DNA from: an uncultured Geobacteraceae bacterium
GTDB taxonomy: Bacteria > Desulfobacterota > Desulfuromonadia > Geobacterales > Pseudopelobacteraceae
Direction of reading: 5' to 3'
Length of the DNA: 44,326 nucleotides
NCBI GenBank assembly: GCA_903875605.1
Contig: CAIQWT010000107.1
Coordinates: forward strand, 1-44,326
Below are positions 1 through 44,326 of this stretch, piece after piece. The notes beneath the pieces are model-generated. The model was not told where the DNA came from and made no database searches. It was given only the letters and a program-made list of their open reading frames with translations. The first letter of the stretch is position 1. The number at the start of each line of letters is the position of its first letter. The position numbers and the translations under genes are program-made.

Positions 1-80
1 CTGCAGGTTGAAGTAATTTAAACGACAACAAGAGCCTGGCTGTTAAGCGACAGCATCGTTGGTTTGAAACATGACTCACG

Positions 81-1181
81 TCAGAACATGAATCGTCTCA
101 TGCTGATATTCTGCAGCAGGCCGATCCCGACCATGGAAGTGATCATAGATGTGCCTCCGTAGGAAAAAAAAGGCAGAGGCACTCCGACCACCGGGAACAT
201 GCCGATTACCATCCCCATGTTGATCACTATATGCCAGAAAAGCATGGCAGTAACTCCCACAGCAAGCAGGCCGCCAAAGCGGTCGTTGCAGCGTCGGGCT
301 ATGTTGAGCCCCCATAATACCAGAAACAGATAGATAGTAATGAGCAACAGGCAGCCGATAAATCCCCATTCTTCTGCAAAAACTGAAAAAGCAAAATCTG
401 TATGCTGCTCCGGGAGAAAACGGAGCTGTGACTGAGTCCCTTTAACAAAACCCTTACCTGCAAAACCGCCTGAGCCCACAGCTATTTTACTCTGAATTAT
501 GTGATAGCCACTGCCGAGCCGTGATCTTTCCGGATCAATAAAATCTAGGACGCGGTTTTTTTGGTACTGACGTAACAGAAACGTCCAGCTTATCCAGGCC
601 ATCGGGATCGTAATGCAGACAAAAGTCACGATGGTTGACCAGCGCAGACCGATGTACATGATCATAGAAAGCGCGATAAAGATGACGAGAGTGGCTGTCC
701 CCAAATCCGGTTGTTTCATGATCAATCCTGCCGGAAGTGCTAGCAGGCCGAGTGGGATAAGCACATCTTTGACGGTCAGGCCGCCTACAGACTGGAAATT
801 GTTAAAAAAGCGGGCGAATGTAACAATGATAACTATCTTCATCAGTTCTGAAGGTTGGATATTGAAAAAACCGAGGTTTAACCAGCGGGTAGCTCCCATA
901 GAGCGTCTTCCTAAAACCAGTACTGCGAACAGCAGAAGTATTAAAAAGCCGTAAAACCAGTAAGATAGATCCTCAAGGATATGATAATCGAGGCTGGACA
1001 CAAACAGAGAAATAGTAATTCCTACCAGCATCCAGTAAAGTTGCTTGATATAGTAGGCGGTTCCGACAATCTTGTATGGAGTTGTCGCACTGTAGATGTT
1101 TAAGGTCCCGAGCAGGCACACAGTCAATACCAGTCCGATCAGAATCCAGTCGATATTGGTTAAGAGGCGCCTGTCAATCAT
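81..1181 (-). CDS. rodA: Rod-shape-determining SEDS glycosyltransferase RodA
   Basis: RodA is the inner-membrane SEDS peptidoglycan polymerase of the elongasome and works with PBP2 (the next gene upstream). The protein is almost entirely hydrophobic, with about ten membrane segments, and carries the SEDS signatures QPDLGTA, GYHIIQSKIAVGSGG and FLPEQHTDFAFSV, then VVGVPLPFFSYGG near the C-terminus. A longer reading begins at 1196, but no Shine-Dalgarno precedes it. GGAG lies 9 nt before the ATG at 1181, so I chose 1181 (366 aa). This start overlaps the end of mrdA by 8 nt, implying translational coupling. Last gene of the mreC-mreD-mrdA-rodA run within the window. Family assignment is secure; the start is inferred. 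Confidence 0.96.
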   Translation of the reverse strand: MIDRRLLTNIDWILIGLVLTVCLLGTLNIYSATTPYKIVGTAYYIKQLYWMLVGITISLFVSSLDYHILEDLSYWFYGFLILLLFAVLVLGRRSMGATRWLNLGFFNIQPSELMKIVIIVTFARFFNNFQSVGGLTVKDVLIPLGLLALPAGLIMKQPDLGTATLVIFIALSMIMYIGLRWSTIVTFVCITIPMAWISWTFLLRQYQKNRVLDFIDPERSRLGSGYHIIQSKIAVGSGGFAGKGFVKGTQSQLRFLPEQHTDFAFSVFAEEWGFIGCLLLITIYLFLVLWGLNIARRCNDRFGGLLAVGVTAMLFWHIVINMGMVIGMFPVVGVPLPFFSYGGTSMITSMVGIGLLQNISMRRFMF

Positions 1182-3105
1182 GTACTGAATCTCCATTGCC
1201 GGGATGGCTTTTTACGGTACTCTCCCCCCCGTTTCCTTCCGTTTCTTCTTCTTTGTCGGCTTTTTTTAACTGTCCAGCTGATTCCTTGCGGAGCGGCTTT
1301 TTCCCATCAAAATATGCCCTGAGAATTTTTCCGGCAATTGGAGCGGCTGCAGCTCCGCCATGTTCGCCATGTTCGACTATAACCGCGACGGCGATCTCTG
1401 GCTTTTCAAAAGGTGCAAAAGCCACAAACAGGGCATGATCCCGATATTGGTAGGGGGTGCCCTTATTGCTGTCACGCAGCTTTACAACCTGTGAAGTACC
1501 GGTTTTTCCGGCTACTTTGACATCATACTGTCTGGCCATGGCGCCGGTACCGCCCGGTTCATTAACAACAGCCAGCAGGCCCTGTTTGACAAGCCTGAAC
1601 GATTCTTTGGGGAAAGACGCAGTGCCGATTACTTCTGATTTTGTCTCCCTGAGGGTTTTTCCGTCGGCATCAACAATACGTTTTACCAGATGAGGGCGGT
1701 ATATGGTCCCTTCATTGGCAACGGTTGCTGTCATGGATGCCAACTGTATGGGGGTCAAGAGAACCGCGCCCTGACCGATTGCGACTGAAAGGGTTTCTCC
1801 TTGAAACCACCGTTTGCCGAAGCGTTTCAACTTCCACTCTGCCGTCGGGATGAGTCCTGCTCTTTCGTTTAAAAGCTCAACTCCGAGAGGGCTTCCCAGT
1901 TTGAACGCTTGGGCAGCGGCGGCAATTTTATCCACTCCAAGCTTTTCTCCCAGATGGTAATAAAATATATCACACGATTCACGCAGAGATTTGCGGAGGT
2001 TGGTAATACCATGACCCTTTTTATTCCAGCATTTGAAGATGGAGGTTCCCAGTTCGTGGCTACCGCTGCAATTAATCGAAGTTGATTCGTTGATTAAGTT
2101 GTCCTTCAATCCCGCAAGAGCAGTAATCATCTTGAACGTAGAGCCTGGTGGATACTGGCCGCTGAGCGCTTTGTTTTCGAGTGGATGGCGCTTGTCGTCA
2201 AGGTATCCCTGCCAGACATCAGCCGGCAGTTTTCCGCTGAACAGGGATGGATCAAAACCGGGATTGCTGACAAAAGCCAGTATTTCTCCACTGGAAACAT
2301 CCATGGCAACCGCTGCGCCTGCTTGATCGCCAAATGCCCGCTCAGCCTGTTTTTGCACTGCGGCATCAATGGTCAGCATCACGCTGTTGCCGACGGTTGG
2401 GTAGCTCTCGGAAATTGTCCGCAAAACCCGTCCCCGTGCATCAACCTCAAGCTGTCTCCCGCCATCGCCACCATGCAGCTCTTTTTCCAGAGCCCGCTCG
2501 ATGCCGTTTTTGCCGATATAATCTCCGGGGTTATACTCCTCAAAGCCTGTTACATTAAGCTCTTTCTCCGACACTTCACCGATATACCCGAGCAGATGTG
2601 CCGCCAGTTGCTTACTTGTGTATTCCCGTACCGGCTTCATCTCGATTTCAATGCCTGGCAGGCGCAGACGGTTTTCTTCAACGATCTCGACATGGTCGCG
2701 GGTGATGTTGGAAGCAAGCACTATCGGATAGTATTTGGCGCGCCCTTTGTTCTTCTCCCATCGTTCCGCCATTTCCGCCCGATCAAGTCCCAAAAGATTG
2801 GAAACAAGTGTGAGAAGTGCCTCCTTGTCCTTAACTTCCTGCGGAATAACAGCAAGGCTGAACGAGGGGCGGTTGCTTACCAGCACCGTGCCGGTACGGT
2901 CAAGTATGGCGCCTCGTGAGGCCGCCACCGGTACAAAGCGGAGCCGGTTGTTTTCCGACATGGCGTGATAATCGTCGGCACTCAGGATCTGCAGATGCCA
3001 CAATCTTATGATGAGGAAAAGGAACGCAACTCCAACCACAAATGAAAGCACCATGATGCGCTGTTTTGACTCCAGTAATTCCCGGACAAAGCGACGCTCT
3101 TTCAT
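1174..3105 (-). CDS. mrdA: Penicillin-binding protein 2 (transpeptidase)
   Basis: A class B PBP that crosslinks peptidoglycan during cell elongation, acting in the periplasm from an N-terminal membrane anchor (about residues 17-37). The dimerisation/pedestal domain follows (ASRGAILDR near 62-70), then the transpeptidase domain with all three catalytic motifs: STFK at 322-325 (Ser322 nucleophile), SCD at 377-379 in the SxN position, and KTGT at 534-537. At 643 aa it matches the usual PBP2 length. The ATG overlaps the mreD stop by 4 nt and its 3' end overlaps rodA, so it belongs to a coupled elongasome operon. The tail after about residue 605 is Lys/Glu-rich and poorly conserved in type. Confidence 0.97.
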   Translation of the reverse strand: MKERRFVRELLESKQRIMVLSFVVGVAFLFLIIRLWHLQILSADDYHAMSENNRLRFVPVAASRGAILDRTGTVLVSNRPSFSLAVIPQEVKDKEALLTLVSNLLGLDRAEMAERWEKNKGRAKYYPIVLASNITRDHVEIVEENRLRLPGIEIEMKPVREYTSKQLAAHLLGYIGEVSEKELNVTGFEEYNPGDYIGKNGIERALEKELHGGDGGRQLEVDARGRVLRTISESYPTVGNSVMLTIDAAVQKQAERAFGDQAGAAVAMDVSSGEILAFVSNPGFDPSLFSGKLPADVWQGYLDDKRHPLENKALSGQYPPGSTFKMITALAGLKDNLINESTSINCSGSHELGTSIFKCWNKKGHGITNLRKSLRESCDIFYYHLGEKLGVDKIAAAAQAFKLGSPLGVELLNERAGLIPTAEWKLKRFGKRWFQGETLSVAIGQGAVLLTPIQLASMTATVANEGTIYRPHLVKRIVDADGKTLRETKSEVIGTASFPKESFRLVKQGLLAVVNEPGGTGAMARQYDVKVAGKTGTSQVVKLRDSNKGTPYQYRDHALFVAFAPFEKPEIAVAVIVEHGEHGGAAAAPIAGKILRAYFDGKKPLRKESAGQLKKADKEEETEGNGGESTVKSHPGNGDSVHD

Positions 3106-3596
3106 GACGATTCCAGTGGGCAGTCAAAGCCGGGAAATGCAGAAACGATTGAGGCAATAAACGCATTGACAAGAAGGCGCGGGAATAAATCTGAAAACAT
3201 TGAATAGGTGATTCCGGGGGACGTGGTAAACATTATGATCAAGAGCAGATTGATGGTGAATCCGGCAAGCGTGACACCGGTAACGGTAAGCACGAAGAGA
3301 ATAGCGCTGTCGGCATACAAACGGTCAGAGACGCTTTTGATTATAAAAAACGAAATCAGGAAAGTGACGGCGTTGAGGCCTAGATACAACCCGCTGCAGA
3401 CATCGACAAGCATGCCAAGAAACCACGCAAGAGTAGCTCCAACCACAAATGAGCCGCGCAGCGCAATAAAAACCATGATAATGAGCAGTAGGTCAGGTTT
3501 GAAGGAGGGGCGGATAAAAACAGGAAACAGTGATACCTGGATGACGATCGCTGCAAGGATAAGACATGACAGCATTAAAGCGGCTCGCCTACTCAT
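3102..3596 (-). CDS. mreD: Rod-shape-determining protein MreD
   Basis: A small, very hydrophobic integral membrane protein of the elongasome, linking MreC to the RodA/PBP2 synthases. About 164 aa with five or so membrane spans. The motif RPSFKPDLLLIIMVFIALRG, where Pro-Asp precedes a helix, is typical of MreD. Two starts are possible: GTG at 3605 (167 aa) or ATG at 3596. Neither has a strong Shine-Dalgarno, but GGTGG just before 3596 and the ATG itself favour 3596. It overlaps the mreC end and its stop overlaps the mrdA ATG. Function rests on family features and position between mreC and mrdA. Confidence 0.9.
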   Translation of the reverse strand: MSRRAALMLSCLILAAIVIQVSLFPVFIRPSFKPDLLLIIMVFIALRGSFVVGATLAWFLGMLVDVCSGLYLGLNAVTFLISFFIIKSVSDRLYADSAILFVLTVTGVTLAGFTINLLLIIMFTTSPGITYSMFSDLFPRLLVNAFIASIVSAFPGFDCPLESS

Positions 3597-4410
3597 ATCC
3601 ACCACGCATTACCACCAGTACTTCTTCTAAATGGGACAGGTTGACGGTCGGGCGAATCGATACGGTCTGGAAAATGCCGTATTCGCCTCGCTTGACCATG
3701 GTAACTTCTCCAATCGGGAGCCCTTTCAGGAAAAGTCCGCCGATTCCGGATGTTATGACTGTGTCTCCGACTTTTACGTCTTCTTCTCGAGTAGCGAACT
3801 CAAGCGTGCAGAGCATCTCACTTTTGCCTTTGACGACACCCCTGGCTCGGGAACGCTGGATTGTTGCAGAGATACCACTGGCATGATCCGTAAGCAAAAG
3901 TACGCGTGATGTTGATGGTGAAACCTTCACTGTTTGGCCGACAACACCATCAGCAGAAATCACCGCCATTCCTTCGCGAATACCGCTGGAACTGCCTCGA
4001 TTGATTACCAGCGTTCTGAACCATGATGTCACGTCTTCACCAATCACAGTTGCTGCGATAGCAGGTGCTTTAACACTTTTCTTCATTTCCAGCAGTCGCT
4101 CGAGACGCAGGTTTGCCAACAGTGCTTCGTTGCCTTCCAGAACGCGCAGATTGAGGCCGCGTATATCTTCCCGCAACCGCATGTTTTCGCTATGAGTGTC
4201 GACAAGCCGGATATAGCTGTCCCAGGTGTCTTCAATAAAGCCGCTTACCCTGGAGACAGGCCGGAGAATTGGTGACAATACGCTGAGAACCGAGCGCTCT
4301 ACAATATTTGCCTCCCGATTTCGGGGAACATTAAGCGAAAATATCAGCAGAGCAGCCAGAATGCCGAAGCAGGTCAAAAGCGGGTACATATATTTCTTCA
4401 AAAAATCCAT
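3589..4410 (-). CDS. mreC: Rod-shape-determining protein MreC
   Basis: MreC is a bitopic inner-membrane protein whose periplasmic beta-domains scaffold PBP2 and MreD. An N-terminal anchor (about residues 8-28) is followed by a coiled-coil stretch (about 70-110, rich in Leu/Glu/Arg) and a beta-rich periplasmic domain with the typical DVTSWFRTLVINRGSSSGI and GMAVISADGVVGQ segments. 273 aa, normal for the family. The Shine-Dalgarno candidate GGAG lies about 13 nt upstream, so initiation may be weak or depend on upstream translation. In many bacteria mreB precedes mreC; here rfbA does. Confidence 0.96.
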   Translation of the reverse strand: MDFLKKYMYPLLTCFGILAALLIFSLNVPRNREANIVERSVLSVLSPILRPVSRVSGFIEDTWDSYIRLVDTHSENMRLREDIRGLNLRVLEGNEALLANLRLERLLEMKKSVKAPAIAATVIGEDVTSWFRTLVINRGSSSGIREGMAVISADGVVGQTVKVSPSTSRVLLLTDHASGISATIQRSRARGVVKGKSEMLCTLEFATREEDVKVGDTVITSGIGGLFLKGLPIGEVTMVKRGEYGIFQTVSIRPTVNLSHLEEVLVVMRGGYE

Positions 4411-4431
4411 GAAATTGATCTCGCTCCGGCT

Positions 4432-5328
4432 TTAATGATTCCCGCACATGTCGGACTCATCGTAGACCCGTTGGAGATATTCCTTGTAAGAAGAGTTAGG
4501 TGTTGATTGAACAACTACTTTCATCTGCTGGCAATTAATAAAACCTCTACGCAGCGCAATTTCCTCAAGGCAGGCTATCTTCAGCCCCTGTCGCGACTCT
4601 ATTGTTTCGATAAAATTGCTGGCCTCCAGTAAGCTTTTGTGCGTGCCGGTGTCAAGCCAGGCGATACCACGCCCGAGACGTTCTACCATCAGTTCACCGC
4701 GCAGCAGATAATCAAGGTTAATATCGGTGATCTCCAACTCTCCGCGCGGGGACGGTTTGATCGATTTGGCTACCGCTACGATGTTTTTGTCATACAGATA
4801 CAGGCCGGGAACGGCAAAATTCGATTTAGGCTGCAGCGGCTTTTCCTCAATACTGAGAACCTTTCCCTGCGCATCGAAGGCAACAACTCCGTAGCGTTCC
4901 GGGTCAGTAACCTGATAGCCAAAAACCCGTGCTCCAGTCCTGAATTCTGAAACAATTTTGTCCAGATTCATTTTTCCATAAAATATATTATCACCAAGAA
5001 TCAGGCAGACCGACTGGTTATCGATAAATTCCTCGCCAACAAGAAACGCCTGAGCGATGCCCTTAGGTTCTGGTTGAACCTTGTACGTAATGGTTATTCC
5101 CCAGCGGGAACCATCGCCCAGAAGAGCTTCAAAACGTGGAGTGTCGTGCGGAGTTGATATCAGCAGGATATCCTTTATTCCAGCTGTCATCAGTGTCGCC
5201 AGCGGATAATATATCATCGGTTTGTCGTACACCGGCTGCAGCTGTTTGCTGGCGACCAGGGTCAAAGGGAAGAGGCGACTACCGGCACCGCCGGCCAGTA
5301 TGATTCCTTTTTTTATACCGTTGGACAT
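4432..5328 (-). CDS. rfbA: Glucose-1-phosphate thymidylyltransferase
   Basis: Makes dTDP-glucose from dTTP and glucose 1-phosphate, the first step towards dTDP-L-rhamnose and related O-antigen sugars. The nucleotidyltransferase signature [11 protein letters not shown] sits at residues 14-24, followed by [16 protein letters not shown], and LGDNIFYG with the catalytic/metal Asp. Length 298 aa is typical of RmlA. A good AAGGAG lies 6 nt before the ATG. It is downstream of gmhB and 21 bp upstream of mreC, so it is probably co-transcribed with the elongation genes. No rfbBCD genes are in the window. Confidence 0.96.
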
Positions 5329-5402
5329 GTTTAGCTCCTTGTAAAACTATTGTACTTGATTAGGTATCATGTATGCGTAAGTTGTGTCAAATCAGATCAA
5401 AA

Positions 5403-5945
5403 CTACAACAGGCATTTAACGGCCAGGAGCAGATCATCACAGACCGTGGTATGCGAGCCGGTATGCTGCTCTTCGTCAGCTCCGTATCCGGTGCGAACCA
5501 GAATAGTTCGACATCCTGCCGCTATTCCCGCTTCAATGTCCGCGAGTTTGTCACCAATCATAATTGAGTTTTTCAGGTCGATGTCATAGCGTTGTGCCGC
5601 TTCATGCAGCATCCCTGGCAATGGCTTCCGGCACGTGCATGGTAGGGCGTAGCTGCCGCGACCTGCAGGGTGGTGTGGGCAGTAAAGCCAGGCATCAACA
5701 TGTGCCCCGTACTGTTCAAGCCTTTGATCAATATAACGATGAAGATTTACAACGTCTTCTTCAGTGTAATAACCACGGGCGACACCGGACTGATTGGTTA
5801 CAACTACAACCATGAAGCCTCTCTGGTTAAGTAATTCGATTGCTTCAGCTGCGCCAGTAATGAATTCAAATTCTGTAGTTTGGTACAGGTACTCTTTTTC
5901 GACGTTAATGGTGCCGTCTCTGTCAATAAATACAGCTCGCTTCAT
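5403..5945 (-). CDS. gmhB: D-glycero-beta-D-manno-heptose-1,7-bisphosphate 7-phosphatase
   Basis: A HAD-superfamily phosphatase in ADP-heptose synthesis for the LPS inner core. It shows the nucleophile loop DRDGTIN near the N-terminus, motif II VVVVTNQSGVARG, a zinc-loop CPHHPAG...PCTC (the GmhB-specific Cys/His cluster), and motif IV GDKLADIEAG. A TTG-initiated reading begins at 5963, but that TTG lies in front of GGCGGAGG, which itself serves as the Shine-Dalgarno for the ATG at 5945; the 180-aa form also starts as the family does (MKRAVFIDRDGT). It heads the minus-strand envelope block and is divergent from the DAHP synthase gene. Confidence 0.93.
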   Translation of the reverse strand: MKRAVFIDRDGTINVEKEYLYQTTEFEFITGAAEAIELLNQRGFMVVVVTNQSGVARGYYTEEDVVNLHRYIDQRLEQYGAHVDAWLYCPHHPAGRGSYALPCTCRKPLPGMLHEAAQRYDIDLKNSIMIGDKLADIEAGIAAGCRTILVRTGYGADEEQHTGSHTTVCDDLLLAVKCLL

Positions 5946-6011
5946 CAATTCCTCCGCCCCCAACGCTTAATTTAAAAACGGCATAACAATTGTTTCGTTA
6001 TATTAACCTAC

Positions 6012-6030
6012 TGATTTGTTGAACAAATCA
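6012..6030. promoter_or_regulatory. Perfect 9-bp palindrome in the gmhB/DAHP synthase intergenic region
   Basis: TGATTTGTT-G-AACAAATCA is a perfect inverted repeat with a 1-nt centre. It ends 12 nt upstream of the -35 box of the DAHP synthase promoter, and on the opposite strand its TTGTTC could serve as a -35 with TATAAC 18 nt further on towards gmhB. It looks like an operator between two divergent promoters. The cognate regulator is not identifiable from the sequence. Confidence 0.5.
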
Positions 6031-6042
6031 ATTAGAGAAGCA

Positions 6043-6072
6043 TTGACAACAGAGCTCGGAAACATCTATAAC
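6043..6072 (+). promoter_or_regulatory. Sigma70-type promoter for the DAHP synthase gene
   Basis: TTGACA at 6043-6048 is a perfect -35 box. TATAAC at 6067-6072 is an 18-nt spaced -10 (CTATAA at 17 nt is the alternative register). It gives a leader of about 40 nt to the start codon. Confidence 0.7.
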
Positions 6073-6117
6073 ACCGGTAATTAACTGTACTCATTAGCTC
6101 CAAAGGAGATGCGTTAC

Positions 6118-7167
6118 GTGATCAAGACTAATAATTTAAAAATTACCGGTATCACACCAATAATAGCTCCTGCTGATCTGCGTCAGGTCTTTCCGTTGTC
6201 GGAAAAAGATCGTGCATTTGTCAGTAGAAGCAGAGAACAGATAAAAGAGATCCTCCAGCGCCGTGATAAGCGATTGATGGTAGTAGTCGGTCCCTGCTCG
6301 ATTCACGACACTGAAGCAGCCATTGAATATGCCGGAAGACTGGCAGAGCTCTCACGAAAAGTTGATGATCAGCTACTGCTTATTATGCGGGTCTATTTTG
6401 AAAAACCACGCACAACAGTCGGCTGGAAGGGCCTTATCAATGATCCGGATATGGATGGCACGCACCTTATTTCCAAGGGTCTTGGCATTGCCCGCGGATT
6501 ACTCAGCAGGATGACAGCGCTGGAGGTGCCGGTTGCCAACGAAATGCTTGATCCGATCACTCCGGAATATGTAGCTGATCTTATCAGTTGGGGGGCTATT
6601 GGTGCCCGTACAACTGAATCACAAACTCATCGTGAGATGTCCAGTGGCCTTTCATTTCCGGTCGGTTTCAAAAACGGTACTGACGGTAACCTGCAGATTG
6701 CAATCGATGCAATGAAGGCGGCTCAACATCCGCACAGTTTTCTCGGTATTAACCGGGAAGGGCGGACTTCTATCATTCAGACGATTGGTAATCCTGATGT
6801 GCACATTGTTCTGCGTGGCGGGTCTAAAAAAGTAAACTATCACCCCGAAGATATTGCTCATACTGAAGAACAGCTTAAAAAGAACGGCCTGCTTCCAACA
6901 ATGATGGTTGACTGCAGCCACGGAAACTCAAGCAAAGATTACCGAAAGCAGCCGGAAGTCCTGGAGAGCGTCGTCGATCAGATCCTGGCCGGCAACAGCT
7001 CTATATCAGGTGTTATGATCGAAAGTAACCTTGAATCAGGAAGTCAGAAAATTCCGGCAGAAATCAGCCAGCTGGAATATGGTGTCTCAATTACTGATGC
7101 CTGTATTGACTGGGCCACGACAGAAAAAATTCTGCTAAGGGCTCACGAACGATTGCAAAAAAAATAG
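6118..7167 (+). CDS. aroF: 3-deoxy-7-phosphoheptulonate synthase (class I, AroFGH type)
   Basis: Condenses phosphoenolpyruvate with erythrose 4-phosphate in the first step of the shikimate pathway. Family motifs include VVVGPCSIHD, MRVYFEKPRTTVGWKGLINDP as two adjoining blocks, SWGAIGARTTESQ, GFKNGTDG, LRGG and DCSHGNSSKD, which cover the PEP- and metal-binding residues of AroG-type enzymes. An ATG at 6109 abuts the AAAGGAG ribosome site (6102-6108) with no spacing, so GTG at 6118, with 9 nt spacing, is the probable start (349 aa). The E. coli paralogue (F, G or H) and hence the allosteric inhibitor cannot be told from sequence by eye; the symbol is generic. Confidence 0.96.
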   Translation: MIKTNNLKITGITPIIAPADLRQVFPLSEKDRAFVSRSREQIKEILQRRDKRLMVVVGPCSIHDTEAAIEYAGRLAELSRKVDDQLLLIMRVYFEKPRTTVGWKGLINDPDMDGTHLISKGLGIARGLLSRMTALEVPVANEMLDPITPEYVADLISWGAIGARTTESQTHREMSSGLSFPVGFKNGTDGNLQIAIDAMKAAQHPHSFLGINREGRTSIIQTIGNPDVHIVLRGGSKKVNYHPEDIAHTEEQLKKNGLLPTMMVDCSHGNSSKDYRKQPEVLESVVDQILAGNSSISGVMIESNLESGSQKIPAEISQLEYGVSITDACIDWATTEKILLRAHERLQKK

Positions 7168-7183
7168 CCAGCAAGGTTCTATA

Positions 7184-7206
7184 AGGGGCGTTCTGTTTGC
7201 GCCCCT
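7184..7206. terminator. Hairpin between convergent DAHP synthase and sppA genes
   Basis: AGGGGCG (7184-7190) pairs with CGCCCCT (7200-7206) across a 9-nt T-rich loop. It sits 17 nt past the DAHP synthase stop and 41 nt past the sppA end. There is no good T-run on either side, so efficiency as an intrinsic terminator is uncertain. Confidence 0.45.
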
Positions 7207-7246
7207 AATCCATTTCTGAGCCAAAGAAGTGTCGTCTTGAGTATTA

Positions 7247-8134
7247 CTACTCGGCCTCGTACATCATTCGCATGCCACCCATCGCTTTTCCAAGAGGGCC
7301 ATTGAACGATCCTTCCGCCCCTTCAACCAGCAGATCCAGATAATTAACCTTCTTTTTTGGCGGCAACAGCAATTCCGGTTCTCCTGAAATACCGGCCTGC
7401 TTTCCCGCTTCTTCAATAGCATCCTGCAGTGTTCCAAGACGGTCTACCAACTTTAAACCCATGGCCTGCTCACCTGATAATATTCTGCCGTCGGCTATTT
7501 TACGGATCTCTTCAACCGGCATCTTGCGTCCCTCCGCCACTGCCTTGACAAACTGCTGATGAGTATTGTCGATTACCGACTGCAGCATTGCGCGGTCTTC
7601 CTCTGAAAACTGACGTACCGGTGACCCGGAATCCTTATATTTACCGGTTTTCAGCGTGTAGGATTTGATGCCGATTTTATCCATCAACGATTCAATGTTG
7701 GACAATTTGAGAATGACGCCGATGCTCGCTGTAATTGTACCTGGGTTCGCATAAATCATGGTTGCCGGCGCCGAAATATAATACCCGCCAGAAGCGGCCA
7801 GGCTTCCCATTGAGACGATAATTTTCTTTTTAGCGGCAAACTTTTTGACTTCGGCATAAATTTCCTGCGACGGGGCAACAATTCCGCCGGGGGAATCTAC
7901 ACGCAGTACCACAGCTTTCACGGAATCTTGTTTGAGGAAATATTTTAACTGTCGGATTGTCTCCTTGGAGTCGAGAATCATCCCCTTTACCTCGATCAGG
8001 CCGACCCCCTGCTTGCTTATTAAATGATTATCCCCGCTGTCAAAAATAGTGCCGGCTATCTTCACAGAAAGTGCAAACAGTAATGTCAGCGAAATGATTA
8101 CAGAGGCAATGATGATAATAGTTTTTTTTGACAT
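7247..8134 (-). CDS. sppA: Signal peptide peptidase SppA (short, single-domain form)
   Basis: A membrane-anchored serine protease (peptidase family S49) that degrades cleaved signal peptides. The N-terminal anchor (IIIIASVIISLTLLFALSV) is followed by one ClpP-like fold. The nucleophile motif GSLAASGGYY and the Lys-containing TGKYKDSGSP supply the Ser/Lys dyad. The 295-aa length fits the short Gram-positive-like SppA rather than the double-length E. coli enzyme. A TTG start at 8152 overlaps the ribosome binding sequence; ATG at 8134, preceded by AAGGTG, is preferred. Divergent from the phosphodiesterase gene with only 62 bp between the starts. Confidence 0.93.
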   Translation of the reverse strand: MSKKTIIIIASVIISLTLLFALSVKIAGTIFDSGDNHLISKQGVGLIEVKGMILDSKETIRQLKYFLKQDSVKAVVLRVDSPGGIVAPSQEIYAEVKKFAAKKKIIVSMGSLAASGGYYISAPATMIYANPGTITASIGVILKLSNIESLMDKIGIKSYTLKTGKYKDSGSPVRQFSEEDRAMLQSVIDNTHQQFVKAVAEGRKMPVEEIRKIADGRILSGEQAMGLKLVDRLGTLQDAIEEAGKQAGISGEPELLLPPKKKVNYLDLLVEGAEGSFNGPLGKAMGGMRMMYEAE

Positions 8135-8196
8135 GTTCTTGCACCTTATCAATAATTATTCTTTAGCGAACAAATAACTTCTGCTACAGTTGTTAC

Positions 8197-8667
8197 ATGA
8201 AAGTTCTTGTTATTTCCGACACACACGGTAACGTGAATCGAGCCTTAGCCGCTTTTACTTTGTCCGCACCGGTTAATGTCGTCATACATCTGGGTGATTG
8301 TAGCGCTGATGCGGATTTGCTGCGTGAGGCACTTGATATTCCGGTCATTAACGTTGCAGGAAACTGCGACCCCGGTTCGAGTGCTCCACGTGAATGTGTA
8401 TGGGAGTGTGAGGGAAAGCGGATTCTGTTGGCTCACGGTGATGCCTATCAGGTGAAGTCGGGACTGGTACGGTTACGGCAAAGAGCTGAGGAAATCGGGG
8501 TTGACGTGGTGTTGTTCGGTCACACTCATCAGGGTGTATGCGAACAACATTCTGACATGCTGCTGATAAATCCTGGAGCGCTTACAAATCACAGTCCCTG
8601 TCGAAGCTATGCTGTCTTGAATATCACCCCTGAAGGCGTAACCTCTCAGCATTATAATATTGATTAA
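8197..8667 (+). CDS. YfcE/MJ0936-type metallophosphoesterase
   Basis: A small calcineurin-like phosphodiesterase of 156 aa. Metal-binding motifs are complete: SDTHGN at residues 7-12, HLGDCSAD, GNCD, HGD and GHTHQG, followed by LINPGAL, the arrangement of the YfcE/MJ0936 family acting on phosphodiester model substrates. The physiological substrate is unknown. There is no recognisable Shine-Dalgarno before the ATG, so translation may be leaderless or weak. The protein begins directly with MKVLVISDTHGN, which supports this start. Confidence 0.9.
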   Translation: MKVLVISDTHGNVNRALAAFTLSAPVNVVIHLGDCSADADLLREALDIPVINVAGNCDPGSSAPRECVWECEGKRILLAHGDAYQVKSGLVRLRQRAEEIGVDVVLFGHTHQGVCEQHSDMLLINPGALTNHSPCRSYAVLNITPEGVTSQHYNID

Positions 8668-8698
8668 TTCTGCTGCGACATTTCCCCATCTGTCAGGG

Positions 8699-9502
8699 TT
8701 AAACATCTCCCTCTCGGTTTAAAGCCTCACGCCCCTTATGTACAGCTTTTTCCAGTCTGCGTCGTCTCGGCCAGGTAACTACGTAATCGATCGGTCCGGA
8801 AAGAATATACAGTAAAAGTACGCTGAAAGTCATGATAACCGGTTCAGCCGCAATAACAATCAACAGTACCACCGCAAGCAGCAGAAATCCGAATGGTTGC
8901 CGTTTAATAAAGGCCGGATCTTTAAAAGAATAGTATCTGAAATTGGAAACCATCAGAAAAGCCAATAGATAAATTAACCCCAAAATAGCAAGTTTTTTAA
9001 AAGAACTTGGCCAGTTTAAGTGATAAAATAGCAGCACGGTTGATGCAACCATGCATGCTGACGCCGGTGTCGGAAGGCCGACAAAACGTTTGCTTTCGAC
9101 AGTGTCAACCTGCACGTTAAAGCGGGCAAGTCTCAAGGCAGCACAAACCAGGAATAGAAAAGCCGCTACCCAACCTAGTCGGCCGAACGGCCTGAGAGCC
9201 CACGCGTACATGAGAAACGCCGGGGTGACGCCAAAGGCGACCAGGTCAGCCAGGGAATCAAATTCAACTCCGAATTTACTGGTAGTGCCCGTCATGCGGG
9301 CTACTTTCCCGTCAAGGCCGTCACAAACTGCTGAGATAAAGATCCAGATCGCAGCAGTGCTGTAGTTTCCGTTTAGTGTTGATACCAGGCTGTAAAAGCC
9401 GGCAAACAAGCTTGCAGCAGTCACAAGATTAGGCAGAATATAAATGCCCTTCCTCATGCTTTCTTTTCTTTCACCCGCTACAGTTGCTGTTTCATTACTC
9501 AT
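8699..9502 (-). CDS. pssA: CDP-diacylglycerol-serine O-phosphatidyltransferase
   Basis: Makes phosphatidylserine from CDP-diacylglycerol and serine at the inner membrane. The CDP-alcohol phosphatidyltransferase motif (DG-x2-AR-x8-G-x3-D-x3-D) is seen as CDGLDGKVAR followed by GVEFDSLAD. About seven or eight hydrophobic segments follow. The 267-aa length and lack of a phospholipase-D-type domain place it in the type II (Bacillus-like) Pss family. It starts 16 nt after psd, with AAGG about 10 nt before the ATG, so Psd and Pss are made from one transcript and together produce phosphatidylethanolamine. Confidence 0.95.
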   Translation of the reverse strand: MSNETATVAGERKESMRKGIYILPNLVTAASLFAGFYSLVSTLNGNYSTAAIWIFISAVCDGLDGKVARMTGTTSKFGVEFDSLADLVAFGVTPAFLMYAWALRPFGRLGWVAAFLFLVCAALRLARFNVQVDTVESKRFVGLPTPASACMVASTVLLFYHLNWPSSFKKLAILGLIYLLAFLMVSNFRYYSFKDPAFIKRQPFGFLLLAVVLLIVIAAEPVIMTFSVLLLYILSGPIDYVVTWPRRRRLEKAVHKGREALNREGDV

Positions 9503-9518
9503 GATCTCATGTCCTTGT

Positions 9519-10178
9519 TTAGGAAATTCTGGCCAGTACGGTTTCGCCCGCCACTGTTGAGTCCCCCAGTTTCACCAGTGGTTCGACCTCTGGCGGCAGA
9601 TAAACATCAACACGTGAACCAAAGCGAATCAAGCCGTAGCGCTCACCGCGCACCAACATGTCACCGATCATTGGATAGCTGATGATCCGGCGTGCAACCA
9701 GACCGGCAATCTGAACAAAAGCGATCCGGACACCACCGGCTATTTCCAGCACGATGCCATTGCGCTCATTTTCACAGGATGCGCGACCATCACGGGCATC
9801 AAAGAACTTTCCCTGATGATGGAATGTATCAATAACCTTTCCGTCAAAAGGGGTGCGGTTGACATGGACGCTGAAAACCGACATGAAAATGCTGATTTTT
9901 AGAGCCTCTTTGCCAAGCGGAGTTTCCGGTACCCGTTCAACGACAATGACTGTTCCGTCTGCAGGAGCAATAACTGCAGCAACGTCATCAGGGGTTGTTC
10001 TTTCAGGATTACGGAAAAAATAGAGTACAAACAGCGCTAGAATTAAAGCGAGTGAAGCTGGAATAAACAGGACTGGTATACAGAGTCTCCAGGCGGCAAC
10101 AAACAGTAAAGCTGTTAAACCTACGGAGTATGCAATAAACGGATACCCTTCCCGGGCAAACATGGATGAATTATTCAT
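9519..10178 (-). CDS. psd: Phosphatidylserine decarboxylase proenzyme (short, Psd-B/archaeal-like form)
   Basis: Converts phosphatidylserine to phosphatidylethanolamine using a pyruvoyl group generated by self-cleavage. The probable cleavage site is Gly-Ser in RFGSRVD near the C-terminus; APADGTV and the HVNR motif, where the conserved His is found, are also present. Two membrane segments occupy the N-terminus. A GTG at 10202 would start inside the hairpin that follows ilvC, so the ATG at 10178 (219 aa) is preferred; another ATG lies at 10163. It is immediately upstream of pssA. The function is secure and the start uncertain. Confidence 0.92.
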   Translation of the reverse strand: MNNSSMFAREGYPFIAYSVGLTALLFVAAWRLCIPVLFIPASLALILALFVLYFFRNPERTTPDDVAAVIAPADGTVIVVERVPETPLGKEALKISIFMSVFSVHVNRTPFDGKVIDTFHHQGKFFDARDGRASCENERNGIVLEIAGGVRIAFVQIAGLVARRIISYPMIGDMLVRGERYGLIRFGSRVDVYLPPEVEPLVKLGDSTVAGETVLARIS

Positions 10179-10197
10179 AGACCTGCCTAAATGCGAA

Positions 10198-10228
10198 GAC
10201 ACCCCTCTCCGGGCGGAAGAGGGGTGTC
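10198..10228 (-). terminator. Hairpin downstream of ilvC
   Basis: GACACCCCTCT (10198-10208) and AGAGGGGTGTC (10218-10228) form a perfect 11-bp stem with a 9-nt loop, 19 nt beyond the ilvC stop. On the minus strand it is followed by TTCGCATTT rather than a clean T-run, so it may be a leaky terminator or mRNA-stabilising element that lets some transcription enter psd-pssA. Confidence 0.65.
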
Positions 10229-10246
10229 GTGACTCGCGTAGTTAAA

Positions 10247-11281
<1,035 letters not shown>

Positions 11282-11325
11282 TTATCCGGAAAACCGGTCA
11301 AACATTTTAAGTAAAACGAACGAGA

Positions 11326-11354
11326 CAGATACTATATTCAGCTACGACTGTCAA
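11326..11354 (-). promoter_or_regulatory. Sigma70-like promoter for ilvC
   Basis: On the minus strand TTGACA (11349-11354) is followed after 17 nt by TATCTG (11326-11331), about 70 nt before the ilvC ATG. Its position after the ilvN terminator fits independent ilvC transcription. The leader includes CCGG-AAAA-CCGG at 11286-11297. Confidence 0.55.
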
Positions 11355-11411
11355 CGTAAATAGCTGTTTTGACCACAATAGCGGGCTCAATTCTTTCTTT
11401 CTAAAAAAAGA

Positions 11412-11433
11412 AGCCGCCCGTTTTCGGGCGGCT
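11412..11433 (-). terminator. Intrinsic terminator after ilvBN
   Basis: AGCCGCCCG and CGGGCGGCT form a perfect 9-bp GC-rich stem around a TTTT loop. On the minus strand it is followed by TTCTTTTTTTAG, a classic U-tract. It ends the ilvD/ilvB/ilvN transcript 28 nt after ilvN. Confidence 0.92.
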
Positions 11434-11461
11434 GGAAAGTAACGCAACAGCTACTGTTCTT

Positions 11462-11953
11462 CTACCCGTTCCACCCCTTGGCCCCCCGGCCAATAGCAAC
11501 TGCACCGGTGCGCACAACCTCCTTAAGTCCCAAAGGTCGCAGCAGTTCCAGAATCGCATCAACTTTGAGTGGATTCCCTGTCGCTTCAATCGTATACGAT
11601 TTTGGGGTGACATCGATGATTTTAGCCCTGAAGATGTCTACAATTCTCAGAACCTCGGCTCGTCCATCATCTTCGGCAGACACTTTTATCAGTGCCAGTT
11701 CACGCTCAATGGCGCTGCCGTCGCTGAAATCAAGTACCTTAAGCACATCGATCAATTTGTTGAGCTGCTTGTTTATCTGCTCAAGTATTTGTGCATCACC
11801 GCGGGTAACGATTGTCATTCTTGACAGACCTTCTTCGTTAGTGAGTGCTACAGACAGCGATTCAATATTGAATCCGCGCCCGGAGAACAGGGTGGCTACA
11901 CGGGAGAGAACTCCGAAATCATTTTCAACTATAACCGATATTGTATGTTGCAT
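11462..11953 (-). CDS. ilvN: Acetolactate synthase small (regulatory) subunit
   Basis: Regulatory subunit of acetohydroxyacid synthase, conferring activity and valine feedback control on IlvB. The N-terminal ACT domain begins at residue 2 (TISVIVENDFGVLSRVATLF, then GFNIESLSV), and the C-terminal domain ends in VVRTGAVAIGRG. At 163 aa it matches the IlvH/IlvN long form. It follows ilvB after 16 nt and precedes the strong terminator. Confidence 0.97.
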   Translation of the reverse strand: MQHTISVIVENDFGVLSRVATLFSGRGFNIESLSVALTNEEGLSRMTIVTRGDAQILEQINKQLNKLIDVLKVLDFSDGSAIERELALIKVSAEDDGRAEVLRIVDIFRAKIIDVTPKSYTIEATGNPLKVDAILELLRPLGLKEVVRTGAVAIGRGAKGWNG

Positions 11954-11969
11954 AGCTATTCCCTCTCTA

Positions 11970-13670
11970 TTAGGCGTTCAGTACCATTTCATTCAGTGAT
12001 GCTCCTGCAGGAACCATAGGCAGCACTTTTTCTTCGCGGGCTATCTTAAACTCCATGATCACTGGTCCCTTTTGCTTGAAACCCTGAGTAATAACGGACT
12101 CCACTTCATCTGGTTTTGTTGCCAGAAATCCTTTAGCCCCATAAGCATCAGCCAACTTGATATAGTCAATTGGCAGTTCCATGCAGGTAGATGAGTAGCG
12201 CTTGTCAAAGAACAGTTCCTGCCACTGACGCACCATGCCGAGGAAATTGTTGTTCAAAATGACGATTTTTACCGGCAGTTTGTTTTGCACAAGTGTTGCC
12301 ATTTCCTGAATATTCATCTGGACGCCGCCATCACCGCAGATTGTTATGACCTGGCGATCCGGAAAAGCTGCCTGAGCTCCCATAGCGGCCGGCAGGCCGT
12401 AGCCCATTGTGCCAAGACCACCGGAGGTGAGCAGTGTGCGTGGTTTGTTGAATTTAAAAAACTGAGCTGTCCACATCTGGTGCTGGCCTACATCGGTCGA
12501 GATGATGGCATCGCTATCGGACAGTTCGCGCAGTTTCTGGATGACAAATTGTGGTTTTATGATTGTGCTGCTCTGTTTGTAGCCGAGAGGATGCTTTTCC
12601 TTCCAGCCGGAAATATCTGCATGCCATGGCGCCAAATCAGCTATGAAATCGGCCAGTTTGCCATTACTCTTGTCTGCTTGTACAATCATTTTTGTCAGGA
12701 CATCTTTAACGTCGCCGACAATCGGCAGGTCAACACGAACATTTTTCTTGATAGAGGTGGGGTCAACGTCAATATGAATGATTTTGGCGTGCGGAGCAAA
12801 TGTCGATAGTTTGCCGGTAACACGATCGTCAAAACGGGCTCCAATAGCAATGATAAGATCACTGTTAGTCATGGCCATATTGGCACAATAGGCACCGTGC
12901 ATCCCGAGCATGCCAAGTGACAGGTCATCACTTTCTGGAAAAGAACCCAGGCCCATCAGAGTTGTCGTTACCGGTACGGAAAGCATGCGAGCCAACTGGG
13001 TCAATTGCTCAGCCGCTCCACCCAGTACCGTGCCCCCACCGACATACATAACCGGCCGTTTGGACTCCAGCATCATGGCAACCGCTTTTTCCACCTGCCG
13101 TGGGTGGCCTGAGAGATTAGGCTTGTAACCCCTTATTTCTACGGTTTCCGGATAATGAAACTCTCCCTGAGCCATCTGGACATCTTTGGGGAAGTCGACA
13201 AGAACCGGTCCGGGGCGACCGCTGCGGGCGATGTAGAATGCCTTTTTCATAGTCAGGGCGATATCCTTGACATCACGAATCAGAAAGCTGTGTTTTGTGC
13301 AGGGGCGGGTGATGCCGATAATATCAACTTCCTGGAAAGCATCGTTGCCGATCAATGCTGTTGGCACCTGACCAGTAATAATTACCATCGGAATTGAATC
13401 CATATACGCCGTTGCAATGCCGGTAACGGTATTGGTTGCTCCGGGGCCGGATGTTGCGATCGCCACTCCGACTCTGCCGGTAGCACGTGCGTATCCGTCC
13501 GCCGCATGGGTGCCGGCCTGTTCGTGACGTGGCAGGATGTGATGTATTTCTTTGAAGTTAAAGAGCTCGTCATACAGGTTGATGACTGTACCGCCGGGAT
13601 ATCCGAATACGGTGTCAACGCCCTCTTTTTTTAAACATTCCAGCATTATTCGTGCGCCGTTCATTTTCAT
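11970..13670 (-). CDS. ilvB: Acetolactate synthase large (catalytic) subunit
   Basis: Thiamine-diphosphate enzyme condensing two pyruvates, or pyruvate with 2-ketobutyrate. The N-terminal TPP-activating Glu occurs in LPRHEQAGTHAADGYAR. The C-terminal TPP/Mg motif begins GDGGVQMN and ends in the NNN of VILNNNFLGM; the FAD-binding central domain lies between. The 566-aa length is typical. It is the catalytic partner of the adjacent ilvN. GAGGT occurs before the ATG. A small lipoprotein gene separates it from ilvD. Confidence 0.98.
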   Translation of the reverse strand: MKMNGARIMLECLKKEGVDTVFGYPGGTVINLYDELFNFKEIHHILPRHEQAGTHAADGYARATGRVGVAIATSGPGATNTVTGIATAYMDSIPMVIITGQVPTALIGNDAFQEVDIIGITRPCTKHSFLIRDVKDIALTMKKAFYIARSGRPGPVLVDFPKDVQMAQGEFHYPETVEIRGYKPNLSGHPRQVEKAVAMMLESKRPVMYVGGGTVLGGAAEQLTQLARMLSVPVTTTLMGLGSFPESDDLSLGMLGMHGAYCANMAMTNSDLIIAIGARFDDRVTGKLSTFAPHAKIIHIDVDPTSIKKNVRVDLPIVGDVKDVLTKMIVQADKSNGKLADFIADLAPWHADISGWKEKHPLGYKQSSTIIKPQFVIQKLRELSDSDAIISTDVGQHQMWTAQFFKFNKPRTLLTSGGLGTMGYGLPAAMGAQAAFPDRQVITICGDGGVQMNIQEMATLVQNKLPVKIVILNNNFLGMVRQWQELFFDKRYSSTCMELPIDYIKLADAYGAKGFLATKPDEVESVITQGFKQKGPVIMEFKIAREEKVLPMVPAGASLNEMVLNA

Positions 13671-13704
13671 AAGTTTACCTCATTGTTAATAATTCAAATA
13701 TTCG

Positions 13705-14118
13705 TTAGAAGTTATTAGGGTTGCCCGTGATGACATTGATTACAGCCCATTTAAGATCGCCATTCTGGTCAACCATTTTACGCTGCTGTGTTGAGTTGTC
13801 GAAATAGGTTTTATAGCAACCGCTCGGCGCATAACTCGAATTCCAGTTGGAGATACAAAGTCTGCCGTCATCGGTAATGTTCCAGTTTCCCTTGCTGACG
13901 CCGCCGTAGGAGGATTTTCCGACCACAACGCCACTGGCATCCCAGTAATAAGTTTCGCCGTTTGCTGATGTGACGGAATTACCCTGGAAAACTTCGCGCA
14001 CTTCTTTTGCGGAAAGCAGCAGGGAACTTGAATCAACAAGACTCTGCTCAACCGTCTTGCAGGCGTTTAGAGAGAGTGACAGAACGATGGCGGCACACAG
14101 GGTAATTAATTTTTTCAT
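13705..14118 (-). CDS. Small lipoprotein, possibly DUF995-like
   Basis: A 137-aa predicted lipoprotein: MKKLITLCAAIVLSLSLNAC has a positively charged start, hydrophobic core and an LNAC lipobox, so the mature protein would begin at Cys20 and be anchored in a membrane. The mature part has a YYWDASG...VSKGNWNITDDGRLCISN pattern reminiscent of DUF995-type proteins; this is a recollection of pattern, not an alignment. GAGGAGGAT 4 nt before the ATG at 14118 sets the start, although the frame stays open upstream to 14382, within ilvD. Its place between ilvD and ilvB is unusual. Function unknown. Confidence 0.85.
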   Translation of the reverse strand: MKKLITLCAAIVLSLSLNACKTVEQSLVDSSSLLLSAKEVREVFQGNSVTSANGETYYWDASGVVVGKSSYGGVSKGNWNITDDGRLCISNWNSSYAPSGCYKTYFDNSTQQRKMVDQNGDLKWAVINVITGNPNNF

Positions 14119-14197
14119 GGTATCCTCCTCAGGTTTGTTTTCGTCTGCACATTGGTAACCGGGCGCATAATGTCCCGGATAGCTCCGTAATGAGATT

Positions 14198-15859
14198 TTA
14201 ATCAGCTGTTGTGACTGCTCCGGTATGAGCTGAGGTAACAACTTTAGCGTAGCGCGCCAGCCATCCCCCCTTGATCTTTGGTTCCGGTGCTTTCCATCCT
14301 GTCCGGCGGATGGCAAGGGTCGCTTCATCGACCAGAAGCTCCAGGCGACGGTTCGGAATGTCGAGCAGAATTTTGTCACCATCCACTACCAGAGCGATTG
14401 GCCCACCCTCGGCAGCCTCGGGCGAAATATGCCCGATGCAGGGACCACGGGTACCTCCGGAAAAACGTCCGTCAGTAATCAATGCAACGCTGTCGCCAAG
14501 TCCCATACCCATGATGGCGGCTGTCGGAGCCAGCATTTCACGCATCCCCGGGCCACCTTTAGGACCTTCATAGCGGATGACGACAATGTCACCAGATTTG
14601 ATTTTTCCTTCCATGATGGCAGCCATCGCCAGCTCTTCGGCGTCAAAACAGCGTGCCACACCCTCAAAATACATCATAGCGGCAGAAACGCCGGACTGTT
14701 TGACGACGGCGCCTTTGGGAGCAATATTGCCGGAGAGGATCGCAATGCCCCCTTCTTTCTTGATTGGATTGGTGAGAGGGCGGATTACCTCTTCGTCAAC
14801 ATTCTGGATACTGTCGGCTAACTGGTGCGTAGTCAGCCCGAAAAGCGTCTGAGTATCCTTGATTTTGCTTCCGAGTTGTTTCAAGACTCCGCTGACGCCT
14901 CCGGCAATGTCAAGATCCTCCATGAAGTGCTCACCGGCCGGATTCATTGATGCCAGCTGCGGGGTGTCTTTTCCTAAAACATCGAACAACTCCAAGGGCA
15001 GTTCCACACCGGCTTCATTGGCAATAGCCAGCAGGTGCAGAACCGTATTGGATGAGCCACCCAGCGCCAGATCAACACGGATTGCATTTTCAAATGCCTC
15101 GCGGGTCATTATGTCACGGGGTTTTACGTCATTATGTACCAGTTCAACTATTTTTTCTCCGGAGGCAAAGGCGATCCTGCGTTTGAGAGCCGACACAGCG
15201 AGTGCTGTACCGCAACGTGGCAGACTCATTCCCATGGTTTCAGTCAGGATCGCCATGGTGTTGGCGGTGAAGAGTCCCTGACATGAGCCCATACCAGGAC
15301 AGGCGTTATCTTCACAGACTTGCAGCTCTTTATCGTTGATAACTCCGGCCTTGTAGCGGGCCATTGCTTCAAATGTATCTGAGACGAAGGAGTATTTACG
15401 ACCGGCAGTACCACGACCGCTCATCATCGGACCGGCAGTGACGACGATGCAGGGGATATTTAATCTGGCAGCCGCCATCAGCATGCCGGGCGTTATTTTA
15501 TCGCAATTAGTCAGCAGTACCAGACCATCAAGTCGGTGCGCCTCTGCTACGGACTCAACCATGTCAGCGATCAGTTCGCGCGTTGGAAGGGAGTAGTGCA
15601 TGCCTTTATGCCCCATCGCCATACCGTCGCATACACCGGGAATACCGAAGAAGAAAGCATAGCCGCCGCCGGAGTGTACCCCTTTTTCAATAAAACGCTC
15701 CAGGTCGCGCATGCCGACATGGCCGGGGATCAAATCGGTAAAGCTGGTTGCTACGCCGATAAAAGGCTTGTCCATCTGATTCTGCGGGACACCGGTCCCT
15801 TTAAGCAGGGCGCGGTGCGGAGTCCGCTCGAGCCCTTTTTTTATCATATCGCTACGCAT
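14198..15859 (-). CDS. ilvD: Dihydroxy-acid dehydratase
   Basis: Fe-S dehydratase for the third step of valine/isoleucine synthesis. The cluster ligands are seen in [10 protein letters not shown] and [33 protein letters not shown] occurs near the C-terminus, where the catalytic Ser lies in family members. Length 553 aa is normal. The ATG at 15859 has AAGGACATCAC upstream. It is the promoter-proximal gene of the ilvD-lipoprotein-ilvB-ilvN run. Confidence 0.98.
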
Positions 15860-15928
15860 GTGATGTCCTTGTGATGAATTGTTTTAGTTTGGCTAAACCC
15901 GCGATTGATAAGACTTTACGGGTTGTAC

Positions 15929-15957
15929 AGAATAATATAGATAACGGGATGTGTCAA
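15929..15957 (-). promoter_or_regulatory. Sigma70-like promoter for ilvD
   Basis: On the minus strand TTGACA (15952-15957) is followed after exactly 17 nt by TATTCT (15929-15934). The leader to ilvD is about 65 nt and holds a 6-bp inverted repeat (AACCCG/CGGGTT). I see no regulatory leader peptide. Confidence 0.65.
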
Positions 15958-15999
15958 CCGGAATGCCCATGCTAATAGAATAATATCACTCTGTTACTA

Positions 16000-16485
16000 T
16001 TAGGCCTGCGGAGTAGAAATGTTTCTGTTCCGTATCGTCAAACCCTGCAAAAAGTTTCTGAGAAACTGATCTCCGCACTCTTTAAAATGCTTATGCCCGG
16101 CATTTCTGAACAGAGCGCTGAGCTCTGCTTTTGAAATTTTAACTCCCGCCAACCCCATCACTGCAAGCATGTCTTCCTCTTTTAAGTCGAGCGCAATGCG
16201 CAGCTTTTTCAGTATGGAGTTGTTGTTAAGCGAGGCATCCGGTTTAGGCGGTTGCCCGTCTGCCGACTCACGCCTGCCTCTTTTATGCACTATCAAGCCA
16301 TCCAGAAAAAATGACAGCAGGGGATTACTGCAGGCAATAAAATCCTCTTCCTCTTCTTTTTTTAGAAATTTGAGCAGCGTTGGTTGTTCTATAGTGCATC
16401 CGGATAGCTGAAACATTTCAATCATTGCCGGGTTGCTGATATCAAGCGCGTAACGTAGTCTGCGTAATACATCGTTGTTATTCAT
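16000..16485 (-). CDS. DUF1456 (YehS-like) family protein
   Basis: A 161-aa soluble protein made of two repeats of about 65 residues. Each begins NNxxLxxLRxALD (MNNNDVLRRLRYALD at the N-terminus and LNNNSILKKLRIALD near residue 86) and contains a F...L.GL pattern near its end. This duplication is the hallmark of the DUF1456/YehS family, whose biochemical role is unknown. AAGGAGAAC precedes the ATG. Monocistronic between ilvD and a zinc-ribbon protein gene. Confidence 0.88.
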   Translation of the reverse strand: MNNNDVLRRLRYALDISNPAMIEMFQLSGCTIEQPTLLKFLKKEEEEDFIACSNPLLSFFLDGLIVHKRGRRESADGQPPKPDASLNNNSILKKLRIALDLKEEDMLAVMGLAGVKISKAELSALFRNAGHKHFKECGDQFLRNFLQGLTIRNRNISTPQA

Positions 16486-16591
16486 ATATGGTGTTCTCCT
16501 TGTGAAAGTTTACCTCCCCTGACGCTTCCTAAAGCTGGAGTGGGATTTTAAAGCTCCAATTGATAATAATGGGGCGGGGTGGATTTGATTG

Positions 16592-17176
16592 CTACTTAAA
16601 TGCTGCCACTTGCGCCTGATACATTGTCACCGGCACAAAGCGCACAGCAAACTCTGTGGAGCATCTGATGCAGGTCACAAAAAAAGGCTTACCGTTTTTA
16701 CCCTTTTCAAACGGCAGATCCTGCTTATGGTTGCAGTAGGGACATATGGCCGCAACAACCGCCTGAGTAATCTTTACCGGCTTTATGTCAGCAGTCGTAG
16801 ATTTTTTTGACATAGATTGCACAGGTTTAAGTGGCTGTAGCAGATCTTCAGACGTATCTGATAATGAAACAGTGGATTTTTGCATCACGGATCGCTCCTT
16901 TTTAGTGGAAGTTGTTACCGGCAGGTTTTCATCTTCAGGATAATCCATGCCAGGTACCGATGGCGGTAAAATCCCTTTAAGCGCTTTTTTCCAGAGTGTG
17001 GGCATCGACGTCCTTGAATAGTGAAGTGGTCTGACACCCTTCATCAGCGCCGCACCGCCTACAACAACGTAATATTTGTCGCGATACAGGACCAGGGTTT
17101 GGCTGCCGATTTCAGACACCTTGAATCCGGATGATATTTTGTTGTCCAGCCAGAAAGTTATAGTTTCGTCAGTCAC
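16592..17176 (-). CDS. Uncharacterised protein with C-terminal zinc ribbon
   Basis: A 194-aa protein not recognised as a named family. The C-terminal 50 residues hold CPYC and, after a basic linker (PFEKGKNGKPFF), CIRC: a CxxC-CxxC zinc-ribbon layout, possibly binding nucleic acid or protein. The N-terminal 70 residues look like a compact alpha/beta domain (ITFWLDNKISSGFKVSEIG, then DKYYVVVGG); the middle (about 85-140) is low-complexity and Ser/Thr/Lys-rich, probably a flexible linker. It starts at GTG 17176 with AAGGAGGAG 3-4 nt upstream. Divergent from pepN. Confidence 0.75.
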   Translation of the reverse strand: MTDETITFWLDNKISSGFKVSEIGSQTLVLYRDKYYVVVGGAALMKGVRPLHYSRTSMPTLWKKALKGILPPSVPGMDYPEDENLPVTTSTKKERSVMQKSTVSLSDTSEDLLQPLKPVQSMSKKSTTADIKPVKITQAVVAAICPYCNHKQDLPFEKGKNGKPFFVTCIRCSTEFAVRFVPVTMYQAQVAAFK

Positions 17177-17265
17177 AACTCCTCCTTACGCTGCATTAAC
17201 TCCGTTAACTGTTACCAGAATCAGCTCTTGCTTACCAATAAAAATATTGAATATGACGCTGATGG

Positions 17266-17295
17266 TTGTGGTATTTTTAAAAAAGTTGCTATATT
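17266..17295 (+). promoter_or_regulatory. Possible promoter for pepN
   Basis: TTGTGG (17266-17271) and TATATT (17290-17295) are spaced 18 nt, about 52 nt before the pepN ATG. The -35 is a weak match, so this is tentative. Confidence 0.35.
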
Positions 17296-17347
17296 CATCC
17301 GTCGGTGTTGCAACATGTATCACATTCTGATTGGAGTGGAAGATTAA

Positions 17348-19993
17348 ATGACTGAAACAACACACAGTGTCGTATATCGCAGAGAGTATGCTGCTCCTGA
17401 CTACAGCATCGAGAGTATTGATCTCCGTTTTGAACTTGGTGAGAATTCAACGGTTGTTACATCACAACTGGTAATCAAAAGACAATATGATGTTTCGCTC
17501 GGTTTGCGTCCTTTAGTATTGAACGGCAAAAGCCTTACACTACTAGATCTGCGACTTGACGATGCACCTTTAGATCAGGGTAGCTACAGAGTAACGCCTG
17601 ACCTGTTAACCATTCACGAAGTGCCTTCCCTGTTCACACTGGAGGTAGTAACTGGACTCCGTCCACAGGATAATACCTCGCTGGAGGGTCTCTATCGTTC
17701 AACCGGGATGTTCTGTACTCAGTGCGAAGCAGAGGGCTTTCGTGCCATAACATATTATCCTGACCGTCCTGATGTTCTGACACTCTTTACGGTCACGATC
17801 ATCGCGGATCGTCTGCGCTATCCCGTGTTGCTCTCCAACGGCAATCTGATGGCAAGTGGTGAACTGCCGGATGGCCGACACTTTGCAACCTGGCACGATC
17901 CTTTCAAAAAGCCGAGCTATCTGTTCGCCCTCGTAGCCGGAGATCTTGTCTGTATTGAAAATTCCTTTAAAACCTGTTCCGGGCGCAATGTGTCATTGCA
18001 AATCTACGTACATGAGCAGAACCGTCATAAATGCGACCATGCCATGCGTTCCCTGATAAAGGCGATGCGTTGGGATGAGGAGGTTTATGGCCGTGAGTAT
18101 GACCTTGACTGCTATATGATCGTGGCCGTTGATGATTTCAATATGGGAGCCATGGAGAACAAGGGGCTCAATGTCTTCAACTCATGCTACGTCCTCGCCA
18201 GTCCCGCCACTGCAACTGATGATGATTACCATGCGATAGAGGAGGTAATCGGGCATGAATACTTCCATAATTGGAGCGGCAATCGGGTAACGTGCCGCGA
18301 CTGGTTCCAGCTCTCCCTGAAAGAAGGGTTGACCGTTTTTCGTGATCAGGAATTTTCTGCCGATATGCAATCCCGCGGGGTGAAGCGTATTCAAGACGTT
18401 CGAACTCTGCGGACTTCCCAGTTTGCCGAGGATAGCGGCCCGATGGCTCACCCGGTTCGTCCGGATTCGTACATTGAGATCAATAACTTTTATACGTCAA
18501 CTATTTATAACAAAGGGGCTGAGCTCGTCCGTATGCAACACACCATGCTCGGTACCGAACAATTCCGTCGCGGGATGGATCTTTATTTTAATCGCTTTGA
18601 CGGGCAGGCGGTGACGGTTGATGATTTCGTGCAGTCGATGGCCGAGGCTGGAGCGATTGACCTTGAACAATTTGCTCTCTGGTATAGTCAGGCAGGGACG
18701 CCACTGTTGAGTATTTACGGTTCATATATCGCAGCTGATAAAACGTTCACTCTTACGGTCAGGCAGAGCTGTGCGGCGACACCCGGTCAGCCGGATAAGA
18801 GTCCGCTGCATATCCCTTTATCACTTGGTCTTCTCGGACTAAATGGAGTACAGCTGCCGCTGACAATGGCTGGCGAAGCCACGCGGGTCGATACCACACG
18901 AATTCTGCATCTACATGAAGCCGAGGAGAAATTCTGTTTTATCGCTCTGGAAGAAGAGCCTGTTCCGGCGCTGTTACGCAGTTTTTCAGCGCCGGTCAAA
19001 ATAGAATATTCCTACAGTTATGACCAACTTGCCCTGTTGATGGGGCACGAAGTAGATCCCTTCTGCCGCTGGGAAGCGGGACAGCGAATGGCTGTTCAGG
19101 TTATTCTCCTGTTGGCTGCCGACAGTCAAAATGGTTTAGAGATGATTCTGGACCCTGCTTTTGCTGCATCCTTCCGGGCAACGCTGACTGGTGGTAACCC
19201 CGATTGCGCTTTTCTTGCGGAAACGCTGACTTTACCTTCGGAAAAGTATATTGCGGAGCATTTAAAGGTTGTCGATCCGGGAGCGATCCGCAAAGCCAGA
19301 CAATTTGTTATCACCAGCCTTGCGGCACAGTTAAAAGAAGAATTCCATGCGGTATATTCAAACAACCGGAGTTATAAAGCCTATACCCCGGATGATAGTC
19401 GTTCAGGCGAGCGACGTCTCGCCAACCTTTGCCTGGCTTATCTGGTATCTAACGGCGGACAGGATGAAATTAAACTCTGTCTCGAGCAGTACCGGCAGGC
19501 GGATAACATGACCGATACAATCGGTGCATTGACGCCGCTTGCCTCCTGCGATTGTCCGGAGCGCCGGGAGGTACTTGTCGATTTTTACCAGCGCTGGCAG
19601 GGGGACCGTCTGGTGGTAGACAAATGGTTCACGCTTCAGGCGACATCCATACTCCCTGGAACATTGGATGAGCTCCGGGTGCTGCTTGACCATCCGGCCT
19701 TTGAGCTGACTAATCCCAACCGTTTCCGCTCTCTGGTAGGAGCTTTCAGTCAGGGTAATCAGGGGAACTTTCACCGTCCAGATGGTTCTGGATACCGTTT
19801 TTTGGCCGATCAGCTGTTGCGGTTGATTCCGGTCAATCCACAGGTGTCTGCTAGAATGCTGGCACCGTTGACCGGTTGGCGACGCTTTGAAAAATTACGG
19901 AGTATTCAGATGCAGCAGCAGTTACAGCGTATTAGTGCTGTTGCAGATCTGCCGCGCGACGTGTATGAGGTTGTGACTAAAAGCTTAGGTTAG
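17348..19993 (+). CDS. pepN: Aminopeptidase N (M1 zinc metallopeptidase)
   Basis: A cytosolic aminopeptidase removing N-terminal residues from peptides. The substrate-binding GAMEN motif is at residues 267-271. The zinc site HEYFH is at 303-307, with the third ligand Glu326 in LKEGLTVF, exactly 18 residues after the second His. The 881-aa length and the C-terminal helical domain match the E. coli PepN subfamily rather than shorter M1 enzymes. The ATG follows a GGAGTGGAAG ribosome site. A run of small genes follows in the same direction after 31 nt. Confidence 0.97.
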   Translation: MTETTHSVVYRREYAAPDYSIESIDLRFELGENSTVVTSQLVIKRQYDVSLGLRPLVLNGKSLTLLDLRLDDAPLDQGSYRVTPDLLTIHEVPSLFTLEVVTGLRPQDNTSLEGLYRSTGMFCTQCEAEGFRAITYYPDRPDVLTLFTVTIIADRLRYPVLLSNGNLMASGELPDGRHFATWHDPFKKPSYLFALVAGDLVCIENSFKTCSGRNVSLQIYVHEQNRHKCDHAMRSLIKAMRWDEEVYGREYDLDCYMIVAVDDFNMGAMENKGLNVFNSCYVLASPATATDDDYHAIEEVIGHEYFHNWSGNRVTCRDWFQLSLKEGLTVFRDQEFSADMQSRGVKRIQDVRTLRTSQFAEDSGPMAHPVRPDSYIEINNFYTSTIYNKGAELVRMQHTMLGTEQFRRGMDLYFNRFDGQAVTVDDFVQSMAEAGAIDLEQFALWYSQAGTPLLSIYGSYIAADKTFTLTVRQSCAATPGQPDKSPLHIPLSLGLLGLNGVQLPLTMAGEATRVDTTRILHLHEAEEKFCFIALEEEPVPALLRSFSAPVKIEYSYSYDQLALLMGHEVDPFCRWEAGQRMAVQVILLLAADSQNGLEMILDPAFAASFRATLTGGNPDCAFLAETLTLPSEKYIAEHLKVVDPGAIRKARQFVITSLAAQLKEEFHAVYSNNRSYKAYTPDDSRSGERRLANLCLAYLVSNGGQDEIKLCLEQYRQADNMTDTIGALTPLASCDCPERREVLVDFYQRWQGDRLVVDKWFTLQATSILPGTLDELRVLLDHPAFELTNPNRFRSLVGAFSQGNQGNFHRPDGSGYRFLADQLLRLIPVNPQVSARMLAPLTGWRRFEKLRSIQMQQQLQRISAVADLPRDVYEVVTKSLG

Positions 19994-20024
19994 TAAAAAA
20001 ACACATTTAAAGAAAGGTGCCACA

Positions 20025-20315
20025 ATGTCAAAGCTGACCATAGTAGCAAAGGTTGTTGCCAAAAAGGACTCCGTAGATAACGTCAAGAGAGAGCTGCTTA
20101 AACTCATCATGCCGACAAGAAATGAGCATGGCTGCATCGAATACAACCTACACCAGGACAACGAAGACCCCTCAATTTTTGTCTTTTACGAGACATGGGA
20201 GAATCCTGCATGTCTTGAAAAACACATGAACACGGATCATTTCAAAAGTTATGTTAACGCCGTAGGCAGCTTGATAGTAGATAAGGCTGTACACAAAATG
20301 ACCCGGATCGAATAA
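20025..20315 (+). CDS. Antibiotic biosynthesis monooxygenase (ABM/YgiN-like) domain protein
   Basis: A 96-aa single-domain ABM-fold protein. Family hallmarks are the N-terminal strand LTIVAKVVAK, MPTRNEHGCIEYNL where Glu and Cys/Tyr precede the core strand, then FVFYETWENPACLEKHMNTDHF. Family members include quinone or haem monooxygenases and many uncharacterised dimers; the substrate here cannot be predicted. AAAGG precedes the ATG. Likely co-transcribed with the next two genes (gaps of 12-13 nt). Confidence 0.88.
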   Translation: MSKLTIVAKVVAKKDSVDNVKRELLKLIMPTRNEHGCIEYNLHQDNEDPSIFVFYETWENPACLEKHMNTDHFKSYVNAVGSLIVDKAVHKMTRIE

Positions 20316-20327
20316 GGAATAACGACC

Positions 20328-20705
20328 ATGGCAAAAGGGTATCAGGGAAATAAAGAACGCCAGGAAGAGATCAGTTCCCTTGGAAAAGCCGTAAGTAAAC
20401 GTGCGGGATTCAAGTGCGAATGGTGCGAAAACAAGGATAATCTACTAATCTGGGATTATAAGCCTGACTCTACACCCGCCATGGAAACATTGGTTCTCCT
20501 GTGCCAACAATGCAGGAGTTGGGCAGATGGAAGAAAATTTTCCTCAAATGAGCTGCGGTCCATCCGCAACGCCCTTTGGAGTAATGTTCCGGCCGTCGCG
20601 GAAGGTGCGGCCAGGGTTTTGATTAACTGCAAAGAACCATGGGCAAGGGAAGCAATTGAAGAAAGCTTTATTGATGACAACATCAAAGCTGAAATACTGA
20701 AATAA
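20328..20705 (+). CDS. PhnA-like N-terminal zinc-ribbon protein
   Basis: A 125-aa protein with CEWC and, about 30 residues on, CQQC, forming a zinc ribbon. The downstream segment ALWSNVPAVAEGAARVL resembles the linker region of proteobacterial PhnA/YjdM-type proteins. The C-terminal PhnA domain seen in full-length relatives is absent, so this is a stand-alone N-terminal module. Despite the name, PhnA-type proteins have no proven phosphonate role. Start ATG follows AGGAATAACGACC. Identification is by pattern only. Confidence 0.65.
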   Translation: MAKGYQGNKERQEEISSLGKAVSKRAGFKCEWCENKDNLLIWDYKPDSTPAMETLVLLCQQCRSWADGRKFSSNELRSIRNALWSNVPAVAEGAARVLINCKEPWAREAIEESFIDDNIKAEILK

Positions 20706-20718
20706 GAAGGATAACCGG

Positions 20719-21156
20719 ATGCAGTATCAGATAGGAAAACCAGGCAGAATTGTTGTAGTACGTTTCAGTGACGGTGATGACGTACTTGGCGGACTTGCAG
20801 AGATATGCCGTACTGAAAATATCAGGGCAGCCTGTTTCAATGTCGTCGGCGGCATGAAGAGTGGCCGTTTTGTAGTCGGTCCGGAGACGGAAGAAATGCC
20901 GCCCATTCCAGTTTGGCGGGAACTTCAGGAGAGTCATGAAGCCGTCGGTTTCGGCACCATATTTTGGGATAGGGAACATCCGAAAGTGCACTTTCATGGA
21001 GCCTATGGAAAACGGGATTCTGTTAAGGCTGGATGTTTACGAGAGGGAAGTGAGGCTTTCCTGGTTCTTGAGGTGGTAATAACGGAGATTATGGATGTCA
21101 ATATTGTCAGAGAACTTGATCCGGCTTCGAATATGATTCTGATGAAAATGACATGA
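20719..21156 (+). CDS. PPC/DUF296 domain protein
   Basis: A 145-aa protein consisting of one PPC (plants and prokaryotes conserved, DUF296) domain. Seen are RFSDGDDVLGGLAEICRTENI near the start, FNVVGGMKSG, and the metal-binding-type PKVHFHGAYG with two His residues, as in bacterial PPC trimers. Bacterial members are often called DNA-binding by analogy with plant AT-hook proteins, but there is no AT-hook here; role unknown. GAAGGATAACCGG precedes the ATG. Confidence 0.87.
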   Translation: MQYQIGKPGRIVVVRFSDGDDVLGGLAEICRTENIRAACFNVVGGMKSGRFVVGPETEEMPPIPVWRELQESHEAVGFGTIFWDREHPKVHFHGAYGKRDSVKAGCLREGSEAFLVLEVVITEIMDVNIVRELDPASNMILMKMT

Positions 21157-21172
21157 AGTTAAAGGAGCGAGT

Positions 21173-21724
21173 TTGAAAAAATATTTTTCAGTTATGGGAA
21201 AGTTCCTGCTGCTCTTTCTTGTGCTTATGGTTCCAGCCAGTTGTGCTACGAAAGACTACCGCACAGCAAGCCGTGAATCGGCCGGTATAGCACCGAATCC
21301 TGCAACAAATCGGGAGGCGGTACTACAGGTCTACGGAGCTCCGGCCTGGGGTTGGCGTGGTTGGTTCGCAATACATACCTGGATTACGACAAAACCGGCC
21401 GATGCTGACTCATATACAGTCTACGAAGTCATTGGCTGGCGGCAACGAAGAGGATTGCCAGCCATGCGTATCGAAAAGGACCTTCCTGATCGGTACTGGT
21501 TTGGAGAACGTCCCAGGTTACTCAAAGATTTTAGAGGAGAGCCTGCCGCAAGACTGATTAAAGCGGTTGATCTGGCAGCTAGAAATTACCCCTGGCCTGA
21601 TACCTACAAGGTTTTTCCCGGGCCGAACAGTAATACGTTCACCGCCTGGATAGCGAGGCAGGTTCCTGAACTCGGACTGGATCTTCCTATTACAGCCATT
21701 GGAAGCGGGTATGCAGCCAGATGA
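21173..21724 (+). CDS. DUF3750-family lipoprotein
   Basis: A 183-aa predicted lipoprotein. The hydrophobic N-terminus (residues 8-21) ends in PASC, a lipobox-like site at about Cys24. The mature domain has WGWRGWFAIHTWI, YEVIGWR and YPWPDTYKVFPGPNSNTF with a conserved-looking W/Y-rich core that I associate with DUF3750. TTG at 21173 is the start: AAAGGAG lies 6 nt upstream, and the alternative ATG at 21194 would shorten the signal. Function unknown. Confidence 0.8.
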   Translation: MKKYFSVMGKFLLLFLVLMVPASCATKDYRTASRESAGIAPNPATNREAVLQVYGAPAWGWRGWFAIHTWITTKPADADSYTVYEVIGWRQRRGLPAMRIEKDLPDRYWFGERPRLLKDFRGEPAARLIKAVDLAARNYPWPDTYKVFPGPNSNTFTAWIARQVPELGLDLPITAIGSGYAAR

Positions 21725-21816
21725 TGGTTACGTGTTACTGGATCGGGTAGGATCAATTTTATCAACCCCAAAAATGATAATCGGGGGCACAGTTCTCACA
21801 AATTCAAGGAGGCATT

Positions 21817-22257
21817 ATGCAGTATGTTGAAATGTTGTACCGATTGGCTATTAGTCTTTGGGCTGGAGGTAATGCCATTTTCACGTTGATGTTAACTCCT
21901 ATCCTGTTTAGAACCGAGAGCCGGGATATTGCAGGGCGCATTGTCGGCAATCTGTTTCCTGGCTATTTTCGCTGGAGTCTGGGCTGCGGTCTTATCGCTC
22001 TGATCTGCCGTCTGGTCGGCCGAGGTTTCGAAATCAGGCTCCCGTTGATTGTACTGACAATAATGCTGGCAGTTACCTTGTTTCAGGCGTTTTATGTGGA
22101 ACCTCATGCGGCGGAGTTGAAACGGCAGATCGGTTCTTTTGAAACAACGACTAAAGAGCATCCACTGCGAAGGTCTTTTTCGAAACTTCATGGTGTCTCG
22201 GCGGTCTGTAATCTGGCGGTCCTCGGGGGCGGAGTGTTGCTTGTGCTGTTTCCGTGA
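21817..22257 (+). CDS. DUF4149-like four-helix membrane protein
   Basis: 146 aa with four membrane segments: around 8-30, 50-66, 75-92 and 123-144. The pattern LAISLWAGGNAIFTLMLTPILF near the N-terminus and EPHAAELKRQ in the loop before the last helix match the DUF4149/TMEM205-like family. Function unknown. AAGGAGG precedes the ATG. Its stop overlaps the GTG of the next ORF, suggesting coupling. Confidence 0.85.
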   Translation: MQYVEMLYRLAISLWAGGNAIFTLMLTPILFRTESRDIAGRIVGNLFPGYFRWSLGCGLIALICRLVGRGFEIRLPLIVLTIMLAVTLFQAFYVEPHAAELKRQIGSFETTTKEHPLRRSFSKLHGVSAVCNLAVLGGGVLLVLFP

Positions 22258-22484
22258 CTATGCAGACCGAAGAAATGCTTGATATTCCGCTTGAGCGGAT
22301 CAATTCGGATACTCTGCGAAAGATGATTGAGGAATTTGTTACACGGGAGTGGAGCGAGCCTGGTGAATCGGTCTATACACTGGACGAAAAGGTTGGCCAG
22401 GTTCTTCATCAACTGCAGAACAATCGTGCCAGGATTGTGTACGACCTTATATCAGAAACTTGGAATGTCGTCCCCTGCAGGTAA
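22254..22484 (+). CDS. YheU (UPF0270) family protein
   Basis: A 76-aa soluble protein matching the YheU pattern: IPLERINSDTLRKMIEEFVTRE, then YTLDEKVGQVLHQL, then a C-terminal TWNVVP. Family function is unknown. The start is ambiguous: GTG 22254 overlaps the upstream stop, ATG 22260 lies two codons in, and ATG 22275 would best match short family members; none has a clear ribosome site, so translation is probably coupled to the upstream gene. Confidence 0.83.
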   Translation: MTMQTEEMLDIPLERINSDTLRKMIEEFVTREWSEPGESVYTLDEKVGQVLHQLQNNRARIVYDLISETWNVVPCR

Positions 22485-22528
22485 TTTACCAATAACAAAG
22501 ACATGGACTGATTACAAGGAGCTTGGGC

Positions 22529-23533
22529 ATGGAACAGAGAAAGCTGGGAACAGGCGGTTTGACGGTGTCAGCACAAGGACTCGGCTGCATGGGGATGTCT
22601 GATTTCTACGGTCAGCGGGATGAAAAGGAATCTATCGCCACTATCCATCGCGCCTTTGATTTAGGGGTCAACTTTCTGGATACCTCAGATATGTATGGAC
22701 CTTTTACTAATGAAGAGCTTGTCGGAAAAGCAATTAAGGGAATCCGTAACCGTATAGTTGTGGCTACCAAGTTCGGCATTATGAGAAACAGCCCCTCGAA
22801 ACCAGGTGAATGGGCCCCCATAAACGGCATAAACGGCAGGCCGGAATACGTCCGTTCAGCCTGTGAAGCATCACTAAGGCGCCTCGGTGTAGACCACATT
22901 GACCTTTACTATCAGCACCGTGTGGATGTTGAGGTACCGATCGAAGAGACTGTAGGAGCAATGGCAGATCTGGTCAGCACCGGTAAAGTCCGTTACATCG
23001 GGCTCTCCGAAGCCGGTGTTCAGACAGTTCGTCGCGGCCATGCAATTCATCCGATCACAGCACTGCAAAGTGAGTATTCCCTCTGGACCCGTGACCCGGA
23101 AGAGGAGGTGCTGCCGACTTTAAGAGAGCTTGGCATAGGTTTTGTTGCCTACAGTCCACTTGGTCGAGGCTTTTTGACTGGACAAATAAAAAGCCAGGAC
23201 AATTTTGCTGCAGATGATTACCGTCGCAATACCCCTCGCTTTCAGGGCGACAATTTTGAGAAAAACCTGCAACTGGTGGAACTGATCACTGCAATAGCAG
23301 AGCGGAAAGGAATCAGCGCCGGACGTTTGGCTCTGGCCTGGGTTATGGCCCAGGGAGACGATATCGTACCAATACCCGGAACAAAGCATCGTAAATATCT
23401 GGAAGAGAATGTTGACAGCGCTTCTGTCGTCATCAGCGATGCTGATATGGCCGATATTGCCGCGGCATTGCCCGAAGGGGCGGTTTTCGGTGAGCGCTAT
23501 CCGACAGCAATGATGGCGTTCATTAATCGGTGA
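22529..23533 (+). CDS. Aldo/keto reductase
   Basis: An NADPH-dependent oxidoreductase of the AKR13-like group (334 aa). The catalytic tetrad is visible: Asp in LDTSDMYG, Tyr in DMYG, Lys in VATKFG and His in [15 protein letters not shown] and the C-terminal IPIPGT-type cofactor loop ([14 protein letters not shown]) are present. AAGGAG 7 nt before ATG 22529 favours this over the codon at 22523. The aldehyde substrate is unknown. Confidence 0.94.
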
Positions 23534-23543
23534 TTCTATATTG

Positions 23544-23789
23544 ATGACTTGGCACGTCTACATTATTATCTGTTCCGACCAATCTTTTTATACGGGGATT
23601 ACCACTGATATTGAAAGGCGTTTCCGTCAGCATACGGAGGGGAGGGGGGCTAAATATTTTCGTGGACGACAACCGCTGCAGGTGGTTTATCGCGAAGGCG
23701 ATCACAGCCGTTCATCAGCAAGCAAGAGAGAAACGGAGATTAAATCCATGAGCCGGGCAGAGAAGTCTGCTATGGTAGCCTGCCGATGA
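23544..23789 (+). CDS. GIY-YIG nuclease superfamily protein
   Basis: An 81-aa YhbQ/URI-type GIY-YIG domain: VYIIICSDQSFYTGIT carries the degenerate GIY...YTG motif, RRFRQH has the catalytic-position Arg, and KRETEIKSM has the metal-binding Glu. Stand-alone members of this size are common; a nuclease activity is likely but unproven. A TTG one codon before the ATG at 23544 was rejected. It starts 10 nt after the reductase and converges with the ccdA-like gene. Confidence 0.88.
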   Translation: MTWHVYIIICSDQSFYTGITTDIERRFRQHTEGRGAKYFRGRQPLQVVYREGDHSRSSASKRETEIKSMSRAEKSAMVACR

Positions 23790-23791
23790 AT

Positions 23792-24475
23792 TCAGGCCAT
23801 CCAGATCAAATATACACCGACACCTGCTACCATAACTCCGCTGATACGTTTAACCCAGATTGAAAAGCTGACCAACCCCCGCGCCTTTACAAAGCCCTCT
23901 ACAAAACCGGTGAAAGTGCCGGCAATCAGCATCAGGAGGCAGTGGCCGATGGCGTAGCAGAAGAGCAGGGCAATGCCGTAAAGTATCTGCCCCTTCCCCG
24001 CGACCAGTGTTAGTAGTACGACCAGGACCGGTGTTGCACATGGTGAGGATACTACACCAAAGAAAAGTCCCAGCAGAAATGCACCGAAAATACCGCCGCA
24101 CTTTGGCTTATAGTCCCTTTTAATAGGCAGTCGGATCTCATACAACCCCATTAATTGTCCACCCATAATCAGTGCTATGCACCCGGCAATAAAATACCAG
24201 GTCCCTCCAAGTAACCCGAACATGGTGCCAAGTAGTCCCGCCATCGCACCGAAGATCGTAAAAGTCAGAGACAGGCCGAGGGTAAAGGCGAGAGAATAGC
24301 GGAACGCTCTCCAACGTTCGCCATCACTGTAGCCACCAACGAAGCCGACTACCAAAGGAATGGTTGCCAGTACGCAGGGTGAGGCAGATGAAAGGATTCC
24401 GGCCAGCAAGACTGCGCCGAAAGCTGCCAGTGGGTAGAGAGTAATAATCTGCTCGATGTTGTCGAGGAATGTCAT
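23792..24475 (-). CDS. CcdA/DsbD-type transmembrane thiol electron transporter
   Basis: 227 aa with six predicted membrane helices. It carries the two conserved cysteines of the CcdA family, in SPCVLATIPLVVGF (first helix) and SSPCATPVLVVLL (fourth), which shuttle reducing equivalents from cytosolic thioredoxin to the periplasm. Its ATG overlaps the stop of the upstream thioredoxin gene (ATGA), so the pair is co-translated. In this setting it probably keeps the secreted thioredoxin/rhodanese proteins of the same operon reduced. Last gene of the ArsR-headed operon. Confidence 0.9.
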   Translation of the reverse strand: MTFLDNIEQIITLYPLAAFGAVLLAGILSSASPCVLATIPLVVGFVGGYSDGERWRAFRYSLAFTLGLSLTFTIFGAMAGLLGTMFGLLGGTWYFIAGCIALIMGGQLMGLYEIRLPIKRDYKPKCGGIFGAFLLGLFFGVVSSPCATPVLVVLLTLVAGKGQILYGIALLFCYAIGHCLLMLIAGTFTGFVEGFVKARGLVSFSIWVKRISGVMVAGVGVYLIWMA

Positions 24476-24855
24476 TTCAACCCTGCGCTCTTCAGTTCCT
24501 TAATGATCTCAACTTTTTCCATGAAGCCGATATGGCGCTTTACCTCCTTGCCCTGGGAATTGAAAAATATTTGGGTAGGAATCATCTTGACCCGGAAAGT
24601 TTCAGCGGCAGCCTTGTTTTCCCAAACATCAATAAACAGCACATTGGCTTTTCCCCTGTATTCGCTGGAAAGCCCCTCCAAGATCGGCGCCATCTTCTTA
24701 CAGGGAATACAGGTACGGGCGCCCAGGTCGATAACTGAAGGTTTGCCGGATGATAGGGTCTGCTTAACGACAGCATCTGTGGCTGAAGGTAGTTCGGCAC
24801 TGGCAAATGAAGACGTTAGCAGCAAAATCATACAGATAAAAATGTTCCTCATCAT
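24472..24855 (-). CDS. Secreted thioredoxin-fold protein
   Basis: 127 aa: an N-terminal signal sequence (IFICMILLLTSSFASA) then a thioredoxin domain with active site CIPC in ARTCIPCKKMAPIL and a cis-Pro loop at MIPTQIFF. It should face the periplasm, fed by the CcdA-like protein encoded next. Its first ATG overlaps the upstream stop (ATGA), with a second ATG adjacent at 24852. No WCxxC Trp is present (Thr instead), as in many secreted Trx-like proteins. Confidence 0.9.
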   Translation of the reverse strand: MMRNIFICMILLLTSSFASAELPSATDAVVKQTLSSGKPSVIDLGARTCIPCKKMAPILEGLSSEYRGKANVLFIDVWENKAAAETFRVKMIPTQIFFNSQGKEVKRHIGFMEKVEIIKELKSAGLK

Positions 24856-25574
24856 GGGAGTAGTCCTCTTATTTCGCCAGCTGATGCCGTTTTACCAGAG
24901 AAGACCACCTTGCCGTCAATTACCAGTGCGGGGGTACTCATAACTCCGTACTTCATAATGGAGGGGATGTCTTCTGTCTTGATAATCTCCGCATCAATCC
25001 CCTTTTCTTTCACTGCCGCCTGAACCGCTTCGTAAAGTGTTCTGCATTTGGCGCAGCCGGCTCCCAAAACTTCGATTTTCATGATGAGTTCTCCTGTCTG
25101 GTTCTGTTTTTTGCTGCGTTTATCAAGATCTTCCATAAAGTCTCTGGCTCGTTCCCCTCGGAGATATTCGCCTAGACCTAGTAGGCCATCGGTGAGGTAT
25201 TTTGCGTCATACCCCTTACTTCGCAGATAGGCCATGGCAATGGCAGAACGATCTTTGTGAGGGCAGGCGGCGACGATGATTTTATTCTTTGGCAGCTCCT
25301 TGAGACGTGTAGGGAGCTCGTTCAGCGGAATGACCATGGCAAAGCCGGTTCTCCATGCAGCAACCTCCTCCCGGAAGCGGACGTCGACCAGTATCGCCTT
25401 GCCGCTGGCAAGCAGTGGGATCAAACTCTTGCTGTCAATCTTCATGTCGTCACGGGTCTCATAGTCAAAGTGAGTGAGAAAACTTTCAAATTCAGTGTCA
25501 GCTGCACCGACAAGCGATGGTTGAAAATCCATAACCATAACGAACAGACAGATTAGTAAGGAAATGCGTTTCAT
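24852..25574 (-). CDS. Secreted rhodanese fused to a thioredoxin-like (redox-active disulfide) domain
   Basis: 240 aa in three parts. An N-terminal signal-type sequence (residues 3-24) precedes a rhodanese domain (about 45-145) with active-site Cys104 in AACPHKDRS. After a polar linker, a small thioredoxin-like domain of the MTH895/TM0996 type begins at Met165 with GAGCAKC (Cys174, Cys177) and STPALVIDG. That second domain is usually a separate cytosolic protein beside DUF318 permeases. GGAG lies 8 nt before the Met165 codon, so it may also be made alone. AGGAG precedes the main ATG. Confidence 0.88.
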   Translation of the reverse strand: MKRISLLICLFVMVMDFQPSLVGAADTEFESFLTHFDYETRDDMKIDSKSLIPLLASGKAILVDVRFREEVAAWRTGFAMVIPLNELPTRLKELPKNKIIVAACPHKDRSAIAMAYLRSKGYDAKYLTDGLLGLGEYLRGERARDFMEDLDKRSKKQNQTGELIMKIEVLGAGCAKCRTLYEAVQAAVKEKGIDAEIIKTEDIPSIMKYGVMSTPALVIDGKVVFSGKTASAGEIRGLLP

Positions 25575-25585
25575 GGTTTCTCCTG

Positions 25586-25834
25586 TTAGGCTGATACGTC
25601 TGCATCAAGCAGCAATAGGATCTCTTTTGAACAACATCTTTCCCGTGGTGAGAGCAACTTGCAGCGACCGACAGTACAGGCTTCCGTTGTCTGACGGATG
25701 CTGCCAATATTGTTGGCACCATTTTTTATCGCTTCCAAAATCATCTGCTTGCTTACTTTGCTGCACCAGCAAACTGGTTCATTCAAAGGGGCGTCAAGGA
25801 TATTTTCGGTATAAGGAGCAATCTGCCGGTTCAT
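25586..25834 (-). CDS. BFD-like [2Fe-2S] protein
   Basis: An 82-aa protein with CxC (VCWCSKV) and, about 30 residues later, CxxxxC (ACTVGRC), the ligand spacing of bacterioferritin-associated-ferredoxin-type [2Fe-2S] domains; further Cys residues follow in RERCC. Such domains accompany redox enzymes or copper/iron handling. A longer frame starts at 25888, but the ATG at 25834 overlaps the upstream stop (TAATG) and gives the usual domain length. The partner protein is unknown; context is metal/metalloid handling. Confidence 0.82.
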   Translation of the reverse strand: MNRQIAPYTENILDAPLNEPVCWCSKVSKQMILEAIKNGANNIGSIRQTTEACTVGRCKLLSPRERCCSKEILLLLDADVSA

Positions 25835-26499
25835 TATTTTGAACCACCTGTCGCAATAATCTGGCTGGAGCCGTTGCTGCAACAGCATGCACAGCTAATC
25901 CCCCTGGCATTGGCAAAGGCCTCCCGTCCCTCACGTAATGTCAGCCAGGAGATAAATAAGGCTCCGAACGCATCCAGGTTGCCGATGCCTGTTAATTCAT
26001 AGCCCAAACTTGAAAGCATCAGGACGACAGACATATACACGCAGGCACGGGAACATGCTGCGTCGGCCAGAATGGCGGGTGAGTTGAGCAGTGTGCCGAC
26101 TTTTGTTTTCTGGTGGATCAGATACCACATGAACGATATGGATATGAGCGAGATTATGATGCCCCAAAGTGTTGTCTCCGGCTTATGCCGATGGTACAGG
26201 CTCAGCATTGCCGTAAGTGCCAGTCCGGTTGATAGGATATAGAACGCAACGCCGGTAATTCTTAGTGCCCGTTGTTCAAATTCATCCCTGCTTTCTCCAC
26301 GGTTTGCCCTGATCCTGCTCAGCATGTGCCATACTCCGACAGCTGAAATTACCTCTATAAACGAGTCTACACCAAAGCCGAACAGGGTGAGGGTTTCATC
26401 GGCAGCACCCATCCAGACAGCTATAAAGCCTTCAACTATATTATAAACAATCGTAAAGAGTGCCAGGAAATTGGCGCGAATGTAGAGTTTTTCATTCAT
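25834..26499 (-). CDS. CDF-like cation transporter with Cys-substituted metal site
   Basis: 221 aa with five or six membrane helices in the layout of the transmembrane domain of cation diffusion facilitators, without the usual cytosolic C-terminal domain. The first half-site is Asp45 and Glu49 (VDSFIE), close to the DxxxD of YiiP. The second, normally AD..H..SD, reads ADAACSRAC, so the His and Asp ligands are replaced by Cys149 and Cys153. A Cys cluster (CACCC) sits near the C-terminus. A soft metal or metalloid substrate is inferred. Located between the permease and the [2Fe-2S] gene. Confidence 0.78.
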   Translation of the reverse strand: MNEKLYIRANFLALFTIVYNIVEGFIAVWMGAADETLTLFGFGVDSFIEVISAVGVWHMLSRIRANRGESRDEFEQRALRITGVAFYILSTGLALTAMLSLYHRHKPETTLWGIIISLISISFMWYLIHQKTKVGTLLNSPAILADAACSRACVYMSVVLMLSSLGYELTGIGNLDAFGALFISWLTLREGREAFANARGISCACCCSNGSSQIIATGGSK

Positions 26500-26514
26500 C
26501 GTAAAAAAGCCCCT

Positions 26515-27462
26515 TCAGAGAATCGCATTGAACAGATAGCCAACCAGCACTATTGCTACGGCCACAATGCCAAAGAAAACCGCCAGAAGCCGGTTCTTCA
26601 GTACGTTCTTGAGAATTATCGCTTCAGGCAATGATAATGCGGTTACTGCCATCATAAACGCCAGTACGGTGCCGATAGCCATCCCTTTCTCCATCAAAGC
26701 ATGAACAATGGGAATAACACCGGCGGCATTGGAGTAGAGTGGTACTCCCAGCGCCACTGCTATAGGTACAGCAAAGGGGTTGTCCCTCCCTGCCCAGCGA
26801 ACCAGAAAGTCCTGAGGCACGAAGCCATGGATGAAAGCCCCCAGTCCGACTCCCACTACCACGTATGGCCAGATCTTTTTCAACAGATCCAGTGTGTACT
26901 TGCTGGCATAGTTCAACTTTTCCCGGAAAGATAATGGTTTAATCTCGGTATTGCCGACCTGCATCTCCCAGACATAATCCTGGACATACTTCTCCATTTG
27001 CAACTTACCGATGATAATCCCGGCCAAGATTGCTACCAACAGGCCGGAACCGATATAGATCAAGGCGATTTTCCAGCCAAACAGTCCCCAAAGCATAATC
27101 AGTGCAACTTCGTTAACCATAGGCGAGGAGATCAGGAAGGAAAAAGTCACCCCCAGCGGCACGCCAGACTCGACAAAACCGATGAAAAGCGGCACTGCCG
27201 AGCATGAGCAGAATGGTGTGACAATTCCAAGCAGGGCCGCCAGGATGTTGCCGACATATTCACGTTTGTGGGAAAGCAGAAGTTTGGTTTTTTCCGGTGA
27301 GAAGGAGGTGCGGATGATAGCGACAAAGTAGATGATTGTTGCCAGCAGCAGGAAAATTTTGGTCGTATCGTAGAGGAAAAAGTTGATTGCTTCACCAAGC
27401 TGTGTTCCAGGAGTTAATTTAAGCAGGTCAAAAGTTATGTAATCGGCAGATAGTTTCAGCAT
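26515..27462 (-). CDS. DUF318/ArsP-type permease
   Basis: 315 aa with about eight or nine membrane helices. The family motif FCSCSAVPLFIGFVESG is present with its CxC, followed by SFLISSPMVNEVAL, and repeated as GVPLYSNAAGVIPI in the second half. Relatives export methylated arsenicals (ArsP) or are linked to Cu/Zn efflux; the substrate here is not determinable from sequence. GGAG precedes the ATG, and a degenerate copy of the ArsR operator overlaps this leader. It is the first structural gene after arsR, which supports a metalloid or metal efflux role. Confidence 0.88.
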   Translation of the reverse strand: MLKLSADYITFDLLKLTPGTQLGEAINFFLYDTTKIFLLLATIIYFVAIIRTSFSPEKTKLLLSHKREYVGNILAALLGIVTPFCSCSAVPLFIGFVESGVPLGVTFSFLISSPMVNEVALIMLWGLFGWKIALIYIGSGLLVAILAGIIIGKLQMEKYVQDYVWEMQVGNTEIKPLSFREKLNYASKYTLDLLKKIWPYVVVGVGLGAFIHGFVPQDFLVRWAGRDNPFAVPIAVALGVPLYSNAAGVIPIVHALMEKGMAIGTVLAFMMAVTALSLPEAIILKNVLKNRLLAVFFGIVAVAIVLVGYLFNAIL

Positions 27463-27466
27463 GGCA

Positions 27467-27494
27467 GCTCCATGATTGTATGATTATTAGATCA
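27467..27494. promoter_or_regulatory. Degenerate second copy of the ArsR operator region
   Basis: The 28 bases here match 27831-27858 (the operator left arm plus centre) at 23 of 28 positions by hand alignment. The copy lies between arsR and the permease gene and includes the GGAG used by the permease. It may be a secondary repressor site or a remnant of duplication. Confidence 0.55.
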
Positions 27495-27513
27495 CGAGTG
27501 ATGACAAAAAAAA

Positions 27514-27825
27514 TTATGCGGCGTGCAGCATCTCGTGGCGGTCGGTAATCTCCTGAACCATTATCCTGGTTGCCAGATCGACAATTGCAAAGGTTTCGGA
27601 GTGCTTTACTGAATAGAATATTTTGACACCTTCTTTGCGGCGACTGAGAATGCCTGACGAAACCATCAGATTAAGATGCCGTGAAGTGTTGGACTGCTCT
27701 TCGCTGATGGCGGGAAATATCTCGCAGACACAGCACTCGCCGTCGCGAAGGAGCTCAATTATTTTCAGGCGTGTAGGCTGACCGAGGGCTTTTAGTATTT
27801 CAGCTCGAATGTAAGTTTTATCCAT
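27514..27825 (-). CDS. ArsR/SmtB-family metalloregulator
   Basis: A 103-aa winged-helix repressor. The recognition helix region is SEEQSNTSRHLNLMVSSGIL, and the metal-sensing site is in the ECCVCE segment (Cys31, Cys32, Cys34), comparable with the ELCVCDL of As(III)-sensing ArsR. Binding of metal would release the operator at 27832-27871, from which it is itself expressed. It heads the seven-gene operon that runs down to 23792. The inducer (arsenite, antimonite or another thiophilic ion) is inferred from the Cys motif. Confidence 0.92.
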   Translation of the reverse strand: MDKTYIRAEILKALGQPTRLKIIELLRDGECCVCEIFPAISEEQSNTSRHLNLMVSSGILSRRKEGVKIFYSVKHSETFAIVDLATRIMVQEITDRHEMLHAA

Positions 27826-27831
27826 TTAACG

Positions 27832-27871
27832 CTCCATCATTATATGATTGTTTAATCATATAATGATGGAG
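27832..27871. promoter_or_regulatory. ArsR operator with overlapping arsR promoter
   Basis: An inverted repeat with perfect 18-bp arms (27832-27849 and 27854-27871) around GTTT. On the minus strand TTGACT (27880-27885) and TATATG (27857-27862), spaced 17 nt, form a promoter whose -10 lies in the distal arm; the proximal arm carries the GGAG ribosome site of arsR. Repressor binding would therefore block polymerase directly. Confidence 0.85.
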
Positions 27872-27914
27872 GATCAAAAAGTCAAGATGATTTGTTTGTA
27901 AATTCCGGCGTGGT

Positions 27915-28835
27915 TCAGGCAGGTGGGTGCGTCGGCAGCCCGAAGCGGGCATGTATTCTTTCGATAAAATAATTTTGCGGAGAAGTGGTTATAAGATGAC
28001 ATCCTGAATGGATGATAAGCGTACGGTTACGGTGATGTCGGAACCCGTCGATATAATGTTCCCGCAGCAGTCCGGTGTCAATCTGATCCTGGACGAGTTC
28101 GCGGGACAAAAACGAAACACCCTGCCCACTCTGGGTAGAGTGAAGAATCATATGCAGATCATCAATAACAACACAACTCCTGAAGTCGGCTAGCTCTTTG
28201 TCAATCGCCTGCAGATTGACTTCCAGAAGGGTCCTGGAGCAGCACCCTTCTTTACGGGCAAGCAGTGTATGTGAGAAGAGCGCTTCAGGTTTTACTTTCC
28301 CGGCAGGTAGAGCAAGAGCAGGGGCGCTGACAAAAACCATGTCATCTCCCGGCAGGGAAATCGTATTCAAATCAGAAAAGTCAAAACACTCACAATGCTC
28401 AAGAACGGCCAGATCGTACATGCCATCCCGCAAAGCTTCGACAATTTTACCGGGGGTGTCGAACATGAAAGATAAGTCAGCAAGAGCGGGGTATTCCATC
28501 ATAAATTCTCGCATGATTGTCGGCAGATGGACAATGCCGAAGGAGGGGGTGCAGATAAAAGCAATACTTTTTCTTTCATGAATAAACTTAAGGCCGGAGA
28601 GCAGTTCCCTTTCAATAGCCAACATTTTTTCAGCTTTTTCAAATACCAGCTTTCCGGCATCTGTTGGAACAAGAGTCTGACCGGAGCGGTCAAGAAGAGA
28701 GTACCCATACTGCTCTTCAATAAACTTGATGCGCCGGGATACAGCCGGTTGGGTAACACAAAGTGTCTCGGACGCCTTTGAGATGCTTCCTGCCTTCACT
28801 ACCTCTACCAGAGTTTTTAGATATATAGATTCCAT
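27915..28835 (-). CDS. LysR-family transcriptional regulator
   Basis: 306 aa. The N-terminal winged HTH (residues 1-60: FLK-type opening IYLKTLVEVVKAGSISKASE, then CVTQPAVSRRI) is followed by an effector-binding domain from about residue 90. A TTG start at 28889 was rejected because ATG at 28835 matches the family start (MESIYLKTL); the ribosome site GGAG is somewhat far (13 nt). Two cysteine-containing patches (HCEC, EGCCSR) lie in the effector domain. It is divergent from the porin gene and probably controls it; the ligand is unknown. Confidence 0.92.
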   Translation of the reverse strand: MESIYLKTLVEVVKAGSISKASETLCVTQPAVSRRIKFIEEQYGYSLLDRSGQTLVPTDAGKLVFEKAEKMLAIERELLSGLKFIHERKSIAFICTPSFGIVHLPTIMREFMMEYPALADLSFMFDTPGKIVEALRDGMYDLAVLEHCECFDFSDLNTISLPGDDMVFVSAPALALPAGKVKPEALFSHTLLARKEGCCSRTLLEVNLQAIDKELADFRSCVVIDDLHMILHSTQSGQGVSFLSRELVQDQIDTGLLREHYIDGFRHHRNRTLIIHSGCHLITTSPQNYFIERIHARFGLPTHPPA

Positions 28836-28863
28836 ATATAGTATTTTACTCCTATTACAAGCT

Positions 28864-28879
28864 GTTATCTGATCATAAC
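28864..28879. promoter_or_regulatory. LysR-type dyad between regulator and porin
   Basis: GTTATCTGATCATAAC is a 16-bp palindrome with one mismatched pair and fits a T-N11-A LysR box. It lies 29 nt upstream of the regulator ATG and about 100 nt before the porin ATG, as expected for divergent control. Confidence 0.5.
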
Positions 28880-28947
28880 AAACATTCAATTTTCTTTTAC
28901 ACTAAAAAGGGAGAGTTTAACAGAAGATCTATATCATTCTTGTGTGT

Positions 28948-28964
28948 TCGGGACAGCGTCCCGA
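28948..28964 (+). promoter_or_regulatory. Hairpin in the porin mRNA leader
   Basis: TCGGGAC-AGC-GTCCCGA forms a perfect 7-bp stem with a triloop. It ends 2-3 nt before the porin ribosome site (AAGGGAGG), so it could protect the 5' end or gate translation. There is no T-run to make it a terminator. Confidence 0.45.
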
Positions 28965-28980
28965 CAAAGGGAGGATTGTC

Positions 28981-30402
28981 ATGCTGGAAAAACAGGGGTT
29001 TTCTAACAGTTGCAGGGCGGTGGCGGTTGGTTCGGCGCTTCTATTGGGCCTGTGCATTGCAACCCAGGCTCATGCTGGACCACGCATCGAGTTTGGCGAG
29101 GATGGCGGATTTCTCCAGGTTGACCTGAAAGGGCAGATATTTGTAGAAAATACCAGTTATGGAGGTGGAAACACCGGTAACGAAAGTCGTACCGATATCC
29201 ATTTTATGCGTAACCGCGTTGGTTTTACCGGCATGCTTGACGAAACATGGGGATACAAACTGCAGACATGCGGTAATACAGGTACAACCAAGATGCCGTT
29301 TCTTTACGGATTATCCGCTCAGGATAATGACTGGAATGATCGTGACGTGCGGGTTATAGATGCCTATGCGATTGCCAATATCAGCCCGTCCCTGAATTTG
29401 AAGATAGGTCTCACTAAAATTCCACTTACGCGTGCCAACCTGGACGATTGTTTCGCTCCATTGTCACAGGATCGCTCGATGTTCGTCTACAGTGCTTACG
29501 GTAGCTCGCCTGCAAAGTTCAGTCGGGACCTGGGCGGAGTGGCATATGGCCGGTTTTTAAACGATAAGCTGGCTTATTTTGCAGGCGTTTTTCAGGGGCG
29601 TGAGGGTTCTTCAGCAGTGCAGAATCCTCTAAGTGTTGCAGCTGCACCTGCGGGGCCTTTAAATGCTACTGCAGCCTCCGGTGCAACCTTTATAAGTTCA
29701 AATGCGCCTAAAACACAGCTGGAATATGTCGGCCGCCTCACCTATGATTTTATGGATTCTGAGGGCGGTTCCGGGTATCAGGGTACATATTTTGGGGAGA
29801 AGAACCTCCTGACGATCGGCGCCGGCATGGCTTATCAGCCTAATGCCGCTTTTAGAAGTACAACAACAAACCCTGTAGCCACACCTTCTCAAAATGCCTA
29901 TGGGTCAACAATTGTTGGTACGGAGACTGTTGATTATACCGCTTATGCAATTGACCTTATGTATGAGCAGAAACTGCCAGTCGGTGTGATTACCGTTACT
30001 GGTCAATACCTGAAAGTTGACTTTGAAGATGCATGGAAGACTAATTCGATTGGTGATAAACTGTCAGTCACTGCGGGTATGAACGGCCAGAAGGAAGGTG
30101 GGTACGGTAAAATCGCTTTTATTTTGCCATATACAATCGGTAAAGCTGGAAAAATTCAGCCATACGCCCTTTCAGAGTACTGGGAGTTTGCCCATCTGTT
30201 GGGCAAAAACCACCAGATCATTAATCAGTATGGCGGTGGCTTAAACTACTACATCTCCGGAGACCAGCGAGTTCGCTTAACCGGTGAATTCCTTAGGACC
30301 GATTTCAACCAGGCGACGCAGATTCCAGTTGCCGGCATGGCCGCGCTTGCCGACGTTAAATCGTTTGATACTTTCCGAATGATGCTGCAGGTGGTATTTT
30401 AG
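28981..30402 (+). CDS. OprP/OprO-like outer-membrane porin
   Basis: 473 aa. The N-terminal signal (AVAVGSALLLGLCIATQAHA) should be cleaved after AHA, and the mature protein starts with GPRIEFGEDGGFLQVDLKGQ, typical of the first barrel strand in phosphate-selective-type porins. Alternating strands with MRNRVGFTG and a C-terminal terminal aromatic (LQVVF) fit an outer-membrane beta-barrel. Substrate is not evident: phosphate or other oxyanions are possibilities. GGGAGG lies 6 nt before ATG 28981; the longer frame from 28942 was rejected. Confidence 0.85.
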   Translation: MLEKQGFSNSCRAVAVGSALLLGLCIATQAHAGPRIEFGEDGGFLQVDLKGQIFVENTSYGGGNTGNESRTDIHFMRNRVGFTGMLDETWGYKLQTCGNTGTTKMPFLYGLSAQDNDWNDRDVRVIDAYAIANISPSLNLKIGLTKIPLTRANLDDCFAPLSQDRSMFVYSAYGSSPAKFSRDLGGVAYGRFLNDKLAYFAGVFQGREGSSAVQNPLSVAAAPAGPLNATAASGATFISSNAPKTQLEYVGRLTYDFMDSEGGSGYQGTYFGEKNLLTIGAGMAYQPNAAFRSTTTNPVATPSQNAYGSTIVGTETVDYTAYAIDLMYEQKLPVGVITVTGQYLKVDFEDAWKTNSIGDKLSVTAGMNGQKEGGYGKIAFILPYTIGKAGKIQPYALSEYWEFAHLLGKNHQIINQYGGGLNYYISGDQRVRLTGEFLRTDFNQATQIPVAGMAALADVKSFDTFRMMLQVVF

Positions 30403-30473
30403 GGTTCAATTCAGGGTGTCGTGTATTTACCATGATACGTGCCTAAAATCGACTTACAAGGAGAATGATCTCA

Positions 30474-30812
30474 ATGAACCGGATTACTGCTATTTCAGCC
30501 CTTGCTCTTGTCTTGCTAACTACCGGAATTTGCCACGCCGATTCAGTGGTAATAACCTACAATTCCGGTAAAACCCAGACTGTTGTTCTGGATGAATCGA
30601 GCGTGGGAATAAAATCCTGGCAGTTTGTAGGGGGGGCTGCGTCGCTTTCACCATCGGTAAAAGCAGAAGGAATCCCAGTGAAGTCAAAACAGGAACCGGT
30701 TCAAAAAGATCAAGCAATTCAAACGGCAGATGATAAAAAGCTGACTGAAAAAGCGCCCGAAAAAAAAACCGGTGTCCGTGTTAAATGGAACGCCAAGCCG
30801 ATTCCGGACTAA
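30474..30812 (+). CDS. Small secreted protein of unknown function
   Basis: 112 aa. Residues 1-22 form a signal peptide (ITAISALALVLLTTGICHA). A short beta-rich segment follows (SVVITYNSGKTQTVVLDESS), then a Lys/Glu/Gln-rich, probably disordered tail. AAGGAG lies 10 nt before ATG 30474; the ATG at 30465 touches the ribosome site and was rejected. It follows the porin by 71 nt in the same direction and precedes another small secreted protein. I do not recognise the family. Confidence 0.75.
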   Translation: MNRITAISALALVLLTTGICHADSVVITYNSGKTQTVVLDESSVGIKSWQFVGGAASLSPSVKAEGIPVKSKQEPVQKDQAIQTADDKKLTEKAPEKKTGVRVKWNAKPIPD

Positions 30813-30842
30813 CAACCAAGAGGATAAAAGGAGAATACAAGT

Positions 30843-31124
30843 ATGAAGAAAATTATTCTGTTACTGGCCCTGTCCCTGTGTGCAGCTTCTGTAGCTTTTG
30901 CTGCGGAAGGTAAGGTAAAATCTGTCAGCGACGATAAAGTAACCGTTGAAATGGCCGACTCGGCAAAACTTAAAAAAGGCGGCAGCGTCAAAATTAACGG
31001 CAAAGCCGGCAAGGTAACTTCTGTTGACGGAACTACTATTGTCATCAAGTCAGGAAAAGCCTCGGAATTTAAAGCTGGGGAAACCGTAAAAGTTGATAAG
31101 GGTAACGATATGCAGGGGTGCTGA
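30843..31124 (+). CDS. Small secreted beta-rich protein
   Basis: 93 aa with a cleavable signal (residues 1-20, ending AFA) and a compact beta-rich domain. The repeating pattern GKVKSVSDDKVTVEM ... KKGGSVKINGKAGKVTSVDGTTIVIK ... FKAGETVKVDK suggests an SH3/OB-like barrel. A lone Cys ends the protein (MQGC). AAGGAG precedes the ATG. A good terminator follows, so it ends the porin transcript. Function unknown. Confidence 0.75.
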   Translation: MKKIILLLALSLCAASVAFAAEGKVKSVSDDKVTVEMADSAKLKKGGSVKINGKAGKVTSVDGTTIVIKSGKASEFKAGETVKVDKGNDMQGC

Positions 31125-31150
31125 TTGTCCTTTTAGACGACCCCTCAGAA

Positions 31151-31182
31151 AACGCCTCCAACTCCTCCTGGAGGCGTTTTTT
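31151..31182 (+). terminator. Intrinsic terminator after the porin operon
   Basis: AACGCCTCCA (31151-31160) and TGGAGGCGTT (31169-31178) form a perfect 10-bp stem with an 8-nt loop, followed by TTTTATT. It lies 27 nt past the last gene of the porin run. Confidence 0.9.
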
Positions 31183-31523
31183 ATTCACATTTTGCAATTA
31201 CCGCAACGGATGTCGGTGAATGTGTATGTAGTAGTTCTGTTGTAATCACCCCCCATCTTTATCCCCCTTCACAATGATGCGACGAACATTGCTATGAAGT
31301 AGATCCCCTACGTACTCACACTTACCCCGCTTCCTTGTAATCAGAACAATGGCCGCAGCACGGTAATAAAGAATGTAGAACCGTACCTGGAAGATGCTGT
31401 TAAAGTCCACCGGTCCTGTTGCATAGATGTGCCGGCCCGATTCTCATAAGAAACATTGAAAATATATATTGACATATTCAGCTTTTAATATATATATGAT
31501 TAATACAAATAGACGGAGGAGTT
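31183..31523. other. Intergenic stretch with a start-less reading frame
   Basis: No complete gene was found in this 341-nt stretch. On the minus strand 31443-31246 is open for 66 codons and reads as a plausible protein (FQVRFYILYYRAAAIVLITR), but has no ATG and no ribosome site; it may be a gene remnant. The last 60 nt hold AT-rich repeats and the promoter for the efflux operon. Confidence 0.4.
31469..31496 (+). promoter_or_regulatory. Promoter of the RND efflux operon
   Basis: TTGACA (31469-31474) is a perfect -35, with TATATA (31491-31496) 16 nt further on; overlapping TATGAT at 31495 is a second -10 option. AATATATATT on one side and AATATATAT on the other bracket the spacer, which could be a regulator site. 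The AGGAGG ribosome site of the first gene follows. Confidence 0.6.
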
Positions 31524-32864
31524 ATGTACCGATTATTAATAATGATTGTGGTTCTGCAGTTTTCGGTAGCCGCTGCCGCGGCTGAAACGTTAAAGCTTTC
31601 ACTACGGAACGCCATGAGCATGGCTCTTGAGAACAACAGTCAGATCAAAGCTGCCAGGTTTAATTCCCAAAGCTCACGCCTGGGCGTTGACAGTGCCAAT
31701 TCCCGCTATCTTCCGGCTGTCACTTTTGAAGAAACTCTGGTCGCGTCAAACTCTCCGATTAATACTTTTATGATGAAGCTCGATGAGGGGCGCTTTACCA
31801 ACAATGATTTTTTAATCCATAACCTCAACAGTCCCTCTGCACAGCACGATTTTAAGACAGCTCTGTCGATTCAGCAGCCGCTTTTTGTCCCTTCTCTTGC
31901 TCCGATGAAAGAATTAGCCGTCAAGGATGCTCAGAAATCTGAGCTAGAACTGGAGGCGATCCGTCAGGGTATTGCATTCCAGGTTTTTCATGTTTATCTC
32001 GAGGTGCAAAAGTCTGACGCGCAGCTTAAGGCCGCTGATAAAGCCGTTGCCGATGCCCGTGAAAACATGCGCCTGGCAACTGTCAGGACTACAGAAGGAG
32101 TAGGGCTCCGCTCAGATGAATTGCGCTCCCGCACCCATCTTTCGTCTGTTGAACAACAGCTGATCTCAGCAAGTAACAACCTGACTCTCGCACGGTTTAA
32201 GCTGGCATTGTTAATCGGTCTGCCTGAAGAGACTACCTATGAGATCTCCGGGTTTGAGGAACGTATTACAGTGCCGGTCATTAGTGATCAGGTAATCAAA
32301 GATGCTCTTGAAAACCGGGTAGAGATAAGGCAGTCCCATGTCGATATCGAAAAATCCGATTCAGCGCTCAGGTTGGCCCGGAGCGAATATCTGCCTACAG
32401 TGGGCGCTTTTGCTTCATATCAGTTGAACGCAAAAGATGTCCCTTTTACTTCAGATAACGATGCCTGGACCGTCGGAGTCTCTCTCAAATGGAATCTGTT
32501 CGACGGATTCCGGCGTGGCAGCGAGCGTAAACGGGCGCTTTCAGGTCAGTCGGCAGCGCGTGAAATGCTGGTCTCAGCTACGCAGGATATCAAATATCAG
32601 CTCCGTGAGAGTTATGTCCGGCGGGAGGAAGCCGGCAAGCGCCTGGAAGTGACTAGGCACGCACTGCTTGATGCTGAAGAAACAGTAAGGTTGCTCACGA
32701 AACGCTATGAAAATTCGCTGGCAACTATGGTTGAACTGCTTGACGCCCAGACGGCACTTAACCAGACCAGGGCAGGTCTGGTGGAAACCGAGGCAGGTTA
32801 TGCCCTGGCAGGTGGGCGCGTATATTACATGACTGGAACATTTGTTAAGGAGATGCTGAAATGA
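31524..32864 (+). CDS. TolC-family outer-membrane efflux protein
   Basis: 446 aa. The signal peptide (residues 1-21, ending AAA) is followed by two repeats of the outer membrane factor fold: long amphipathic helices (LRNAMSMALENNSQIKAARF; LKDAL-type VIKDALENRVEIRQSHVDI) and the strand segments SDNDAWTVGVSLKWNLFDG with the typical W-LFDG. It forms the exit duct of the pump encoded by the next two genes. CGGAGGAG precedes the ATG, and its stop overlaps the next start. Confidence 0.94.
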   Translation: MYRLLIMIVVLQFSVAAAAAETLKLSLRNAMSMALENNSQIKAARFNSQSSRLGVDSANSRYLPAVTFEETLVASNSPINTFMMKLDEGRFTNNDFLIHNLNSPSAQHDFKTALSIQQPLFVPSLAPMKELAVKDAQKSELELEAIRQGIAFQVFHVYLEVQKSDAQLKAADKAVADARENMRLATVRTTEGVGLRSDELRSRTHLSSVEQQLISASNNLTLARFKLALLIGLPEETTYEISGFEERITVPVISDQVIKDALENRVEIRQSHVDIEKSDSALRLARSEYLPTVGAFASYQLNAKDVPFTSDNDAWTVGVSLKWNLFDGFRRGSERKRALSGQSAAREMLVSATQDIKYQLRESYVRREEAGKRLEVTRHALLDAEETVRLLTKRYENSLATMVELLDAQTALNQTRAGLVETEAGYALAGGRVYYMTGTFVKEMLK

Positions 32865-33973
32865 GGAACTATCTGCTGTGTGTAACCATCCTGCTGGCCG
32901 TGGCCGTAGCTGCCGGATGTTCAAAGAAACATGAGGCCGGGAAAGCAGAAAGCACCCCGGTGGTTGTAGTTAAAGGCGCGTCGCTGGAAACAGTTAAAAA
33001 TGTTGCCGTACCGGATCTGCTCGACGTTGTCGGGAGTGTCCGTGCGCGGACCAGTGCCGTCGTGTCGACCCGTATTCCGGGCAGTATCAGTCTGCTTCGG
33101 GTTCGTGAAGGTGACCGGGTAAAGAAGGGGCAACTGCTTGCCCAGTTGGATGCTCAGGAAAATCAGGCCACTGCAGCTGTTGCTACCGCCGGTATTGATG
33201 AGGCCCGCCGCGGACTGGACGAAGCCATGTCGCGTAAAAAACTGGCCGATACGACCTTTGAACGCTATAGCAATCTGTTAAAAGAGCAGGCGGTGAGTCG
33301 GCAGGAATTTGACGTCAGGCAGGCGGAAAAAGATATGGCAGCCCAAGGAGTCGCACGTGCTGAATCCCGTCTCAAACAGAGCCAGGAGGGCGCAAAAGCC
33401 GCCACTACGGTTTCGGACTATACGCGGATCGTTGCTCCTATATCTGGCGTGATCGCCAGTAAACAGGCCGATCTGGGGGCGACGGTTTTTCCGGGGCAGC
33501 CGCTGATGACGATAGAAGATGATGGCAGCTACCAGCTGGAATTAGCTCTGCCGGAAAGTGCTGCGACAAAAGTCAAGCCGGGTTCAACACTCCAGGTAAC
33601 GCTAGACGCTTTGGGAACGACATTTGCCGCAAAAATTGCTGAAATTGTACCGACTGCTGACCCGGGCAGCCGTACTTATGCGGCCAAAATAGCACTGAGT
33701 CAGAAAGGACTGAAATCCGGAATGTTCGGCAGAGGTTCGATCAATCTCGGTACATCGGCTAACGGTATAACCGTGCCGAAAAAGGCTGTTGTTGAACGTG
33801 GGGCGTTAACCATTGTCTGGGCGGTTGACAAAGAGAACATTGCCCGCATGCGTATCGTCAAAGTTGGTCGACTGACAAGTGACCGGCTTGAGATTCTTTC
33901 CGGATTGTCGGAAGGTGATCGTATAGTAATCAGTGGAGTCGAGAAGGTTACTGAAGCGGCAAAGGTGGAGTAG
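32861..33973 (+). CDS. RND efflux periplasmic adaptor lipoprotein
   Basis: 370 aa membrane-fusion protein. The lipobox is VAAGC at about residues 16-20, so the adaptor is lipid-anchored in the inner membrane. The barrel-sandwich halves (RIPGSISLLRVREGDRVKKGQLLAQL and IVAPISGVIASKQADLGATV) flank a coiled-coil hairpin (about 100-155); beta-barrel and membrane-proximal domains follow. It overlaps the TolC-like gene by 4 nt and is 3 nt from the pump gene. It bridges pump and outer channel. Confidence 0.94.
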   Translation: MRNYLLCVTILLAVAVAAGCSKKHEAGKAESTPVVVVKGASLETVKNVAVPDLLDVVGSVRARTSAVVSTRIPGSISLLRVREGDRVKKGQLLAQLDAQENQATAAVATAGIDEARRGLDEAMSRKKLADTTFERYSNLLKEQAVSRQEFDVRQAEKDMAAQGVARAESRLKQSQEGAKAATTVSDYTRIVAPISGVIASKQADLGATVFPGQPLMTIEDDGSYQLELALPESAATKVKPGSTLQVTLDALGTTFAAKIAEIVPTADPGSRTYAAKIALSQKGLKSGMFGRGSINLGTSANGITVPKKAVVERGALTIVWAVDKENIARMRIVKVGRLTSDRLEILSGLSEGDRIVISGVEKVTEAAKVE

Positions 33974-33976
33974 GAC

Positions 33977-36900
33977 ATGGAAAACCTCGGTTTTGCCGGA
34001 AAAATAGCCCGCGCTTTTATAAATTCCAAGCTGACTCCTCTGATAGTCGGCGCATCTCTTCTGCTTGGTGTCTTTGCTGTCAAGATGACTCCACGCGAAG
34101 AGGAACCGCAGATTGTCGTGCCGATGATCGATATCTATCTGCCGATGCCCGGTTCATCCCCGCAAGAGGTCCAGGAGCGGGTGGTAAAACCTTTTGAGGC
34201 CAAGCTGTGGGAGATCAAGGGGGTCGAATACCTGTACTCCATGAGTCGCCCCGGCATGGGGATAATCACGGTTCGCTTCCAGGTGGGACAGCCGGTGGAG
34301 GGGGCGCTGGTAAAGCTGTACAACAAGATAATGAGCAACCGGACACTGCTCCCGCCAGGGGCTGCCGAACCTTTGGTGGTGCCGAAATCAATAGATGATG
34401 TCCCTATTTTATCTGCGACTCTCTGGTCAGAACGCTATGATCACGGGACGCTGCGTACCCTGGCCCAGGAAGTGGCCGATGAGCTGAAGAAGGGTGATAA
34501 CACCGCCGAAACATCCATTACCGGTGGACTGTCACGGCAGCTACGCGTGACCCTTGATGCGCCGAGACTGGCCGGGTACGGACTTTCACCGCTGCAGATA
34601 GCGGGCGCACTGCAGAAGGGGAACGCATCTCTCCCCTCAGGCAGCTTTTCACGCGGCAACAAGTCGATGCTGGTGCAGACCGGCGGCTTCCTTGGCAACG
34701 CTGAAGCGGTCAAAAGTCTGGTCGTTGGTGTGTATGGCGGCAAGCCGGTGTATCTGTCTGACATTGCCAAAGTGGAGGATGGCCTTAGCGAGCCGGACGA
34801 CTATGTATTTTTCGGGGCGGGGCCGGCGGCGGCACATAAAAAGATTATCGCCAATCCCCGGCAGGATTATGCAGCTGTCACCATAGCCGTTGCCAAGCGC
34901 ACCGGAGCCAACGCCACCTGGGTCGCTGAAGATCTTGTCAAAAAGATCGAATCGTTGAAAGGGAAAACCATACCTTCCGATGTGCAGGTGTCAATAACGC
35001 GCAACTACGGTGAAACCGCACGGGAAAAGAACAATGAACTGCTTTTCCACATGTTTCTTGCGGCCATTTCAGTTACCATCCTGATTGCACTCTTTATGGG
35101 ATGGCGCGCCGGTGCCGTGGCTGCCATCGCCATCCCGGTAACTCTGGCGCTGACCATGCTGATCTTTTATCTGATCGGCTATACGCTGAACCGCATCACC
35201 TTATTTGCCCTGATTTTCTCAATAGGTATTCTGGTTGATGATGCCATTGTGGTGGTGGAAAATATCCACCGCTACTTTACGACCACGATTATGAAGCCGC
35301 TTGACGCCGCCATCAAGGCGGTGGACGAAATTGGTAACCCGACGATTCTTGCAACATTTGCCGTCATAGCCTCAATTTTACCGATGGGGTTTGTCGGCGG
35401 TCTGATGGGCCCCTACATGCGGCCGATCCCGGTCGGTGCCAGCATGGCTATGCTCTTTTCCATGCTGATTGCATTTATTGTCACCCCCTATTTTGCCTTC
35501 CGTTTCATGAAGGGGGAATCTCGCCACGGTACTACTCAAGAGGAAACTAAAGAGTCGGTGCTGACGGAATTCTACCGTCGCTGGATGGGGCTTCTCATTC
35601 ACAGGAAAGGTCTGCGCTACGGATTTATCCTGAGTGTTGCTGTCCTGCTACTCCTTTCCTGCTCACTGATCTATTTCAAGGCAGTGACGGTTAAGATGCT
35701 GCCGTTCGACAACAAAAACGAACTGCAGGTGATTATCGACGCCCCGGATGGTACCGCGCTGGAACAGACCGCCCGCATGACCCGCGAAATGGGTGATGCA
35801 CTGCGTACCGTGCCGGAAGTTACTGATTTCCAGGCATACATCGGCACCAGTGCCCCCTTCAATTTCAATGGCCTGGTGCGCCACTACTACCTGCGTAAAG
35901 GTGCCAGCCTTGCTGATATACAGGTGAACCTCCTGCCCAAGGAAGAGCGTGCCGATCAATCACACGCCATTGCCAAGCGCATCCGTCCGCTGCTGAAGGT
36001 GATTGCGGACAGATATGGTGCGCGGGTCAAGGTTGCCGAAATACCGCCCGGTCCGCCGGTACTGTCAACTCTGGTGGCTGAAGTCTACGGTCCCGATGAT
36101 GCTTCACGGGCCGGTGTTGCTTCGAAAGTTAAGGCGATCCTGGCCAAAACTGTCGGTGTAGTTGACGTTGATTGGTATCGCGAAGATGACCATGCCAAAC
36201 TGACTTTTGCTGTTGATCAGGAAAAAGCGGCTCTGTCCGGTGTGGCCGTGGATGAGGTTGCCAGAACACTCCGTATCGCGTTGGATGGCGACAGTGCTGG
36301 ACTGCTGCACCTTGCGAAAGAAAAGGAACCGGTCACGATTAACCTGCGTCTTCCGGCTGGACAGCGCAGTTCAGTGACTTCTCTCTCCGGTATCTATGTT
36401 CAAGGCACAAAGGGAAATGTGCCGCTGTCCCAGCTTGTGCGGATAAAATCCGGGAGTGAGGACAAAACCCTGTACCGGAAGAATCTCAAAAACGTCGTGT
36501 ATGTGACCGCTGATGTGGCCGGTGAGATAGAGGCACCGGTTTATGCGATCCTGAAGATGCAGAAGGAAATTGATGCCATTCCGACTCCGGACGGGAAGAA
36601 GATTGAGGTTTTGGCTTCCCGTCAACCCTGGAGCGAAGAGCATATCGGCATGAAGTGGGATGGCGAGTGGCACATCACCTTCGAGGTGTTCCGTGACCTG
36701 GGTATCGCCTTCGGGGCAGTCATGGTGCTGATATACATTCTAGTAGTTGCGTGGTTCAAGGATTTTACCACGCCGCTGGTTATCATGGCGCCCATTCCAC
36801 TGACGCTTATCGGAATTCTGCCGGGGCATGCAATCTTCGGAGCATTTTTTACCGCGACATCCATGATCGGTTTCATCGCTCTGGCAGGAATTATCGTGCG

Positions 36901-37192
36901 AAATTCCATTATTCTGATTGATTTTGCCGAAATGAAGCGCCGCGAAGGAATGGCACTTGACGAAGCGATCATTGAGGCAGGAGCCGTTCGTTTCCGCCCG
37001 ATGCTGTTAACCGGTGCGGCTGTTGTTGTAGGAAGTTTCGTGATTGTCTTTGATCCGATATTCCAGGGACTTGCCATAGCCATGATGTTCGGTGAGCTTG
37101 CCTCTACGACACTGTCTCGGGTAACAATCCCGATACTCTATTATGTGGTACAAAATTGGAAAGAACGGCATCATAAAGAAGAAACAGTATAG
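33977..37192 (+). CDS. RND-superfamily efflux pump (inner membrane)
   Basis: 1071 aa with the RND layout: one helix, a large periplasmic loop, a block of helices, repeated once. The proton-relay Asp pair is in helix 4 (GILVDDAIVVVENIHRY), as in hydrophobe/amphiphile pumps, which argues against the heavy-metal HME branch though does not exclude it. PGSSPQEVQERVVKP and the second-half GIIVRNSIILIDF helix are further family marks. Substrate not predictable; the following C_GCAxxG_C_C, candidate selenoprotein and MBL genes suggest a stress or metalloid setting. Confidence 0.94.
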   Translation: MENLGFAGKIARAFINSKLTPLIVGASLLLGVFAVKMTPREEEPQIVVPMIDIYLPMPGSSPQEVQERVVKPFEAKLWEIKGVEYLYSMSRPGMGIITVRFQVGQPVEGALVKLYNKIMSNRTLLPPGAAEPLVVPKSIDDVPILSATLWSERYDHGTLRTLAQEVADELKKGDNTAETSITGGLSRQLRVTLDAPRLAGYGLSPLQIAGALQKGNASLPSGSFSRGNKSMLVQTGGFLGNAEAVKSLVVGVYGGKPVYLSDIAKVEDGLSEPDDYVFFGAGPAAAHKKIIANPRQDYAAVTIAVAKRTGANATWVAEDLVKKIESLKGKTIPSDVQVSITRNYGETAREKNNELLFHMFLAAISVTILIALFMGWRAGAVAAIAIPVTLALTMLIFYLIGYTLNRITLFALIFSIGILVDDAIVVVENIHRYFTTTIMKPLDAAIKAVDEIGNPTILATFAVIASILPMGFVGGLMGPYMRPIPVGASMAMLFSMLIAFIVTPYFAFRFMKGESRHGTTQEETKESVLTEFYRRWMGLLIHRKGLRYGFILSVAVLLLLSCSLIYFKAVTVKMLPFDNKNELQVIIDAPDGTALEQTARMTREMGDALRTVPEVTDFQAYIGTSAPFNFNGLVRHYYLRKGASLADIQVNLLPKEERADQSHAIAKRIRPLLKVIADRYGARVKVAEIPPGPPVLSTLVAEVYGPDDASRAGVASKVKAILAKTVGVVDVDWYREDDHAKLTFAVDQEKAALSGVAVDEVARTLRIALDGDSAGLLHLAKEKEPVTINLRLPAGQRSSVTSLSGIYVQGTKGNVPLSQLVRIKSGSEDKTLYRKNLKNVVYVTADVAGEIEAPVYAILKMQKEIDAIPTPDGKKIEVLASRQPWSEEHIGMKWDGEWHITFEVFRDLGIAFGAVMVLIYILVVAWFKDFTTPLVIMAPIPLTLIGILPGHAIFGAFFTATSMIGFIALAGIIVRNSIILIDFAEMKRREGMALDEAIIEAGAVRFRPMLLTGAAVVVGSFVIVFDPIFQGLAIAMMFGELASTTLSRVTIPILYYVVQNWKERHHKEETV

Positions 37193-37201
37193 GAGATTTA
37201 T

Positions 37202-37627
37202 ATGTTCTGGAGCAAGAATCACATTGTTACACCGGAAGGGCATGAAGTAAGTGTAAAATGTCAGGCAGAAGCTGAGGAACTTTATCGTTCGGGGAAATAT
37301 CACTGTGCCGAAGCGGTGTTGGAGACGGTACGCCGGCATTTTGCCGCTGACCTTCCCGAGTCGGTTATCGGTACGGTAGCGGGCTTTGGCGGAGGCTCCA
37401 GTTCGGGTTGTATCTGTGGAGCGGTTTCTGGAGGCACAGTAGCACTCGGATTGGTGTTGGCGGATAAAAAAGCAACGACACATTTAACTAAAGAGCTGCA
37501 CACCTGGTTCAAGGAAAAGTACAGTGTGACCTGCTGTAAGATTATCCGTCAGAACCACAAGGGAGTCTGTCCGATGCTGACCGGAGAGGTCGCAGGAAAG
37601 GTTGCAGAGATGCTCGGAAGTAAATAG
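37202..37627 (+). CDS. C_GCAxxG_C_C family redox protein
   Basis: 141 aa of the Cys-rich family named for its motif C-GCAxxG-C-C. Cys35 in YHCAEAV, then GCICGAVSGG (Cys70, Cys72), Cys111/112 and Cys123 are at the family positions. The family is thought to be redox or metal active and has Sec-containing members elsewhere; here all positions are Cys. No signal peptide is evident. AGGAG lies 6 nt before the ATG, 9 nt after the RND pump, so it is part of that operon. Confidence 0.85.
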   Translation: MFWSKNHIVTPEGHEVSVKCQAEAEELYRSGKYHCAEAVLETVRRHFAADLPESVIGTVAGFGGGSSSGCICGAVSGGTVALGLVLADKKATTHLTKELHTWFKEKYSVTCCKIIRQNHKGVCPMLTGEVAGKVAEMLGSK

Positions 37628-37648
37628 CGATCATAAAAGTAACCGTAT

Positions 37649-37807
37649 ATGAAAGATTTTCTACTGTTTATTGGAATCCTGATATTCTGGATAGTTCTCC
37701 AAAAATACATTCTCCCGCGCCTCGGTGTGTCTACCTGAATGTCCGACAAATGTGACCTCGGGGACCGGGGTACGAAAAATGAAGTCAAAAAGAACATTAA
37801 GGAATAA
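37649..37807 (+). CDS. Candidate selenoprotein: small membrane protein with in-frame UGA (Sec30)
   Basis: Conventionally this reads as 29 codons ending at TGA 37736-37738. Continuing through that TGA as selenocysteine gives 52 residues ending at TAA 37805-37807. Residues 4-20 form a membrane helix, followed by ILPRLGVST-U-MSDKC: Sec30 and Cys35 form a U-x4-C pair after a membrane anchor. A hairpin at 37751-37774 starts 12 nt after the TGA, with its apical loop 23 nt after it, within the reported range for bacterial SECIS elements. No clear ribosome site; probably coupled to the gene 21 nt upstream. Short length leaves real doubt. Confidence 0.55.
37751..37774 (+). promoter_or_regulatory. SECIS-like hairpin after the in-frame UGA
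   Basis: ACCTCGG (37755-37761) pairs with CCGGGGT (37765-37771), with one G-U, around the triloop GGA; TGT (37751-37753) and ACG (37772-37774) extend it past a bulged G. The loop begins with G and lies 23 nt past the UGA, both fitting the bacterial SECIS consensus (loop 16-37 nt downstream, G in the first two loop positions). Confidence 0.5.
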
Positions 37808-37867
37808 AATCCACCTGTTTAAAGAGATCAGGGGAACCCTGATTTCCCTGTACTAAGGAGTTACACC

Positions 37868-38092
37868 ATGAAAGAAGAATTTTACATTGAGCGCCTTGTG
37901 CGTATAGTGGCCGGCACGTTTATCATGATTTCGCTGTTGCTGGCACATTTCCATTCACCCAACTGGCTCTGGTTCACCGGTTTTGTCGGTCTGAACCTGT
38001 TCCAGTCCGGCTTTACTCAGTTTTGTCCCATGTTTAATCTTTTTGCAAAGATGGGAGTGCCACGTTTCCCGAAGAGCTCCTGTTGTAAATGA
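37868..38092 (+). CDS. DUF2892 (YgaP-type) membrane protein
   Basis: 74 aa: two membrane helices (about 11-26 and 31-47) with the family pattern ERLVRIVAGTFIM, then WFTGFVGLNLFQSGFTQFCP, where a Cys follows the second helix. This is the stand-alone form of the C-terminal domain of YgaP-type rhodaneses. It ends with CCK. AAGGAG precedes the ATG by 7 nt, and its TGA overlaps the ATG of the MBL gene, so the two are coupled. Role unknown. Confidence 0.87.
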   Translation: MKEEFYIERLVRIVAGTFIMISLLLAHFHSPNWLWFTGFVGLNLFQSGFTQFCPMFNLFAKMGVPRFPKSSCCK

Positions 38093-38922
38093 ACTATCGA
38101 ATCACCATCCTCTGTGAAAACTCTGTTGGGCCTCTTTCAGGTACACTGGGGGAACATGGCTTCTCTGCATTGATTGAGTATTCGACCGGTGAATCGCTCC
38201 TGTTTGACACCGGTCAGGGCTTAACTCTGCTGCATAACGCCCGGCGTATGAATAAAAATCTTGCTCTGGTCAGGCAGGTTGTTCTTTCTCACGGTCATTA
38301 TGATCACACCGGCGGCCTGAAACCTTTACTTACAGAGTGCGGCCCAAAGCTTGTGTACTGCCATCCTTCTGTTTTCTTACCCCGCTATCGGATTAAGGAT
38401 ACCGGGGAATGTTTTCCGATTGCAATACCTGTTGGGCGTGAGGAGTTGGAATCAGCCGGAGCGACTTTTGATCTTTCAAAGGAGTTCCGTGCTATCGCTC
38501 CAGGGGTATACCTGACCGGAGAAGTACCGCGCGTAACCGAATTTGAAACGGGTGATCAGGGGCTCTACTGCGATTGTAGCGGCCAGGAACTTGATACTAC
38601 GCCTGATGATCAGTCGCTGATTCTGGAAACCGAAAAGGGACTTGTGCTGATACTGGGCTGCTGTCACGCCGGATTGGTAAATACGGTGGAGCATGTTGCC
38701 TATATGACCGGTAGACGTGATATATTTGCTGTAATAGGCGGTACGCACCTCGGGTTCTGTAGTCAGGAACAGATTGGAAAGACGGTCATCGCACTGCGCA
38801 CCCTGGGGGTTAAAAAGCTCGCAGTCAGTCACTGCACAGGTTTCGCCGCTTCAGCGCGCCTGTCCATGGAGTTGCCGAAGGAGTTTCAGGTCGCCATGGT
38901 TGGCTATACGCTGGAAGTTTAA
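38089..38922 (+). CDS. MBL-fold metallohydrolase (RFAP-synthase-like)
   Basis: 277 aa cytosolic metallo-beta-lactamase fold protein. Metal-binding motif HGHYDHTGG at about residues 65-73, a His in CCHAGLVNT, and the late His in SHCTGFAA follow the layout of 7,8-dihydropterin-6-methyl-4-(beta-D-ribofuranosyl)-aminobenzene-5'-phosphate synthase-like proteins. Those are found in many anaerobes with no confirmed reaction for most. The ATG overlaps the DUF2892 stop (ATGA). Last gene of the efflux-associated run. Confidence 0.88.
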   Translation: MNYRITILCENSVGPLSGTLGEHGFSALIEYSTGESLLFDTGQGLTLLHNARRMNKNLALVRQVVLSHGHYDHTGGLKPLLTECGPKLVYCHPSVFLPRYRIKDTGECFPIAIPVGREELESAGATFDLSKEFRAIAPGVYLTGEVPRVTEFETGDQGLYCDCSGQELDTTPDDQSLILETEKGLVLILGCCHAGLVNTVEHVAYMTGRRDIFAVIGGTHLGFCSQEQIGKTVIALRTLGVKKLAVSHCTGFAASARLSMELPKEFQVAMVGYTLEV

Positions 38923-39407
38923 ACAGAAAGAGTAGTGCATTAAAATTCATCCCCCGACATTCATTTCTTACCCTCCAAAGGACTTAAATAAACGTTGCTA
39001 GCATGTAACCATCGGCTTATCTCCCAAACCTCACTTTTTTGTTAATTACGTTAACTAATATTGCTGGTTTTCTGTAAAAATTCTCGCGATAAATTTAGTA
39101 CAATGCTTCGTAATCCCTTAACTTTTGTTTGTTACCTTCAAATTGCATAAGAAATAATTCACGATTCAACCTGTAAAAAGCGGCCTAACTGGTTGTTTTA
39201 TTTTTTAATGGCAGATGTAATATATTCAAAACACTATATATTTTGATAGACAGGTCTACGCTTATGCGGTATACAGTATACAGGCATATAATTCCACGGC
39301 TCAGTTATGTTAAATACTCTGAAAGGGGGAGATAACAGTTTTTTCGTACCGGGTAGTTTGTCCAGGTTCTTTTCACAAGCAGTACAAATTTTCCACATGG
39401 AGGATGT
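38923..39407. other. Long AT-rich leader region before the Ext-like cluster
   Basis: No gene of convincing size is present in these 485 nt. Contents seen: a short inverted repeat GTTAA-TTACG-TTAAC near 39040-39055, the GTATAC dyad and -10 box described separately, and a 34-codon frame (39307-39411) that ends by overlapping the porin ATG but has no ribosome site. I searched for, and did not see, a GEMM-type riboswitch or sigma54 box. Confidence 0.4.
39269..39292 (+). promoter_or_regulatory. Promoter element with GTATAC dyad before the ExtI-like gene
   Basis: TATAAT (39287-39292) is a perfect -10 box without a matching -35 at normal spacing. GTATACAGTATAC (39269-39281) is a direct and inverted repeat just upstream of it, within the spacer, suggesting a regulator-dependent promoter about 115 nt before the porin gene. 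Confidence 0.45.
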
Positions 39408-41366
39408 ATGAAACTGGAAATGGCAAGAAAATTTATATGTATCGCTGTTGCAGGAATGATGTTCCCACTGGCTGCTCAGGCAACTGATCTGGATCTGCAG
39501 TTGAAGATTGACAAGCTGAGCAAAGAGGTCGCTGACCTTAAAGGCTCAGTTAAAAAGGTTGAGGATAAATCTATTGGTAAATGGTTAACAATTGGTGGCG
39601 AGTATCGCTTCCGTGTTGATTCAATGCATGGAGAGACGGCAGCTTACTCTAATGCAATCGGGACCATGCAGAAGATGGTAGGGGACTTTCTTGTCGGTTC
39701 GAGCGCAGCAGTATCTACTCCTACCGGTGGCTTTGCCGGCTATGCGATGCAGGCAACACCTGGTGCTCTTTTCTCTCCAGGACAGTTCAACCTGATTTTA
39801 AATTCTTATATGCCAAATGCAATGTATGGTGCTATGCAGAAAATGATTCTTACAGTTAATCCGATGCAGGCTTATTTTGCACCTGGCGCGTCAGTGCCGT
39901 TAGGTGTGTTGCAAATGACAGCTCTTTCGGCTCAGCAGCAGAGTATTTTGAATACGCTCTCAGCCAAAGTTATGCCGACTGTTAGGGCAATGAGTGCCGT
40001 CCCATTTGGTGCTACGGCCGGTACGACGCTCGGTCAACTATTCGACAGCGGTGCATTCAGCGCTGATCAGGCTAAATTATTAAATAATCTTTTAATGCAG
40101 GGTTTCCTGGGTGACCCCGCACTGTTTAACACTTCCTACCTTTCCAAAGTTGCATCCTACAAACCCAAAAACGAAACTCTCTACACCAACAAATTCGGCC
40201 TGAATCTGACCGCCAAGCCGCTTCAAGACGTTACGGTTCATGCAAGTCTGGGTATGTATAAAGCATTCGGTTCACAGAATGAGTCCACAACGACCGGCAA
40301 CTATTTTGCCGATCGCGTAGGTGCTTTTGACGGAACGATCGGTCATATTCCTACCGACAGCAAGTTGAATGTGGATCGTGCATACGCCACCTGGAGCAAT
40401 ATTGCTGATCAACCGCTCTGGTTCTCAGTCGGTCGTCGTCCTTCAACCAACGGAGCACCGAGCAACCTGCGGCTTAACAATGAACGTCCAGGCAATGGAG
40501 GTACACCTGCTCTGTTGGTTGATTATGCCTTCGACGGTATGACGGTTGGTTATGCACCTGATATTGATGCACTGCCGGGCGCATACGCCAAAGTATGCTA
40601 TGGCCGTGGTTTTGACAGCGGTTTCCAGACAGCTTCCAATAGCGTTAAAGACACCGACATGTTCGGAGTTGCAGTGATTCCGGTTGATACTGATCCCCTG
40701 CGTATCTGGCTGCAATGGAACCGTGGATTTGATATCTTCGACTTCCCGGTTATGAATAACACTATCTTCGGCAACACTGCACCGGCTGCTAATCTGGGCA
40801 ACATCGACTGGTACGGCGCAGGAGCGATGAGTACTCTCAAAAATGTCGGTCCTGGCAGTCTGCAGCTATTTAGTGATTTTGGTTTAAGTATCACACATCC
40901 AAACAACAATGTTTCTCAGAATGCCGGTTTTCAGGGTTTGATGAGCGGAGAGTTTTTTGCGCAGGACTTTGCTCCTAAAGATCGTACCGGCTGGGCAGTT
41001 TATGCCGGTATCCGTTATGATCTCCCATCAAAAACCAAGTTCGGTTTTGAATTTAACCACGGTTCACAATACTGGATCACCTTCGCTCCTTCAGCTGACG
41101 ATATGTGGACCAGTAAAGTCGGTACACGCGGCAATGTTTACGAGCCTTACATCATTCAGGAACTTAACCTGAAGCCGATTTCCAGCTATTTTGCAAAAGC
41201 CTTCTTTAAGCTGGGCTACCAGTATTACGACTTTGAGTACACGGGCAGCAACAACTGGGTTGGCGCTCCTAAAAAGATTTCTGAAATTCAGTCGACCGAT
41301 CTTATGCTGATGGCACCGGTCAAAACTGCACATAATGTGTATGGTACATTCGAAGTGAAATTCTAG
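39408..41366 (+). CDS. extI: ExtI-like porin of the Ext (selenite/tellurite) type
   Basis: 652 aa. The signal peptide ends AQA near residue 25, then an N-terminal coiled coil (LQLKIDKLSKEVADLKGSVKK) leads into IGGEYRFRVDSMHG and a long beta-barrel with many aromatic strands, ending in FEVKF. This is the pattern of DUF3373-type porins and of ExtI, the porin-like protein linked to selenite/tellurite reduction in Geobacter sulfurreducens. The middle (residues 80-230) is Met/Ala-rich and may form a plug or loop. GGAGG lies 5 nt before the ATG. Identification as ExtI rests on context and pattern, not alignment. Confidence 0.72.
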   Translation: MKLEMARKFICIAVAGMMFPLAAQATDLDLQLKIDKLSKEVADLKGSVKKVEDKSIGKWLTIGGEYRFRVDSMHGETAAYSNAIGTMQKMVGDFLVGSSAAVSTPTGGFAGYAMQATPGALFSPGQFNLILNSYMPNAMYGAMQKMILTVNPMQAYFAPGASVPLGVLQMTALSAQQQSILNTLSAKVMPTVRAMSAVPFGATAGTTLGQLFDSGAFSADQAKLLNNLLMQGFLGDPALFNTSYLSKVASYKPKNETLYTNKFGLNLTAKPLQDVTVHASLGMYKAFGSQNESTTTGNYFADRVGAFDGTIGHIPTDSKLNVDRAYATWSNIADQPLWFSVGRRPSTNGAPSNLRLNNERPGNGGTPALLVDYAFDGMTVGYAPDIDALPGAYAKVCYGRGFDSGFQTASNSVKDTDMFGVAVIPVDTDPLRIWLQWNRGFDIFDFPVMNNTIFGNTAPAANLGNIDWYGAGAMSTLKNVGPGSLQLFSDFGLSITHPNNNVSQNAGFQGLMSGEFFAQDFAPKDRTGWAVYAGIRYDLPSKTKFGFEFNHGSQYWITFAPSADDMWTSKVGTRGNVYEPYIIQELNLKPISSYFAKAFFKLGYQYYDFEYTGSNNWVGAPKKISEIQSTDLMLMAPVKTAHNVYGTFEVKF

Positions 41367-41373
41367 TCACAGC

Positions 41374-41410
41374 AAACGGCCGGTGAATCTAATACATTCC
41401 CCGGCCGTTT
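41374..41410 (+). terminator. Hairpin after the ExtI-like gene
   Basis: AAACGGCCGG (41374-41383) and CCGGCCGTTT (41401-41410) form a perfect 10-bp stem with a 17-nt loop, followed by TAACTTTC. It sits between the porin and the next genes and is probably a partial terminator setting porin levels above the downstream genes. Confidence 0.75.
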
Positions 41411-41472
41411 TAACTTTCAGATGGATGAATAACCAAATCAGTTACTATAATTTAGACAAGGGGTACGTACAG

Positions 41473-41796
41473 ATGAAAAAAATACTTTTAATGATAGTAG
41501 TTATGGCACTTGTGGTTTTTTCTTCGCTAGCTGTTGTTAAAACAGCCAGTGCAGAAGAATTTAAAATTACCGGCACAATTACCAAAATAGAGCTGGCGGC
41601 AGATGGTAAATCGGCTGTAACTGTATTAAAAGACAGCAAAAGCGAAGTATCAGTCACTATCACTGTTACGGATGAACTGACCCTCGATAAATTTAAAGAC
41701 AAGCGCATTGTTGAAGGTGATGAAATTCGTACTAAATACGAAAAATCAGGCGACACAAATACAAGTAAGATGTTCAAAAAAACAGCGGGTTGCTAA
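41473..41796 (+). CDS. extJ: ExtJ-like small secreted protein
   Basis: 107 aa. A signal peptide (residues 1-25, ending ASA) precedes a beta-rich domain with GTITKIELAADGKSAVTVLKD and KRIVEGDEIRTKYE, ending in a lone Cys. The frame is open from 41383, but ATG 41473 gives a proper signal and has AAGGGG upstream. Position between porin and rhodanese matches the order reported for ExtI/ExtJ/ExtH-type proteins. It shares a domain pattern with the N-terminal part of the next protein. Confidence 0.65.
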   Translation: MKKILLMIVVMALVVFSSLAVVKTASAEEFKITGTITKIELAADGKSAVTVLKDSKSEVSVTITVTDELTLDKFKDKRIVEGDEIRTKYEKSGDTNTSKMFKKTAGC

Positions 41797-41824
41797 GCTG
41801 GCTTTTCCTGGAGGGCTTTAGTGT

Positions 41825-43207
41825 ATGAATAAGTTGACGCTTACCTTAGCTGTTATTTTTATGTCTGCAATTACTGCATTTTCTGCGGAACCTGGTGCAC
41901 CTTCTTCTGTGACTATAGCTAAAATATGTACAAACTGTCACAAAGCGGAAGCCAATATCCTGCGTGGTCACCTAGACGGCGTTTCGTTTAAGGCTCAGAC
42001 TATTCAGATGAAGATTGATGGTTACGTCAACCTGATTAGATTTGACGAAGATGAAATTAAAGTCGTCAATGATGAGCGTAAAAACGGCGACGGTGAGCTG
42101 CTGAAAGACAACAAAATCAAGAAGGGCCATGAGATAAAAATTGAATATACCGAAGAGAACGGTGTTAAGACCGCAAAACGTCTTGTTGCCAAACCTCCGG
42201 TTGATGTGCCGAAAGAGATGCTGATCACCACGGCGGAGATTGAGAAACTGGTGGCAAAAGGGCCCGCTAAAGGCGCCTATTTTCTTTATGATTCTCGTCC
42301 CACCGCTCGGTTCATTGAAGGTGCTATACCTACAGCTGTAAGTCTGCCATATCCGGAATTCGACAAAAACTTGGATAAGCTGCCCAAAGACAAGAATGCA
42401 CTGGTTATCTTCTACTGCTCAGGTGTTACCTGCAACATGAGCCCCGGTTCGGCTGACAAGGCGAAGAAGCTTGGTTACACGAATCTTAAGGTTTACAAGG
42501 ACGGAATGCCGGCCTGGTATGAAAAGAGCTATGCCTCACTGACACCGCAATCCATGAAAGAAGCCTGCAAGGATGTGCCATACGTTGTTCTTGATACCCG
42601 CAAACTGAAGATCGTTTCAGCCGGTTTTATACCCGGTGCGGTGCCATTTCCAGTAGCAAAGGCGGCAGCGCAGGCCAAGTCTCTTAATATCACACAGAAA
42701 AAAGCACCTATTGTCGTCTATGATGCTAAAGGTGGAAAAGATGCAGTTGTTGCAGCAAAGGAACTGGTCAAGGCCGGTTATGGCAATGTCAAGGTGCTGA
42801 CCGGAGGCTTTGAAGCCTGGAAAGCAGCTCAGTATGATGTCGCTACAGGCAATCCATCATCAAAAGTCACTTATGTGCCAAAGCCACGTCCTGGAGAGAT
42901 GGATCTTGATGAATTTAATAAGATCCTAGCGACGCATCCTGCTAATGTCTTAATTGTCGATGTTCGTAACGCAACGGAGGCAAAGGCGGGCAGACTGAAG
43001 GAGTCAGTTGTTATACCGCTTAACGATTTCGCTGAACGGGTCGCTGAATTTCCCAAAGATAAGCAGATTGTACTTCATTGTAATACCGGTGTTATTGCTG
43101 AAATGGCATATAACGCATTAAAAAATATGGGAGTCAGCAACGTAAAATTTGTTAACGCCCGTTTCAAGTTTGAGAAAGACGGCAGCTATTCAATAACCAA
43201 AGAATAA
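41825..43207 (+). CDS. extH: ExtH-like multi-rhodanese protein with a haem c motif
   Basis: 460 aa. After a signal (ending FSA), CTNCH at residues 35-39 is a c-type haem-binding motif. Residues 45-120 form a small beta domain resembling ExtJ. Three rhodanese domains follow: the first with catalytic Cys198 (FYCSGVTC), the second lacking the Cys (VYDAKGG near 300), the third with Cys419 (LHCNTGV). A secreted sulfur/selenium-transfer protein that may accept or donate electrons through one haem is inferred. GGAGG precedes the ATG. Lacks an obvious lipobox. Confidence 0.75.
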   Translation: MNKLTLTLAVIFMSAITAFSAEPGAPSSVTIAKICTNCHKAEANILRGHLDGVSFKAQTIQMKIDGYVNLIRFDEDEIKVVNDERKNGDGELLKDNKIKKGHEIKIEYTEENGVKTAKRLVAKPPVDVPKEMLITTAEIEKLVAKGPAKGAYFLYDSRPTARFIEGAIPTAVSLPYPEFDKNLDKLPKDKNALVIFYCSGVTCNMSPGSADKAKKLGYTNLKVYKDGMPAWYEKSYASLTPQSMKEACKDVPYVVLDTRKLKIVSAGFIPGAVPFPVAKAAAQAKSLNITQKKAPIVVYDAKGGKDAVVAAKELVKAGYGNVKVLTGGFEAWKAAQYDVATGNPSSKVTYVPKPRPGEMDLDEFNKILATHPANVLIVDVRNATEAKAGRLKESVVIPLNDFAERVAEFPKDKQIVLHCNTGVIAEMAYNALKNMGVSNVKFVNARFKFEKDGSYSITKE

Positions 43208-43217
43208 AGATAATGTT

Positions 43218-43253
43218 GCATGCGATTTTAGCCGTAAGGCTGGAATCGCATGC
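43218..43253 (+). promoter_or_regulatory. GNRA-capped intergenic hairpin
   Basis: GCATGCGATT (43218-43227) pairs perfectly with AATCGCATGC (43244-43253); inside, after a TT/GG internal loop, AGCC-GTAA-GGCT forms a second stem with a GNRA-type tetraloop. The following TTGTTTTCGTTT is only loosely T-rich, so it may be an attenuator or an mRNA processing/stability element between the rhodanese and cytochrome genes. Confidence 0.6.
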
Positions 43254-43388
43254 GAATTGTTTTCGTTTCAGCACCTCTTTTTATTTATCAACTTATATTC
43301 ATAAATATACATATTTGGAACAATTATATAATTGGTGTGTTCGAGTAATATTAGAGGGGCTAGTCTGCCTGAATCTGAGAGGAAATAT

Positions 43389-44326
43389 ATGTCAGGAAAA
43401 ATAGTAGCGATTATGTTGGGATGTTCTTTAATGGTAACAGCTGTTCAGGCCAAGGAACATCCGGGAAAAGAACAGATACTCAAAGATGGTTATAACGGGC
43501 CAAAAACCTGTGAAGAATGTCATCCCGGCAAGGCCAAAGAGTTTCTTGGAACAGTACACTGGAAACATACTTCCAAAGTTGATCACGTAGACAATATTAA
43601 CCAGGATGAAGAACATGGCATGAAGGATCGTATCTACACGATGTGTAACGGAAACGATATCGTCAACAACCTGAAGGAGGTTCCGCCGAATGCGCTTGGT
43701 AAAACCAAATTTACCGGATGTAATTCCTGCCACCCTGGTGACCATTCCAGTGATGTCGGCAGTACCGGTGACGCTGCGGAACAGGCTATAGACTGCCTGA
43801 TCTGTCATTCTACAAAGTATGACTTCAGTAAAAGAAAGGCGATGAAGGATAAAAACGGCAACGTTGTTATGACTCAGGATCGTAGTACAGAGGCCGCAGC
43901 TAATATCGGAAGGCCTACGATCAAGAACTGTATGTCTTGCCATGAAGCAGCGGGTGGCGGTGCCATGATTAAACGTGGCTTTTCTATGGCTAAAGATGCA
44001 GAAGTTCACGTATCAAAAGGCATAATCTGTGTTGATTGTCATAAAGTTGTAAACCACAAATTTCCTACCGGACGTGATCCAAACAACTGGGCCCATGACG
44101 GTATCTACATGACCTGTGTCGGTGAGTGCCACACCATCAAGCCGCATAGCGATGCTGACTACAACCGGCACACCGACAAAATCGCCTGCCAGACCTGCCA
44201 TATTCCTAAAACCGGCGGTGCTTTTTCCAAAGACTTTACCAAATGGGAAAAACAGGCAAACGGTTTTTATGAGCCGTCCACCCTGAAGCGGGAAGTCAAC
44301 GAAACCGCTCCTGTGTACGCCTGGTA
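43389..44326 (+). CDS. Multihaem c-type cytochrome, octahaem tetrathionate reductase-like (incomplete at window end)
   Basis: 312 codons are present without a stop; the gene runs off the right edge. A signal peptide (residues 1-21, ending VQA) and haem motifs CEECH 41-45, CNSCH 111-115, CLICH 136-140, CMSCH 181-185, CVDCH 214-218, the variant CVGECH 243-248 (CX3CH), and CQTCH 267-271 are seen. Landmarks such as VHWKH, NNL, IDCLICH, NIGRPTIKNC, VHVSKG and ACQTCHIPK resemble octahaem tetrathionate reductase-family cytochromes. GAGAGG sets ATG 43389. With the porin and rhodanese it suggests a periplasmic or outer-membrane electron route for oxyanion reduction. Confidence 0.82.
   Translation, partial: MSGKIVAIMLGCSLMVTAVQAKEHPGKEQILKDGYNGPKTCEECHPGKAKEFLGTVHWKHTSKVDHVDNINQDEEHGMKDRIYTMCNGNDIVNNLKEVPPNALGKTKFTGCNSCHPGDHSSDVGSTGDAAEQAIDCLICHSTKYDFSKRKAMKDKNGNVVMTQDRSTEAAANIGRPTIKNCMSCHEAAGGGAMIKRGFSMAKDAEVHVSKGIICVDCHKVVNHKFPTGRDPNNWAHDGIYMTCVGECHTIKPHSDADYNRHTDKIACQTCHIPKTGGAFSKDFTKWEKQANGFYEPSTLKREVNETAPVYAW

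Follow-up and report, generated by a model that had tools for sequence, protein, structure and literature searches.

The window, as we call the whole stretch of 44,326 nucleotides analysed here, contains a short frame that very probably belongs to an undescribed family of membrane selenoproteins of about 50 residues, with selenocysteine (Sec) inserted at an in-frame UGA by way of a SECIS hairpin. A sequence-only reading had proposed a new small membrane selenoprotein with a Sec-x4-Cys site and such a hairpin; this proposal is strongly supported for the family, whereas selA, selB and selC were not found in the assembly that holds the window.

The frame and its parts

The frame lies at 37649-37807 of the plus strand. 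It opens with an ATG at 37649, runs for 29 codons (37649..37735), reaches a TGA at 37736-37738, continues for a further 22 codons (37739..37804) and closes with a TAA at 37805-37807, the true stop of the read-through frame; these coordinates, claimed earlier from the letters alone, are exact. Its read-through product would be MKDFLLFIGILIFWIVLQKYILPRLGVST-U-MSDKCDLGDRGTKNEVKKNIKE-stop, about 50 residues in length. The N-terminal part holds one predicted membrane helix (residues 2-24) and then the stretch [IV]LP[RK]xG[VI]xT just ahead of the putative Sec (U30), while the tail carries a conserved Cys35 (37751-37753) and becomes Lys-rich toward its end. An AlphaFold2 model of the protein displayed a single helix, H2-24, followed by an unstructured stretch, with a mean pLDDT of 71.6. 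A SECIS-like hairpin occupies 37755..37771 of the same strand, with a stem of 7 bp (37755-37761/37765-37771) and a GGA loop (37762-37764).

Relatives and conservation beyond the UGA

A scan of genome_contigs with patterns close to the window protein revealed 25 loci, titled as Geobacter relatives, Desulfuromonadales or "Deltaproteobacteria"; Oryzomonas japonica and Geomonas silvestris are among the carriers. In the homologue comparison suggested for the 52-residue form, the codon aligned with codon 30 is TGA in 25 of 25 relatives and never one for Cys, and the tail is conserved; judged by this comparison of sequences, the ORF is far beyond chance. Past the TGA, the relatives clearly kept their frame and conserved homologues were clearly present, the opposite of two findings that the sequence-only reading had named as contrary evidence.

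A profile (A1) made from the window and 24 of these 25 loci, L008 being omitted, gave matches at E <=0.01 in 166 of the 395 genomes sampled from the phylum, about five weak matches among them being unconfirmed. An in-frame TGA was seen in every A1 match among the matches listed (to E ~2.5e-7), its place being checked for the rows compared codon by codon. When the weak matches were re-run, ten rows showed no TGA inside the reported match; in G154, G352, G231 and G303 the match stops just short of a TGA, and the six other rows (two from G031 and one each from G052, G055, G114 and G190) are unconfirmed and chance-like. The 140 loci compared in this way include overlapping samples from the same species and hold 116 distinct genes; taking the TGA nearest the expected codon, all 140 have one at the Sec position, 138 at the exact codon and two one codon off. 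With a broader profile of 78 rows (A6), run over 80 genomes of which 73 had no earlier match and 7 a weak one, nine genomes matched, and seven of these have the TGA, four by the count of the tool and three just beyond the end of the match. A match in G114 was rejected as spurious, being part of a 297-residue frame. None of the 21 SelA-negative genomes within the A6 set matched, most of them having been chosen since the first profile missed there.

Two outlying matches were seen as well. One of the four with a TGA by the tool's count, in G091 (L238:1489-1650), is divergent (E 6.9e-4), has Cys-U (PCU) in place of T-U, and is possibly a remote variant of the family. A TGA-bearing member at L095:5001-5147, the sole match in the viral contig collection, adjoins genes that by eye resemble those of HU and DNA polymerase IV, and an ORF that resembles a molybdenum enzyme; this contig may be bacterial in part or in full. 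Plasmid records, searched with two family members, and solved structures gave no match.

The motif of the family can be written T-U-[ML]-x3-C, with the fuller consensus ILP[RK]xGVxT-U-[ML]Sx[SA]C after the membrane helix. Among the 116 genes, Thr precedes U in 107 and Met or Leu follows it in 95, while 97 have the Cys at +5 and nine at +6; in the 78 A6 rows, Cys35 is nearly invariant. The tails of the 116 genes have a median length of 22 residues, with a median Lys/Arg share of 24%. Comparing 34 class members codon position by codon position, we counted 0.30/0.10/0.53 differences per site ahead of the UGA; codons +1 to +4 gave 0.45/0.10/0.47, which means that the second position is still conserved past the UGA. 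Codons +5 to +11, where the hairpin lies, have values of 0.08/0.17/0.31, the first position being least variable, and past the stops the sequences are unrelated, with 0.75 differences per site at every position. An 82-residue ORF does exist on the antisense strand at 37549-37797, and were it the real gene, the frame described here would be open by chance; conservation and the codon-position pattern follow the plus-strand frame, however, and we give this explanation hardly any weight. At the level of the family, UGA is very probably decoded as Sec.

A SECIS-like hairpin

The claim of a hairpin 23 nt past the UGA, with a loop that starts with G, held when the stretch was folded: the hairpin is present, has an energy of -10.6 kcal/mol, and its GGA loop begins 23 nt after the UGA. 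The published bacterial SECIS model (PMC13188914, Fig. 2 legend) has a loop of 3-9 nt with a G in the first two positions, lying 16-37 nt after the UGA, a stem of 4-16 bp and an MFE of -7.5 or lower, and the hairpin of the window agrees with all of this. The same holds for 100 of 114 distinct family sequences, the other 14 missing the thresholds, compared with 27% of synonymous recodings that keep local codon usage (620 of 2280) and 19% of ordinary TGA-ended frames of at least 100 codons from the same loci (272 of 1421), not all of which are genes. Under looser constraints of our own, the shares were 111 of 114 for the family, 57% for the recodings and 38% for the TGA-ended frames. An Rfam scan of the window returned nothing at the gathering score.

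Taken alone, the hairpin of the window is ordinary against dinucleotide shuffles (z -0.04, with 96 of 200 shuffles folding equally well), so that its significance rests on the relatives; only 46 of 2000 synonymous recodings were equally stable. In 46 class members that had not been selected for pairing, covariation analysis gave 48 double-change cells, compared with 10.4 (sd 2.5) after shuffling and 3-13 after sliding, and in a set of 63 members, chosen for fitting the pairing and hence favouring such a result, 120 such cells. Across the 114 sequences, 17 fit a second pairing register with the loop near +17, and 34 fit neither simple register. As RNA pairing constrains this stretch, much of the conservation behind the Cys (DLGDRG) may be conservation of RNA.

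This last point bears on whether the UGA might be a real stop in all members, leaving a 29-residue membrane peptide and a hairpin that acts as a regulatory element or terminator. Such a peptide would already be long enough to span the membrane, the hairpin comes after it, and the low variability of the first codon position shows the conservation of the tail to be partly that of RNA. Conservation beyond the UGA is nevertheless also seen at the protein level, in the Cys at +5 and the near-invariant Cys35, and the second codon position is conserved in +1 to +4, ahead of the stem; the window hairpin is trailed by A-rich sequence with no U run, the codon is TGA and never TAA or TAG in 140 of 140 loci, and within the genus the gene tracks SelA, as described below. 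A plain stop is thus very improbable, and decoding as Sec remains the reading that we follow.

Sec machinery in the genus and the phylum

In the genus of the window, represented by 19 genomes (G000-G018), SelA and SelB are both present in the same 13 and both absent from the same six. A tRNA-Sec scored above the cut-off in eight of the 14 genomes tested, all of them SelA-positive, and in none of the six that are SelA-negative. The small gene was found in 11 of the 13 SelA-positive genomes, G003 and G018 having SelA without it, and in one of the six SelA-negative ones (Fisher p 0.0095, a guide only as the genomes are related); this single exception is the genome of the window itself. G006 (SelA-negative; L181, L217) keeps the genes of the C_GCAxxG_C_C, YgaP-like and MBL proteins with an unrelated ORF where the small gene would be (seen in L181), and in G004 the MBL gene directly follows that of the C_GCAxxG_C_C protein. 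In G010, also SelA-negative, a full-length formate dehydrogenase without TGA persists and the small gene is absent. Regarding SelD, the loci L156-L170, all from one genus, showed that forms without TGA occur even in SelA-positive genomes, the TGA form being found in G001, G005 and G012.

In the phylum sample, SelA was detected in 354 of 395 genomes and, by hand count, in 157 of the 166 that bear the gene (Fisher p 0.007). The nine genomes having the gene and no SelA are G000, G033, G095, G190 (weak and unconfirmed), G196, G243, G298, G325 and G416.

A closer physical link was revealed in two genomes, in which the gene lies on the same strand downstream of a tRNA-Sec confirmed by ARAGORN, at about 190 nt in G009 (C50:42851-43278; L215) and about 145 nt in G016 (C28:267497-267881; L216), with selA within 3 kb of the gene. 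This layout suggests a Sec gene cluster that includes the family gene. It also speaks against the UGA being read as some other amino acid, through a suppressor tRNA or general read-through, an explanation with which the open frame beyond the UGA would agree. In addition, TGA is the true stop of 39 of the 116 family genes, which shows that read-through of UGA is not general, and the 1421 longer frames from the same loci, genes or not, end in TGA too; we therefore consider another amino acid scarcely credible and keep to Sec.

The copy in the window: live or relic

Whether the copy in the window is still decoded is a separate matter. Its assembly has a size of 3.58 Mb in 109 contigs and a completeness of 99.25%. 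The look at selA, selB, selC and selD that the earlier reading had called for came out divided: SelD is present, without TGA, and SelA was not found, nor did SelB or a tRNA-Sec appear above the cut-off in this assembly; for this particular genome, such an absence is one of the findings that the sequence-only reading had named as contrary evidence. A Sec-containing formate dehydrogenase was likewise not found there.

A second peculiarity concerns the ribosome-binding region at 37632..37648 of the plus strand, which is degenerate in the window copy, with an anti-Shine-Dalgarno duplex of -0.4 kcal/mol. This ranks 116th of 116, the median of the family being -8.1. Nine relatives in the same or a similar operon have values of -5.3 kcal/mol or stronger, and six other SelA-negative assemblies with the gene reveal ordinary ones, between -5.4 and -10.0. 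The weak value is not decisive, however: 17-mers drawn at random from the window do as poorly in 31.5% of cases, and the Shine-Dalgarno of the MBL gene in this operon, a gene overlapping its neighbour, reaches only -2.1.

We lean slightly toward the copy in the window being a fresh relic in a family of genuine selenoproteins, its lineage having recently lost selA, selB, selC and the Sec-dependent formate dehydrogenase, so that the gene, its start region being damaged, would now give no more than a peptide of 29 residues. The failure to find the machinery and the Sec-dependent enzyme points this way, as do the weakest Shine-Dalgarno of all, set against the ordinary ones of other SelA-negative assemblies, and five genomes of the same genus that lack both the machinery and the gene. 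On the other side, frame, Cys35 and hairpin are all intact, and with another gene 21 nt upstream, translational coupling could make a Shine-Dalgarno dispensable. The machinery may also simply be missing from a draft of 109 contigs: in G007 and G015, about 4 kb holds selA, selB and tRNA-Sec together, near a TGA-containing formate dehydrogenase, so that one missing piece could explain all absences, though in G012 and G018 the sel genes are on separate contigs. A tree of SelD did not place the window's genome firmly enough to decide between loss and an assembly gap, and as the sel genes sit in different contexts in G007 and G015, comparison of flanks was of no use for a missing sel locus. In composition the window contig is typical of its genome: against the mean of 16 stretches, one from each of 16 further contigs, its two halves gave correlations of 0.951 and 0.956, and the stretches themselves 0.782-0.965 (18 had been fetched, two being too short). 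This leaves gross contamination unsupported, while a contig from a sister species would escape detection.

Gene neighbourhood

The genes of the window are ordered RND efflux, C_GCAxxG_C_C, the small gene, YgaP-like transmembrane protein and MBL. The upstream neighbour at 37202..37627 (plus strand) is indeed a C_GCAxxG_C_C family protein, as had been recognised from the sequence (NCBIfam 67.2 bits, cut-off 47.4), and the same order occurs in G015, G012 and G007. The YgaP-like transmembrane protein (PF11127) follows at 37868..38092 and the MBL-fold metallohydrolase at 38089..38922, its start overlapping the preceding stop (ATGA); further downstream, at 41825..43207, lies a rhodanese protein with three matched domain stretches, all three on the plus strand. 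Genes related to selenite reduction had also been suspected nearby, and a porin at 28942-30402 matches ExtI of selenite/tellurite reduction operons (268.3 bits, cut-off 150).

For the 116 distinct genes, a near same-strand ORF was present upstream in 102 and downstream in 90, of which 72 and 53, respectively, were scanned with Pfam, ORFs that looked like chance or antisense frames having been omitted by eye. Upstream (n=72), the families were C_GCAxxG_C_C (10), glutamyl-tRNA-synthetase type (8), FmdB-type zinc ribbon (PF09723; 7), ArsR regulator (6) and thioredoxin (3). Downstream (n=53), the YgaP-like protein was the commonest immediate neighbour (11), followed by methyltransferase (5) and sigma factor (4), and by rhodanese, epimerase, zinc ribbon and ArsR with three each. 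The FmdB-type genes adjoin the family gene at L103, L113, L121, L142 and other loci. When wider neighbours were clustered for 86 loci, the rhodanese type, to whose cluster the window's protein belongs, was near 13, and CcdA/DsbD-like and TlpA-like types, named by eye, were near five each. No partner gene is universal, and the counts of C_GCAxxG and YgaP come largely from one order. The neighbours are diverse, with genes of glutamyl-tRNA-synthetase type, methyltransferases and sigma factors as common as most of the redox ones, which tells against the function proposed below.

Topology and possible function

Net charges of -0.28 for the N-terminus, +1.83 from the helix to U and +1.24 for the tail were obtained. 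By the positive-inside rule, positive charges mark the cytosolic side of a membrane helix, and those after the helix would therefore place Sec and Cys in the cytosol. In the mechanism that we propose, SelB and tRNA-Sec would insert Sec at the UGA, guided by the SECIS hairpin that overlaps the codons past Cys35; U30 and C35, exposed on the cytosolic face of the membrane as the charges suggest, may form a selenenylsulfide or selenol-thiol pair, and this pair might relay either electrons or sulfane sulfur, with a membrane partner on one side and the cytosol on the other. Candidate partners include the YgaP-like transmembrane protein, rhodanese, a DsbD/CcdA-type protein and thioredoxin. Tentatively, then, the protein may be anchored in the membrane and face the cytosol, serving in selenol/thiol redox or as a sulfur relay.

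Novelty and the absence of Cys forms

The family is absent from Pfam, NCBIfam and the selenoprotein catalogue, and is undescribed. In detail, the window protein has no Pfam match below E 0.1 and none in NCBIfam 20.0 at E up to 1; the 78 rows gave only weak matches in NCBIfam, to models of non-selenoproteins (best E 0.0021), and such weak Pfam and NCBIfam matches of other rows look like chance matches of membrane helices. No such family was seen among the 119 prokaryotic families and subfamilies catalogued in 2026 (PMC13188914, Table 1), and in the portions of the literature that our searches brought up, no paper was recognised as describing this family.

No form with Cys at the Sec position was found among the 140 loci, and no convincing one in 80 further genomes, one phylum having been searched in depth. 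A match in G039 with Cys at that position (E 0.0099) was rejected as chance, as it has no membrane helix. GrdA, the selenoprotein A of glycine reductase, is a soluble protein unrelated to the small membrane family. Like the family, it was long believed to have no Cys homologues, and these have since been reported (PMC12013277). According to the same method paper, Cys homologues now seem to exist for every known selenoprotein; its pipeline retains a candidate only when there is a known Sec homologue or there are Cys homologues, and may miss selenoproteins that lack Cys homologues (PMC12013277).

We consider it possible, at somewhat less than even chances, that the family exists only with Sec, and that lineages losing Sec decoding lose the gene and do not convert it to a Cys form. 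If so, the chemistry of a membrane selenol relay with one helix would demand Sec and nothing else, and the copy in the window would show the gene just after its machinery had been lost. Proteins of about 50 residues for which no Cys form is evident would escape pipelines of this kind as well as gene callers that stop at UGA, and yet the profile found the family in 166 of the 395 genomes. The family adds a new architecture to the bacterial selenoproteins, in which Sec stands at the end of a lone membrane helix, and permits a direct test of whether Sec is truly irreplaceable by Cys.

Comparison with known systems

With the SelA/SelB/SelC-decoded bSECIS selenoproteins, such as FdhA, SelD and C-GCAxxG-C-C, the family has in common the co-occurrence with SelA, the in-frame UGA and, 16-37 nt past it, a hairpin whose loop starts with G. 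It differs from them in its length of about 50 residues, in its single membrane helix and in that no thioredoxin-like fold was recognised, and it has no convincing Cys form and stands outside the 119 catalogued families (PMC13188914). Tso and other lesser-known families (TsoA, TsoX, TsoY and the hypothetical DG, DW and DF) are likewise poorly characterised and have short motifs, but at E 0.1 their NCBIfam models found nothing in our 78 rows, and the motifs given for them differ (PMC13188914, Table 1).

YgaP is a membrane sulfurtransferase that joins a rhodanese and a membrane domain, and stand-alone YgaP-like domains and rhodaneses are encoded near the family gene in part of the phylum. The family itself, in contrast, has one helix and Sec, no rhodanese domain and no Pfam match to PF11127. 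A sulfur or selenium site at the face of the membrane would be plausible for the small protein.
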